From: Malachius bipustulatus
Lineage: Eukaryota > Arthropoda > Insecta > Coleoptera > Melyridae
Assembly: GCA_910589415.1 (NCBI GenBank)
Contig: OU342632.1
Location: 11,783,507 to 11,847,506 of the forward strand
Reading direction: 5' to 3'
Length of the DNA: 64,000 nucleotides
Shown: positions 1 through 64,000 of the stretch, in pieces
How positions within the stretch are numbered: position 1 is the stretch's first letter
Layout of the letters: every line of letters starts with the position of its first letter
Translations under genes and position numbers: made by a program
The notes under the pieces: model-generated
Told to the model about the DNA's origin: nothing
The model's input: the letters and a program-made list of their open reading frames with translations, nothing else
Databases searched by the model: none

Positions 1-1098
1 TACTTATAGTCAGGATCGCTATTTGATAACAAGGAAGAGTGAAAGGGCTTCAAACACAGTTGAATGATAATACCTTAAACTTTATTAGTCACGATTGATT
101 GTTATTACATCTTGATACTCATATTGACAATTCATATTTAATCCTCCATTGTGTAATATCGATTGATTTATTAAATCGTAATTCCTATCCTTTTATACTA
201 CTGGTCAATGCCGCCGTGTTGATAGAAACATGACAGATTAAGGCTACTTGTTTTCACTGACAAATAACGTTTCTCTCAAATTTTTATCTTACAAATTACA
301 AATTCTCAAGGTTAAATATCCTAATAACAATTATTTCAGATATAATGGATACTTTCTTTAGATTCTAAGATATAGAATCTAACTAAAACGGACTTTACAC
401 TTTATAAACAAAACATCGTCTAGTGTTCCACGATAGCTCCTCGGAAAAATTCTTACAGTTAAAAGAAAATATTTATAATTGGAATTTCAGGTTGTGGATC
501 GCATAACGACGCGGGTAGAGCAGCCCCTCAAAATGTAAAGAGAGGAAAAGTGAAAAGCGAAACCGACGTATGTTTGAAACCACATCACAGGAAGCCTGCA
601 TTGCCTGCAGGGTCTCTCAGTTGAGGCTAGCAAAATCCTTTCACCCCTCCTGTCCTGCTCCAGTTCTATAGACTCATGCACCCTCTTTACTGGCGGCAGC
701 TAATAATTCTGTGACATCCTTTTATTCGCAGCCAATTTAGTGTACCTACCTACTTATTTCAAGATGATAAAATTAATAATAAAGGACCGTTTCGTGAGCT
801 GCAAGAAAACCTGCAACATGAAATCAAAAATATTAACATTTCAGCGTAAATCTTTATAAGACATGAAGATGAGTATTAATTTTTTATGATATCACTTCAG
901 AATTATGTTTTTTAATCTTCTCTCTTGGTGTTTTAACCGTTATATTTTTTACGACGGTAGATACCTAATCGTAATTTTTTAATAGGTACACGTTTAACCA
1001 AATTAACTCCAGTAAAATATCAGGGGCGGACATAATCAGTAATACCGCATTCCTAGGTGCGGTGTTATAGGTGCAGATAGTTGCGTTTATCTTTAATA
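1..1098. other. No recognisable gene
   Basis: AT-rich sequence without a convincing coding region. A GC-richer patch at about 485-720 holds a 64-codon minus-strand frame, but neighbouring frames are broken and no domain is recognisable, so it is not called a gene. Confidence 0.5.
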
Positions 1099-1329
1099 TT
1101 ATACAGGGTGTCTCGGATCTCTGGTCTCCCGATTAACATCGGTATCCTTGCATACCCCTAGCTCTAAGTCCAATCGTCTGCTGATAAGTTTATGCTCTTC
1201 AAATTCTTTAGTCCGATTCAGAATATTTTCCTCAACCTCTGGAGTTCTTTCCGTACGTGTACGACCATAATTAAATTTAAACAGGTCCAAACCTACCCGT
1301 TTCACGAAGAAACGTTTCAACTGCCGCAA
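1099..1329 (-). pseudogene. Transposase N-terminal helix-turn-helix remnant fused to a TACAGGGTG terminus
   Basis: The 76-codon minus-strand frame carries a stretch like GRTRTERTPEVEENILNR followed by SRRLDLELGV. This resembles the paired helix-turn-helix N-terminus of Tc1/mariner-like insect transposases, whose usual text is RT-P-E-E-I, then T-R-L-A-E-L-G-V. The frame stops inside ATACAGGGTGTCTCGG at about 1102, the same terminal word that ends the foldback elements in this window. No DDE/D catalytic core follows, so most of the transposase is gone and the helix-turn-helix end lies directly against an element end. Family recognition is from memory of the motif; the link to the foldback elements is inference. 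Confidence 0.42.
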
Positions 1330-1455
1330 AGGTTTTATGGTTTGGTAAGCGACGATTCGGTATTTTGTTTCGTTGGTATACTGTACTAATGACTAAAAAA
1401 AAATTAAAATTGTTTGACAATTCAAATGTATCCATGAATTGTTTTTTACCATAAA

Positions 1456-1775
1456 TTTAATACTTCTATATTGCTAGCGCCCGTACGTGGAAGTGTCACG
1501 AATAGAGTAGGACAGCATCATTGACAGCAAACGGAAACGACTATTTCTGGTTATATATATATCTGGTTTTTTAGGACTACTTGACCCGTTGTGCGCAAGC
1601 GTCATGAGTCTGGTAATCAAATCAGTCGAATCTAATACGTGCTTGAAGGCGTATTCAATTCTCGGACATGCGCGTAGGACTCGAAGTACATTCAACGAGA
1701 GAAAGATAGAAAGATATGTCTGCACCGTGATATTTCCCTTCATCTCCAGACCCCCCACAATATAGTGGTATTAAA
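1456..1775 (+). mobile_element. Small terminal-inverted-repeat element (MITE family A, copy 1)
   Basis: The left end reads TTTAATACTTCTATATTG and the right end, reverse-complemented, TTTAATACCACTATATTG, giving an 18-bp imperfect inverted repeat. The interior matches the reverse complement of 2865-3108 over most of its length, sharing for example GACCCGTTGTGCGCAAG and TCAATTCTCGGACAT. There is no transposase. The TSD cannot be separated from the palindromic ends, so the superfamily is not assigned. Confidence 0.72.
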
Positions 1776-2684
1776 TATATGTTTTTTACATTCGATTTGA
1801 CATGCACCAGTCAGTTTTTACTGACAGTCGCTAAATTATGTTACTAATAATGTCACTGATGTTCGCATGATGATGATTATATTCAGAAATATAACCCCAG
1901 GGGGTTATATTTATTGATGAATACGGGCCTAAGTTATGTCACTAAAAACACAGACGTTTAAATAAACGTCTTCGCTTCAAAACTGCGTTCAATTATTACA
2001 ATAATTTTAGACTTGGCCATACACAAAATGAATTTTTAAAATTCAGATATCTCAAAAACGGCTGCTTAAATCAAGTCTTACCGCGGATACCTTTTATAGG
2101 TAAAAGACCTTGGAGAATAAGAATTTTCATTTAAAATTTAAATACAGAGTGGCTCAAAAAAGTGATTTCGTTTTGAATTTGTGCAAGGTACCGCAGGTGG
2201 CGCCCTCTAAGTTTAACCATAAAAATTAGAGCAGATTTTAATTTATCACACCACAAACCCCTCCTTCCCCTCTAGTTAAATAATGTGAAAATTCACCAAT
2301 TATTAGGGAAAATATTTATGAAAAACTTAATCCAAATTGAGCTTTTGACACTCTGTATCTGCGAAATCATCCACTTTTGGACTACGATAAGTTGGGTTAG
2401 ATCGTACCACTTTTACATAATAATTTTATCAAGTATCAAAACGTCAGATTTACGTCAACTACTTGGTTTACAAGAGACTTTTGCATATAGTAGATTTGGG
2501 GCCTGTTGCACAAACGCAAATTAACAATCTGTCAGATAATCAATGATTTTAAATTGCATAATTTTAAAATATGGCGAATATATTATTTAATTATCTTTAT
2601 TTTTTATCGGTAATTAATTCTTCTATTAGGGAGTTTCTTCTTCTATTCGTTGCCATTCTTGTCATTTATTCGCAACCAAAGACA
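1776..2684. other. No recognisable gene
   Basis: AT-rich intergenic sequence. GGCCTGTTGCACAA at about 2500 resembles a common MITE terminal word, but no matching opposite end was found nearby. Confidence 0.45.
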
Positions 2685-3556
2685 AAGCCGACTAGATCCC
2701 AGAGTATATTCATAGTCAACTTTGATTTTTCTTATGGCCGCCATATGGATTTTTTATGTCGTTTGGTATGAAAAAATCAAGGAAAACAAAAATTAATAGC
2801 AATAAAGAATTTTGTTTTTAATTTTATCAACTTTAACCGAATATCATAATATAAAAATCGTATATTTAATACTACTATATTGCTAGTAGGGGTCTGAAGA
2901 TGGAGGTAAAGACAACGGTGCAGACATATCTCTCTATCTTTATCTCGTCGAAATGTCCGAGAATTGAACACGCCTACAAGCCATCAGATTCGACCACCTG
3001 ACTTGCGCACAACGGGTCGAGGTACTCTAAAAACAGATATAGTCGTTTGCTGTCCCAATGTGTCCGTGACACGTCTACTTACGGGCGCTAGCAATATAGA
3101 AGTATTATATAATATGATAAAAATTAATAAATCTTAATTTAAGTAGATAATATGACTTCATATTGATGTGATTGGATGAAAAAATGTTTGTTTTTATTTT
3201 ATAAAAAAGAAGAATAATTTATTAATAAATTTTTTATAGAATGTTATTAATTTTTGGTTTCTATGATTTCTTTTATACCGAACGACATAAAAAACAATAA
3301 GGCGGCCATAAGAAAAACAAAAGTTGGCTATGAATATACTCTGGGAGCTAGTCGGTTTTGAAAATTTTTGTAAACCGACAAAAAAATAATTTAATAATTT
3401 TCAATAATAAAAAAGACATGACTTAAATAAGAAATTTTGATATTTAAGTTTGTTCATGATATTTCAGCTACAAGTGAAAATATCCCGATTTTTTTCCGAT
3501 TCTTATGAAGCATAAAATAGCGCAACTTTTCTCTAATTTAACCGACCTCGTATCTT
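2685..3556. mobile_element. Degraded foldback element (same family as 31077-32082 and 46647-47640), interrupted by MITE A
   Basis: The arms at 2685-2795 and 3246-3360 are inverted copies sharing CTTATGGCCGCCATA, TATGTCGTTYGGTATG and CGACTAGATCCCAGAG. The right side continues to about 3556 with CTAATTTAACCGACC, matching the outer arm text of the two better copies. The left outer arm is missing. The loop holds MITE A copy 2. Confidence 0.72.
2865..3108 (-). mobile_element. MITE family A, copy 2, nested in the loop of a foldback element
   Basis: This is the reverse-complement homologue of 1456-1775. The left end is TTTAATACTACTATATTG and the right end GCAATATAGAAGTATTA. It is shorter than copy 1 through several internal deletions. 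It sits between the inverted arms of the foldback relic, so it was inserted later. Confidence 0.72.
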
Positions 3557-5815
3557 AAATGGTTTAGGATATCCCTGTAGTCTCCTATCAAATAACCCTG
3601 TATAATTTTAATAAATAAACTTATTTCCTGTATCACTGCGTCAAATTTAGGTACATACTTACAATGTTTTAGAAAAAATTTCAATAACTTCAAAAGAAAT
3701 CCGAAAATCGAAACTTTCCAGATGATTTTACGTTTTATTTCTCCATGCACGTTCCACATAATAATCAAACGTCCGCACTTAAAAGAATTGAAAATGGCTA
3801 ATAGATAATAATATGATAACATTTTAGATTTATTAGCATAATGCCCTTCTATTTTTTACCAGCCATTGCAACCTTTACCTATTATCTCTGTTTTCCTAAA
3901 GGCCACGAGCCATCACTGAACTTTGTATTAAGGAAAATACTCCACGAAATGCGTACAAACAACTATAAATGTTAATTAGGAGTATATGGCCAATAAAGGA
4001 AGTTTATCTCGCAAGTTATAAAGTCACCTTTTAGAAATGTTTGCCTTTTATGGGGACGTTGAGTTTTATAGACGCACCATATTCCATTGGATATGCAAAG
4101 AAATTAGGTAAACTGCACCGTTTATCATATACATGCGTTATACGTTTATGGCTGCGAGTTCCTTGGAAACATCCCCAAGAGAGGAGAATTCTCGCAACCC
4201 AAAACTAATCCAAATATAATAAGACTGTGTAAATAAAGCTGAAATGCACACAACAAAAGACTACTTCACAAAGAGCCGAGAATACCGAAAGTTTTAATGA
4301 CTAGGACTATTACCCCTAAATCGTCATAAAAGCCTGCCTGGAACTGTCTCTTCTTTCCCTTTAGGAAATACCGCACCCCTACGAAAAGCTGTATCTAGAA
4401 ACATTTATACCCTTATAAAGCTTTGGGGTGAAAATCGCCGTGATCGGTAGATTGCTACGCGAAGTTACTTGTGTAACTTTTAAGATTAAACTACATTTTA
4501 TAATTTACAAGTACAAAATATTTATCATCAACATCTACATTAAAGTTATGTAGGTATGAGTATTTTTTAATGATATGAGTTATTTTTTAAAGATTATACT
4601 CGGGATATTTTAGTATTTATAATAGTAACGAATAATAACAGAGCGAACCAAGTTCGACCATCACTTGCTCTTGTTGGATTTTGATGGTTTTTGGAGCCGC
4701 AATAAATATTATTGATTGCAGTTTGCACGAATATAACCTGAAGTGACGTGAATAGAAATGGAATGGTCTATCTGTCCGGTCCGATGTCGATTCATAGTTA
4801 TAGCCGAAGTTATCGTTATAAAACGTCCGTATTGTTTCCTAGGAATGATTGATGCGTTCTATATAAACGCAGGTTTTAAGATCGGCTAAGAGCATTTCAT
4901 TATCTAAAATAAAAAGCTTCCACCATATCAAAAAGCTCGCTCGTTATCTGACGTGCTCACTGACAATCTTTCTATGTAATTTCTTTGAACTGGTTGATTT
5001 GCTTGGAAATAAAAGAGAGTTGCAAAAGTATGAGGCAGCGTTACTAAATCACAGCAAAACTGCATAATAAAAGAGGCATTTATCGATTCATAGCAGAATG
5101 CATCAATGTATTCTCCTGTTCAAGTTTTCACATTTGGAATCAAATCTCATATTTCATGTCGTAAAAGATCCCATCAAAATGGGAACTTATGAAACTTCAG
5201 ATAACTTTCAGAGTTACTGTAGAAACTTGGAACAGCAACAAAGTCATGAGTTGAAGTGTTTATCGATACTGCGAATACGTAGCTCTGTTCCGGGCTTGTT
5301 CTGAGATTTTTCTTTTGTTCTATTGTGTATTTCGTCTTACAGTCATAGTAATCCAATTTAGGATTAGTTTACCTAATCGAAATTCACTTAGAAAGTTGAT
5401 GAAGTATGTATGAATTAGGTCACTTGTCTTTGATTTTGATTAGTATTATCTTTAGTTTAATTAGTTTAATAGTTAATATTATTTATGCAAATTTGTTTGA
5501 ACGTTTTATCTACGTCTTTTAACTCTCATGCAAGTCAAAATGTAATACCTAATTGATCTAAATTCAAGCAAACTAGCAGTATTATAGGTGAAAATAATTA
5601 CTATTGTCCGTGAGTAGAGAATTTAATTCTCGCTCGACATCATCAGCGAGGGTCTTTTGTCTTTGGTCTTTCTATAATAAAAAAAGTATAAGACGTATAA
5701 CGGGCTATAGGCAGAGGTGGGGAAACCACCACAATTCTTTTCCAAACATAAAGAGCTCTGCAGCTTCCAATACACTTAAAAAGGAATTTTAATGAATGCC
5801 ACAAGCCCTGGTGCA
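3557..5815. other. No recognisable gene
   Basis: Unique AT-rich sequence with only short incidental frames. No repeat partner elsewhere in the window was noticed. Confidence 0.45.
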
Positions 5816-7150
5816 AAGCATTTGATCTTTATGATCTTTTTTTTTAATAAGAAGGGGAAATCCGGCATGAACACTCTGGGATGGTTGTTCCCTCCCAGCC
5901 CAGAGTAGTGCGATACATTCCTCTGCCCATCTCCATTTTACCCTGCTTTTCAGTATAATTTTAACCAGGTTTTCTGTCCTTATAATTTTTCCCACGTCTG
6001 AGTTTACTAGTTCTCTCTGTCTCCCCCAATTTGGGAACTTAAAGAAGTACCACTTAAAGAAGAGGCACTTTAAGAGTGTGTTCAGCATCATCTTCGTCTT
6101 GTAGGCCATATAGTCGCAGGTAACAGTTACCGACTTCCCAATTTCTCTTGAAGATACCGTGCCCCGTAAACCACTGGGTCACGAAGAAGTTTATCTCGCC
6201 CTGTTTATGTTTTATCCATGGTTTTACTTCGTTGACGAGGCGTCTTGTCATAATCACTTATAGGAGTGTTCCTATCTCTTTGCCATATTTCTATCGTTTC
6301 TTCCGGTTCTCTATCATTATACCTTCAAGGTCGGAGAACGTTTTGCCCCTGGTCTCTGCCAGTGTATGAAAGGGGATCCTTTGTACCTTCATTTTCGCTG
6401 TTTTATAGGTCTCTATTTTCATTCCTCTGTACTATATGGGATCACCGTATGATAATATTGATTGAACTACATAGTGACATACTCTTCTTTTGCTTAACGA
6501 CGGCCTGTTTAAGTTGGGTATGATGACGTCAAGAGCGCTAGCTGCCCTGGTTGCTTTCAGAGTAACTTTCCTGATATGTCATCTAAATGTCAATCTTTGG
6601 TAGATTACTATTCTCATAAGTAATCGACCTCTTGACTAGGGACAATCCTGCACATGTATATTAGTTCAAACTTATTATGTCTCTCACTTTGTCGAACCTG
6701 TTTAAAATCACTGGTCTTTGTTATTTCGTGCACTATTTGAAGATCATTTCCGTTCATTCACAGGTTTACCAAGGGCAAGAACTCGCCAGCTTTTAGCTTT
6801 AAGTCCTCCTTATCAGCTGCTTTGACAACAATGGCGAGATCGTCAGCATTAACATGTTAGGAACACGCCTATTGGGGTTCGCAAGTTCAGGATGTCATCG
6901 TGTAGGGTGTTCCAAAGGGTTGGTCATAGAACTGAGCCCTGTGCGGAACCCCCGCCCTGGCCGTAATAGTGTTTCCATTGGTAACTTGGATTTTCCTCAC
7001 GGTGAAGTAATCTCGTACGATGTTAATAAGGTAGGGTGAGATGCGTTCCTCCTTTCAGCTTCTCGATAATAAACTTACATGATTCCGTATGGAAGGCGTT
7101 TTTTACGTCTACCAAGATTTGGGCACAGTGACACACCATGTAGGTCTCTG
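5816..7150 (-). pseudogene. R1/Jockey-type LINE ORF2 relic (RT palm to C-terminal zinc knuckle)
   Basis: Read on the minus strand from about 7150 downward, fragments in shifting frames follow the usual order of an R1-clade ORF2. There is LVDVKNAFHT (RT domain with the first catalytic Asp), then YLINIVRDYFTVRKIQV, then GVP (start of GVPQGS), then NADDLAIVVKAADKEDLKL, where the ADD active-site pair survives. About 0.6 kb further comes KHKQGEINFFVTQWFTGHG and, after a short gap, DEDDAEHT, the C-terminal region before the CCHC knuckle. Frameshifts and stops are frequent, so this is dead. The order and motifs make the assignment firm; the clade is tentative. Confidence 0.72.
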
Positions 7151-7889
7151 AGAAATTGGACGCTGTTGGACTTACACATACAACTTTGAAATTAAAAGGA
7201 ATTGACTTTTTTGCTTTTACAATAATTATTTTAAAGCTCTTTTATATAATATGTAGGTACCTATAAATGAATTCAAGCCCAAATCCATACAAGCCCATGC
7301 AACTATGGTGATATGTGGTTCATATAAGCTCACAAGGGTTTAAAAAGTCTTTGACATAACCCGGTAAAAATTTCAAAATGTCCAGAACGAATTTATTTTC
7401 TCAATTCCCTAGCACAAACATTGGCACTATTATTTATTAATTTTGGATGCATAATCCTTCTTCTCGTAATAAACTGCTTTTTCCTTGAAAGCTATCACAT
7501 TATCAAAAGTTCATCACAGTCATCCGACAATCACAATGACACGAGTGATTAGCTCTGAATTTTGCGACCAGCTACTTCCAAGCTTTAACATTCCCTGACG
7601 CCAGCATCAAGTAGACAAGGCTAGTTCGTTGCAAAAATGTTTGCCAAAAATTCAACTTTGGACAGACACTCAGGAATAGCGCCCCCCCTCCCTTTATTCT
7701 ACCCCATGTGGAAACGTGTATAAGAGATGTCAAATTTAGGCAGAAGACTGGTCAGGTTGATACTACACTCCTCTGTAAACATCAAAATGGCAGCAGTACC
7801 CGACAACATACCAGTAATTTTTTTGAAAAAAAAATGAGCCCCAATCTATACTTTGTCGGACATTTGATATTTATGTCCTAAACCTGTTT
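7151..7889. other. No recognisable gene
   Basis: AT-rich unique sequence between two LINE relics of opposite orientation. No domain or repeat was recognised. Confidence 0.4.
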
Positions 7890-8690
7890 TGTGTTTTCTC
7901 TAAATGCTGGAAGTACGTACACAATCAATTCCAGAAAAGGGGAAGAAAACCCAAAGGGCAAGCCTGTTTTTCTGCTTCCTCGGATCTCCAAGGCGAGTTC
8001 ATCAATTCAGAAATTCTTTCTCACCTAACGCAAGATGAAACGGTTGAGTGATAACCAATGTGGTTGTCGGCATAAACAATCTAACGCCACTTGATGACTT
8101 ATCTGACTCACCTCTGAAGTTCATTCATTTAATGTTCGGAAAAGCGCAGGTTGTAGCTTCATCAGATATTTCAAAGGCGAACCTGGCATGAGAGACTGCT
8201 TAGCAAACTTCCCCTCCTACCTCCTATATGGACTTTATCATCGTTTTTTTTACGTGGACCTCTAGTTTCCATTCCGATAGAAGCTTACATGTAGTTGTAG
8301 TTGGGATATATGCCACCAACTCAGTAGCACCCCATTGTGTTATCACCAATTCTATTTCTTCTATACAAATTATTTGTTTGTATACAAATTTTTGGTATAC
8401 CAAGCCAAATAAACTGCTCAGCTTAAAATCAATCCAGGTTTATAGTTTCGCCGATGACATGTAGTACTCTCCACGCGAAATTTACATTTCGGAAAGTTAT
8501 TGGTATTGCCAAGTCCACGAATATCCCCACCATGAGACAATATAACATTATGAGAAAAGAGAGACAACATAACATGGACATTATCAATTCTGACGTATAC
8601 CTATACGTCAATAGTAGATTACACGACAAACAATCGAATACTGTTCTCATGTGTGTGGTTCTAATCCTAGTACCCCTAAATACACCCTGA
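7890..8690 (+). pseudogene. Non-LTR reverse transcriptase fragment (Jockey-like)
   Basis: Plus-strand fragments in several frames follow the middle of a LINE RT: YQCGCRHKQSN (usual YQyGFR.gRST), SDISKANLAWHERLLSKLPSY (usual alDiSKAFDrVWHkaLLsKLpsYG, second Asp lost), FHSDRSLHVVV (usual SfLsdRsi.VvvdG), VAPHCVI at the GVPQGsVi position, and YSFADDM, which retains FADD. Motif spacing matches a normal RT. The copy has stops and indels and no EN or C-terminal domain in view. Confidence 0.66.
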
Positions 8691-11600
8691 AAGCGTCTCG
8701 ATTATCTATAGAGAAGGTATTAAATTCGCATCAGAGGCGTCTTTAACTCACTAACATCCTTAGAATATCGCCCGTTTATTGGTTGTCTCTTTCTTCTCTC
8801 CCTATTTTGTTGGTATTTCCATGGGAACTGGTCTGGGGAACTTGAAACTCTTATTTCGAGAGCTGTTTTTGAACTTTGCAAACGTTAAGCGCTGAGTGCC
8901 CACCACATTGTGCTTAAGATAGTTTCTCTCTAGAATTGTGGTGCTTTGGAATTCGGTACCATGACAAGTCTTCCCCCTGGTCTACTCCCTCCATCAGTAT
9001 AAATCAGAAATTACCACCTACACAGCATTTCTAGATCACGGGACTGCTTGTATAGATACACTTTCGCTGAAGAGCGAAAAAATTATAAAAAATCTTCTTT
9101 CTGAATAATTATCTTATGGCTTAGTGCCAGCGAAATATGAATAATAAATAATCCAAGAAAAGTTACTAGGAGAGGTAAGAATCGGTTAATTAAAAATTAA
9201 TTGAAAATCTCTCTTCCGGAATTTTTTTTAAGCAAAATGAAGTTGATTTTCTCATAAGCTAAAAGAAACTTGGAGATCAGCTAAATTATTCATACAAAAA
9301 TCACAATATAGAATGGAAAATATCGTTATTTTTTAATGATATTATAATTTTACACATATATGAGAACGTCATTATTTTATGTAGGTACATTCTATTTATC
9401 TCTAATTAGCATAGTTTCCATTTAGCTATTACTATGTAATGTGATTGTTTTCTGGATACTATTATTTTCTCAATCAAGAAAGCCAAAACTCATAGTTACC
9501 TAATTCTCCACACTTGATTAACTTTCGAAGCTAATTCCTCGCCGAGTCGTGAGATTAGAAGGGATCTCGAGTCATCGATTATTAAAGCTGTTATTAGCGT
9601 GGTGCCGTCCTTCATTCCCACAAGAAACAAATTATAAAATACCTGCTTGATGAATTTTTAAGTTAGGGGAAGAGTATCACGATTTCTTCAAGTAATTAAT
9701 AAAAAGTCCTGGGAACAGAAACTTCTGATAAAGAAAAAAATTAGTTTGTCGAACAATCGAATAACTTGCTCAATTTCGCAAGACTAAACCGCACGTTAAA
9801 AGTTTCTTATGAAAAAAGGCTTCTTAGGTATGTGTTTATAATATTTCGATATTTTGGAATAATAAGCTTTACAAGACTTGATGGTGGAATGAAAAAAAAT
9901 GGTTGTACCCGGTGATAATGCAATAAATAAGAATTCATCCATGATTTGGGGTTTTCAATTATTTTACATCATAGTCATAATATTTGCTACAATATTAGAA
10001 GTTGTGGATACAAAGTTGATCATTTACCAGTATAGTATAAACAAATTAGTAAAAAGGAAAATACGAGTAAGATCGTCACGAAATAAAGCGCTTATAAAGT
10101 CGATCACATGCAACGCCCTGACAAGTGACGTAAGTCAGTTTATTTTATTCTCTAGGGAAATTTTGGCTATATTATTTTTCTATTTAATATAATACCTATA
10201 TCACATTACAATGTATCAATAATGCGGTATCTAAAGTAGATTTTAATGCCGTTGATAGGAAAAAGTAATAAAATTGGTAAATGCATTTAAGGCTTAGCTT
10301 ATAGAGGGCAATAATGGAACGAATATGACTCACGCTAAGAAATATCAGGTGTTCCCATTTAGTAACACTTTCTTAAGTGGCTGTGGAAATTGTGCGAGTC
10401 CTGTGCGAACTTAACTTTTGTACGTCGAATAAACGAGATATTCAATAACTGGAATAGTATGATAGTTATTCGACTTTCTATGAATAGTGCATTTGTGGTA
10501 ACCGTTACTTACTGTAACTGTTATTCTGTGAATGCTCTGTTTAATGTTCTGTTAACTGCAGCTGTTAGCTGTTATATGTAGGAGCAAAAAAACTTTGATA
10601 ATTGAAAGAAATTTTCGCAATGGAAATAAATTTGATGGAATTTAGATGTTGTTTTCTTTAGATAACTGTATCCAATAATTATGTGAAGGCCCCCAAGAAT
10701 TTAAGAGAAAACCTTGTATGTTGCAAATCTTGGACCAACAGAAGAATATCTTGAAGTTTATCTATTGTTAAACAAGGCGGTTATATTTAACTTGCCAATA
10801 GGTGTCCGAAGACAAAGTTTAAATGTTCGAAACATCACGGAAAATGTTCACTATACTTACATCAGTTCTCTGTAGATTGATGTTTCTGTAGGAACTTGCT
10901 TACAAGCTTCTTAGAAAAGGTGCTCAACTCTTGTTTTTATTGAGTGATTGCTACTCCGAGACATTCCTGATAGGTAAAATTATTGTCAGTAGTGTCCCGA
11001 AACTTTAAAAATAAGGCAACAGTTTTCAGGATGATTTTTTGTAGACTTAGCGTGTTTGTTCAAAAACCAGTGAAATGTTCGATATAGTGAAAGAGATCTG
11101 TGACGATCGACTTATCAGTCGCAATACACTCACAAAGTGGCTAGCGAGATTCTGCAAGTTTGAATGTTATTTATTTTTATGCATTTATCAAGGACAAGCA
11201 TCAAAGACTTGATATTTGTCTTTAAATCATCAATTTTATTTATTTATTTTGAAAAAAGAAATGTCCATAACGTGGGCACCTATTTAATTAACGTTCTTGA
11301 ATGTGTTGAAAACTGTAATTATAATAGAATTATAGACCTAACAAATATATAAAAAAAAAACAGAGCTGACAATTGTAAAAAGTGGATTAAGTTAAGACAA
11401 TCCTCTTTGCTGTCAGAGCCTACTCTTCAACAGATTCCTTTTTGAACACCTTTTATTTTTTACTTTTTACAAACAAAAATGATGATACAAAAAATGGTAA
11501 TAAAACTACTGCTTACTTTCTAGGTCTAGAACCTACCTGTATATACTTATTCGGTATAACTTTGCCTGTCATTTATAAATATTAATAATATACATCAGTG

Positions 11601-12569
11601 CAGTGCGTGCAATAATTACAAAATTTCACATGATCAACATAATTCTTCAAAATTATTTTAAAATTTTAATTATTATCTACACGTGCCTCAACATTGTTTT
11701 CAGTAATTTCAAACAACTAATTACATCCGTTTTAGTTTTGCGCTAGAAAGAAACCAATTAAATTTAACAAACAAACAGCAGAAGTTTCTAGTATGAAAAC
11801 GGGCATTTTTTATTTGTCATAACTCATAAGGTATGCTTGATATTTCAAACATATGAGCACGTGTGTTTTAGTTATTGAAATTAGATTGAACGTCGAGGGG
11901 AAACAGGCTTTGAAACGCATGCAACACAAATCGTTCATAATTAGATTTATGCCCTCAGTTACGAAGGACGGATTTGCTCCTGAAACATTCCATGAATAAT
12001 GGCTTTATTCCACTGTAATTAGATTTCATCCGTGAACATAATCGATTTATTTTTCATTATTGGCCGTGCAGGAAATACACGCAGACCGGAGAACGTTCCT
12101 GTCTACAGAAAACGGTGATTAATATTTTTTGTACCGTGTAATTACTTTCAGAAAGGTGGTATCTTATGAATGATACTTTATAGGGTTAAAGACTAACCTA
12201 TCTTGTGATATCGAAAGGAAAACAATGGCTAGATCGAAACCTTCATGGTAGAGGTACCCGTAATAAAATACAACATTTATTTGCAATCATTGCAGTGATT
12301 TTTTTATATTAAATCACATAAAAAAACTGTAGTTTAAAACGTATGAAAGATTTTTTAAGAAAGTCGAGTTTCATATTAATGTAATTGCGTTAATTGCCTT
12401 TAAATTGCCATGTAGTTTGCATTAATTTGCTTTTTCTACATGTTTAATTTACAAAAAATTCTTTGGTACATATTTAATATGCATATAAAGGTTACGAGTT
12501 GAAATGATTTATAGATTCCTCTAATTGAAAGCAAATCAATTAAACTGACCTAATCGATTTTATCGGCTA
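8691..12569. other. Unique sequence, no recognisable gene
   Basis: No coding region is supported; the frames at 9899-10192, 10390-10581 and 11164-11352 show no domain and have AT-rich random composition. Two higher-complexity patches (about 9480-9640 and 11880-12110) look less decayed than their surroundings and contain homeodomain-type cores such as TAATTAGATT; they may be regulatory, but nothing proves it. Confidence 0.4.
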
Positions 12570-12578
12570 ATACAACTT

Positions 12579-12579
<1 letters not shown>

Positions 12580-12620
<41 letters not shown>

Positions 12621-12622
12621 TG
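12580..12622. repeat. (TAA)n microsatellite = 3' tail of the LINE
   Basis: About fourteen TAA units on the plus strand. On the LINE's coding (minus) strand this is a (TTA)n tail directly after the 3' UTR. An AATAAA signal lies 1 base upstream of the tail (TTTATT at 12623-12628 on plus). A short-repeat tail instead of poly(A) is usual in several LINE clades. Confidence 0.8.
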
Positions 12623-12842
12623 TTTATTGCCCAACAGATTTAAAATCCAATTACAGGACAATTTAGACAACATAAGATTGTGAACCAATTTAACAATTAA
12701 ATATTTCAACATAATAAGTTTCAGAAGACATAATTACAGCGAAACATATCAAAATGCACAATATATCAGGCACATATACATTTTATAAATTGATATCAAA
12801 ACCAATGATAATTTCACAGTTCTACAACGACGAAAATAAATC

Positions 12843-15730
12843 CTATAATTCTCGAGCAGCGATCACCAAGGTATCTGACATGCTATTCATGTTAAGATCG
12901 CAAATGGTCGAAATGCGGTTAAAAAGTGTCGACATTACGTACACGGGTGACTTTACAAGTACATTAGACCGCGGTATCCTCAGTGAAAATGTTCTTGTAG
13001 TCCTTAAATTCTGACAAGGGACGTGGAAACTAAAAAGCGATAACATCAAAGGACAATCTATGTGATTATGGAAGAGTTGATACAGGAACTTAATTGCAAC
13101 AATCTTCCGTCGCTTTTGTAGAGTCGTGAAACCGAATCTCTCCAACAAAAAATCACAGTTCATATCTCTCTGTGGATAAACACCATACATTTTATAATTC
13201 AGAAATCTCAGAAATCTTCTCTGTACACGTTCCACTTCATTGACCTGACAGAAATAATAGGGGGACCAAACCAGACAACAGTATTCTAATTTAGATCTTA
13301 TGTAAGAATAGTATAAGACCTTCAGACAGTGAGAGTTGTTGAAATCTCGGCAGTTTCTATGCAAGAACCCAAGCATCCTCATAGATGACTTGGTGATGAG
13401 GGTCACATGGTCAGCGAACGTAAGGCCACTATCAAATGTTACACCGAGATCCTTCACAGTACTGCTACGTGCTAATGTCTCGGACCTGAACTTATAGTCG
13501 TATGTTATGGGATTCTTTTTCTTAGTAAAAGTAACTACCCGACACTTACCCGTATTCATCTGCAGCCTATTATCCTCACACCACCCTTCAATATTATCAA
13601 TATCGTTCTGTATCAAAAGACAATCATCATGACTATTGATTACCGAAAATAATTTCAAGTCATCCGCGAAAAGAAGCTTAGAAGAATCGATAACATCCGT
13701 AATATCATTTATGAAATAATATCATTTATGAAAATCAGAAAGAGCAACGGCCCCAGGTTCGAACCTTGAGGTACACCAGATGTAGGGGTAAAAGAACGCG
13801 AACTATAGCCGTTATACAAGACGCACTGTTGTCGACTCGATAGGTAAGATGCAAAAAATGATCTCAGACGTGAACTGAAACCAAAATATTCAAGTTTTCC
13901 GAGCAGCAAATCATGATCAAGTCTATCGAAGGCCTTCGAGAAATCGGTATAGACCACATCAACCTGCCCCTGCGAATCTAAAGTCTCAGCAGCAAACTGC
14001 GTAAAATAAGATAAATTTGTCACCGTAGAACGTCCATTCATGAAACCATGCTGCAACGGTGAAATTGCCTGATGAATAGCAGGATAAATACAAGAATACA
14101 CCGACGCCTCAAAGACCTTAGCGAAGTTATTAAGGATGGAGATTGGCCTGTAATTGCTGATCAAAGCTGGATCACCATCCTTCAATACCGGACACACCTT
14201 AGCTGTCTTCCAAATAGTTGGAAAGATTGATGTTTTGAGAGACAAGTTAAATATAAGGGTTAGAGGTTCAACGAGGACACCTTCGCAATCCCCAATCAAG
14301 AAGCTAGGTATCTGATCGGAACCCGCCGTAGTCTTACGTTTGAGCTTCCTTATAGCATTAATGACATCGTCCACAGATAGCTCAGGGACATCAACGAACA
14401 GCGAGTCGAACTGGGATCTGGCAGTATAAACATTTCGTTGGGAAGATGATGATGGTAAGTATACACTAGCGAAATATTTAGCGAAATTTTCCACAATATC
14501 AGTGGGATTATCACACTTCAAACCTTCACTGTCAATCACAGAAGCCGGTATCCTAGATGTTCCCCTCTTACTCTGAATATACTGCCAAAATCTCTTGGGC
14601 TCATCCACCAAGCTACCCTGTAAATTATCAATGTAACTCCGATATGCATCTTTTATTTTGTGCTTAATTACGGCTCTCAGTTCTGTGAATTTTTGAAAAT
14701 GAAATACTTTCCCCGTACGCTTAAAACAGCCATGATGCCTATGCTTGAGTTTGATGTAATTTATAATCTCTTTATTAAACCAAGGTGGATAAGTACGAGA
14801 TCCCGGTCTAGTGCTATTATAGTGAGGTACAAACTGGTTGAAAATCGAGTATATTCTCTGGTAAAAATAGGAGCAGGCCTCATTCACATCATCATAAAAC
14901 CTCAGCTCAGACCAATCTTGAATGAGGAGAGCCTGATACAATCCTGGGAAATCAGCCCTTTTAAAATTATACTTCTTAGTACCTGGATTACATGAAAAAG
15001 AGCCTACCCTGGAAACGACAAAATCCAACTCAATGCAAAGGGAGGGATGGTGTGTGTCCTCGGGGACAAACGGTATGTTGTCACGAGATACGTCACAGTC
15101 AATGTTCCCCATAATTAAGTCCAACACGTGATCATTACTGTTTTTTACGTGATTAAATTGCCTATAGTCGTTATAATCTAGAAAACGACTTAATGCCCGA
15201 CCCTTAGGACCCCTGCTCAATCCGTAGTACCAGTCTGGAGCATTAAAATCTCCCAGTAGTAATACATGACTGACACTTGACAAATAGTTACAAAGCATTT
15301 CAAAGAAAGTCTCATAGTCGGTGACGGTGACGTCCGGTGGAATATAGATACAAAATATATACAGATAAGCAGTATTTAATCTAACTTTACACCCAACGCA
15401 ATCAATAGAAGGAATCTCCTTTGATAGGAAACCAAGGTCCAAATAAGATGCAATATATGAGTTTTTCAGTGCCAGGAGGACACCGCCACCGCGGACCACA
15501 TTGAGCCGGCTGAACTGGCGGTCCTTTCGATATACAAAAAAATTATCAGAGAAGTATTCAGAGCTTGATATATCCTCAGACAGCCAAGTTTCAGCCAGAC
15601 CAACACAATCGTAGCTCGAAGCAGATGAACTTACATAAAAGTCTGACGTTTTAGTCCTCAGACCACGCACATTCTGGAAATAACACCTAATATTGGATCC
15701 TCTAGGTTGGGCGGCTACATGTTTTTTGCT
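12843..15730 (-). pseudogene. LINE ORF2: endonuclease-reverse transcriptase, interrupted by a 17-bp duplication
   Basis: The ORF2 polyprotein would nick the target DNA and reverse transcribe the element RNA. The N-terminal apurinic-type endonuclease shows LAETWL, LLLGDFNAPDW and, at the usual SDH site, EDTHHPSL. The RT shows NYRPISILN, TDFSKAFDRLDH, GVPQGSNLGPLLFLIFIND and, after the break, LLFADDLKLF. A thumb/C-terminal region follows (KLEYCCLVWSP, VERVQRRFLRFL). The first open part is 15670-13709 by its GTG codon; the frame continues upstream to about 15730 (CYFQNVRGLRTK), overlapping the end of ORF1, so translation probably restarts near the ORF1 stop. The second open part runs from about 13708 to 12843. 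A 17-bp tandem duplication at 13701-13734 shifts the frame and creates a stop just before the catalytic FADD. Confidence 0.88.
13701..13734. repeat. 17-bp tandem duplication that disables LINE ORF2
   Basis: The units AATATCATTTATGAAAT (13701-13717) and AATATCATTTATGAAAA (13718-13734) differ only in the last base. In the reading frame they duplicate the codons for FINDI and add a frame change, ending the upstream frame at TAA (13709-13711 on plus). Removing one unit would rejoin LIFINDI to TDVIDSSKLLFADD. Confidence 0.85.
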
Positions 15731-16584
15731 CGGTCCAAAGAAGGGCCCTTAAATTTTGATATATAAGGGCAATTGTCTCTGTACTTCAAGGTGATATTCT
15801 GCTCCCCCTCTTCAATCCTCTTTTTAAAGTCGTGTACCACCGCTGCATTGGTAGTGCGCTGAACATGCGTCAGATCAGCGTGGAAGAGGTGCTTGCGATC
15901 CTTGTTGCGCTTGTTCGAACGCAAGACCTCACCAGCCTCCCTTTCGGTATCATATATGATCTTCAGTGGTCGAACTCTGTCCTTTCTGGTCGCACCAATA
16001 CGCACGATTTTCCTGGGTTGTGCAAATTTCCCCAAAGGTGATAGAATCTCAACGACACGGTCCAGATCATCCCGCACCCTATCAGCCACAGATTCGGATG
16101 CTGACTCAGGAATGTTGTAAATTATGACATTGCGGCAACGCTTTCTTCGGTCATCCAATTCCGAAATTACTTCAGACACCCCCGGAAGCTGCATCTCGGT
16201 TGGAACGGCAGCCTTGATTTGTTTCAACTCTTCTTTCACTATGATGACATCATTTTCAAGAGCATTTAATCTGTCATATATCTTCTTAAATTCCTCAGTA
16301 ATAACCTGCATTATATTGGACTTGAATGTCTCAAACTGCAACTTTATTGCATCCTCAATCAACGCTGTATGAGAGGAAGCACTCTGCTGGGCCACGTTAC
16401 AATGTGAGCACTGCCACTTGTTCCAGGACATCGTTTTTGCTTGTAGGTCACTAAGATTCAGGCATTTGATATGTGCAGACTTCCTGCACAACCCGTTGCA
16501 TTTAGTAGAGGGAGTTGTGGGAGTTATAGCAGAAGAACAAACCAAACAGTAGCCTGGCATCGCTACAAAAAACAATGTAAACAA
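15715..16584 (-). CDS. LINE ORF1: PHD-finger/coiled-coil/RRM-like nucleic-acid chaperone
   Basis: Intact 289-codon frame starting at ATG (MFTLFFVAMPGYC; the internal Met before PGYC is an equally good start). Residues about 13-60 form a PHD-like finger: CLVC, CNGLC, HIKC and a final CSHC. Residues about 80-125 look like a coiled coil (heptad-like IYDRLNALENDVIIVKEEL). From about 140 comes the ORF1p core, with RNVIIYNIPES and later RPLKIIYDTEREAGEVL, like the RRM-type fold of LINE ORF1 proteins that bind the element RNA. The frame ends at TAG where the ORF2 frame is already open. Nothing is missing. Confidence 0.85.
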   Translation of the reverse strand: MFTLFFVAMPGYCLVCSSAITPTTPSTKCNGLCRKSAHIKCLNLSDLQAKTMSWNKWQCSHCNVAQQSASSHTALIEDAIKLQFETFKSNIMQVITEEFKKIYDRLNALENDVIIVKEELKQIKAAVPTEMQLPGVSEVISELDDRRKRCRNVIIYNIPESASESVADRVRDDLDRVVEILSPLGKFAQPRKIVRIGATRKDRVRPLKIIYDTEREAGEVLRSNKRNKDRKHLFHADLTHVQRTTNAAVVHDFKKRIEEGEQNITLKYRDNCPYISKFKGPSLDRAKNM

Positions 16585-16660
16585 CAGACAGCTGATTCAG
16601 GTATACACAGCGGCGATATCAGCGACCTCGAGCAGTATCAAAAAAAAAAAAAAAAAACGC

Positions 16661-17420
16661 GATATGATGCGATACACTGTCTTGATGGAAATTAAAATTT
16701 AGAAATTAATTAACCAAATATCAAAGTTTTTCCTGTTTTTAACTATTGTAGAAGAGCGCCCCCACTGATTCAATAACACAATCACGTTACACTATTTTCA
16801 ATGAGACAAGTGCAGCAATCAAAACTTAAAAAACCGAACTATTAACTCATGAAAACTTGATATTACCAGGAGCGTTTTGTATCGCCTCTTGACTTCATTT
16901 GTACACAAAATGGTGAAAATGTAACTTGTATGTATATCTCAGCACTCAGCACTCTGCAACATAAATATTGATACGTACGAGTGTCTAATGGATGTTTTGT
17001 AAAAATGTTGTAAAATGGATGTTAATTGATAATAATACGATCGTTTCGATGGATATAATGAGAATCTTTTTAAACAATTACCAATAATTCTCTCTCATTT
17101 TAATTTTTATTATTTTGAGGGCCTCTATTTGATGCATGTCAAATATAAAATGACAGAAACAAAATTCAGAAAAATTGAGGCCAATTCATGCTTACTTGCT
17201 CATCTGAAGAATATGAAATTACATCCATTACAAGACAGACTGATGGATGAAAGAGATAATAGCAGTAAATAAGGTCTCTAAAGTTAGCAGAGTAATTATA
17301 AGTAGCAGATCCTAGAGTATCTTGATATAAAATTATGATAAAGAGTACTGTTACTGAAGCTAATCTTTCCTCTCTTCCCGACCGATAACGATCTGACAAA
17401 GAACAGGCCATTATTCAATA
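16661..17420. other. No recognisable gene
   Basis: AT-rich sequence between the LINE 5' end and a hairpin element. The 81-codon minus-strand frame at 17166-17411 has no recognisable domain. Confidence 0.4.
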
Positions 17421-17706
17421 TATGGCTTGTCCAGTGAGTGTTGTCCGGTGAGATGCCACACTGATCCTGACTATAAACGATTTGATTTTTTATGTTTTAA
17501 TTCGTACTAATTATTAGAATTGTACGAATCAAATCAATTATTGTTTTATAATATTTATATTATATTAATAATAAATATTATAATTATAATATAAATCAAT
17601 TATTATAATTGTACGAATTAAAATCAATTGTACATAAAAAATCAAATCGTTTATAGTCAGGATCAGTGTAAAATCTCATCGGACAACACTCAATGGACAA
17701 GCCATA
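17421..17706. mobile_element. Short foldback/hairpin element
   Basis: The arms of about 105 bp are near-perfect inverted copies: TATGGCTTGTCCAGTGAGTG on the left, CACTCAATGGACAAGCCATA on the right, with TATAGTCAGGATCAGTG shared further in. The centre is almost pure A/T. No coding capacity. The ends differ from the TACAGGGTG group. Confidence 0.8.
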
Positions 17707-17849
17707 GTGACTTTTTAGTCAATTCTCATTCCTGACAGCTGTGGTGGGGCGCTTAATTGCAGGTTTCATAGGCGTTACAAAAAATTGTCTATTTGTTTAT
17801 TATTTTAAACAATCTTTTTACACATTTATTCTCTTTTTCCATAACTAAC

Positions 17850-19075
17850 GAATGAATAGGGACTTTATACCAACTATAACTGATACCAAAAACGTGTGTT
17901 TTCGTTTTTATTATTGATTTCATTGGGTAACTTTTGACTTTTGATACCAGTCTAATATTATCTTGTTGTCCTCGGTCCTAATCTGTCTAGTGCCAAGACA
18001 AGGAACTGAAAGGTTTTTTCTTCTTCCAAGGTGAATTTAATGTGTGGTTATCAAAGCTATTGAAAATGTTCAAGATTTCTTGTGTCTTCCTTTCTGGAAT
18101 AGACCAGATTAAATAATAATAATAATAAACAACTTCATTCATCACCATCATACATTTATTATTTATAAAGACCAACTTAATCATTTATACCTGAATAATG
18201 ATCCTGACAAATAATCCATGTACTGGTAGAGAAAAGGTACAGGAAAGTTTATCTCTCTTTTGCATGTTTTTATTAACTTGGACATGACCCAATTAGCTAA
18301 GACCGGGCTTGAGTTACTTCCCATTGATTAGCCGAAAATTAGAGAATAGAACTTCCCTTTGTAGACAGAGACAGAGAATTTTTATTTGAATAGAAATTCT
18401 ATTATCTATAGAAAAAATAGTTTTGGAATGTTGGTGTGGTCTTCTAACGTTCCCCATTCTTCAGATATAACAGATATTGTTGTCTCTAATGATACGATAA
18501 TATGTTGTCTCGTATGTTAGTAAAAAGAAAGACTACATCTAAAGAATTTATGACATAACATTCTGATAGTTGAAAATTATTAATCAATGTCGAAAAAGTG
18601 AAAGAATCTTTGATGGCGAATTCAGAAAATCGTAAAAAGCATACATAACTTAAAATTTTTGCATATGGTTTACTTAATTTTGATGTAGTTGAATACTCGT
18701 CAATGGGCAATTCTCTTTATGTACTGTGATTAATCCGCAAATTCTAGGTGGAATGGCGTTATAATTCGTTAATTTTTTGGCTGCTTCTGCTGTTATACAT
18801 ACAACCTCTTTCATTTAATATCTTTAACAAGTTGTTGTTTTGCGTTTATGGAATTTATTGGTTGGATTTGATCTCAATTCAGTGTATGTATTAACATCAT
18901 CAATGAGACTCGACATCTTTTCTTGATAATCAGCTTGATACAATATGATCACTGTGACGTTGCCTTTGTCTGACTTGCTGACAATTATTTCTGGGTGTTC
19001 TTTGAGATATTTTCTGGTCTTACGGTAGACTGACCGAATATATGAAAATTCTTGTCTCTAGAGCCTAGACGGTTC
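17850..19075 (-). pseudogene. Penelope-like element reverse transcriptase relic
   Basis: Read downward from 19075, minus-strand fragments match the PLE RT in order: EHPEIIVSKSDKGNVTVI (usual sKaDKGnvtV), YQEKMSSLIDDVNTY, NAIPPRICGL followed by HKENCPL (usual PPRiYGLPKiHKe..PLRP), FQLSECYVINSLDVVFLFTNI (usual vSlDVvSLFTnIP), GKFYSLIFG-SMGSNSSPVLAN (usual QigGspMGSplSP), then YQYMDY at the YVDD active site, and ILNIFNSFDNHTLNSPWKK. The second catalytic Asp pair is degraded to MDY, and stops and frameshifts are scattered throughout. The GIY-YIG endonuclease is absent. A dead, truncated copy, divergent from the fragments at 51.4-53.1 kb as far as can be judged. Confidence 0.72.
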
Positions 19076-19079
19076 TTTT

Positions 19080-20400
19080 CTATACCCCTCAAAGAATCCT
19101 TTCTGGTAAATTTTGAAATTCTTTTGATTACTTGTTTAAAAAAATATCAAATTTTCAAAAAAATCGTATAACATTCTTAATAATTATACAAATTAAAGAT
19201 TTTTCCTTTTCAAATTCTTGTTTTTAGATGGCCTTTACAGAAAAAAATACAAAAAATATTTGAAGTGGTTTTGATAGAGTTTTGAGTTCGAAAATTATTA
19301 AATTAAGTGGTGTCTTTTGGAATGTGAGTGAATTTTCGATTTTTTGTTTGTTTTTTTTTTTCATTTTTTCAAACTGCAATTGTTTAACAACTGCTGGGTC
19401 CATAAGAACTTTTTTTTTATTTTTGAAAATTTGAAAAAAAATCTTATAAATAATTATAAGTGGGCACCAATTTTTGTCACTTAGGTAGGCACCTATATTC
19501 TTTTTTTACTTATTTTAAATTAATTTTAATATTTGTTGATTTTTAATATTGAGTGATTAAAATAAATAAGAACGTTTGCTTCGTTTATAAAGTAGGTTTT
19601 TAAAACGTTTACTAATTGATTTTAATCACTCATTATTAAAAATTAAAAAATATTAATAATATTACCTAATTTAAAATAAGTAAAAAAATAATACACCTAA
19701 TAAGTGACAAAAATTGGTACTTATAGTTATTTATAGAGAATTTTTTTTCAAGTTTTCAAAAATCAAAAAAAAAAAAAAGCTATGAAGGAGACTCCACCTG
19801 ATCGGTCTTAAAAGTTGTTAAAAAATTGTACCTAGTTTGAAGTAAAATAAATTAAAAAAGAAAAAAAACGAAAGATCAATTTGTTTCATAGAAAGATACT
19901 TACTTTCAAAACACGATTTAAAATTTCAAATCAAAAATCTGAATAAAAAAACTAAAATTATTTTTCTATTGTATTCTGAAAAGGCCATCTAAAAACAAAA
20001 ATTTGAACACAATTTTTTTTTAATTTGGAACAATATTCAGGGCCACTTTTTCAATCCAAGTTCAAACAACGTTTAATTGTTTAAATAAGGCAGTAGAATA
20101 TGAATTAGAACTAGAAAGGGGGTAGCGTAGCCTTTCCAGTTATGATTCATTTCACTATTTTATTTAGACCAAAATTAACCGTTTGGTAGCGATGAACTTC
20201 AGTTCAGTTGAATGTTGCTTGAACTTGGAATTGAACAAGCGGCCCTAAGAAAGTTGTGTGATTATTTTGAAAATTTGATATTTTTTGAACAAAGTGATCA
20301 AAAAAATCTGAAAATTTACCAAAAAGGTATTCTTGAGAGATACTAAAAAAAGTAAAAAAAAGAGGAAATCAAAAATCAAAACTTTTCAAACCGTCCAATT
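19080..20400. mobile_element. Foldback element, right arm split by MITE B
   Basis: The arms are inverted copies. Inner text such as TTTTTAGATGGCC (left, 19219) mirrors GGCCATCTAAAAAC (right, 19983), and CAATTTTTGTCACTTA mirrors TAAGTGACAAAAATTG. Outer text AATATCAAATTTTCAAAA on the left is mirrored by TTTTGAAAATTTGATATT at 20265-20282, which lies beyond the nested MITE. No coding sequence. Confidence 0.72.
20039..20246. mobile_element. MITE B (AGGGCCRCTT ends) nested in a foldback arm
   Basis: Inverted terminal repeats: left AGGGCCACTTTTTCAATCC, right (reverse complement) AGGGCCGCTTGTTCAATTCC, both followed by AAGTTCAA-CAAC. Total 208 bp, no coding region. Both foldback half-arms resume at its edges, so the boundaries are well defined. 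The TSD is not clear. Confidence 0.78.
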
Positions 20401-22652
20401 TGGCGTGGAATGCCTCAAATGTTTATATATGACATATATCGAGGGACTCTTCTAGGTATAACTATGTTATATCTCTAATCTCTATACATCCAGATTTATA
20501 TTTTTAACCTTTCACAGCTTCTTAATTTTAATAGGTGTCTTAAGAATGCTATAACAATTTTCAATCAATCACGTCTTCGTTTTCGTTTCATAAATAAAAT
20601 GGTGGGGAGTATGTTTATTGATGAATATACGGACGTAAAAGCTCTATTTACAAAATATACGGATAGGTAGATATAAGTATAGGTACTGAAAGGCAATTTC
20701 CACCAAAACTTGTTTACAAAGAAGTATCGCATTCTAGTTTCATCCGCATGCCCTGTAGACTGCAGTTGATATTCATGAAATAATGAATTTATTAATTAAT
20801 TCGGAAATTTAATCACGTAAAGCGTAATCGATTCTGATTTTATTAAAAAGCTAATTAATCTTGGTACTGGGTTGAAATCAAAATATCCGCTATGCATATT
20901 ATAATTTAAATGCCTCCAAGTTGAAAACCTGTGAGAACAAACACCTTTAGATCTTATGCTCATTGTGCTCATTAATACCTTCAACTTTTTTTTAAATCTG
21001 TTTGTTTTTAAAATCAAATGAATATTTTTAATAATTGAGTAAGCATGATTACCATGGATATATCAACTGAAAAGTTTGTAGAAAATGACATATGAAATCC
21101 AAATATTCAACCAACAATGCAATAACAAAACCAACATCCAATGGTTACCAGAATTAAACAAATAGTAACAATAGAGGGAGTTATGGATTAATAACAGCCC
21201 AGTATAACTCCCAAGGGAGTTATGAATATGTTTATAGTTATACGGTAACCAAGCGTTTATCTAGTTATAATGTATTAGTATGAAATAAACTAATTAATCG
21301 TTAATAAATAGCCTTTAATAAGTAGCAGGTAATATAAATTGGTAGGTACTTGAACCTTTCAATTTTTTTCTCTACTATTTTTGAAAACAGAGCAGAAACC
21401 TTTCCTCCAAGATAAAAAGGAAATTTATAACAGCCGAATTCATTAACCATAAATAGTATTGTGCTTCCATATTCACCGAATTAAGTTTCTTATTTAACAA
21501 AATACAAAGATTAAAAATTCGGATATAACGAATAATCAGAACTCACTCAAATCAAGAGAAGTGATTTAATGTTTCACTATATACTTCTAAATCTGCGAAA
21601 TAACTTTCTAGTTTATTACATTTAGCAGGGCTGCTATGGAATTTTTTTAGACCACTTTGGTGTTAAAAATAAAAAAAGAAATTATAGCCAACAAAGCAGG
21701 TGAACGTTTTATGTTAAATATAATAGCCAAAAAAATTAAATGATATCCTAGCTCAACACATGCGTTTGTTTTTCATCTTGATCGGCGGTCTTGATATTAT
21801 AAATCGTAGTCTGCAGGCAATATTATCCAGATATGCAAGGACAAATTGCACATGCCATCATCGCTGATGACGCTAATAATTCAAAAGGCAAGTGTTACGT
21901 GTTTCAAAGGCCCAGAGCAGGAGCCCCGGCGCCGACAGGCTCCTATTAATTAAAATAGTAACCAAATCTCAATCTAGCTTAAAAGGGTCGAGAATTTAAA
22001 GCGAGGTTTGATTAGGTGATTTCAGTTTGAGTTTATTTCTATCGTGACTATTCACCCTGGAACGAAAGCAAGTAGGTATGATTAAATTTTTTGTTTCTAC
22101 ATAACCTTCGACCATAACAGCTTGGTCGAAGTGCATACATAGCCCTCCATTTTGGTAACTGGTAAGTAAAAGGATTTAAAATGTTTAAACGTGATGTGCG
22201 AACTAGATTATGTTTTTTTTTCTCAAAATGCTTCTTTTTGCCGCGGGTATACCTAGAGTTTTTGTTCGAATTCATCATTATAGTCGCATTAAATTACTTA
22301 ATGGAAGGATGGAAGGCTAAATTATTATGACCGTTGAGTGTCATGTTTCAGGTGAAATTATAAGTTATGCTTCTCCAATAATTTTCTGTTAATAATAATT
22401 GTAAAGTGTTTAATAATTATTACTATATGATGCGTTTGATTTGAATTTAATATAACTGAATTGTAGTCATAATTGTGGACTTATTAAAATACATGTCAAC
22501 CTGGGAACAAATGATAAGTAAATTGATATTTTACTAATTGACGAGGAACATCTAGATCAAGATTTGATTTATTCTTGATTATTAAGTCTTGAACATCGAA
22601 GAAAAATAGCTGACCTCAGCCTGTCTTACAGATATTTTTATGGGAAGTGTTC
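20401..22652. other. No recognisable gene
   Basis: Mostly AT-rich unique sequence. A GC-richer patch at about 21840-21990 (containing AGGAGCCCCGGCGCCGACAG) stands out but has no coding frame; it could be regulatory or a repeat without a second copy here. Confidence 0.4.
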
Positions 22653-22914
22653 AAAAGACGTGGCCCGTTTGGTCCCCGCTAGAACGAAGCAGGGCAGGAA
22701 TACACGTCGAGCCGCAATAGTTCAATCCCTATCAGGTTCATCTCATTACACTTCTTATCAACTTATTTCAGACTTTATTTCATATGTATATAAAATCACA
22801 TCTCTTTGGAATAGCATTCAAAGGGAAGTGTTTCCTGAGGAATACAACCTGCACCGATTAAAAGTCAACGCGAATCGATATCTTGTCTCATGCACCGCTC
22901 CCAGAGCGTCATAG
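22653..22914 (+). pseudogene. LINE ORF2 C-terminal fragment
   Basis: The frame contains RTKQGRNTRRAA, then SLWNSIQREVFPEEYNL and LKVNANRYL. This is the typical end of many Jockey/R1-type ORF2 proteins (usual arLWNsLP..vFPe.Ynl..FK..Vn.yL). Only the last 80 or so residues survive, with no RT upstream, as expected for a 5'-truncated insertion or a heavily decayed copy. Confidence 0.6.
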
Positions 22915-23196
22915 GGATTACCCTGCATTGCATGAGTCTTTTCAATAAAAAAATTAGGACAATCGGAGCGTGTGGAACATGATCTGTTCCTCCTGATTCC
23001 CTGATATCTAAACATCTATGAGGGAAATTCGCGGCTGTGAGAGGGAAAGTTCGAGAACTAACTTTTAGGAAGAGCCCACCACGATGTCTAGAATCTTCCA
23101 GGAATAGAATATTAGAAACTCCAGAAGTAAGTTCGGGAAAGAAACTCTCGAAGTACATTCCAGAAGAACTCTAAGTGTAACATGTTGATTATTATA

Positions 23197-24187
23197 ACCT
23201 GAAATATCCAAATATCTCGAAAAAGGGCGCACTAGAGGAAAAATATTTTTCACGGAAGCGGTTTTGTTCGATTGGAGACATTGTTAAAACACAAAAACCA
23301 CCCTGCACCTCTCACCTCTCATGAGTGGGGATAACCTTGAAAAAGAGCAACCCATAAATTTTATTGAAAATTAGTAAACAGCGACAAAACAATCGTAAGA
23401 TTTTACTAAAACATTTTTTGCGAATATTCATAGATGGCGCTGTAATCGGGGAAATTTTATTTTGTTTATTTTTCCTAATATCTCAGAAAGTAAACACTCT
23501 GCGGAAAAATGTTTTCTAAAAAAGTGGTTCAGTTGAGAGGGGAGGGGCATCGGTTAAACGCAAAAACGAACGTTGGAGTTGGGGTAACTTTGAAATTGTA
23601 AATTAAAACTCAAATTTTTTATTGTGAGTTTGTATTCAGTGAAAAAACATGCGCAATAAATGTTCCGGTAAGTCCGACGAAGCATTTTTTGTCACTAAAT
23701 ACGAATTTGCAAAAAAGTAGGAGTTCTTAATTAAAGTTTTAAAGTTCAAATTCCTTCGCAACGGATGAGAAATGTAGGGCGGTTTTTGTGTTTAAACGAT
23801 GTCCCCCTCCCCAACTAAACCATTTTTGTAGAAAACATTTTTCCGCTTACTTTTGCTTAAAGAGTGCTTACTTTTTGAGATATTAGGAGAAATAAAAAAA
23901 AAATCAAATTTCCTCGATTACAGCGCCATCTATGTATTAATTTCCAAAGGTGTTTCAGTAAAATCATACGCATTTTTTTCACTGAATACTGGATTAGTAT
24001 TACAAAGAAAAAATATGGGTTGCTATTTAAAATTTAAAATTTCACTCCCTCACAAGGAAAGCAGGTTGCAGCGTGGTTTATATATTTAAACGATGTCCCC
24101 TACTTATCTAACAAAACCACTGTTGTAAAAAAAAACAATTTCCCGCAGAGTGAGCACTTTTCGAGATATTTTGATATTTCAGGTTAG
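23197..24187. mobile_element. Foldback element (~1 kb palindrome)
   Basis: The outer arm starts AACCTGAAATATCCAAATAT and ends ATATTTTGATATTTCAGGTT. Inner mirrored words include CATAGATGGCGCTGTAATCG (left, about 23430) against CGATTACAGCGCCATCTATG (right), and GGAAAAATGTTTTCTA against TAGAAAACATTTTTCC. The centre is near 23640. No coding region; the arms have diverged moderately. Confidence 0.8.
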
Positions 24188-25037
24188 GTAAGAATCTAAG
24201 CTATGTATACTTAAGCGAAGCCAGGAGCGGGGCGAGTTTAGTTTAGTGCAGACTGCGAAGTGGTAAATGAATAAGGAAGCAATAGTAATTGGGCGATGTA
24301 AGAAGGCGATAGTAGGTGATTTACGGAAACAGTAATATTAGTGTGATTATAATTAAACTTGTATATTAGTTGGTATAAGTAGTGCTTAGTATGTCAACGG
24401 AAAATTAAAGTATAGGTAAGCGATTTATAAAGTAATTAATTCACTTATTAATGGGCTTTCCAAAATTATTTCGCGGAGAATGGCTATTATTCACTTGGAC
24501 ATTCCAGCACTCACCTACGGTTTGTGTTGAAAGTGTCGTGAATAATACAAATACTCGTTGAAGAATTATAATTTATTCTGCATGTGTATTTTTATAGAAC
24601 CGTGACTAATAATACCTGCCTGAAATTATGTATTATAAAAAATGTAGTATTAGAATAGTTTACAGGATTCTAGAAACTATTGTTCTCGTAAGTTTACCCA
24701 ACAACAAATAAGTAGAGACGGTATTGGAACCATTTGAGAGTAAATCAGGCCTTAGTCCGCGGCGGGCAGGGGGTTGCTAGAGATAGAACGAATTATTACA
24801 GATTAGTGAATAGAGTTATTGGAGGTAGGGAGGAACTGGTTTGTTTATTATCCGTATTACCCCAAATCGTCAATGATTTATTGGTTGGTTCTATGGAGAT
24901 TGGAGAAAGAGTTGAGCTGAAGTTATTTCTGTGTGAATTGGAGAAGTCATCGTTGAATTGGTTATTAGTTTGCTTCCAGAGAAGTAGGAAGACAGCAAAT
25001 TACTCTTGAGAGTGTTAAAAAAAGTACCGTTATAACA
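24188..25037. other. Unclassified stretch with a 91-codon frame
   Basis: A frame at 24734-25009 (plus) reads LVNRVIGGREELVCLLSVLP and continues in similar style; its composition is more protein-like than most short frames here. It vaguely recalls retroelement Gag helical segments, but no diagnostic motif (zinc knuckle, major homology region) is visible, so no function is assigned. Confidence 0.25.
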
Positions 25038-25852
25038 TACAGTGTGACCCATTTGTTCTTGAAACACCCTGTAGAATCTTAATTGATGGTGCGATTTTGA
25101 AAAAAATTCTTTTAAACCATAGAGCTTGATAAACTATATTTTGGGAGCAAAAATCGTCTCATTCCTACAATATCCAGGGCCTACTAGATCAGTGTTTACT
25201 TGTAAAATCTCAAAAATTCATATTAGCGATTTTTTTAGAAAAAAACTGGGCACGCCACGGGATTCACCAGCCCTCAAAACGGTACTGTACCAAATTTTAT
25301 TGGAAATGTCAGAGTAAAAAGGATCTTGTAGTTATTTTAAAAATTCATAATAATACTCCGAATTTTCATAAATTAATTTGAAAAAGGTCAAAAGCTATCA
25401 TAAGTAAAAAAAAATTAAAAAAAAGTAAAAACAAAAAAAAAAAAAAAGTAAATAAATAAAAAATTATAATTAAAAAATTAAAGTACCTACATTATCACCA
25501 ACTAGACGTACAATTTCTATTTTGTCTCTCTTGACCTTTTCGAATAAATTAATGAAAATTCGGAGTTCTATTATGAATTTCTAAAATAACTGCAAGATCC
25601 TTATTACTCTGACATTTCCAATAAAATTTAGTACAGTACCGTTTTGAGGGCTGGTGAATCCAGTAGCGTGCACAGTTTTTTTCTAAAAAAAATCGCTAAT
25701 ATGAATTTTTGAGATTTTACAAGTAAACACTGATCTAGTAGGCATTGGATTTTGTAGGAATGAGACGCTTTTTGCTCCCAAAATATAGTTTATCAAGCTC
25801 TATGATTTAAAAGAAATTTCTTAAAAATCGCACCATAAATTAAGATTCTACA

Positions 25853-25860
25853 GGGTGTTT
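25853..25860. repeat. Target-site duplication, left copy
   Basis: GGGTGTTT. It pairs with 29913-29920. Supported by the fact that joining the flanks through one copy recreates the foldback arm sequence. Confidence 0.75.
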
Positions 25861-25955
25861 ATTTAGTGTCTTGAATGTACAATATTCTTACACGCGTCCA
25901 TATACATAACCACCTAACTACGTTAATGTTTCCATGACAAAAAATTTATAACCGT

Positions 25956-28832
25956 TCAGAAATCGACATGCCGCTGTTCCAGGTATTCATCTATACTGTA
26001 ACAAGCTTTAGAAATTAAATATAATTTTAGTCTGTTGGCAAATATCGAAATCTGAAGATCCTTACAGTCTTCAGATAGTTTGTTGAAGAACTTTATGCCA
26101 TAAAATCTTGCACCAGTGACAGATGATGCAAGTCGATGACTTTCTATTCCTAAATCATGCTTAAATCTAGTGGCATATGGATGGGCTGCGTTATCATGGA
26201 AACAGTGAGGATTTTTGCGTACATAACACAAACACTGATATATAAACATTGAAGGCAGGGTCAATATCTTCAGTTCTGTGAAAGAAGGCCTGCAGTCATC
26301 CCTGTATCCCAACCCAGCAACAATCCTGACCGCCCTCCGCTGCAATCCAAAGATGTGATGCCGAATATTGAGGTGGCCCCAAACTATGAGTGCATAGTTC
26401 AGATGGGACTGAAACAGAGCATGAAAAGCCATCAGTAGTGTGGGTGTAGACACTGTGGCTTTCAAATTGCGAAGGACGAATATGGCCGAGCATAACCTCT
26501 TGCACACCATCTCTCCATGAGTCCTAAATCTCAGCTTATTATCGATGTGTAAACCTAGATATTTAACTTGATTACAGTAGTCCTCCAGATTCGCAGAGTT
26601 TGTAGGACGCGTTGTAAAGAGCATAGATGCTGACTTATCAACATTGAGCTGGAGTCCATTAGAAATGAACCAACAATTTACAGACTCGACAGCTCTAACT
26701 CCATCTCTAATAGTGGCATCCAAATCATGGTCAGAGTTCAAAATCGTTGTATCGTCAGCAAAGAGAACAGAGGCAGAGGACGAAGAAGAAGACGCATTCA
26801 TGTATTCAGGAAGGTCGTTTATAAAAATCAGGAATAATAGTGGTCCCAAGACTGAACCTTGAGGCACACCCCTGTTGACAGGTAGAAATGGAGAATTCTG
26901 ATTATTCAACCTTACTGTCTGCTCCCTCTGGGTCAGGAACGATGTAAGAAGTCTTATGCTAACTGGGTGCAGATTATACAGATACAGCTTACGTATCAGA
27001 GTAACGTGATCAACGCAATCGAACGCTTTGCTCAAATCAAGAAAATTAACGTGTGTAAATTTTCCGTTCTCGAAATTATTCAGAATGTGATCTATCATCT
27101 CAATCACAGCATTAACTGTGCCGCGACCCCTGCGAAAACCGAACTGACTACTCGTGAAATAATTTGATAGTTCGAAATATTTTGTCAATTGATGTTTCAA
27201 AATTCGTTCTAATATCTTGGAAAAAACGGAAAGAATTGCGATAGGTCTAAAATTTCCGGGGTCGTCGGTTGACCCTTTTTTATGAATTGGGATGACCACA
27301 GCCCTCTTCAAGACATTAGGAAAAACGCCCTCTCTGATGCTTTGATTAATTAATTTCGTAAGAGGCAAGATAATTATATCTTTAATATATTTTATGATGT
27401 TAACACTGAGACCATCCACATCCATCACATTACCTGACTTAAGGCTATCAATAGTATCTCTAACTACAATACAAGACACCTCATCAAATTTAAAGTATTC
27501 CGCATTTGAAGGAATACATTTACTGGATTCACACATCATTGTTATAGGATCAACATTCGAATTGGGTAATTCATTCGCAATTTTATCCGCAATGCTGGCA
27601 AAATATGAATTGAAATTACTAGGAGATAAGACATAGCTTTTGTCACAGTTACTGTTTCTACGTGTTCGACCCTCATTTATAATCTGCCAGGATGATTTTA
27701 CTGGATTCCGAGCTGATCTGAGAAAGTTATCATTAGCAGCTAATTTTGCATTTTTTATAGCCTGTCTGTAATGTCCCCTTAGCTTATTTTTGGTAGCCAG
27801 ATGACATCCCAAACCGGTTTGCTTAAACAGATCATCGAATAACAAGATCAAATTTCTCAACCTTCTCAGATCGCTATTGAACCATCTGAGTCTATTGTTA
27901 CGTTTATGAATCAGTACGGTCTTACTAGGAAAATACTCTGCACAGCCAGCAGATATGGCTCGAATAAACTCGCTGAACTTATAATTCACGCCTTCATCCG
28001 CTGAACATATATAATTCCAATCAATACACTCTAAAAATCTATACAGTTGACATTTCCCAACGGGAGTAATCGGTCGAATAATTTTTCTATCGACAGTAGC
28101 AGTATGGTGTTCATTAGTTGAAAACTGAATTTGAAAGCCCCTGTGGTCTGAGAATCCCGTTTTAACAGGATCTGCAAAAACTGACCCTTCGTTGAAATTA
28201 CTGAAGGCGTTGTCTAGACAATTATCTCCACGTGTGGGGAAGTCAACGTGCTTTTTTAGGCCATAGCCAGTCATAAAATCGCAAAGGTATGTAGCCTTTG
28301 CATCGTCATTACCAAATCTTACATTAAAATCGCCACAGACAATCACATAATGTTTCATAAAATCTAACGAACCAAATATTCCAGACATAATATCAAAAAA
28401 CACATTAAAATCACCTGTAGGTGGACGATAGACTGATATAACATACACATTTATGTGAGATATAAAAATTGAACAAACTTCACAGTCTCCTTCCAGTGAT
28501 CTCGATGAACAGTTCAAAGGATCCGCAACCATAGCCCTTACATCATTATGCACACAGATCATAGAGCCACCACACTTTTGAACACAGCGTGAAAAATGCG
28601 ATGCAACAGCATAGTTGTTTAAGGACAAACTGACCATTTCGCTGTCAGTTAGCCAGTGTTCCACAATACAGAGAACTAAAAATCTATTCCTATGTTGATC
28701 AAGTAGTATATCGACTTCGTCCACTATATTTCGAATCGACTGTACATTTGCACATAACAACGAAAGAGACCTGTCTCCACTTATTTTAGTGTCGTTGGAC
28801 GAGGCTTCATTTGAAAAAACCTCCTTATACAC
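25956..28832 (-). CDS. LINE ORF2: endonuclease-reverse transcriptase (intact)
   Basis: 958 codons without a stop. Residues about 20-240 are the apurinic-type endonuclease: LLCANVQSIRN, VEHWLT, VIVCGDFNVRFG, DNAFSN and the terminal catalytic SDHRGFQIQF, all with their key residues. Residues about 480-760 are the RT: AVVIPIHKKGS, FRPIAILSVFSKILERIL, FLDLSKAFDCVDH (Asp), NRGVPQGSVLGPLLFLIFIND and LFADDTTI (Asp-Asp). The thumb follows with VKYLGLHIDNKLRF and a region including LQRRAVRIVAGLG, then a C-terminal tail without RNase H or zinc knuckle. Length is normal for a CR1/Jockey-type ORF2. Starting at ATG 28832 it overlaps ORF1 by 52 bp, so translation must use reinitiation or another start mechanism. 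It acts in cis on the element RNA in target-primed reverse transcription. Confidence 0.92.
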   Translation of the reverse strand: MYKEVFSNEASSNDTKISGDRSLSLLCANVQSIRNIVDEVDILLDQHRNRFLVLCIVEHWLTDSEMVSLSLNNYAVASHFSRCVQKCGGSMICVHNDVRAMVADPLNCSSRSLEGDCEVCSIFISHINVYVISVYRPPTGDFNVFFDIMSGIFGSLDFMKHYVIVCGDFNVRFGNDDAKATYLCDFMTGYGLKKHVDFPTRGDNCLDNAFSNFNEGSVFADPVKTGFSDHRGFQIQFSTNEHHTATVDRKIIRPITPVGKCQLYRFLECIDWNYICSADEGVNYKFSEFIRAISAGCAEYFPSKTVLIHKRNNRLRWFNSDLRRLRNLILLFDDLFKQTGLGCHLATKNKLRGHYRQAIKNAKLAANDNFLRSARNPVKSSWQIINEGRTRRNSNCDKSYVLSPSNFNSYFASIADKIANELPNSNVDPITMMCESSKCIPSNAEYFKFDEVSCIVVRDTIDSLKSGNVMDVDGLSVNIIKYIKDIIILPLTKLINQSIREGVFPNVLKRAVVIPIHKKGSTDDPGNFRPIAILSVFSKILERILKHQLTKYFELSNYFTSSQFGFRRGRGTVNAVIEMIDHILNNFENGKFTHVNFLDLSKAFDCVDHVTLIRKLYLYNLHPVSIRLLTSFLTQREQTVRLNNQNSPFLPVNRGVPQGSVLGPLLFLIFINDLPEYMNASSSSSSASVLFADDTTILNSDHDLDATIRDGVRAVESVNCWFISNGLQLNVDKSASMLFTTRPTNSANLEDYCNQVKYLGLHIDNKLRFRTHGEMVCKRLCSAIFVLRNLKATVSTPTLLMAFHALFQSHLNYALIVWGHLNIRHHIFGLQRRAVRIVAGLGYRDDCRPSFTELKILTLPSMFIYQCLCYVRKNPHCFHDNAAHPYATRFKHDLGIESHRLASSVTGARFYGIKFFNKLSEDCKDLQISIFANRLKLYLISKACYSIDEYLEQRHVDF

Positions 28833-29776
28833 GTACCTGTAGGCCAGCGCTCGGAAGATATTATTTTTCCAAAGTTTTCATCATAGACTGATACCTTGAA
28901 GGATGCATAATCGTCTGGATGCTTAGATGTTAGAGATGTGCATCTAATCTCGGGAAAATCGACCTTCAAGAACATAATCATGTCTTCCACAGTAGTTTCC
29001 TTGTGTATTCTATAAACATGTGCATCTTTGAATCGAGGCGCGGATTTTATAGAGCCACATATCTCAGAGCCCGCGTCACCAACAATAACTTTGCGCTTTT
29101 TACGTCGATTAACCGTAGACCAGTCACTTGATTGGGGAGCTTTGTCAACTAAATTAGGAAGGGAACCAGCGCTCACAGCTGTAGAGCCGTCAAAGACCGA
29201 GGAAGAAGAACCACCAGCACCCGCATATTCAAGCTTACCTGCAGAACAGTCAGAACCATATGATCTTTGTTTATTTACTTTCCCAGGTGATACTGGCTTA
29301 TCATTTCTCGATAAAACGAAATCATCGTTACCGACCGATCGACCTTGAGACCGATTTGAGCTGGCATTTCTTCGTTTAACTTGTGTTTTTATCTTCTGAT
29401 TTTGTACATTAGCGAATTTATTTGAATCCTTAAGTACTTTAATTTCACTAGTTAACATAACAATCTTCTCTCGTAATTCACTTATTATGATGTCCTTGGA
29501 TCTTAAAATGTAGTTGAAGATCCTAGTATCAATCCTACCACCCGACTGGGTAGCTAGTTCTTCAACAGCCTCATAGAAGGGTGCACTGTGTTCAGACTCC
29601 TCCAGATCTTCGCAGCATATAATCACCAAATCGGACACAAATCTCACACTATTAGAGTACTTTGCACAACTTGGATGGAAAACATTATCGCACTTATCAC
29701 ATTTAAAACCATTTACAACGTGCTTTTTGCATTTACCACAAGCAGCGTCCGGCAACACAACCTTACTCGCCGCCAT
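28781..29776 (-). CDS. LINE ORF1: zinc-finger, coiled-coil RNA-binding protein (intact)
   Basis: 331 codons from ATG. Residues about 12-40 carry a compact Cys/His finger: CGKC, CDKC, then HPSC (PHD/zf type). Residues about 90-125 are a probable coiled coil (IISELREKIVMLTSEIKVLK). A basic, Ser/Gly-rich linker follows, with RRKKRK (possible nuclear signal) near 228-233. The C-terminal 75 residues (HVYRIHKETTVEDMIMFL, DDYASFKVSVYDENF, WPTGTCIRRFF) are an RRM-like domain seen in ORF1 proteins of many insect LINEs. It should coat the element RNA with ORF2. No defect is visible. Confidence 0.88.
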   Translation of the reverse strand: MAASKVVLPDAACGKCKKHVVNGFKCDKCDNVFHPSCAKYSNSVRFVSDLVIICCEDLEESEHSAPFYEAVEELATQSGGRIDTRIFNYILRSKDIIISELREKIVMLTSEIKVLKDSNKFANVQNQKIKTQVKRRNASSNRSQGRSVGNDDFVLSRNDKPVSPGKVNKQRSYGSDCSAGKLEYAGAGGSSSSVFDGSTAVSAGSLPNLVDKAPQSSDWSTVNRRKKRKVIVGDAGSEICGSIKSAPRFKDAHVYRIHKETTVEDMIMFLKVDFPEIRCTSLTSKHPDDYASFKVSVYDENFGKIISSERWPTGTCIRRFFQMKPRPTTLK

Positions 29777-29946
29777 ACTGATAAATACCTATTTTTTTTC
29801 TAACTACTATTTTTCTTATAAGTACATAAATTGTTTCTTTATTTAACCACTGACTGTAGACTGAATAATTATTTTACCTAAGTAGGTACCTACAGGGTGT
29901 TGAGACAATTTTGGGTGTTTCAAGAACAAATGGGTTACACTGTATA

Positions 29947-31076
29947 AGTATTTATGCGGTAATTCTTATATAATTCTAGAAGCAAAAATTATCTACTGGA
30001 AAATGGAAGCTAAAACAACATCCCCTAGTAAATCTAGGTATAGGTATAACGAATAAAGCAGTAAAAAAAGTTAGTGGGGATTTATGTTAGTGAGGCTGAA
30101 ATATTCTCCATTTACATTTTTTTGTTTGAAATCATATCATACTTCACCCCATATATTTTATTAAAGCTTTATGTCAGGCTTCTCTGACAAGGGCATGAAA
30201 TGAAATACATCCACGTAGCAAGGGTGAAAGGATATATCTATTTCATACACACAGGAGGTTTTTGTGTTGTTATTCTTGAATTTGTAACAAAAACACGCTA
30301 CGTCCAAAGTGCAGGGGTCCTGGTCGGAACCACATCAGCTGAATATGTCCTCAGGAGGGATTTTTATTTATAATATAATACGAGGGATGCATTTTACATG
30401 AAACGCAATTGTCCACATACGTTCACGTTCACAGCCTCTCTGTTTTTATACTCGCATTTTTCGTCGTTTCGCTATATTGAACCTAGTCAAGCCATGTGTT
30501 CGATAAAGGTACAAAGGAGCTCAAGGGAAATTTATAGCGAAAGAAATTTTCACTCGAGATTTCACACAATTTGATTTATGTAGAAAGCTGGAGCTGGTGG
30601 TAAAGCCAGGTTTCAATGCAAGCTACCTACTACTATTTTTAGTTTGCAGAGATATGCTTGAAAATGGAATAAATTTTTCATCTCCAGAAATACGAAAAAT
30701 TCTTCTTCGTTCCAGTCTCCGCAATGTAATATTCTGAGTTGGCTGCATGAATTCGTAAAGTTTCTTGCTTTCTCAAGTTGTTTTAACCAAGTTAGGTACA
30801 TCTAACAAACTAACAAAGTTTACAAACCAAGACTAATTGAAATAAATACTGCTCTTAGTTGTTAGTGTTATTATTTATCATTTCTAATTACCTCAGGACT
30901 CAGGATGCGCAAGTGTGAGTAAAATTACAAGAATATCTTAAGTCGTGACATGACATCTCCACGTAACCTTCAAACATTTTATTGTAAATAATAATTCAAG
31001 TATTTTTGTAATCGTAATCGGTGTCAAGAAACAGTATTTTCCCAGATTTTAAAGATATCTAGGGAACCGTATAAGA
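29947..31076. other. No recognisable gene
   Basis: Unique sequence; the short minus-strand frame at 30613-30801 shows no domain. Confidence 0.4.
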
Positions 31077-32082
31077 TATACAGGGTGCACCATGTATCCT
31101 TCTCTATATTGCTATCTCCTGAACGCTAAAAGATACAGGGTCGGTTAAATTAGAGAAAAGATGCGCAGTTTTGTGGCCATCTCGAATTCGTCAAAACATG
31201 CAAGATATCTGTGACCGTTCCTGAAATATCCTGAAAAAACTGAAAAATCGAGAAATCTTATTTTCGTCATAATCTTTTTTGTTATTGGAAATTAATAGAT
31301 AACTTTTTGTATGCTTACATAAGTCGGCAAGAGCTATCCATCTGACATTTCAAACATTTTCAAGGCCTACTAGATCCAAGAGTTTCCACAGTCAACTTTC
31401 GTTTTTCTTATGGCCGCCATATAATTTTTTTTATGTCGTTCGATATGAAAAAAAATAATGGAAACCAAAAATTAATAAACTTCAAAATTTTTTTTTTTAA
31501 TTTTTAATCTTAATTTTTCAAAGAAAAACCTAATAAAAAATCGTCGAAAAACGTCAACATGCATTTGTAAAATACGCCGAAATAGTGCTTGCCTTATGGT
31601 TTTTTAATTTATCTATGAAATTTGGTCTAAAAATGTGTCTTTTTTGTAAAGAAAAAAGAAAGAAGAAAATTTTTTTTTATTTATTTTTTGAAGTTTAACA
31701 ATTTTTAGTTTTTATGATTTCTTTTATACCGAACAACATAAAAAACACTATGGTGGCCATAAGAAAAACGAAAGTTGACTATGAAAATTCTGGGATCTAG
31801 TCGGCTTTGAAAATTTTCGAAATATCAGATGGGTAGCTCTTGCCGACTTATGTAAGCCCACAAAAAATTATTCATTAATCTCCAATAATAAAAAAGATAT
31901 GGCAAAAATGAAAAATCGCGATTTTTCAGTTTTTTCAGGATATTTCAGGAACGGTCACAGATATCTTGTATGTCTCGACGGAATCGAGATGGCCACAAAA
32001 TTGCGCTCCTTTGGACTTGTTTAACCGACCCTGTATCCGTTAGCGTTAGGAGATAGCAATATAGAGAAGGATACATGGTGCA
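31077..32082. mobile_element. Foldback element, TACAGGGTG family, copy 1
   Basis: Left end TATACAGGGTGCACCATGTA, right end GATACATGGTGCA, where the last CCCTGTATA is missing. Arms of about 0.4 kb are inverted copies containing TCGGTTAAATTAGAGAAA, GATATCTGTGACCGTTCCTG and TTATGGCCGCCATA. Copies of the same family lie at 46647-47640 and, decayed, at 2685-3556. No coding region. The right tip is cut where the LTR-related sequence begins. Confidence 0.85.
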
Positions 32083-32648
32083 ATAATAATTAAGAGAAAA
32101 AGTAAGAAAAGTAAAATAATTATTTGGAAGAAAAAAGGAGATGGGAGAGTAGAGGAGAGAAGAGATGTTTTAAACCAAGGAGTAATATAAGCAGGGAAAA
32201 GGAAAGATTAAAATTAGAAGAGCAGGTGAAAGAATTTTGAAGAGTAAAAATTGAAAAACACGTTCATATTGGAGTAAGGTGCAAGGAAATTTGAGGTGCA
32301 AGGAAGGACACGAAATTGTATGTGATTTGGTTAAAATTATTTGTAATTGTTGTTTTAAATTATTAAGTAGAGAATAGCCAATTCAGAGAGCTCGAGGTAG
32401 GTTTTTGTAGTATTTTTTTTTTGTAAAATTTTTGTAAAATTACAAAAGTCATAAATTAAAGGATTTGTTTTATAAAATTTCAAATTTAGATTCAAATTGA
32501 ATTAAAACCTAAATTTCTGATCTGAACCCACCTGGGAAGAGAGTGCCCTCATAGAATAATTAAAATTTTATTGTTTATGGTATTAAATTTTTTTATAAAA
32601 GTAATAATAATAAATTTAGAGAAAGGGGGAAGACGGTATACCATAACA
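32083..32648 (+). mobile_element. Truncated LTR element: 3' internal stub plus LTR-A
   Basis: 32083-32316 matches the A-rich internal 3' region before LTR-C (shared words such as TCATATTGGA). LTR-A proper runs 32317-32648, from TGTATG to CATAACA, and shares GAGTGCCCTC and GAGCTCGAGGTAGGTTTTTG-like text with LTR-B. No primer-binding site follows, so this is a 3' LTR or solo LTR. It directly abuts the truncated tip of the preceding foldback element. Confidence 0.62.
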
Positions 32649-33527
32649 GTATATATGTATATTTGCTTTGCATACTGAGGGAACTGATACGCCATCCTGG
32701 TCGTAATTCCTTAATGTCTTTTCCGTTCATGTAGCTCATGTTTTTCACTAAATATGTAATTAAATAGACTATCGACCCCTATACACTAGTAATTTTCTGT
32801 TGCAGCTGTCTACGAGGCGAGGACCGAGGAGAGGTCTTAATGGCTGCAATTAGCGAGTCGATCTAGCGGAAGTCGCCGCTCATTAGGACGTTGCCTGCCC
32901 GCGATAACCAAAAAGGAATTATTATCACACTGTGGGCGCAGAGACACCGACTGTTTTGTATCAGATAAGCAACACCCGCAGGATGGAACTCAACCTACGG
33001 TAACCACGAGCGATCTATATGGGTCTTGTACTTTATAATGTTAAATTATTAAAGGTCACAGTGTAAGTATGTATTGTAAATTATCGACTCCTAAAACACC
33101 AAAACATACATTTGAAATTTGTATAATATTTCTTATGGAGGAAGAGCCCAGAGCCGTCAGACCTTATTCATTTTCTGATTAACGAAATGTGTCGTATAGG
33201 TAGATATTGTTGTACCGTCGGCCAATTTTCAGATGCAGGGTGTCAAAGGTCCGTAAAAACATTACTTACTAGTTAGTAACTAACTTTTCTTAAATCCTGA
33301 GTATTTCTGAGATTGCTGATTTTTATACATCTTTTGTAGAATAATGTTAAAAGTTGATAATCAACACTGCCAGATACTTCCGGTCAGGGGTAATTTCTAC
33401 TAGACGTTTTAAAGCTCGCAAAAAAGCATAGCCGAACTTTATAACAGATGAAGTATAACAGATAGGTATATAGATATAACAGAATATACTGATATGGAAA
33501 ATATGTTCAAATAAAGATAATAAAGTA
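32649..33527. other. Unique sequence with a GC-richer island
   Basis: No coding region is supported. The patch at about 32805-33000 is clearly richer in G/C and in non-repetitive text (for example GCAATTAGCGAGTCGATC), which could mark a conserved regulatory element; this is a guess from composition. Confidence 0.3.
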
Positions 33528-33980
33528 ATTTTTAGCGCATCGCCTCTGAAAGACGACTTTTCAGTAGCATAATAGCCGGCGGAACGACGCATATTGCAGC
33601 CCTACGTTTTTTCTGGCCCTAGGGCGGACAGATTTAGTCGTTACTATAACAACTACTGTTATCAGTTAGTGATTACGCGGCAGGTGAGAGCTCGGCAGCG
33701 AAATTCAAGCACACAGCTGACAACTACCGAGACTACGATACGCGCATATTTCAATCAAGTCTAAACGAACTGGAAATATAATAATAACAGATAGGTACCT
33801 ATCTAATTATAACGACTAACGGGGGTTACTAGTTTCTGAGGCTTCGTCAATAAAGCAACAAAATGAACGCTAGACAGGAAAATGAGACCGACAGTGAATT
33901 AATTTTTACGCCACCACATATTCGCCAACAAGCTAACAAGTCAAAGTATTCAGTGTTCTAACGCGATGCGCTAAAAAATA
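33528..33980 (+). mobile_element. Possible DNA-element fragment with TTTTTAGCGCATCG inverted ends
   Basis: TTTTTAGCGCATCG at 33530-33543 is mirrored by CGATGCGCTAAAAAATAG at 33963-33980. Between them lies a GC-rich leader-like stretch and a 32-codon frame. The inverted words suggest the ends of a small or internally deleted DNA transposon. The flank beyond (TCGCTTCGCTACGCTCTGC at about 34038) is also repeat-like. Classification is not possible. Confidence 0.35.
33863..33961 (+). pseudogene. 32-codon frame, possible transposase/recombinase N-terminus
   Basis: MNARQENETDSELIFTPPHI and a few further residues ending KSKYSVF, then TAA. The polar start followed by a K-S-K-Y segment resembles the opening of Crypton-like recombinase proteins in animals, but the frame is far too short to prove it. 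The leader-like sequence upstream and the inverted repeats around it fit a deleted mobile element. Confidence 0.25.
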
Positions 33981-34579
33981 GCGTCTATATCTCGGCCGGA
34001 TCTGAAGTCCATTTCAGCTTGTATTCAATCGACCCTCGCTTCGCTACGCTCTGCTCGGCCCGTAACTTCATACTCGCCGAAATGAACTTCTTTCCGCCCT
34101 TGATATAGAATATACTATTCCACGCTTGAATTGAATTTAAATATTATGAAAATTAAATTTATAACTAGGAACAAATAACAAGTATTAATAATAATTAGAA
34201 AAATGTCGAAAGGAAATTGTTTTGATTGTTAAAACGAAAGCCAGGAATGAAAAGAAAAAAATTAAGGGGAAGAAGGTTGATAGCAACGAGAAAAAAAATT
34301 AGAGAGTTGAAAATTTTAAGAGTATCTGTCAGAAAATAAAGTTAAAAAACGCAAAGTAACGGAAAGCAAAGATTTACTTGTAAAAAAGAGTAAATGGAAG
34401 AGAAGCAGCAAGAAAAGGGGAAAGAGACTACGAGGACGAGAGAGACGTTTTATTTGTAAAGGGAAGAGGAATAACGAGAGACGGTGTCAGAGGGCCAGGC
34501 CAGGAGTAGAATTTGGGAGAAGTGCTGTGAGAGAAAGAGTAAAGAAGGACTAGAGAAAGGTTTATAAAGAAAAGGATAT

Positions 34580-34886
34580 TGTATGATTTTGGCATTGTAC
34601 TTAGTTTTTAAGAGTGTATATAAAAAATTTTTAAATCCAGTGAGCTCAAGGTAGGTTTTTGTATTTTTTTTAATAAAAAATTGTTACAAGTTACAAGCCA
34701 TAAACTAAACGATTTATTCTATAAAATTTCAAATTTTGATTCAAGTTAAATTAAAAGCATTTTTTTTCAACTGAATCCAACTGGGAGATAGAGTGCCCTC
34801 TAAAATAATAAAAAAAATGTTTATGGTACTTATATTAAAAAAAAAAGAATAATAAATTAGAAGGAGGGAAAGGAAATACCATAACA
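34580..34886 (+). repeat. LTR-B (5' LTR of the pol-less element)
   Basis: Starts TGTATG and ends ATAACA, i.e. the usual TG...CA. Shared with LTR-A and LTR-C: GTAGGTTTTTGTA-like, TAAACGATTTATTCTATAAAA-type and GAGTGCCCTCTA words. Directly followed by AT and the primer-binding site. Confidence 0.68.
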
Positions 34887-34888
34887 AT

Positions 34889-34906
34889 TGGCGCCCAACG
34901 TAGGGG
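34889..34906 (+). promoter_or_regulatory. tRNA-Lys primer-binding site
   Basis: TGGCGCCCAACGTAGGGG. It matches the complement of the 3' end of tRNA-Lys(CUU) used by many retroelements, except for an inserted A after CGT. It starts two bases after the LTR end, the usual position. Confidence 0.75.
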
Positions 34907-35016
34907 ACTCTCTTTTAATTATTCAAAGGTTTGAAAATTTCAAAATCAAAACTTAGTTCATTAGATAAATTAATATAAATCACTGAAACAGAGAATTGAA
35001 TGGTAGTTTTCTAAAA

Positions 35017-35640
35017 TATACAGGGTGATCCCGAAATGGCGGACACGGACAGCACCACAGCATCCATTGTGGATTAAAGATTCTAAGTTTTATTTACTGT
35101 TTTCTCCAGTATGGCTCCCTTAAGAAGATATGACCACTTTTGTGGAAAATAAAGTCACAACACTGCACTGGATACCATTCTTCAGGCAGAAAAATAATGT
35201 GTAGGTCTACAATACCCAGATAGATGTTACCATGGAAACATATGAAATGGAAACACAACACAGCTTAAAACAATAATCGTTGTGCGGATACATATTCGCG
35301 ATAATATTATTCATAATCTCGAATTCGAACAACAATGCCACATTGAAAAATTTTGTTGAACACAGGGAATAGGTAAACTTTGAATGCCTGTAAATCCGTT
35401 CCCGATAATAAAAAAAATAAAAAGCAAACACTATCGTTATAGTAATGTGAAATCATGTGCTTTGCCAGTGGAGGTTGTTTAAATTTGACCGGCATTTCGA
35501 TTTAAATTTCAGAAAAAGGACACCCTATATCTCGGTAACGAAGCCGTAGAACACAATTTTGTTTTAACTTTACAGTCTTTGTGAGCATCCTCTACAACAC
35601 CCTGTAGTCCGTGTCCGCCATTTCGGGATCAGCCTGTATA
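35017..35640. mobile_element. Foldback element inserted in the LTR-element leader
   Basis: Terminal inverted repeats of about 32 bp: TATACAGGGTGATCCCGAAA on the left and TTTCGGGATCAGCCTGTATA on the right, both followed inward by TGGCGGACACGGA or its mirror. Inner arms are also mirrored but diverged. No coding region. Confidence 0.82.
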
Positions 35641-35702
35641 AATAGTTATTTGTAGTTTAATTAATAATTTTTTACAAGATTTTTGCATTAAAATTAAATA
35701 GG

Positions 35703-36330
35703 AAATGTCGAAACAGAACAACTGAAAAATATGAAAAAGCAGAGTATGATAGAAAGAGAGTTCTCAGAAAGATTATAATAAAGAAAATGAGGAAGAGACA
35801 ACAGAAAAACAAGAGAGAGGAGATATGCCGGAAACAACAAGTGATTATAGAAGATACTGCGAAAAATAAGCCGACAAGCCGAAGAAGATATTACAAACAT
35901 TGCTATGTTAAAGATGATGGACGAAAGTAGTAATAAGATGATGGATGAAAGCATTAAGAAGATGATGAAAGCAATTAAAGACGGAAAAAGTGAACATAAT
36001 AGAAAAAAAGGAGAAACAAAAAAAAAAGAAATAAAAGATGGAATACAAGGTGTTTTGGAAAATAACTGGAAAAAATTAAGAAAGAAATAAAATGATAAAA
36101 TAGAACAAAACAAAACAATATGTGATGACGATAAAATAGAAGAAGTAGAACAAAAGTTGAAAAATGTAATAGAAATAGTAGGAAAGAATATAGGCAAAAC
36201 AAATTTGACGGTACATATCATACAGAGTGAGGTGGCAATAATACATGAACAAGTACAGAAATTTTCAGAAGCCATTAACAAAGAAAAGGAAAATAGAGGA
36301 AAAACAAAAATATCACAATTTAAATGGAGA
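35703..36330 (+). pseudogene. Gag-like lysine-rich coiled-coil remnant
   Basis: Starts at an ATG (MSKQNN, then stop) after the leader. Downstream frames include KMMDESSNKMMDESIKKMM, and after a frame change EEVEQKLKNVIEIVGKNIGK and VQKFSEAINKEKENRGK. The lysine/glutamate-rich helical text would suit a retroelement Gag, and its place right after PBS and leader supports that. No zinc knuckle is visible and several stops interrupt it. Identity rests mainly on position. Confidence 0.4.
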
Positions 36331-36833
36331 AAATAGAACAAAAAAAAAAGGAGTCAACAATTTTGAAAAGTATCTGTCAAGAAAAAAGTTAAACGGCAAC
36401 CAAATTATTTGCAAGAGCAAAAAGAAGCAGGAAAATAGTGGAGAAAAGAGATTTTATAAAACCAAGGAATAAGATAATCAATAAGAGAAGGTGGAAGAAT
36501 CTTGACCAGTAAAAAACTAGAATAACACGTAAAATCATATTGGAAAAAGGAGTTTTTCAGGAAACTAGAAGCCGAAAAGGAGATGGTAGCTGTTGCTGTT
36601 ATAGAAGAAGAGAAGAAGTAAAGTTTTAATAAATAACAAAGAAGAATTTTGTTAAATAATAAAAAAGATGTATTTGGGTACGCGAGTTACAAAGAAGACA
36701 AAATAAGTAGAAATTATATAGAAAAGCTATACAACAAGAGCTGGTGAGAGAATGGAAGGGGAATTGGAGAAAATTTCCTGGAGAAAGGTGGAAGGAAGTT
36801 TGATGGTTGTAGATAACACAAAATTGTATGTTA

Positions 36834-37123
36834 TTTTATTCAAATTATTTATAGTGATTGATTTTTATTTATTAGGTAGAAGATAGTAAGATTCAAAGCT
36901 CTATAGGTAGGTTATATTTTACTTTATTTTGGAAAACAGTTTGTAAGTTACAAGTTATAAAAAAAATAATTTCAAACTAATTATTCTACATTTTATTTTG
37001 GTTCAAGCTTGGAAAATAACACTGAAATATTTATCTGTACCCACCTGAGAGAAAGAGTGCCCTGATATAATATTAAGATATAGTTTTTTTTTTATTTGTT
37101 ATGGGAGAAAATAAAAAAATACA
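36834..37123 (+). repeat. LTR-C (3' LTR, decayed)
   Basis: Starts TGTATG after an AAAAT-ending tract and ends near ATACA. Shares GAGTGCCCTGATA and CAAGTTATAAA-type words with LTR-B; the end has lost the CCATAACA seen in the other two. Confidence 0.58.
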
Positions 37124-39254
37124 GGTTTTTTGCAATATCATCCTAATGAAAGTTCCATTTCAAGTGGTTATTTTATACCCAAGCAATTATAAAATTCAAC
37201 CAGCATCACATTCTGCAGCGTCTCGAAGTTTCACAGATGTTTTTTTTTTCTGCAAGAAATAAAGGGAACTTATATTTTCTTTAATCTCGTAACAATCTAA
37301 AAAATAACAAGGTTTGTATCTTTAATACGGAGGGCAACTAATACCCTGCAGAACACAACGCTGGAATATCTCTGCTTCATTAGGTACTTACTTATAGAAT
37401 TACAACATTTAGAAAAATAAAACTCGCTGAACGATGAATAACAGTTTGTTGTCAATAATGACAGTAATTTATGAACTTACCTTTGATACGTTATTAATGT
37501 TATTATACTTAAGTATGTTTATAATTTAGTTTACTTTAATGACTCGAAAGGAATCTTGCACTCACTGCTACATCATCAAACATTGCCAACCTATGCTAAC
37601 GTTTTCAATCATTAACCATTACCAAGTAAGACTTCTTATCAATTTTCTAAGTCTGCATATGGTTTCTTATACTTATAACATTAATATAACACCAAACATG
37701 CTACCTGTTATTGATTACCAACTCTTGTTCAATAGTTATTAATTATTGACAAAAGTACATACCTACCTGCTTATTAAATTCTCTAAAACAATATCTCAGA
37801 TTTGCTTTACCTCTTTCTGGTATAAGTACGGTTGATTAAAGATCAAAGATAATTAATTACACTGGCCGCTCGTTAATGTTTAGAAGTAATGATCGGTAAG
37901 GTGAAAGGGAGTAACCGAGGGGGTTATAGGAGGACTGCGGTCGGAAGAGCCCCTGAGAGACGCACAATTAATGGAAGAGCACTTTAGTGAAGCACCGACA
38001 TAAAAACCCGCTTCGGGCAGACGGACAGCCAGTTCGAAATGTCAGTGCCGGCACTGGGAAAGTTATTTCGCATTTATACAAAACAATAGAAATTTATAGG
38101 TGAAATAAACCCCAGCAGGGGGGCAGGTACGTAGTAAACCTTTTGTTTTTAAGGGCTGACTTGCCTGCCTGAATACTATTACGTTCTCAAGTTATACAGC
38201 AGTTTTACACGAGTTTTACTAACAACTCAAATTATTAAAGGCATCAACTTCATTATAAGTTAATTTTTTTGCTTACTGGATTATCATAGTCATGGTAGCA
38301 AACCTAATTAAGTTTTGGAAGTTTAGCCATAAAAAACGAAAAAAAATTGCATCCATAAGTTTAATAATGAAACTGATCATAAATACAATGATTAAACCAT
38401 TAAATACTTCCATTACAAAAGGTCAGTTTCGCATAAATCCGAATCCCAATGAAGGAAGTCTGTAGCTATATGTATACATAAATGGGAATAGGTAATCTTG
38501 GCTCAATCCATCTTTATATTCAGGCAGCAATATAAAAATACTTTGACCTTGTATTTATACGTTGAAGGTAAGCAATTTGATAGATTGTTGCAAAAATATT
38601 GAATATGATAGATTGGAGGGGCTCAAGAGGCAGAATGGACTCAAGAAACACTCATACTCTATGCCTGTTACCAAATAAATTTCAATAAAGTATAGGTAAG
38701 AAAAAACGCCTCTTTTGTAATTTGAGCATGAAAAAAACCCACAATAATTGAATTATCTTGATGTCTAATGTACGCAGAGAAGGCGCCAATAATTGTATAA
38801 TAGTAGGCTCCTTAAATTTTGTTTTCTGTTCAATACAGATACATAATATCAAGTTATTAACTTGAAAATAACAAAAAAAGAAAAAGAACAAAATAATCAG
38901 GTAAGCTAATTTATGAGCGCAAGATTACCTACATTCAATTGAAGCAAAGCAACAAAGCAAAATTAACACTGAACCAGGTTTATTAGAATAAACCCTATTG
39001 TTGTTAAAATAATGAGGTAAGTCACTGCCATAAATTACCATCAACTTCACACCAAGCCTTAAATAATTGTAACGTAGGTACCATTTTTGATGGCAATAAT
39101 TAATGTTTCCTTTTTTAGAAACTCTTAGCAGCCCTCTTGTTTATATTCATTTTAATGAAATACAAGGTGTTTTAGAGAGTCTTGCACATTTCTTTCTAAT
39201 TTTGCTATGTCGCCCATTTCGACGCTGGCACTCTTTCATTTCATTTCACACGAT
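37124..39254. other. No recognisable gene; one GC-richer island
   Basis: AT-rich unique sequence. The patch at about 37865-38110 (GAGGGGGTTATAGGAGGACTG, CACAATTAATGGAAGAGC) is higher-complexity and GC-richer than its flanks and may be a regulatory element; no coding frame spans it. Confidence 0.35.
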
Positions 39255-39605
39255 GCAGTTTCGACGCCCTTTTCCGCATCAGCTAATTCGCCCCAAGGCA
39301 ATGAGAAAACTGAAATGTGAGTGAAGTTATCCACACCAATCCAGTCACTTGCCTACGTTCATCACTTAGAGGCACTGAGGCACAGTTTAAAGTGAGAAGT
39401 ATATGAAAAAAGATGGATGGGAGAGGTGAAATATTATTTATAGCCTGAATTTATTCATAATAAGTAAGAGCAAACGACAAGTTTGCTCTTATTCTCTTGT
39501 TAAAAAACAATAAATTCTGGCTTAGACCCACTATTTGGTGTCTGGATTGGTGTGGACACATCAGCTTCCGTATTGCCTTGGAGCGATTACCGCATGCAGC
39601 AAAGC
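39255..39605. repeat. Inverted-repeat element with a relative at 63545-63670
   Basis: Left: CCCCAAGGCAATGAGAAAAC then GAAGTTATCCACACCAATCC. Right, inverted: TCTGGATTGGTGTGGACAC then ATTGCCTTGGAGCG. The same words (GAAGTTATCCACAC, CCAATCCAG) recur at 63647-63672. The loop is about 0.2 kb. Probably a small non-autonomous DNA element. Confidence 0.58.
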
Positions 39606-42600
39606 CCGCCGGAGCCAGATCTAGTAAAAAGACTCTTTTAGAGTTTCCATTACCCTTTGTGTATAATTTAAGAATAATTGCCTTAATTGCTCCCTTGATA
39701 CGAATTTTTAGCTGAATCAAATTTGCTGGGGCCTTAGGCCCATTTCAGATTCAACTGATCGTCATCACTGATTGTGAGCGCCGACGCTGACCATACGGAC
39801 CGACCACAGCTTTGTTTTAAAGCTCACAGCTTTCACATGCAGCGAATCGTCAGTTGATGAAATAATAATAACCTCTGTCAAACTTAGAAGCAAAACAACA
39901 ATGGATATAATAGAGCACTAAATGAAATGCGCAACACTGTATAATGACGGATTAGCATCAGTGCCATTGCTGCAAAACACGCCATTGCTGCGCGCTGATC
40001 GTACGCCGTCAGCTGGGGCTCGACTATTAATGCCCGACGTATGAGATTCTCCGATCATCCGGAGCACGTCTGAAAAGATTACCGCAATTAACGCAACACG
40101 ACAATTAGTGCTGAGGATCAGTTGCATCTAAAACGGGCCCTATTATAAATTCGACAAAAAAATACGTTTCCAATTTCGGCGAGGTCCGGATTTCTTAGAG
40201 GTGAGTTAATGTCGTTTTTACTTGATATAAATTTGTCCGGGAATATAGTTCTCGTACAGCTTCTAACATTTTTGTATTTCAGTATTTGATGTGTGGTAAG
40301 TAGCCCTATCTTGCTGAAACCACTACTGTTTATAGGAGAAAAAATTAAGGGATCACAGTATGACACACCTCTCAGAATTTATCGTTCCCTAAACTGTTTG
40401 TTCGTTGTTATTCTCAAAAAAGTATCAGCCTGCTTATGACTGGAGCATATTCCCAAATACGTTCAACTAACGACAATACCACATGCATTATGTTGATTTA
40501 GAACAACTTCAGTAGCGCCGCCAAGCGTATAAGGGTGAAAATATCTGATGGTGTATTAGGTGAAATATGGCGGGAGTTTTAAATATCTACATTGAAATCT
40601 ACATTCTTACAATTAGTTGGGAGGAACTGGGCCCGAAAAATCTAGAATATACTGAACAAGTCAAGATGTATTGTATATTTTATGTTGACCGTAATTTTTT
40701 AAGCTGTCACTCTTGGCTAGGTATAGCCAGATTCGTCAGAGGTGGCAGTTTTGTTCCTTGATTGGTCCTTTTATTTCCATTGGGAGAGTTTCTCATCAGC
40801 TTCGTGATCCGGGTGTTAAAAAAGTATGATGTTTATGATAAAAAGTATTTATGATGTTTCAAAAATATTTCAAAATCGGCTTCCTCTGTATAGTACATCT
40901 AGACAATTTTTGAAAATCACAAAAGAATAAATAAATATTTTTAAAATTTATCGATTTATTGAAATTTTTAAGGATTAAAGTAACTTCTTCATTAATATAA
41001 GTTGATGGTCTTTGGAATATGATTCCAAGAAACAAATAGGTACCTATTTGCAAAAGTTCGAAAAGGTTTTTCACCCAAACTTATGATCTGAGATTCGGTT
41101 TTGAAACTTTAATAAATAAGAAAGCGGTAATCTGACATTTAGATGGTATTGTAAAACTATTTCGTATTATTTTAATGAATGGAAATAAATTCCTGAAACC
41201 AGCGTCATTATTTGTCAATAATTCAGTTCATCTTCTCAACCAGTGTCTCTCTACACACGCCACTGATTTTCTCGTCGTAGTAGTAGTGTCAGCGTGAGAG
41301 AGAAAGTAATAGACCAAGGACTATAATACCAGACTGACACAAGAGAAAATGTGTGAGGTAGACAGACACACCTACGCTTACACCCCTGGGGCTAATCAGT
41401 ATACGCCACTTTACTACTGACTGAGGGTGCAAGGAAGAACCGACAGGAAATCACATAATGTATCGGCTTGGTAATCCTGGACCTGATTCGATATTCGATC
41501 CCCTGGCATTCCCGCAACACAATCAAGCATGCGAAGAACGTATCATGTTTCTTCTTCATTTTCATGATCTTCATTTCATACTGGATGATCATTAAGACTG
41601 GGTTTTATGTAAAAATGTTGCGTCATTAAAATCCGTCCAGTTGTTTGTCATTGGTCTGGAAACATGAATGTCATGCTTGAGTTTTCATGAGCGATAAAAA
41701 GTCGCTTGATTTAATACAAAAAAATACCGAACACGCTTTGTGTTTCAAGCTCGGAGCTATAATACATTACCGTGTAAAAGTTCTGTAGGGAGATAGTGTT
41801 AAATTACGCCTCGAATGCCTTTTTTTAGATTACTTACTATGTACCAAATGGAAATTACAATAATTACTTAAATATGAAATATGAAAGAGCAGACAGACAT
41901 CAACCATCAGTATTAGGTTTTGGATTGAACGCATTTGGTAGGTAAACAATAAAAAAATAGTCCATTAATGCCTACATTAAGCGGTAAAATGAATGAATCT
42001 TCAACGAAGTTGTTTGGAAACAAATCAATTATTCATTTGATTTCTCTCATTTTAGTTTACTAATCGATTTTTTTCTCGTGCAGTAGCCAGTGCTTATGAA
42101 AGGTTAGTAAATCAGACGTGGGGCCAATCAAGTCGACGTCCTCAATAGTTTAAAATTCTGCAACTGTAATAAACAAATTCAACCAAAATATTACATACCA
42201 CTTGACACCGTTTGTTCATTGATTTATTTTCTGTTCACCAAAAATGATAAAAGTGAAGTCTATCTAGGTACAAAAGTAAAGCATTGTTTTATCTTTTTTG
42301 AACAAGTGATTGTCTTTGATTAAAATAACATTAGAAGTGCTCTATTACAAGATTACACTTCAGTCTCAATAAGATTTCAATTATTTCTGAAGAGCATGAA
42401 AATAAATACCTTCATCGCAATTATTATAATTTTTTATGTCATGTTGGCTAGCCTGCAGCAATCCATATTTGTGAATTAATGCACTGATGTTTGCAAAATA
42501 ACAACAAGACATGAACAAACATAAAAAAAGGCAAACTTTTATATTTTGGCCTTCACGTCATTACTATCGCGTGCAACTGACATAATATCGCCAAGAAAAC

Positions 42601-42863
42601 AGCATCTGGGAGGCGACCTAGAAAACCGGGTGCATATCGATTTATTAATCTTGGTCACTGCCACCTGCTTATTTCACCTCACGTCTAGAAGATAAAAAAG
42701 ATACACTTATGTATTATAATAGTCCTAAGCTAATACATTATCAGTTATCACCTATTTTTATTACATATAAATACTGCCGTTTTACTTGATTGGCGTATCT
42801 GCAAAAACACAGTTTTGAGAAAATTAAATTTCTCAATAAGCCATCCTTAACGTTTGAGGCAGC
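39606..42863. other. No recognisable gene
   Basis: Unique sequence. A GC-richer patch around 39770-40115 and a degenerate CT/GT-rich patch near 41240-41400 stand out, but no coding region or second copy was found. The frames at 39918-40127 and 40118-40366 show no domain. Confidence 0.4.
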
Positions 42864-43403
42864 AAATTGATGGTAGTTGTTTACATCCGCGGTTCCTAAG
42901 TTTCATCAATTTTTTCGGGACCGAGGAGCGAAATAGGGGTGCTGGGTGGGTAAGAAGCTAAAATCAGCCATTGCAAACTAATATTAAGGTCACAACTAAG
43001 GCCTCTTTGACACTACTGTCGAATTTCTATTTTTTTCTTCACTTTCAGGGCAAGGAAAATCTTCGAGATTAACAGTAGCACGATTTTTATTTTCAAATTT
43101 GCATTTATTTTGAATTTATATTCCAAAAATCGTAGCATCAAATCCTGTGTTCTGTTCACGATATGAGACAGCGGATATATTGGGAGTCCGCGTCTGTATA
43201 CGTTTGGAAGCGGTTCCCATTGTCATAAGTGGTTTCATCCGTAGTTATATCCGAGACTAGTGGTATTTCTCGGCGCTTGTATCAGGACCGTACTTTCGTT
43301 GCACTCCCAAAATCAATTTTTAAAGTCGTGTTGTGGCTTTCTCTTTCATTTGCAAAGCATATGAATACCTTCCTGGTGTTACTATAGGTATGTTCTCCAC
43401 CCC

Positions 43404-44290
43404 TATACAGGGTTATTCACGGTATACGCCACGGAAGATTATGGCCGTGTGTCTGGATTTTAGGATCTTTTTATTTTTTGAGTGGATAGAGACATGGCAG
43501 ACGTACGTTTTAAAATTATATTTATAATGTACAGAGTGTCCCAAAAGCATGAAACATATCAAAGTTATGTTTTTTTAAATGAAATGATCCTATGTTATTG
43601 CATTTTTAGATTGCCTGGGAAGAAAAATGAAGATTGGCTTTTACAGTTGGTGTTTAAATTCAAAAGTTTTTGAGTTATAAACAAGTGAAAATCGTCATTT
43701 TTCAAGTTCAAGGCCCTGTACAACGAAAACGGTTCAAGATAAAGAAAAACGGCTTACATGTCCCTATTTTAACTTTTCATGTACTATCCTATGGTATAGA
43801 AACATTTGTACTTTCTTTGATTTTTTTATTTGTCGACGCGTGAATAAATCTCAGAATTTTTCAAATTTTTTATCACCCTGTGTAAACATTTCATCTACAT
43901 CATTGGATAGTACATAAAAAGTTAAAATAAGGACATGTAAGCCGTTTTTCTCTATCTTAAGCCGTTTTCCTTGTACAGGGCCTTGAACTTGAAAAATGAC
44001 GATTTTCACTTGTTTATAACTCAAAAACTCCTGAATTTAAACACCAACTGTAAAAGCCAATCTTCTTTTTTCTTTCCAGGCAATATAAAAATGCAATAAC
44101 ATAGGAGTATTCCATTTAAAAAAACATAACTTTGAAATGTTTCATGCTTTTGGGACACCCTGTACATTATGAATATAATTTTAAAACGTACCTCTGCCGG
44201 GTCTGTATCCACTCCAAAAATAAAAAGATCCTAAAATCCAGAGACACGGCCATAATCTTCCGTGGCGTATACCGTGAATAACCCTGTATA
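43404..44290. mobile_element. Foldback element, outer shell
   Basis: Left end TATACAGGGTTATTCACGG, right end CCGTGAATAACCCTGTATA. The outer arms (43404-43529 and 44165-44290) are both about 126 bp and near-identical in inverse, including TACGCCACGGAAGATTATGG and its mirror. They enclose a second foldback element. Confidence 0.85.
43530..44164. mobile_element. Foldback element, inner, centred in the outer one
   Basis: Left end TACAGAGTGTCCCAAAAGCA, right end TGCTTTTGGGACACCCTGTA. The arms of about 290 bp include GGCTTTTACAGTTGGTGTTT and its mirror. The inner element lies exactly at the symmetry centre of the outer one. Confidence 0.83.
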
Positions 44291-44574
44291 GGTGCCATAG
44301 TGAAACTTTAGGAGCCGCGGATGTAAATAATGACCAAATTGATTTTCATGGCATGTCAATACTTTATTGCAAGTTTTTTTAATGTGTAGATACAAAATCT
44401 GACAAAACAGTTTAAAGCAGATATTTGATAGTTACGCCCATTCTAAAAAATTGAAGAAGATGGATAACTGAAAAAAGGCATATCTACATGAACTGATCTA
44501 CAGATTTAATTTGATAATAATTATATTGACTGTCTTGTTATGAACAACGACAAACAAAGGAGATTTTATATACA

Positions 44575-45391
44575 TGTGTCCCATAATATATGGGTAATCT
44601 TCCATATTTGGGTGAATTTTTGTAAAAATAATTTGAACAAGAGCTATAAATATTTTTTCTCCGAGGCACCCCTACAAAGATATTTCCTCTTGAAGTTGAG
44701 GAATTAAAATTTTTGCGATAACTTTTTTTATTGGTCGACCAATTTTTTAAATTTTTTGCAGATCAACTAGCCAAGAAAGGAGCTGGGATGAACTACACTG
44801 GGCCCGAACCAGCGTTTGGCATTCCGAGGAACACTGTACGCGGGGCGGTGGCTCAGTGGGTAAAAATCGAACATATAGCACACTGGAACCGTATAAAAGG
44901 AAAGAAACTTGGTAAGGTGATGATTAAGGAGCCCTCCCAAAACCTTGCCAAACAGATACTGCAACTAAACAGAATGCAGATCAGAATGGTGGTGGGTCTT
45001 CTTACAAAACACTGCCACCTAAGAGTGCACCTACATAAGCTGGGGATTTACAGGGAAGAACCAGTTTGTAGACTCTGCAATTAAGAAGATGAGACAGCTT
45101 CTCATGTGATATTTGAGTGTCCAGCACTCGGCGCACGAACGCGCTATGCGGTCCTGGGACCACTCAGCCCCGGGAGCCTGCTGGCGGAAAAGACCTTAGT
45201 TAGCGGACTGCTGAACCTTGTCAATGGAACGGAGCTCTTCTAATCAAGGAAAATCTAAATGTGAGAAATACAATAAGCCCGCTGGCTTTAGTGTTTGGGA
45301 CTACATAAACCAGATCTCATATTTAGTTAAAATACCAATACCAATACCAAACCCAAATATGGGAGATTATCCGCATATTATGAGACAAAGT
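44575..45391. repeat. Inverted repeat flanking a LINE tail
   Basis: Left 44575-44613 (CATAATATATGGGTAATCTT, CCATATTTGGGT) is mirrored at 45349-45391 (ACCCAAATATGGGAGATTAT, CGCATATTATGAGAC). About 40 bp each, with several mismatches. Confidence 0.7.
44740..45244 (+). pseudogene. LINE ORF2 tail: RNase H end and CCHC zinc knuckle
   Basis: The frame begins near FADQLAKKGAGMNYTGPEPA, the last RNase H helix and linker of I/R1/Loa-type LINE proteins (usual aDeLAr.Gs...f.GPEPa.Gi). It continues WVKIEHIAHWN, LLTKHCHLRVHLHKLGI and the knuckle CRLCN-EDETASHVIFECPAL (C-x2-C...H...C). A TAA stands after CRLCN, so it cannot encode the whole tail. The 5' part of the element is absent. It sits inside a pair of inverted repeats. 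Confidence 0.78.
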
Positions 45392-45395
45392 GCTT

Positions 45396-46646
45396 TTTAA
45401 GTGCTATCTATCTTACATAAAAAGATTTCAAAAATGACTAGATCCAAGATCCAAGAGTTCCTTTAGGATATAAATAAATTTAGGAAACCCAAATATCTGC
45501 TAAAGAAGTAAGTACTCAATAAGTGAGGTTGTATGTGCCTGAATCATGTATGAAGTTGCATAACTGCATATTTATTGTCGAGTGGATTTTCTAGACCAAA
45601 GAGGCCCATGTTTACTTAATTTAACACAGATATGCCTTATTTCACTAAAAATATCACATACGATTTTTTCAACTAAAATCTCCTGCAGAATTTCATATAC
45701 GCCCATCCTATTTCGCTATTCTACCGCTTATTTGTGTAGATACGGTCAAGTTGATTAAACAATTAGTTAGATTGGAATGAACAGTATGAAATCGAGTATA
45801 CCTACATAACTTTAGCTGAAACTTCTTTTAGGTTGGAGAAGTTATGAATTTATCACTTTATCTTCTAGGTTGTATATTAGGAATGTACCTAGAGGTAATC
45901 ATTTACACAAGCTAACTTACTTTTATTTTACAAAAAAAATTATTTTTTCTGCGACGGGCTAAAAGTTTGACCTTTTTTCCCCGTTGACAGGTAGAAAAAT
46001 GCCTCATTATATGAGCTGCATCTTATCGGGGAAAAAAATGAATTAGCAGGGAAATAAATGAGTACTTATTTCCCCGAAATGGCGGCTTAGGTATAGCTAC
46101 TATTAACACTCAGATATCATTAAATTTATATCAAATATACGTAAAGGAAAGTTACCTTATTATCCAAATGGCAATTATTAAGGGAATTTCCATAATAATC
46201 ACTATCCATATTAATAAATTCACTCATTGAGACCTTACAAGAATCTTTGCAAAACTATCTAAAATTTTAATTAAATTATGACGTTTATCGAATTAAATCG
46301 TTTCGTTACCAGGCAACGTCGATTACGATAAAAGACAGTTTGAAAATCCAAGTTTAACATAAATCATTTTTCCGATATAATTTTCAGTTATCTAACTACG
46401 TTTTTCGACATTCTAACACTGATATTTCTTCTCACAGAAAAAAATTGTATATTACACACGAGAAAAAAGTGCGATCTTAGCTCTCGATGTGTTTGTCCCC
46501 TCCGCTAAACGCGTCGGGGACGAAATCACATCTCGAGCTAAAATCTATCACTTTTTTCTCTTGTATAATAAATAACTATTATAATAAGAATGAACACGTT
46601 TGCAAGTTAATATTACCTCTGTTAGTTGAAATCGGTGATTAAAAAA
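45396..46646. other. No recognisable gene
   Basis: Unique AT-rich sequence; a short mirrored stretch near 46445-46565 (GAGAAAAAAGTGCGATCTTA against ATCACTTTTTTCTC) is a small hairpin without a known family. Confidence 0.4.
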
Positions 46647-47640
46647 TATACAGGGTGCATATTGCTATCTCCTGAACGCTAAGAGATACAGGGTCGGTTA
46701 AATTAGAGAAAAGATGCGCAGTTTTGTGGCCATCTCGAATTCGTCAAAACATGCAAGATATCTGTGACCGTTCCTGAAATATCCTGAAAAAACTGAAAAA
46801 TCGAGATTTCTTATTTTCCTCATATCGTTTTTATTATTGGAAATTAATAAATAATTTTTTGTAGGCTTACATAAGTCGTTAAGAGCTATCTATCTGACAT
46901 TTCAAAAATTTTCAAAGCCTACTATAGATCCAAGAGTTTTCACAGTCAACTTTCGTTTTTCTTATGGCCGCCATATTATTTTTTTATGTCGTTCGATATG
47001 AAAAAAATAATGGAAACCAAAAATTAATAAACTTTAAAAAAATTTTTTTTTAGTTTTTATTCTTAATTTTTCAAAGAAAAACCTAATAAAAAATGGTCGA
47101 AAAACTTCAACATTTGTAAAATACGCCGAAATAGTGCTTGCCTTATGGTTTTTTTAATTTATTTATGAAATTCGGTCTAAAAATGTGTCTTTTTGTGAAG
47201 AAAAAAGAAGAATAAATTTTATTTTTTTTATTTTTTGAAGTTTAACAATTTTTTGTTTTTATGCTTTTTTTTATACCGAACAACATAAAAAAACCCTATG
47301 GTGGCCATAAGAAAAACGAAAGTTGACTATGAAAATTCTGGGATCTAGTCGGCTTTGAAAATTTTTGAAATGTCATATGGGTAGCTCTTGACGACTTATG
47401 TAAGCCCACAAAAAATTATTCATTAATCTCCAATAATAAAAAAGATATGGAAAAAATAAGAAATATCGATTTTTCAGTTTTTTCAGGATATTTCAGGAAC
47501 GGTCACAGATATCTTGTATGTCTCGACGGAATCGAGATGGCCACAAAATTGCGCTCCTTTGGACTTGTTTAACCGACCCTGTATCCGTTAGCGTTAGGAG
47601 ATAGCAATATAGAGAAGGATATATGGTGCACCTGTAGATA
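46647..47640. mobile_element. Foldback element, TACAGGGTG family, copy 2
   Basis: Same family as 31077-32082 throughout. Left end TATACAGGGTGCATATTGC lacks about 20 bp present in copy 1 (CATGTATCCTTCTCTATA region), while the right arm keeps it (AGAGAAGGATATATGGTGCA) and the full tip CCTGTAGATA. Arms about 0.4 kb, loop A/T-rich, no coding region. Confidence 0.86.
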
Positions 47641-47861
47641 GAAAATAATGTTCTTGATATAAAATTTTTGACAATTTTTTTAAACTTTTTTTTATAAATT
47701 CATGAAGAGATAGTTTTGTAATTCGACTGTTTCCTGTAATTTTAACGTTGTTACCCTGAACCTAAGATTACCAGAGACAGCGCCGGGCACTGCCGGTTCG
47801 ATTTTTAAGTTCGATCGGCTCAGGCGATATCTCTGCCTCGGTGCCTTTTCGAAGGCGGTCG

Positions 47862-48003
47862 TGTGGAATGAAGCTGCCCGGCTGTGATTGGTTCCTATCC
47901 ATGTGGGAATGATTCATTACTTATGGATATGTATTATAGAATATGCTTAATTCATAAACTAAAATCAGCAAGATAATGAACGTTTTATTCCATAGTCGTA
48001 GAA
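47862..48003 (+). repeat. Dispersed direct repeat, unit 1
   Basis: Shares with 49112-49274 the words GTGTGGAATGAA, GCTGTGATTG, AACTAAAATCAGCAA and ATAATGAA plus TTTTATTC, in the same order and orientation. Function unknown. Confidence 0.62.
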
Positions 48004-48229
48004 AAGAGCAATACGTATATTCTTCAACGAGCGGATAATAGGAGAGCCATTATTTATGAGGACGAAAATCACAAGAGCCATAGGCGACTATGAGCCGTTG
48101 AGCCGTTCTCCGCGAGTATAAGGTGCTATTAGTGTATGTTTAATTAAAAAATTATTTTCTCTATGAGTATATGGCAAATTTAACAAACAGCTCTAATTAT
48201 GTTTTAAAATTGCCTAATAGAACGTTTCA

Positions 48230-48822
48230 AGGTGTCCCTGAGATGACTTCACATCTCATACTACCAGTTCCTCGGGTGAAACTAAGTCGATTAAAGTCAA
48301 ATTATCTTAGTACAAAGCTGCTTGGTTTGGCCACTAAAAACTTTTGATTTGAATGTTGAAAAAAAAATACGAAATTTCCCATCAAAATCAACATTCAAAT
48401 GCGATTATCTTCTAAACTATAAGGTTAAACGACTTTTATACAGAGTACCTTTTTTGTAAAAAACGAGTTAAGTAATCTACGCTGGATATTAAAAAAAATT
48501 AGTTCCATTGGCGTAGGAATTCAAAGAATATGAAATCTAAAAAACCAATGATCTACGCCAATTAATTAACGTCTTCAGTAATTTTGGTATAGCACTTTTT
48601 GTCCCACAAATCCATCACGTCATAAAAATTTTCATCAAAATTACTTCAGCGGTTTAGCTTTAATAAGCAAAGAACAATTTCATAATTGACATATAGTCTG
48701 ACATCTCCTAGTGACCAAACCAAGTAACTTCTTGATTAAGATAAGTTGACTTAAATCGACTTAGTTTCACCCCAGGAACATTTGATAGTGAGCTGTGAAG
48801 TCATTTCAGTGACATCCTGTAT
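48230..48822. mobile_element. Foldback element between two direct repeats
   Basis: Left outer arm: GGTGTCCCTGAGATGACTTC, then GGGTGAAACTAAGTCGATT. Right, inverted: AATCGACTTAGTTTCACCCC, then GAAGTCATTTCAGTGACATC and CTGTATG. Inner parts are mirrored weakly (CTACGCTGG / CCATTGGCGTAG). No coding region. Confidence 0.75.
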
Positions 48823-49111
48823 GTACACTCGTATTATATCGTATTGTTTTCTCGATTTCCCGGATAATTCAGTTCTAGAAAATGATTTTAGCAACTTGAA
48901 AAATTTCCGAAGGTGAACTTCATTGCACGTGTTTAGATCACACATCGACAAGTTATAAGAATAAGTAGTATAGTTATGTCGTTTCACCTTTGACGCTGTC
49001 CTGTTGACGCTCGCTCGTTAACGATCGCGATGGGAAGTTACTTTTAGTTTTTTTTTCAGTTTATCATAAATTATAATTAGATGAAAATTATGAGTTATGA
49101 TTGGCCTTACC

Positions 49112-49274
49112 CGTGTGGAATGAAACTGTCGAGCTGTGATTGACCCCCATCCGTGTGAAATGATTCACTCTCTCACTCTCTCTCACACACACACACAGTG
49201 TTGGTACGTATAGAATGTAACATCATTCTAAACTAAAATCAGCAACATAATGAATATTTTATTCAATAATCGCA
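49112..49274 (+). repeat. Dispersed direct repeat, unit 2
   Basis: Second copy of the unit at 47862-48003, expanded by a CT/CA microsatellite at 49167-49197. Confidence 0.62.
49167..49197. repeat. CT/CA microsatellite
   Basis: CTCTCTCACTCTCTCTC followed by about six CA units. Confidence 0.85.
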
Positions 49275-51454
49275 GAGGAACTGTGTTTACATTTTTATAT
49301 TTTTAGAAAAAATATTTTTTTTTAATTAAATAATTTTAATTGGTTAGTAGTTGTTTATGATGGCTTTCGCTGATTCCGTGGTAATGCCTGCTCCAACATT
49401 AGACTCCAACTGTCTATTCAGAAAATGCTCAGGACCATAACAGTAAAAGGTTCGTGTTTTGCACGCATGTCTGCCTCGTATTCTATATACCTGTATGAAT
49501 TAGCACCAACCTATTCGACGTAGGTAATAAGGCTAATGTTGGGTTTTTCTGTTTAATTGTCTAAGCTAAGGGTATTTTAACATTCCAGTAACAGCACCGA
49601 CTTAAGACTTAACGATGTAAGAACTAAGCGCTCTTAATACGGTTTGACTGTCCGTGAACATACAGATTTGATTTGCGCCTTTTATTTTCAGGTTATTTTG
49701 TGCTTAAGTAAATAATGTATAGGTATACTACGAGTCAAGAATTTCAAGCTAAAAATGATGGAAAATTTTTCAACAGCCTTGGAGAGCACATAATAATTTA
49801 TAAACGGCTTAAGTTTCCATTATTGATCCACCTCTCAGTTTACGGAGCCTTTTTTAAGCCACGTCCTCATGTTTCCATACTTCGCAGTCAGGATACCTTA
49901 GACATTTTATGTGGTCGATTAACGCTTTTGGAATCTTGTCTGTTTTTGGTATTTTTCTAAAATAAATAAATAAGGTAAATCCATCAACTGTTAGGATATT
50001 TGATTTATTTTTTCATATTGCTCTATTGGATGTTTTTTTTTATAAAAGTTAAAATGTTTTTCCTTTTATTGTTTCAGTGTAGAGACAAAATCGCTACAAT
50101 AAGCTTTTTATTTTCCACTATTATTTTCACTTATTGACTACAGTCTCGCGAGGCCATCAACTTTAAAAAAGTATTATGTCTTCAGAGAAGGCTATGAAAT
50201 GTGAGTACCTACATCATACTTAGCGATAATCAAGTAAGTCATCTAGTTTTCCTTTTATATCATACTCTGAGTGCTTTTGCTATTATTGATCACATAACTC
50301 AGTATAATAATCATTACAGTTAATATTATATTATGAAAATGAATCGATGTTACTAAGTATACCTACCTAAGAATAATAATAATAATTCCTGTAACTAGCG
50401 ACAGGTGTTCGATTTCATTGTGAATAAATTGCAACTATATATAAATAGGTGATCGAATTAATGATGTTGGCTATCATTTGATTTCAATAGTCGCGACTAC
50501 CTTATTTCCTGTGCAATAAACAGGAAATTATGAGTAACTTGCATGTAACTAATGGTCATTAATGTTCCTAGTTTGGACTAATATCCTAACTAGTGGGTTG
50601 TCTTGTAATTTATGTAGTTAATTGCTCGTAGCATGGAATTGCTGAACTTAGATGAACTTAACGTAAAATTGTTGAATTGGTTGGAACTGGGTATTATTAA
50701 TCCTATCATATATTTCGCACACGAACTTTGGATTAGTTTGTCCTTTAACACCGCCTAGTTTCATTGCTTTTTTTATAAATTTATACATAACATACTTTTG
50801 AGTGTTTTCTTTTATTTCCCTGCTATACAGGCTGTTGAAAAATTCTTGGAAAAAAAACAACGACACACTATGGTACGGTGTTGTGGGATTCCACAAAAAA
50901 TTCTATCTAAGTACATTTTTGTTTCCGAGATATCGCAATCATTTCTTTTTTAAGTATGGCAACGTTGAATTGAATTTTGAGGTAGTAGAATCGAGCCTGC
51001 AATCTTTTTTTCAGATTAATATTCTATGGTTGCTGTTTGCAGTCATTCCTACTTGTCAATTTGTCAAAATAAGCTGTCTTGAAAATGTGAAATTGATGTG
51101 TCATGATCAAATTCTAATATTATGATAAATACTAGAAATTATCTTTTTCTGTATGATTTACCTTTTACTACATGCTATTAAAGCTTTTTAAATATGAGAC
51201 TTTGTTTATTGTTTGTAATGAATGACATACAAGCTGCTGTGGTGCAATTACAATTATTTATCATCTATTTCACCTAACCACATAATGATATATCGCGACG
51301 TCCCTACTTACTGAATCTTAATTCTTAATTACATTTTGACTTCTATGATATAAGTGTTTCACTTTTTATGTGGATAAATGAATTAAGTTTCCATAAATCA
51401 ATGAATTTATTTAAGGTTAGGCTAGCTAATTCTTGATGAAAATCACTGATAAAT
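49275..51454. other. No recognisable gene
   Basis: Unique sequence. A TATACAGGCTGTTG word at 50824 may be one end of a decayed TACAGGGTG-type element without a visible opposite arm. Confidence 0.4.
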
Positions 51455-51939
51455 TCATAAATAAAACTATTGTACATAGTAGATTTTCACCTTATTGATT
51501 TTATGCACAACGCGTTTCACCACCTTGTGGCTTCTTCAGGCGCTATTGTAATGGTATTACAAAATACATAATGGTGAACTTATATGACTATGTAAGAAAG
51601 TATTGGTCTTAATTTATATAACGGTTGTTAAGGTATATAATTTATGAAAGTAGGTTGGTAGAAAAGAATATTGAGGGGTGGCCATTTATTTGATCATTAA
51701 GTAGGTTTACCTGAATTTTTATGTTTGTTTATTTCTAATGATTCTAATAAATTTAATTTCCAACTTTTACTTTGATTATGTAGGATACCTATCAAAATCT
51801 GCGTTAAATTGATGTTCTCCAATCAAATGATTTGAGTAAGTAGTTAGAATCTTGTTTCTTGTAATCGTAGCTTCTTTTGTGTTCTAAAATACTGGTTTTG
51901 AAATTTCTACCTGTTCTCCCTATACATACCTATTACCTA

Positions 51940-52126
51940 ATATTTGATGAGTTTTTATTGGGATTTAGGTTCTAATTTAAATTTGCCACTAAAGATTCTT
52001 TACAGAACAAATTAGAAAACTTTCGCACAGCATGTGAGGAGAAGACAAAAGACATGGACGGTACCGTTTCGTCCTTATTATGGACTCATCAGCATATCAT
52101 ATCAGTCAGATCAAAACCACACACGC
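51940..52126 (-). mobile_element. Small insert carrying a hammerhead motif, flanked by 15-bp direct repeats
   Basis: The insert lies between CATACCTATTACCTA at 51925-51939 and the same word at 52127-52141. Wider boundaries (51924-52145) with CCTAT duplications on both sides are equally possible. On the minus strand it starts GCGTGTGTGG, carries the ribozyme, and ends with AATAAA and CATCAAATAT. No coding region. It could be a SINE-like retroelement, a retrozyme or a solo PLE terminal repeat. Confidence 0.55.
52051..52098 (-). ncRNA. Hammerhead ribozyme motif (self-cleaving, short stem III)
   Basis: Minus strand, 5' to 3': GATATG (stem I), CTGATGA (core), GTCC-ATAATAA-GGAC (stem II, 4 bp, 7-nt loop), GAA (core), ACG-GTAC-CGT (stem III, 3 bp plus tetraloop), C (cleavage base), CATGTC (stem I strand, 6 bp with one G-U). 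All conserved core bases are present: C3 U4 G5 A6 G8 A9, G12 A13 A14, the A15.1-U16.1 pair and C17. A second GAC/GTC helix can extend stem I beyond an internal loop, as in natural type I hammerheads. Predicted cut is between plus positions 52057 and 52056. Short stem III is typical of the hammerheads found in PLEs, retrozymes and some animal repeats. Cleavage activity is inferred. Confidence 0.8.
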
Positions 52127-52319
52127 CATACCTATTACCTACATACCTATAAATTTTGTCACAATCTATGCATTTTAATTTGTAGACTCCTGATTTTAGA
52201 TTTTTATCTGTTTTTTGTTTATGATTTTTGAGATGTTTCCCTATTAAATTATCTGTTTTGAAAGTTGTATGAAGATTATGTTAAACAATTCACATTCTTG
52301 AAACAGAAAACCACAAATT

Positions 52320-53090
52320 AATTAATTTCTTAGAATAAATAATAACTAGAAACAACAATAAACATGAATTCGGTATATACCATAAACCATCACACACAGA
52401 CACAGTCATTGTTGGTATTCTGTGGTCATACCTAATAATTCAGCTCACCCCTTTCAACATAAAATGGTAGCATTCAGTAGCTTCATACACAGATTATTAA
52501 ACACCCCCTTAACTAACGAGAACTACAACAAATAACTTAATATTATAAAACAAATTGCCTACAACAACTATGACCCGAAAATAATTGACAGTTTAATCAC
52601 TAAAAAACAATTCACATTAGCTATACAGAAAATATTTCCGGAAACGAAAGAAACCACAAAAATATTTAACTGCTTAACTTACATACCTAGGTAAACCCAG
52701 TAAAAAAACTAAAAACACTATTTTCTCAACACAATCTCCATGCAACTTTGACAGAACAGAGATTCAACAGGAAAACATCTCAAAAATTATAAACAAAAAA
52801 CCAATAAAAATCTAAAATCAGAAGTCTACAAATAAACATGCACAGATTGTGACAAAATTTATAGAGGGAGAACAGGTAGAAATGTCAAAACCAGAATTTC
52901 AGAACACAAAAGAAGCTATAAATTCAGGTAATTTACTTAATGATCAAATAGATGACAACCCTCAATATTGTTAAATCTATTCACCAAAACTCGGAAATTC
53001 CCAGAATAACAATAACTACTTTTACCTGCTTACTTTCATAAATAATATACCTTAACCGTTATATCTTAATCTTACAAGATCAATACTCCA
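52320..53090 (+). pseudogene. Penelope-like element fragment (RT end, GIY-YIG) in opposite orientation
   Basis: Plus-strand pieces in changing frames: IYHKPSHTDTVI (usual YrKpThTd), SFIHRLLNTPLTNENY, IKQIAYNNYDP, HNLHA near 52740, then VYK-TCTDCDKIYRGRTGRN and VKTRISEHKRSY. The GIY-YIG text is nearly continuous, with one stop. The 3' region (ACTTAATGATCAAATAGATG, CCCTCAATATTG, CTTACTTTCATAAA) parallels that of the minus-strand copy and ends near 53090 before the terminal part. No RT active site remains. Confidence 0.72.
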
Positions 53091-53154
53091 TATAGATATA
53101 CAGATCGTTTATTTTTATCTCTCTCACCATTGGGATCTTGAGAAGTAAATAGCA

Positions 53155-53460
53155 CAGATACAGGGTCGGTTAAATTACATAGAAGTTGCATATTTTGATA
53201 CTGAAAATCAGTAAAAATATTTGTAAAAAAAAATCGTTTACAAAATATGGCGGAAAAACTGGAAATCGTGATTTCCTTCTCCGCCCAGTATCTTTGTTTG
53301 TTTAAAAGATAATGACTTGAAATTTGGCACACAGGCAAAGGGTGAAATTTTAACGAGGCTAGAGTTCTTATGTTTTATATAGCGTGTTCCTTTTCAGAGA
53401 TACGGCACCCAACTTTTGTTTTTCTTATGGCAGCCATTTTGGATTTTGACACCATTTAAT
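53155..53460 (+). mobile_element. Single arm of a TACAGGGTC foldback relative
   Basis: GATACAGGGTCGGTTAAATT and, 260 bp on, TTTTTCTTATGGCAGCCAT recur from the arms of the elements at 31077 and 46647. No mirrored second arm is present downstream, so this is a half-element or a diverged relative. Confidence 0.55.
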
Positions 53461-53573
53461 AAGAGCGCGTAAAAAACCATTCAATTACATGTATCACATG
53501 TCATAATTATGATCATCAAAAAATTAAAAAAATACGGAAAACCGGTTTTTAATTTTTAAGGTATTTATTATTA

Positions 53574-53622
53574 TTATTATTATTATTTTATTATTTTTAT
53601 TGTATTATTTTATTTTATTTTA
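53574..53622. repeat. (TTA/TTAT)n microsatellite
   Basis: TTATTATTATTATTATTATT followed by interrupted TTAT and TTTTA units. Confidence 0.8.
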
Positions 53623-53959
53623 ACTACTATCTCACAAAAAAAAAACGAATCGAAAGATTATTTTTTTAATTAATAAAATTAAATTAATTAAACTGACAGA
53701 CATATTCAAACTTGGAGCAGAGTATTTTGTTTAAGTAGGTACCTGCCTTCATAAAAATATAGAAAAACAAATACCTTTTTTTAAAAAATAATAAAAAAAA
53801 AAGATTATTCTAAAGGACTAGAATAATAATAATAATGTAAGAAATACGAAAAAAATTATTTCAATGGCAATGAGAAGGTATACGTTTTTATATTGGCGAC
53901 TCTATAGTGTTTTTCAAACTTATTCTCGACAGATCTCCTTAAAATATAAGACGTATACG

Positions 53960-54560
53960 CAGGTCAGTTTTAAATTTTAAACAGCTCCAACATTAATCCA
54001 ACCTATATTCTTGACCAGCCTGACCTGACCAGCAGAGTTGAGTGAAAACGGTCTGAAAACTTGAACTCGAGATTTTCTTGAAATTAGGAAATTAGCAGCC
54101 TGAGAAAATGCTTAAAGGTTATAATGTGAGCCTTAGTACGACGACTCCAATGATTGAAGTCGGAGTAGGATGTACTTTGACATCTTCTTCCTCATACGCC
54201 AACTCCATTTATCATGAGTTTCTCAAAACTCATCCATGTCCAGTTCCGTACATTTTGCAACCATGACCTAGTTTTCGCTTTTTAATGTTTTTTGGGAATT
54301 TCAAGTCGATCGATGAAAACGAATTCATTAGCATATTTTACTCGAAAATTTAAAAGAAAACTACAAACTTTGGAAGCATCCACCTTTCCTCTAAGGCACC
54401 ATATATCCTGTTGGTAGATGGTAGATTAATAGTCAATAGAATTCGGGAACACTCCAGCGCTAATTAGACAGTTTAGGTAGTTCAGCGAGAATTTTTCCTT
54501 GAGGAACACCAATACTTTTTATTTACTTTTATATCTTAACTGGGTAGTTGAGAAAGATCG
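53960..54560 (-). pseudogene. Possible RTE-like LINE ORF2 remnant
   Basis: On the minus strand GVPQGKI appears near 54505 (typical RT B-box start), and about 250 bp further TRSWLQNVRNWTWMSFEKLM, which resembles the C-terminal text of RTE-type LINE proteins in insects (usual RTSWl.nlr.Wtg.s..eL). The distance is shorter than normal and no FADD box was found between them, so the element would have a large deletion. Confidence 0.32.
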
Positions 54561-56178
54561 TCAAAAGCAAGCCTTGCATATTTCTTCTACAAATCCTTCC
54601 TCTCATTGACCCATTGTTTTAGATCTCCACGTCCACAGTGGCTATAAGATACTGATTCGGGCGGGGTGGTCCCTGGTGGGTAGCATTTTTGTAAAAAGGA
54701 AGTTCCCATATTATGTAAATACTCGTATGTGACCGATGATCATTATTCATTATTGACAATCCCCTCCCCACCCCACACAGGATTGACAAGATTATTCAGG
54801 TACATTATAAGTACACAACCTACAGCCTTATCTAGCGAGTGTAATCATGTAATCATGAGAGATGGAATCAGGCTATTTTCCGGATTACATCGTGGATCAT
54901 ATAGGGTCGATTCTAAGTACACAAATTTCATTAGACCAAATATTTCTTGTCACATTTGTTTTGTATCTCATTCCTTGTGTGCAGTATGATTCGAAAGTGT
55001 CAATTTTTTTGTTTTGAGTGGATGGCCTCCAAATTTCTGTTTTAGAATTTTTTTTTAAATATCTTAATAATTTTCACTTCAAAGCCAAAGTACATTATAT
55101 AAATGAAGTAGTTGGAGGGGATTCGGAAATCATATTGTATGAGTGCCCTGTAAAATAGGACCCGGAAGCTCATAGACATAGACATTCTTTTACAACGACA
55201 TTATCTTCAAATCTGGAAGAGCTGTCTATAAACTAATACAAAGCAATTGTGATTGTAATAATGCGGCTGTTCCTATCCTACTATCCCGTCATATTCACTA
55301 GTCTTTCTCAAATATAATGCAGATAAATTACACGAGACTGGCCAGTGACCATGAATCGCATTCAAAGAAGCGTGATGCCTCCCAAATCTTCTGAGCCGCT
55401 GAGCTGCTATACATCATACGTCACCTTTGAAGGCACAGGATTTGTTATCTATTGAAACTCCACAGCAGAGTTGTTCTGTAGATGTCGCAGATGGTTCTGG
55501 GTAGTGCGAATTCCTCAATGCAGCTTGTAGACATCCATGAATTTGCAGCATTCGCCGCATTTCTTATGATGGAGCGGTAGAATTAAAAGATTTAACTTCC
55601 CCTTAAAAGGAGCAAACTGTTTATGAAAACTTTTTAAATTATTTTCTCGGAAACTATGCATCGCAATTTATTGATCAAGATGTAACATACTTGTACCGGG
55701 TGAGTCATTTTAAGAATGGTCACCGGGAATATCTCAGAAACTAGGCATCGCACAGCCTCTGGCAAAAATTTTTTCTTAAGGTAAGTGGCCCTAACAAATC
55801 GTTGGAAAATAGTTTTGAGCTTCTAAAATGACCGTTTGGGCGCATGATAAAAAAATGGAATTGTCTCACTATTTTTCAAAATAAGGGTATATTCAAAAAT
55901 ATCACGGATGTACCTAATGATTTTTTTATCTTGCAGTTTTTTTTAATAACTCCATAAATGAAATGGTTGGGGAACGTTAAAACTTTGTTTATTCAAATGT
56001 CGATTATTCCGGTCAACGTCAGCGGAATTTAACGGAATCAGTCTCATTACGAAAGAGCTTTCCTGCTTTTGCCAATTGCGGTTTACGAATTTTTCATTTT
56101 GTTAACCGCAACCGCTGAAGGGAGTTATCTTACATGTAAGGAAATATCGCGATTTTTCTAAAAAAAAAATAGAATGGG
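54561..56178. other. No recognisable gene
   Basis: Unique sequence; 55695-56160 (GGGAATATCTCAGAAACTAG) has the flavour of a single foldback arm and repeats a nearby word, TCTCGGAAACTATGCATCGC at about 55648, in direct orientation. Confidence 0.35.
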
Positions 56179-56779
56179 TATACATACAGGGTGTACCAGC
56201 TCGATTTAGACAACGGTAAGGGCCGTGTAGGTCTCGTCAAGACGAAACGTTTTTTTATTTGAAGTTTTTTGATTTGGACCTTCGTTGCGGAAATATGTCC
56301 GACTTCCGGTTTTTAGTTTTTTGGCTCCGCAGTTTCGGCATTTTTAGGTTCTCGCCCAAACTGAAACTAGTTTTGGAAACTCCTTAGCTTCAGTTACAAC
56401 TTTCATATTGAAGTCAAGGTTCTATCTCTGTTGGATTCAAAATGGCGACATGCCTAAGACTTTAAATTTTAAGTCTTTGAATCAATTCAAATTGAATCAA
56501 ATTGAAAAATTAAGATTTTGAATCCAACAGAGATAGAACCTTGACTTCAATATGAAAGTTGTAACTGAAGCTAAGGAGTTTCCAAAACTAGTTTCAGTTT
56601 GGGCGAGAACCTAAAAATGCCGAAACTGGAGCCAAAAAACTAAAAACCGGAAGTCGGCCATATTTCCGCAATGAAGGTCCAAATCCAAAAACTTCAAATA
56701 AAAAAACGTTTCGTCTTGACGAGACCTACAAGACCCTTACCGTTGTCTAAATCGAGCTGGTACACCCTGTATATGTATA
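56179..56779. mobile_element. Foldback element with almost perfect arms
   Basis: Left end TATACATACAGGGTGTACC, right end TACACCCTGTATATGTATA. The arms of about 285 bp mirror each other with only scattered mismatches (for example TCAAGGTTCTATCTCTGTTG against CAACAGAGATAGAACCTTGA). The loop is under 40 bp and A/T-rich. No coding region. The near-identity suggests recent origin or arm-to-arm gene conversion. Confidence 0.9.
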
Positions 56780-56982
56780 TTTATTTTTATAGTGAAAGAA
56801 AAAATTAAATTCTTATGAGGTCATTGAAAACCGCAGCTGGACAACTTTCATCCAACTGTAGGTAGGTATCTGCCAGCAAAGTTGATTTTATGAATTTTCA
56901 GAGTTTGACCTTCGCACGGATCAAATGGAAATCCCCCTCGGTTAAAATTCCTGAAATTCAAGTAAGTTATTGGCGATAGAAG

Positions 56983-57111
56983 TGTGAAAACAGAAAAACA
57001 ATTAAAAGTTCACGTCATGAGATATTCCCAAAAACACAACTTTTTAGTTTAAAATCAAGTTTTTGGGAATATTTCATGACGTGAAATTTCAACCGTTTTT
57101 CAGCTTTCACC
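56983..57111. repeat. Short palindrome
   Basis: GTGAAAACAGAAAAACAATT and CACGTCATGAGATATTCCCA on the left are mirrored by TGGGAATATTTCATGACGTG and TTTTTCAGCTTTCAC on the right, with a loop of about 20 bp. Confidence 0.75.
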
Positions 57112-57160
57112 ACAGTGAGTGACAAAGACAAAAATACTTCATGTTTGCTTCATTTTTATT

Positions 57161-58408
57161 ACAGGGTGTCTAATGTAACTTGTCCCTATACCTTATAAAG
57201 GAACCTGAATGTAAGTACGAAAAAATGTTTCGAATAAATGTTGTTTCGGATAATGAGATCTTTTTCTATATTATGCTAATTTCAAAATGACCGACGTTTT
57301 ATATACCTACAGGATCATGACGTTACTTTTTTTAATATAATGGCCTAGATATTTTTCTAAAACTACTGAAAAATACAAATACATTAATGTATGTTATAAT
57401 ATGGGTCTCCGACTTCTTGTTTCAAATTTATTATGGTTCTTCATTAAAAAATAGCAATCTTGAAGCACCATGTAGAGGTTGCTATTTGACATTTTGAACA
57501 CCGTTTACACCGAAAGATTTTTGACATTTGTCTTCTTTAATTTTTTGCGAATAAAATTGTAAATTTTCAATCCCAAAGCAGTGTTGCCATGTTTTGCAAA
57601 AACCGGTTTTCCTCATTTTTCTCAAATGGCGGCAGGTCCAATATTACATCATCCGAAACTTTAAAAGACGAATCCAATGACATATGTCACAACATAGGAT
57701 TAAATTCACTGGTTTTAATTCAATTCGTGTTGTTTCTTTGGAAAAAATCTGTATACTTAGATACAACATGTATTCTGATATATGTATTATAAACGGCCAA
57801 TGGTTTCCATGGCAATGAGAGCTCGTGTTCGTAAATAAATATTATATTTTAACAGTTTTATTATTTGAGCCCTTAATTATGACACGAATGCAGTCCTACT
57901 TTGTAACATGTCATTGAATTCGTCTTTCGAAGTACTTTCGAATGAGCCCACGTAATATGGGACCTGTCATTTGAAAAAAAATTAAGAAAATCAGCACTTT
58001 GCAAAACGTGACAATACTGCTTTGTGATTGGAAATTTTACATTTTCATTCGCCAAAAGATTAAATAAGAAAAATGTAGAAATCTTTTGGTGAAAACAGCG
58101 TTCAAAAAGGTCAAATAGCAATACCTCTACATGGTGCTCCAAAGTTGAGCTATTTTTTGCTGAAGAGCCGTAATAAATTCGAAGCAAGAAGTTGGAGACC
58201 CATATATGAGATGCATTATTGAATTTGTGTTTCTATGTAATTTTAGAAAATTTTCAAATATACAATAGGCCTCCGTATTAAAAAAAAATGTAACTTAGCG
58301 TCATAGCCCTGTATATTTTCCGAAACAACATTTATTCGAAACATTTTTTCGTATCACATTTAGGCTACATAATAAGGTAGAGGGACAAATTATATGAGAC
58401 ACCCTGTA
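57161..58408. mobile_element. Foldback element (~1.25 kb)
   Basis: Left end TTACAGGGTGTCTAATGTAA, right end ATGAGACACCCTGTATCC. Arms of about 0.55-0.6 kb share AAATGTTTCGAATAAATG and its mirror, GAAGCACCATGTAGAGG against CCTCTACATGGTGCTCC, and AAAGCAGTGTTGCCATGTTTTG against its diverged mirror. The small frames on both arms are by-products of the palindrome. Confidence 0.84.
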
Positions 58409-60034
58409 TCCTGTACCTATAATGTAATAAAAAATTCAAAATGTAACGGGATCCTTATAAGGATCCAATACTATAATACAGTCCGAGAACCGTATTGAAA
58501 AGTAAGCTGTTATTTGGCAAGTTTTGAGAGCGGTTAATAGCATTAGCATAGGCATCGGTTTACTCAATTTGAAAGCTTTTCTGCATGCTTTTCTTTTAGT
58601 TACCAAATAAAAATCATGCAACTTGCAGCTTTTGTCCATCATTATTGAAATTAGTAAGGATTTTTATTTACAAAATCTTTTTGCAATAATTTTTTTGGCA
58701 ATAAATTTGAAACCAATAGGTATCATTTATGTATAAAGAATGAAGAGACCTCGCAAATGAGGTGTCACAAGCTTATTCCCCTTCCCATTGGAAAATTTAG
58801 GGGTGATATAAGTGTCAGACTAAGAGAGGGAAATTTTTTACGCTATACTAAATGTAATTTAATAATAAAAAAATGACCTGTTTCGGTTGTTCTTTATTTC
58901 TACAAATACCAACTAAAAAAATTAATTAATTCTTTACATTATATTATGGTTCTGTATACACAAACGAAAAACATAATTAAAAAAATATTCTTAAACGTAA
59001 CAAGGATTAAAAATAACTTCATTAAAATTAAATGAAAAAAGGTAATACCTACTGTAAATAATAGTTTTTGGGGAATTTTTTTTGTATCGGGATAGTTATT
59101 TTTTAAAGATAAAAAATTCAATAAAATCCTAAATTATGTGATAATCTCTATCCACACCTACTACTGTATAACAATGTAACAAGTTCCGGAATCATCCATC
59201 TATAGTTAATAGTTAGGAATAATTACTTCTCAGAGCAACCTACCTATATAATGGTTTAAATTTTCTTCTTGGTAGATATCATACAAACTCATTAATACTT
59301 TTGTTTATTTCTTCACCATTTTCATCAACCGCAGGACGTTGAAATTTAATTAAATAATTTTCACAAAATCGCGACAAGACCCAGCATACAATTAAAATAT
59401 AATTGAACGAATCCCACTATTACACAATTCCTATTCAGCAACTGTCTAGTTCCACAAGAGAGGGCCGGGACAAGATAAAAAATAGCCCGCTGCTGCCAAC
59501 TGGTTGTTATCTGATAGCAATTAAGAAAATCGCGTGTGGTGCAATAAACAAGTCATTATTTTCCGGAGACTAAATAACAGTCATTTAGATTGTTGGTTTC
59601 ATTCAGAGTTGCCGTGCTCTTTTCATTTAGACCCATTCATATTGGGTAGTGCGAGCTCCAAATTCAAGCCACCCACATTATTTAAGATTAGGAATATACG
59701 TTTATATTGTTGCGTTTGTAAATTTATCTTTACATAGCTCAATAATTATTCTATAGATAATCGAGCCCGTTTAATGAAGTTCAACAGCGGTCAGCCACGG
59801 AAGAGCAGGATTATTAAAATAGTATAATAACTTTTTTGCACGGAACGACATCGCAGGGTATAAGCGCTTACATTATTTTTTAGCCGCTGAATTAAAGAGC
59901 GGAAATGTTCCTGCTGTCTTGATAGCAGAGTGCTACCAATTGAGAGCGTTTATTACTGATATTAGTATCTACTGCATTTTTATTCATTATATTTTATTCA
60001 CGCCATCTGTCAAATGTTGCCATTTAGAGTGTTG
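58409..60034. other. No recognisable gene
   Basis: Mostly AT-rich. 59455-59560 and 59745-59850 are GC-richer, non-repetitive patches (GAGGGCCGGGACAAGATAAA) that could be regulatory; no coding region. Confidence 0.35.
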
Positions 60035-61040
60035 TAAATGGTGTCCTAAATTTTCTTTATCAAGGGATATCCGTGTTATTTTAAAACAGAAACAAATGAA
60101 ATTTGGGAATACAAAAAATACATCCCTAAGACTTTACGGCTGCATACAACTTTATTCCTTTCCACTCCTAAGGAATCATCTATTTGTTTTTTTTTCAAAT
60201 TACCCCCCTAATATTTTTTTTTGATCGGCTGAATTACTGACTTCGTTCTGAATACAATGATTTGCGATCTTTGAAAATCTAAGCATATAATAAACAATAA
60301 GCTATTTTAAAAAGCGAGCGTTGCAAAAGGAGTAAAAAATGTTTTGACAACAAACTTTGAGGTCATTTTAAAATGAAATTATTCTCTGGCAAAACTGTTA
60401 TTTCCATGGTTACACTTGACGACAATAAAGCGTAACTATGGCAACGAATAATAACAATACCCAAGTCAAAATGCCATCTTTCGGGTTGAAAAGGATAAAG
60501 ATCAATTTATATCTAACGGCATGCATGGACACGAGCCGTGGTTCAACGCGTATGTCCATTTTTATTGATAAATGGATTTTAAATCGTTTAAACGTTTTGT
60601 TATGTCAGTCCGTTCCCATCAGGTATAAACGCAGCCATTCAAACTCCATTTATTAATAAAAAATGCACGTCCACGTTGAACATTCGGCCGGCATCGGTGT
60701 CGTTAGATGTAAATTGGCCTTTATAGCGGTATTGACAGTAATTTGTCAAAACTAATCCAACTTAGTGCTTAGAATGCTTATTAAATTAAAAAAAAAAACA
60801 CATGCCATTGTATTCAGAACGAACTCAGTAATCTTGGTGAGCAAAATGAAAATTGGGGGTGTAATTGGAAAAAATCAAGTAGAGGGGGGGGTTACTTGGG
60901 GTTGAAAGGCGGAAATGTACATTGAGCGTGCAGCCGCAAAGCCTTGGGGATATATTTGCAATTTCCCAAATATCATTTGTTCCTGTTTTAAAATAACGCG
61001 GATATTCCTCGATGAAGAAAATTTGGGACACCCTGTATAT
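60035..61040. mobile_element. Foldback element whose loop holds a ~546-bp insert
   Basis: Left arm 60041-60259 starts GTGTCCTAAATTTTCTT; right arm 60806-61036 ends AGAAAATTTGGGACACCCTG. Mirrored words include TTCGTTCTGAATACAATG against CATTGTATTCAGAACGAA and CGTGTTATTTTAAAACAG against CTGTTTTAAAATAACGCG. The arms end sharply at 60259 and 60806, and the material between is unrelated to them. Confidence 0.8.
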
Positions 61041-61747
61041 ACTACATTGTCAAAAATTTTATGCGGGATATTGCTACGCAGTTTAAAGCTACATCTCCAC
61101 AGAACTCACCCAATATTGTATCCTTATTGTAAAGCATGGAGTCAATAAATTGCATAAACTGGTTAAAATTGATCAATCAGCATTTTATAGATTTCAATTA
61201 TGAGTATGAATTTCCTTACTGGCACCTAGGTCTTTCTTTTGGGCCTTTTGTACCTCTTTTCGAAGTGGCCATCACCCCTATTTCAACTAAGATCCTGCAA
61301 CCAACCTGTTTTCGATGTCCTGGACGCGTCCTGGTTTGGTTAGACCAATCCTGGGTCATGTTAGTTCAAATTTACCGCAGTTAGAAGAATGTTCTTCTTT
61401 ACATACTATTCAGCTAGGATTTTCTGTTTTACACGAATAGCGTGAAGACTGAAGAACCTGCATTAAAAGTGTAGACTGTAGAGTGTGGGTATTATAAAGT
61501 TAACCTCAGATTTCTTTGGCCCTTTCTATAGAACTTATATCGACTAGGTGGGATATACAACAATTTAGTCATTTTTCTCATGAAAAATAATTATAAATTT
61601 TTAATAAATGTAATTTAACGTCGATATTAGCTTTGAAGACGATCACAGAAATATACCCGTTGACTCAACGGCGTTCTGCGTTCTTTATAATAGCCACATT
61701 AACATTTTTTAAGGATGCTTCTCTTGATAGCGGATGCAGAAATGTTG
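61041..61747. other. No recognisable gene
   Basis: Unique sequence without supported features. Confidence 0.4.
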
Positions 61748-62591
61748 TATACAGTGTGTCAGAAATCAGTCGGCCAAGCTCTTGGCCAGATTATTTGACC
61801 AAAAGTAATGAGACTTTCCCCATGTCATTTTTCACATAGACGTCCCTCTTTCTAGATACAGCGGGTCTCAAAGCCAAATTTTCAAAGAGGTTTTTTATTA
61901 ATATCTCCGTTGCTTTTCAAGATATTTAGTAGAAATTTTTCACAAATTTCTTTCTCATAACGACACACTTTTTGATATATTTTGTTCATAGAAAATTTCA
62001 CAGAAAATTCACACAAAAGAGAAAAAAGAAACGCGGGCGGAGGAAACGGGGTTGCAGTTTGACTCCCCAACTCTTTTTTGCGTAGATACGCCTCTGGTTC
62101 GAAGGTATTGTTTTTTAGACCATCAAGCATTCATTTCTATTATTTTGTTACTCTTGTAAAATTTTCACATAGGGCTTAGTTAAAGAGACATTGCAACTTA
62201 TTTGATTATGAGTCATTGTTTTAGACTATATATTAAGCACATCAGTACTTGGCATTAAGAAAAATATTTTAAAATTATAAGTTTGAGTGAGTTACGAGGT
62301 ACACGTTTAACAATAATTCTTGCCAAAATTACAGTCGATTTAGAAATTTTTTTTTGGTTCTAAATCATCGAATTTATTAATGAAACACTTTAAAATAAGT
62401 TGCAATATCTCGTGAATCAAGCCATGTATAAAAATTTCATAACAGTGAAAAATAATAGAAATGCAATGCTTGATCTAAAAAGCAATACCTTCAACCCAGA
62501 GGCGTACGCAAGAAAAAGTTAGGGGTCAACGTGCTCTCTCAAAACATACGTTCCCTCCGCTTGACCTAAACTAATTTCTGATACCCTATAC
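61748..62591. mobile_element. Foldback element
   Basis: Left end TATACAGTGTGTCAGAAATC; right end, mirrored, CTAATTTCTGATACCCTATA. Inner mirrored words: AGATACGCCTCTGGTTCGAA against CAACCCAGAGGCGTACGCAA and ACATTGCAACTTATTT against AAATAAGTTGCAATATC. The left arm is longer than the right by a stretch near 61850-62030. Confidence 0.75.
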
Positions 62592-63544
62592 GTATAATAC
62601 CTATACATTTTAATTTGAGTTTTGAAAGGACTTACATGTTTTGAGATCCCATGGTTCCAAACTACTGTAATTCAAAGAGAACTGCTGAGCTGACAGATAA
62701 AAGAAACAACATAAAAAACACAACTTTGTACATAAATTGGCATTAAAAAAAAAACTCAAGCAATTTTGATAAAGTTTTGCAGCATTACATGTAGTTCATA
62801 GAACTTCTGCATATTTATCAATAATTAGGAACACACACAATAAAAATTGGAAGATGCATGAACATTTCTGTAAATTTCGGCAGAATGAGAGTGAATTATT
62901 TAATTTTAGGGTACTAATTGTCTACATAGTGTCACAATGGCCTGTCACAATAAATCTAACTATCTAGCTCATTGTCTTTATATTGTTTAAATAATTTACT
63001 AATTTTAATGAGTAATTTCTATGAGGTTTTTTATGGGATATTTTTATGGGAATTATTACAGTAGTCTGCAATTTTATAGCTTGTTGTAATAACAACGAAA
63101 TAAAATTAAATGTCTAAAATGTTACAATTTCCGTTCGCCCCTATATTGATAATAAATACGATATACAAAGGCTGTAAATGTTCGATAACATTCCGTATTC
63201 AACGTGTTCTTGTTCGAAACTACTTATTAGGTATCTTGAAACTTTCCAAGTTTAGCGGTTTATGATTGGTAAACTTAATTCAAAGCAGATATACATTAAA
63301 AAATAATGGAGCAGGAGGATCTTATGACTTACATATAGCAGGTTACTCTATTGATCACCTACTTAGGTTCAATACATCGGCTTAGTATAATACAGGAAAT
63401 GTATTATGGGGAGGCTTTCATTCTGAAAAAAAAGAGTTCAAGCCTAATGTCAAATTTTTATTGGTTATACCATTAAAATGTATCAGATCCGCTGGGATTA
63501 AAGGTGCTGCAGAAACTCGAGATACTTTTCGCCAGTTATAAGGA
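62592..63544. other. No recognisable gene
   Basis: AT-rich unique sequence, no supported features. Confidence 0.4.
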
Positions 63545-63672
63545 TCTATTAGAGCGTTCGCACACCAATGCGATTTTTCGTCCGACATGTCCGATGCGGT
63601 AATTCTGAAGTTATCCGAGCAATCCTAGGCAAGCTGAATTATGGGTGAAGTTATCCACACAACCAATCCAGC
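63545..63672 (+). repeat. Relative of the 39255-39605 inverted-repeat element
   Basis: ATGCGGTAATTCTGAAGTTA, then GGGTGAAGTTATCCACACAA and CCAATCCAGCC, match the left arm at 39280-39350 in order. Only one arm is visible here. The remaining 330 bp to the window end show nothing else. Confidence 0.5.
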
Positions 63673-64000
63673 CACATGCTGCACAGAAATCGTATCTCTT
63701 TGGAAGACTGATAGAAGGATGGTATTATACCCTTTGTTAACTGATCGAAGGGTTGTCTGGTTCATTGATATCGTGCAGTCAAGAAATGAGGTGATTGCCA
63801 AACTGACAGACTAAATTAAATCAAAAAATAATAAAATTCAGAAGCAGCCAAATTTATTTCAAAAGAAAGTAATGTATGAATAATCAAATGAACAATACAG
63901 TCTTTTGCTTTTGGTTTTCCTCTTTTATCAATTGCTTTTCCTTATTTGTCAAATTATTTTCTTATTTTTCTATCTATCAATGATTATAGTCATTGATTTA

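Follow-up and report, generated by a model that had tools for sequence, protein, structure and literature searches.

The hammerhead motif on the minus strand of the window (the whole 64,000-nt stretch of DNA analysed here) most probably belongs to a non-autonomous element of the non-LTR retrozyme kind that has a unit of 572-575 nt and is moved by a Penelope-type retrotransposon (PLE). We assign this reading a probability of roughly 0.78. The family is new; among the animal non-LTR retrozymes it is best classed as a variant with a long unit and an insertion signature of the PLE type. Its copies are dispersed and 5'-truncated, form tandem units, end at two 3' positions and conserve the hammerhead, and the pattern of their insertion suggests that a PLE is the mover. 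The window copy is best explained as a truncated insertion with one arm whose target was a dead PLE. An earlier reading of the window, made from its sequence only, had described the hammerhead; what goes beyond it is that the hammerhead is nested in a PLE and belongs to a 573-nt unit, that this unit forms tandem and head-to-head arrays, and that the same genome has a second hammerhead family.

Genome searches and samples

The source genome (544 Mb, 52 contigs) was searched with a 501-nt query, which gave 59 matches from the best 40 of 1439 first-look candidates, and with a query from the upstream part of the unit, which gave 47 matches from the best 40 of 856 candidates. The former provided 39 loci and the latter 20, i.e., 59 loci in total, with copies drawn from best-scoring lists and not randomly. 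The unit was mapped on 60 sequences (the 39 and 20 loci and the window), which resulted in 64 arrays. Conservation was assessed on 20 loci selected without using the motif. A strict hammerhead descriptor was defined as the full core with at least 5 pairs in stem I, 4 in stem II and 3 in stem III.

The hammerhead motif

Every base and stem that the sequence-only reading had listed at minus 52098-52051 was verified in the letters: a stem I of six pairs, one of them G-U (GATATG/CATGTC), then CTGATGA, stem II (GTCC/GGAC), GAA, ACG-GTAC-CGT and the cleavage C at 52057, a position that agrees with the alignment to the type I model. The motif has the invariant core, three helices and open stem I of a type I hammerhead. 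Stem I is interrupted by an internal loop and loop II measures 7 nt, two elements that might provide a loop-loop contact between helices I and II. The outer GAC/GTC helix proposed in addition is present; it looks like a remnant, as in the commonest form of the family these two strands could, by eye, form six pairs. Judged from its sequence, the motif is confirmed as a genuine hammerhead of the catalytic type (type I), with predicted cleavage (Table 1).

The RF00163 (type I) model matches exactly these positions end to end (model positions 1-45), with an E-value of 1.7e-4 in a 1.1-kb Rfam scan and of 0.0099 in the whole 64-kb window against 4227 families. The score of 28.1 bits is under the gathering cut-off of 34, a threshold that the sequence-only reading had set for itself, and nothing in the window reached gathering in the Rfam scan. 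The strict descriptor nevertheless bears out the claim that three helices around a full core are very unlikely by chance: its only site in the window is the hammerhead, and 2.28 Gb of Markov-1 random sequence matched to the window in dinucleotide composition contain a single site, or about 5.6e-5 per window. The bare core pattern without stems has two matches in the window versus 1.21 expected, which is not significant; thus the significance is carried by the stems.

According to an energy model, a 97-nt piece has a free fold of -28.7 kcal/mol versus -21.3 kcal/mol with the hammerhead enforced, so that another fold is favoured by 7.4 kcal/mol. This preference is a caution and not a refutation, because the model leaves the non-canonical pairs of the hammerhead junction unscored. 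The folding stability of the short insert alone is weak (z of -1.34 for the linear molecule; for circles, -1.45 at 187 nt and -1.90 at 202 nt).

Several other candidates were discarded. An outer helix using the first bases of the insert was dropped after 1458 of 3000 shuffles proved as good anywhere and 297 of 3000 when anchored. A snoRNA match next to the hammerhead, with 22.8 bits where 37 are required, is due to chance, as is a phage match to half of the insert (E 0.06), in which the phage side has no hammerhead. A pattern scan of viral contigs for the hammerhead gave 0 matches. Elsewhere in the window there are long near-perfect hairpins at 56179-57110, 43402-44292 and 25062-25860; sub-threshold Rfam miRNA/sRNA matches at 56179-57110 are probably just the hairpins. 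A palindromic repeat pair (31106-32047 and 46659-47595, about 15.5 kb apart) has parts that are 85-97% identical.

Table 1. Positions of the described features in the window
Feature	Position	Strand	Basis
Type I hammerhead ribozyme, stems I-III and full core	52051..52098	minus	bases, Rfam match, descriptor
Predicted cleavage site, between 52057 (C17) and 52056	52056..52057	minus	position in type I model
Retrozyme fragment, positions 341-539 of the 575-nt unit, 5'-truncated	51932..52131	minus	genome copies, unit mapping
Direct repeat CATACCTATTACCTA, probable target-site duplication, low-coordinate copy	51925..51939	.	perfect 15-nt repeat
Direct repeat CATACCTATTACCTA, probable target-site duplication, high-coordinate copy	52127..52141	.	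perfect 15-nt repeat
PLE endonuclease region upstream of the insert (interrupted copy)	52142..52282	minus	comparison with inverted copy; PLE name from motif
PLE endonuclease region downstream of the insert	51616..51924	minus	comparison with inverted copy; PLE name from motif
Second PLE copy, head-to-head, without insert; stops, frame changes	52386..53064	plus	window self-comparison
Minimal hammerhead-like motif of the PLE itself (GCGC-CTGAAGA...GAAACGCGTT-GTGC)	51505..51543	minus	descriptor devised after seeing the motif
LINE, long open frames of 973 and 335 aa	25959-29788	minus	
Second LINE, RT and endonuclease domains, RT split across two frames	12846-16596	minus	

The insert and its host element

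That the hammerhead sits in a small insert was borne out. The insert is about 190 nt long (51940-52126), is bracketed by perfect 15-nt direct repeats and lies within the endonuclease region of a degraded PLE; the same region occurs inverted at 52728-53064 (plus strand) with 83-93% identity and without the insert. Among the matches listed, other genome copies span exactly the insert plus a few bases (52131-51932). These copies do not have the 15-nt repeats, so the possibility that the repeats are part of the element was rejected and a target duplication is preferred. At 5 of 3180 sampled window points, which lie in two places (one of them a simple repeat), an identical 15-mer was present to the left and to the right at a distance of up to 150 nt. 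What runs counter to a simple duplication is a TAGGTA-rich 23-nt stretch (52127-52149), which would be expected in the empty target and is absent from the inverted PLE copy.

We take the window element to be a PLE, presumably correctly, from its sequence motif CxxC...KIYxGRTGRN. The name is also based on a sub-threshold GIY-YIG match of one 30-aa piece (16.7 bits vs a cut-off of 22.6), the head-to-head arrangement, the minimal hammerhead-like motif and the genome search. Pfam and NCBIfam searches of the 168-aa PLE read-through found no PLE domain, and a protein database search with it found no match. The minimal motif, about 500 nt away from the retrozyme hammerhead, has a 4-bp stem I, a 5-bp stem II and a palindromic CGCG in the place of stem III. 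A loose descriptor, written after the motif was seen, had 0 hits in 20 shuffles of the window.

The 572-575-nt family

The motif recurs in other copies of the source genome, as it should if the sequence-only reading is right: 94 copies were found in the 59 loci, 65 of them identical over 65 nt, with the core and its spacing kept in 87. Tandem neighbours are spaced by 572-575 nt (in locus L025 successive 3' ends are 575 nt apart), and Rfam hammerheads follow this period: of 23 matches, which come from 8 of 10 scanned loci, 20 score 28.1 bits and none attains the gathering score. The unit directly abuts another unit in 25 of the 59 loci, including all 20 picked by the upstream part. With L013 as the reference, homology is seen in 44 other copies at the anchor and, going upstream, still in 37 of them at position -40, in 27 at -100 and in 21 at -140, a stepwise loss as in 5'-truncating retroelements.

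One unit has a GC content of 31%. It carries a TATA-like stretch and, by eye, an ATG just past the cut site with a 27-codon frame. There is no single RT/GIY-YIG ORF of an autonomous PLE in the unit, nor an ORF between the joined units of the 25 loci. Folded as a circle, the unit is 52% paired and its energy is low (z -3.67, 0 of 60 shuffles as low).

Comparison of the L025 unit with the consensus of 28 other units revealed differences in 0 of 68 hammerhead columns, while 33 of 376 upstream and 7 of 113 downstream columns differ. This conservation reflects either constraint or a recent common origin combined with selection on the motif. Within the family the motif is too uniform for compensatory changes to be judged.

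Array architecture and insertion footprints

Head-to-head arrays, in which a minus arm is followed by a plus arm so that the 5' ends meet, make up 34 of the 64, and the other 30 have one orientation only; tail-to-tail arrays are absent (0/64). No array has more than 6 segments. The same bias is seen among the matches listed for the two queries: neighbours within 1.5 kb comprise 17 head-to-head, 2 same-strand and 0 tail-to-tail pairs for the 501-nt query and 9, 5 and 0, respectively, for the upstream query. The 98 outward 3' ends are found at unit positions 528-552 (46 ends), 571-575 (43 ends) and elsewhere (9 ends); thus 89 fall in two clusters about 37 nt apart, with an uncertainty of a few bases in the BLAST ends.

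Direct repeats of at least 11 nt surround 25 of the 64 arrays (17 of them head-to-head), versus 2 of 200 mismatched flank pairs, and none was found at the other 39. The repeats are 11-15 nt long; one of the 25 arrays (L046) is flanked by a simple repeat, and of the 15-nt repeat in the window the test recovers the 13 nt inside its flank window. Additionally, arms within an array are closer to each other than to arms of other arrays in 21 of 25 arrays (means 0.985 vs 0.966, p 1.4e-4). Given the repeats around the arrays and the greater likeness of arms within an array, the best account of a head-to-head array is a single insertion event that left cDNA on either side. Head-to-head arms, an optional 3' tail and a short target duplication are the insertion signature of PLEs, and the retrozyme arrays carry it.

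A second hammerhead family

A search of the genome with RF00163 revealed another family, with a unit of 320 nt. The best 74 of 73468 candidates are all above the cut-off, mostly at 58.7 bits; the same search in 14 control genomes was positive in none of them. Listed same-strand neighbours are 319-322 nt apart in 11 of 13 pairs (314 and 633 nt in the others), and family neighbours within 1.5 kb among the matches listed are 5 head-to-head, 13 same-strand and 0 tail-to-tail. Locus L082 (C1:2205900-2207200) consists of 320-nt units in tandem and has a type I hammerhead of textbook form, and L083 has a minus arm and plus arms head-to-head. This is a second retrozyme family of the same genome, with a unit inside the range of 170-400 nt of metazoan retrozymes. 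Between the two families both sides of stem I differ at 4 of 6 pairs, by eye.

Which element moves the family

Among the findings that count against the preferred reading are Rfam scores under the gathering cut-off in the window and in the 23 family matches, the other fold favoured by the energy model, the 39 arrays at which no direct repeat of 11 nt or more was found, the lack of clear BLAST similarity between the unit and the PLE stretches compared, and the 52% pairing of the circle. The assignment to short-stem-III type I hammerheads of the PLE or retrozyme kind, suggested earlier, is supported by what the locus holds.

The PLE read-through found 1167 candidate places, and the best 150 have E-values of at most 4.9e-15; stop-free frames of at least 800 aa hold 17 of these. 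Neighbours within 9 kb among the best 150 are 25 head-to-head, 8 tandem and 0 tail-to-tail. The unit could be conceived as a solo pseudo-LTR (pLTR) of an autonomous PLE family other than those compared here, with the hammerhead as the PLE's own ribozyme and the short copies as truncated ends, an explanation that we consider unlikely and yet deserving of real weight. Type I hammerheads and TATA boxes are reported for PLE pLTRs in passages of PMC3846280 and PMC11167929, the unit has its TATA-like stretch, ATG and short frame, and the PLE junctions compared are two (L084/L085 and L086). On the other side stand the unit-unit joins of the 25 loci without an intervening ORF. Moreover, PLE hammerheads are described as minimal, without stem III or tertiary contacts (passages of PMC7761336), and the two PLE-like motifs seen here are minimal too, whereas in the hammerhead of the unit stem I is looped and stem III is present, with 3 bp. 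One of the two is the motif in the window; the other, in L084 and L085, reads CUGUC-CUGAAGA...GAAACUAGUU-GACAG upstream of the ORF start and is not reported by Rfam. No minimal hammerhead-like motif was found in the 381-nt junction L086. BLAST found no convincing similarity between the 575-nt unit and the two PLE stretches (best E 0.11); an origin of the unit from either of these PLEs, which represent two of several families, is thus not apparent. The 320-nt unit has a 21-nt T-rich match to the same stretches (E 2.8e-4).

LINEs are abundant in the source genome and look recent. For the LINE at 25959-29788, 21 of the best 150 places share the top E-value and are 100% identical along a stretch of 242 aa, so that it looks recently active. 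It is improbable, in our opinion, that LINE machinery makes the insertions and that the head-to-head arms arise via twin priming or template jumping. The 15-nt direct repeats around Nematostella repeats have been likened to LINE insertions (PMC4918200, in part). Among the best 150 of 12829 candidates for the LINE of the window, 0 opposite-strand neighbours and one same-strand pair were found here, a control that is weak because the sample is sparser than the PLE one (150 of 1167). In the family the 3' end of the unit faces outward on both arms, and twin priming does not give arms with both 3' ends outward.

We attach little credence to a hammerhead-bearing satellite DNA spread by recombination, like pDo500 of cave crickets: tandem hammerhead units are typical of animal hammerhead satellites (passages of PMC2837043), but the copies here are dispersed, 5'-truncated and in arrays of at most 6 segments (64 arrays), which are often bracketed by direct repeats. 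A chance resemblance without a ribozyme, for which the Rfam score under the gathering cut-off might speak, can be dismissed in view of the 5.6e-5 sites expected per window and the conservation of the motif across copies.

A possible mechanism

Under the preferred reading, that of a retrozyme moved by a PLE, family transcripts would be cut by the hammerhead into unit length and the resulting RNA probably closed into circles. The PLE protein would bind the retrozyme RNA and nick AT-rich DNA, reverse transcription would begin within the RNA at one of two sites, and extension on both target strands would leave two 5'-truncated cDNAs joined head-to-head inside one target duplication. The role of the PLE protein is the strongest of these inferences, ahead of a joint extension of both strands in a single event and, lastly, of a circular RNA as the template. 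A linear multimeric RNA would account for the tandem arms as well as a circle does.

Some details of this scheme have parallels in the literature. According to passages of PMC11167929, the anole PLE cleaves and extends both strands and starts inside the RNA, with a 30-40-bp tail lying between its two internal start sites. Its hammerhead mutants insert in vitro unaffected, so cleavage may not be needed. Passages of PMC3846280 describe inverted pLTRs, with the head-to-head arrangement most frequent, an optional 31-bp tail, 8-10-bp duplications and a TATA box, and propose self-priming as the origin of head-to-head PLEs. Such structures, ascribed to self-priming in 2013, could, we suggest, stem from extension on both target strands.

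The evidence leaves us evenly balanced on a broader proposal, namely that animal retrozymes parasitize PLEs as SINEs do LINEs, a circular hammerhead RNA being copied by the PLE protein from both target strands at once in single events, with two start sites of the PLE type, so that head-to-head multi-unit arms would appear within one duplication. If this is true, the window shows the two nested, with the retrozyme lodged in a dead PLE and a minimal hammerhead-like motif belonging to that PLE.

Comparison with known systems

Plant LTR retrozymes (passages of PMC4918200) resemble the family as non-autonomous hammerhead retroelements with circles of the 600-800-nt class; they differ in the type III hammerhead, LTRs, PBS/PPT and 4-bp duplications, none of which is present here. 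The Dolichopoda satellite pDo500 (PMC2837043, in part) likewise has tandem repeats with a conserved type I hammerhead and a unit of roughly 500 bp; unlike it, the copies here are dispersed and truncated, with direct repeats and inverted arms.

The metazoan non-LTR retrozymes of Cervera and de la Pena (2020, passages of PMC7229834) are closer. The type I hammerhead with a short stem III, the low GC content (<50%), the lack of LTR and PBS, the ORF-less tandem units, the target duplications of more than 4 bp and the presence of PLEs in the same genome are common to both. The unit is longer here (572-575 nt vs 170-400 nt), and the pairing of the circle is 52% as compared with "above 70%" for metazoan retrozymes in passages of PMC4918200. 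The strict head-to-head arrays and the two preferred 3' ends are undescribed in the PMC7229834 passages, and circles are putative here. A literature search limited to open-licence papers, seen in part, found no description of head-to-head retrozymes.

With PLEs (passages of PMC3846280 and PMC11167929) the family shares 5' truncation, partial tandems, head-to-head inversion, an optional 3' tail of 30-40 nt, short target duplications and a TATA-like stretch. Unlike PLEs, which have minimal hammerheads, it has a fuller hammerhead and a unit without an RT/endonuclease ORF and without clear sequence similarity to the L084/L085 and L086 junctions. Animal retrozymes were defined, and PLEs named as strong candidates for moving them, in PMC7229834 (the candidacy also in PMC8969392 and PMC7761336). 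In the passages of these three papers the candidacy is based on type I hammerheads, tandem occurrence and co-existence in genomes. Insertion footprints common to retrozymes and PLEs in one genome are a different and more direct kind of evidence on the mover. With them the question can be put to the test in every assembled animal genome, as well as with purified anole PLE protein.
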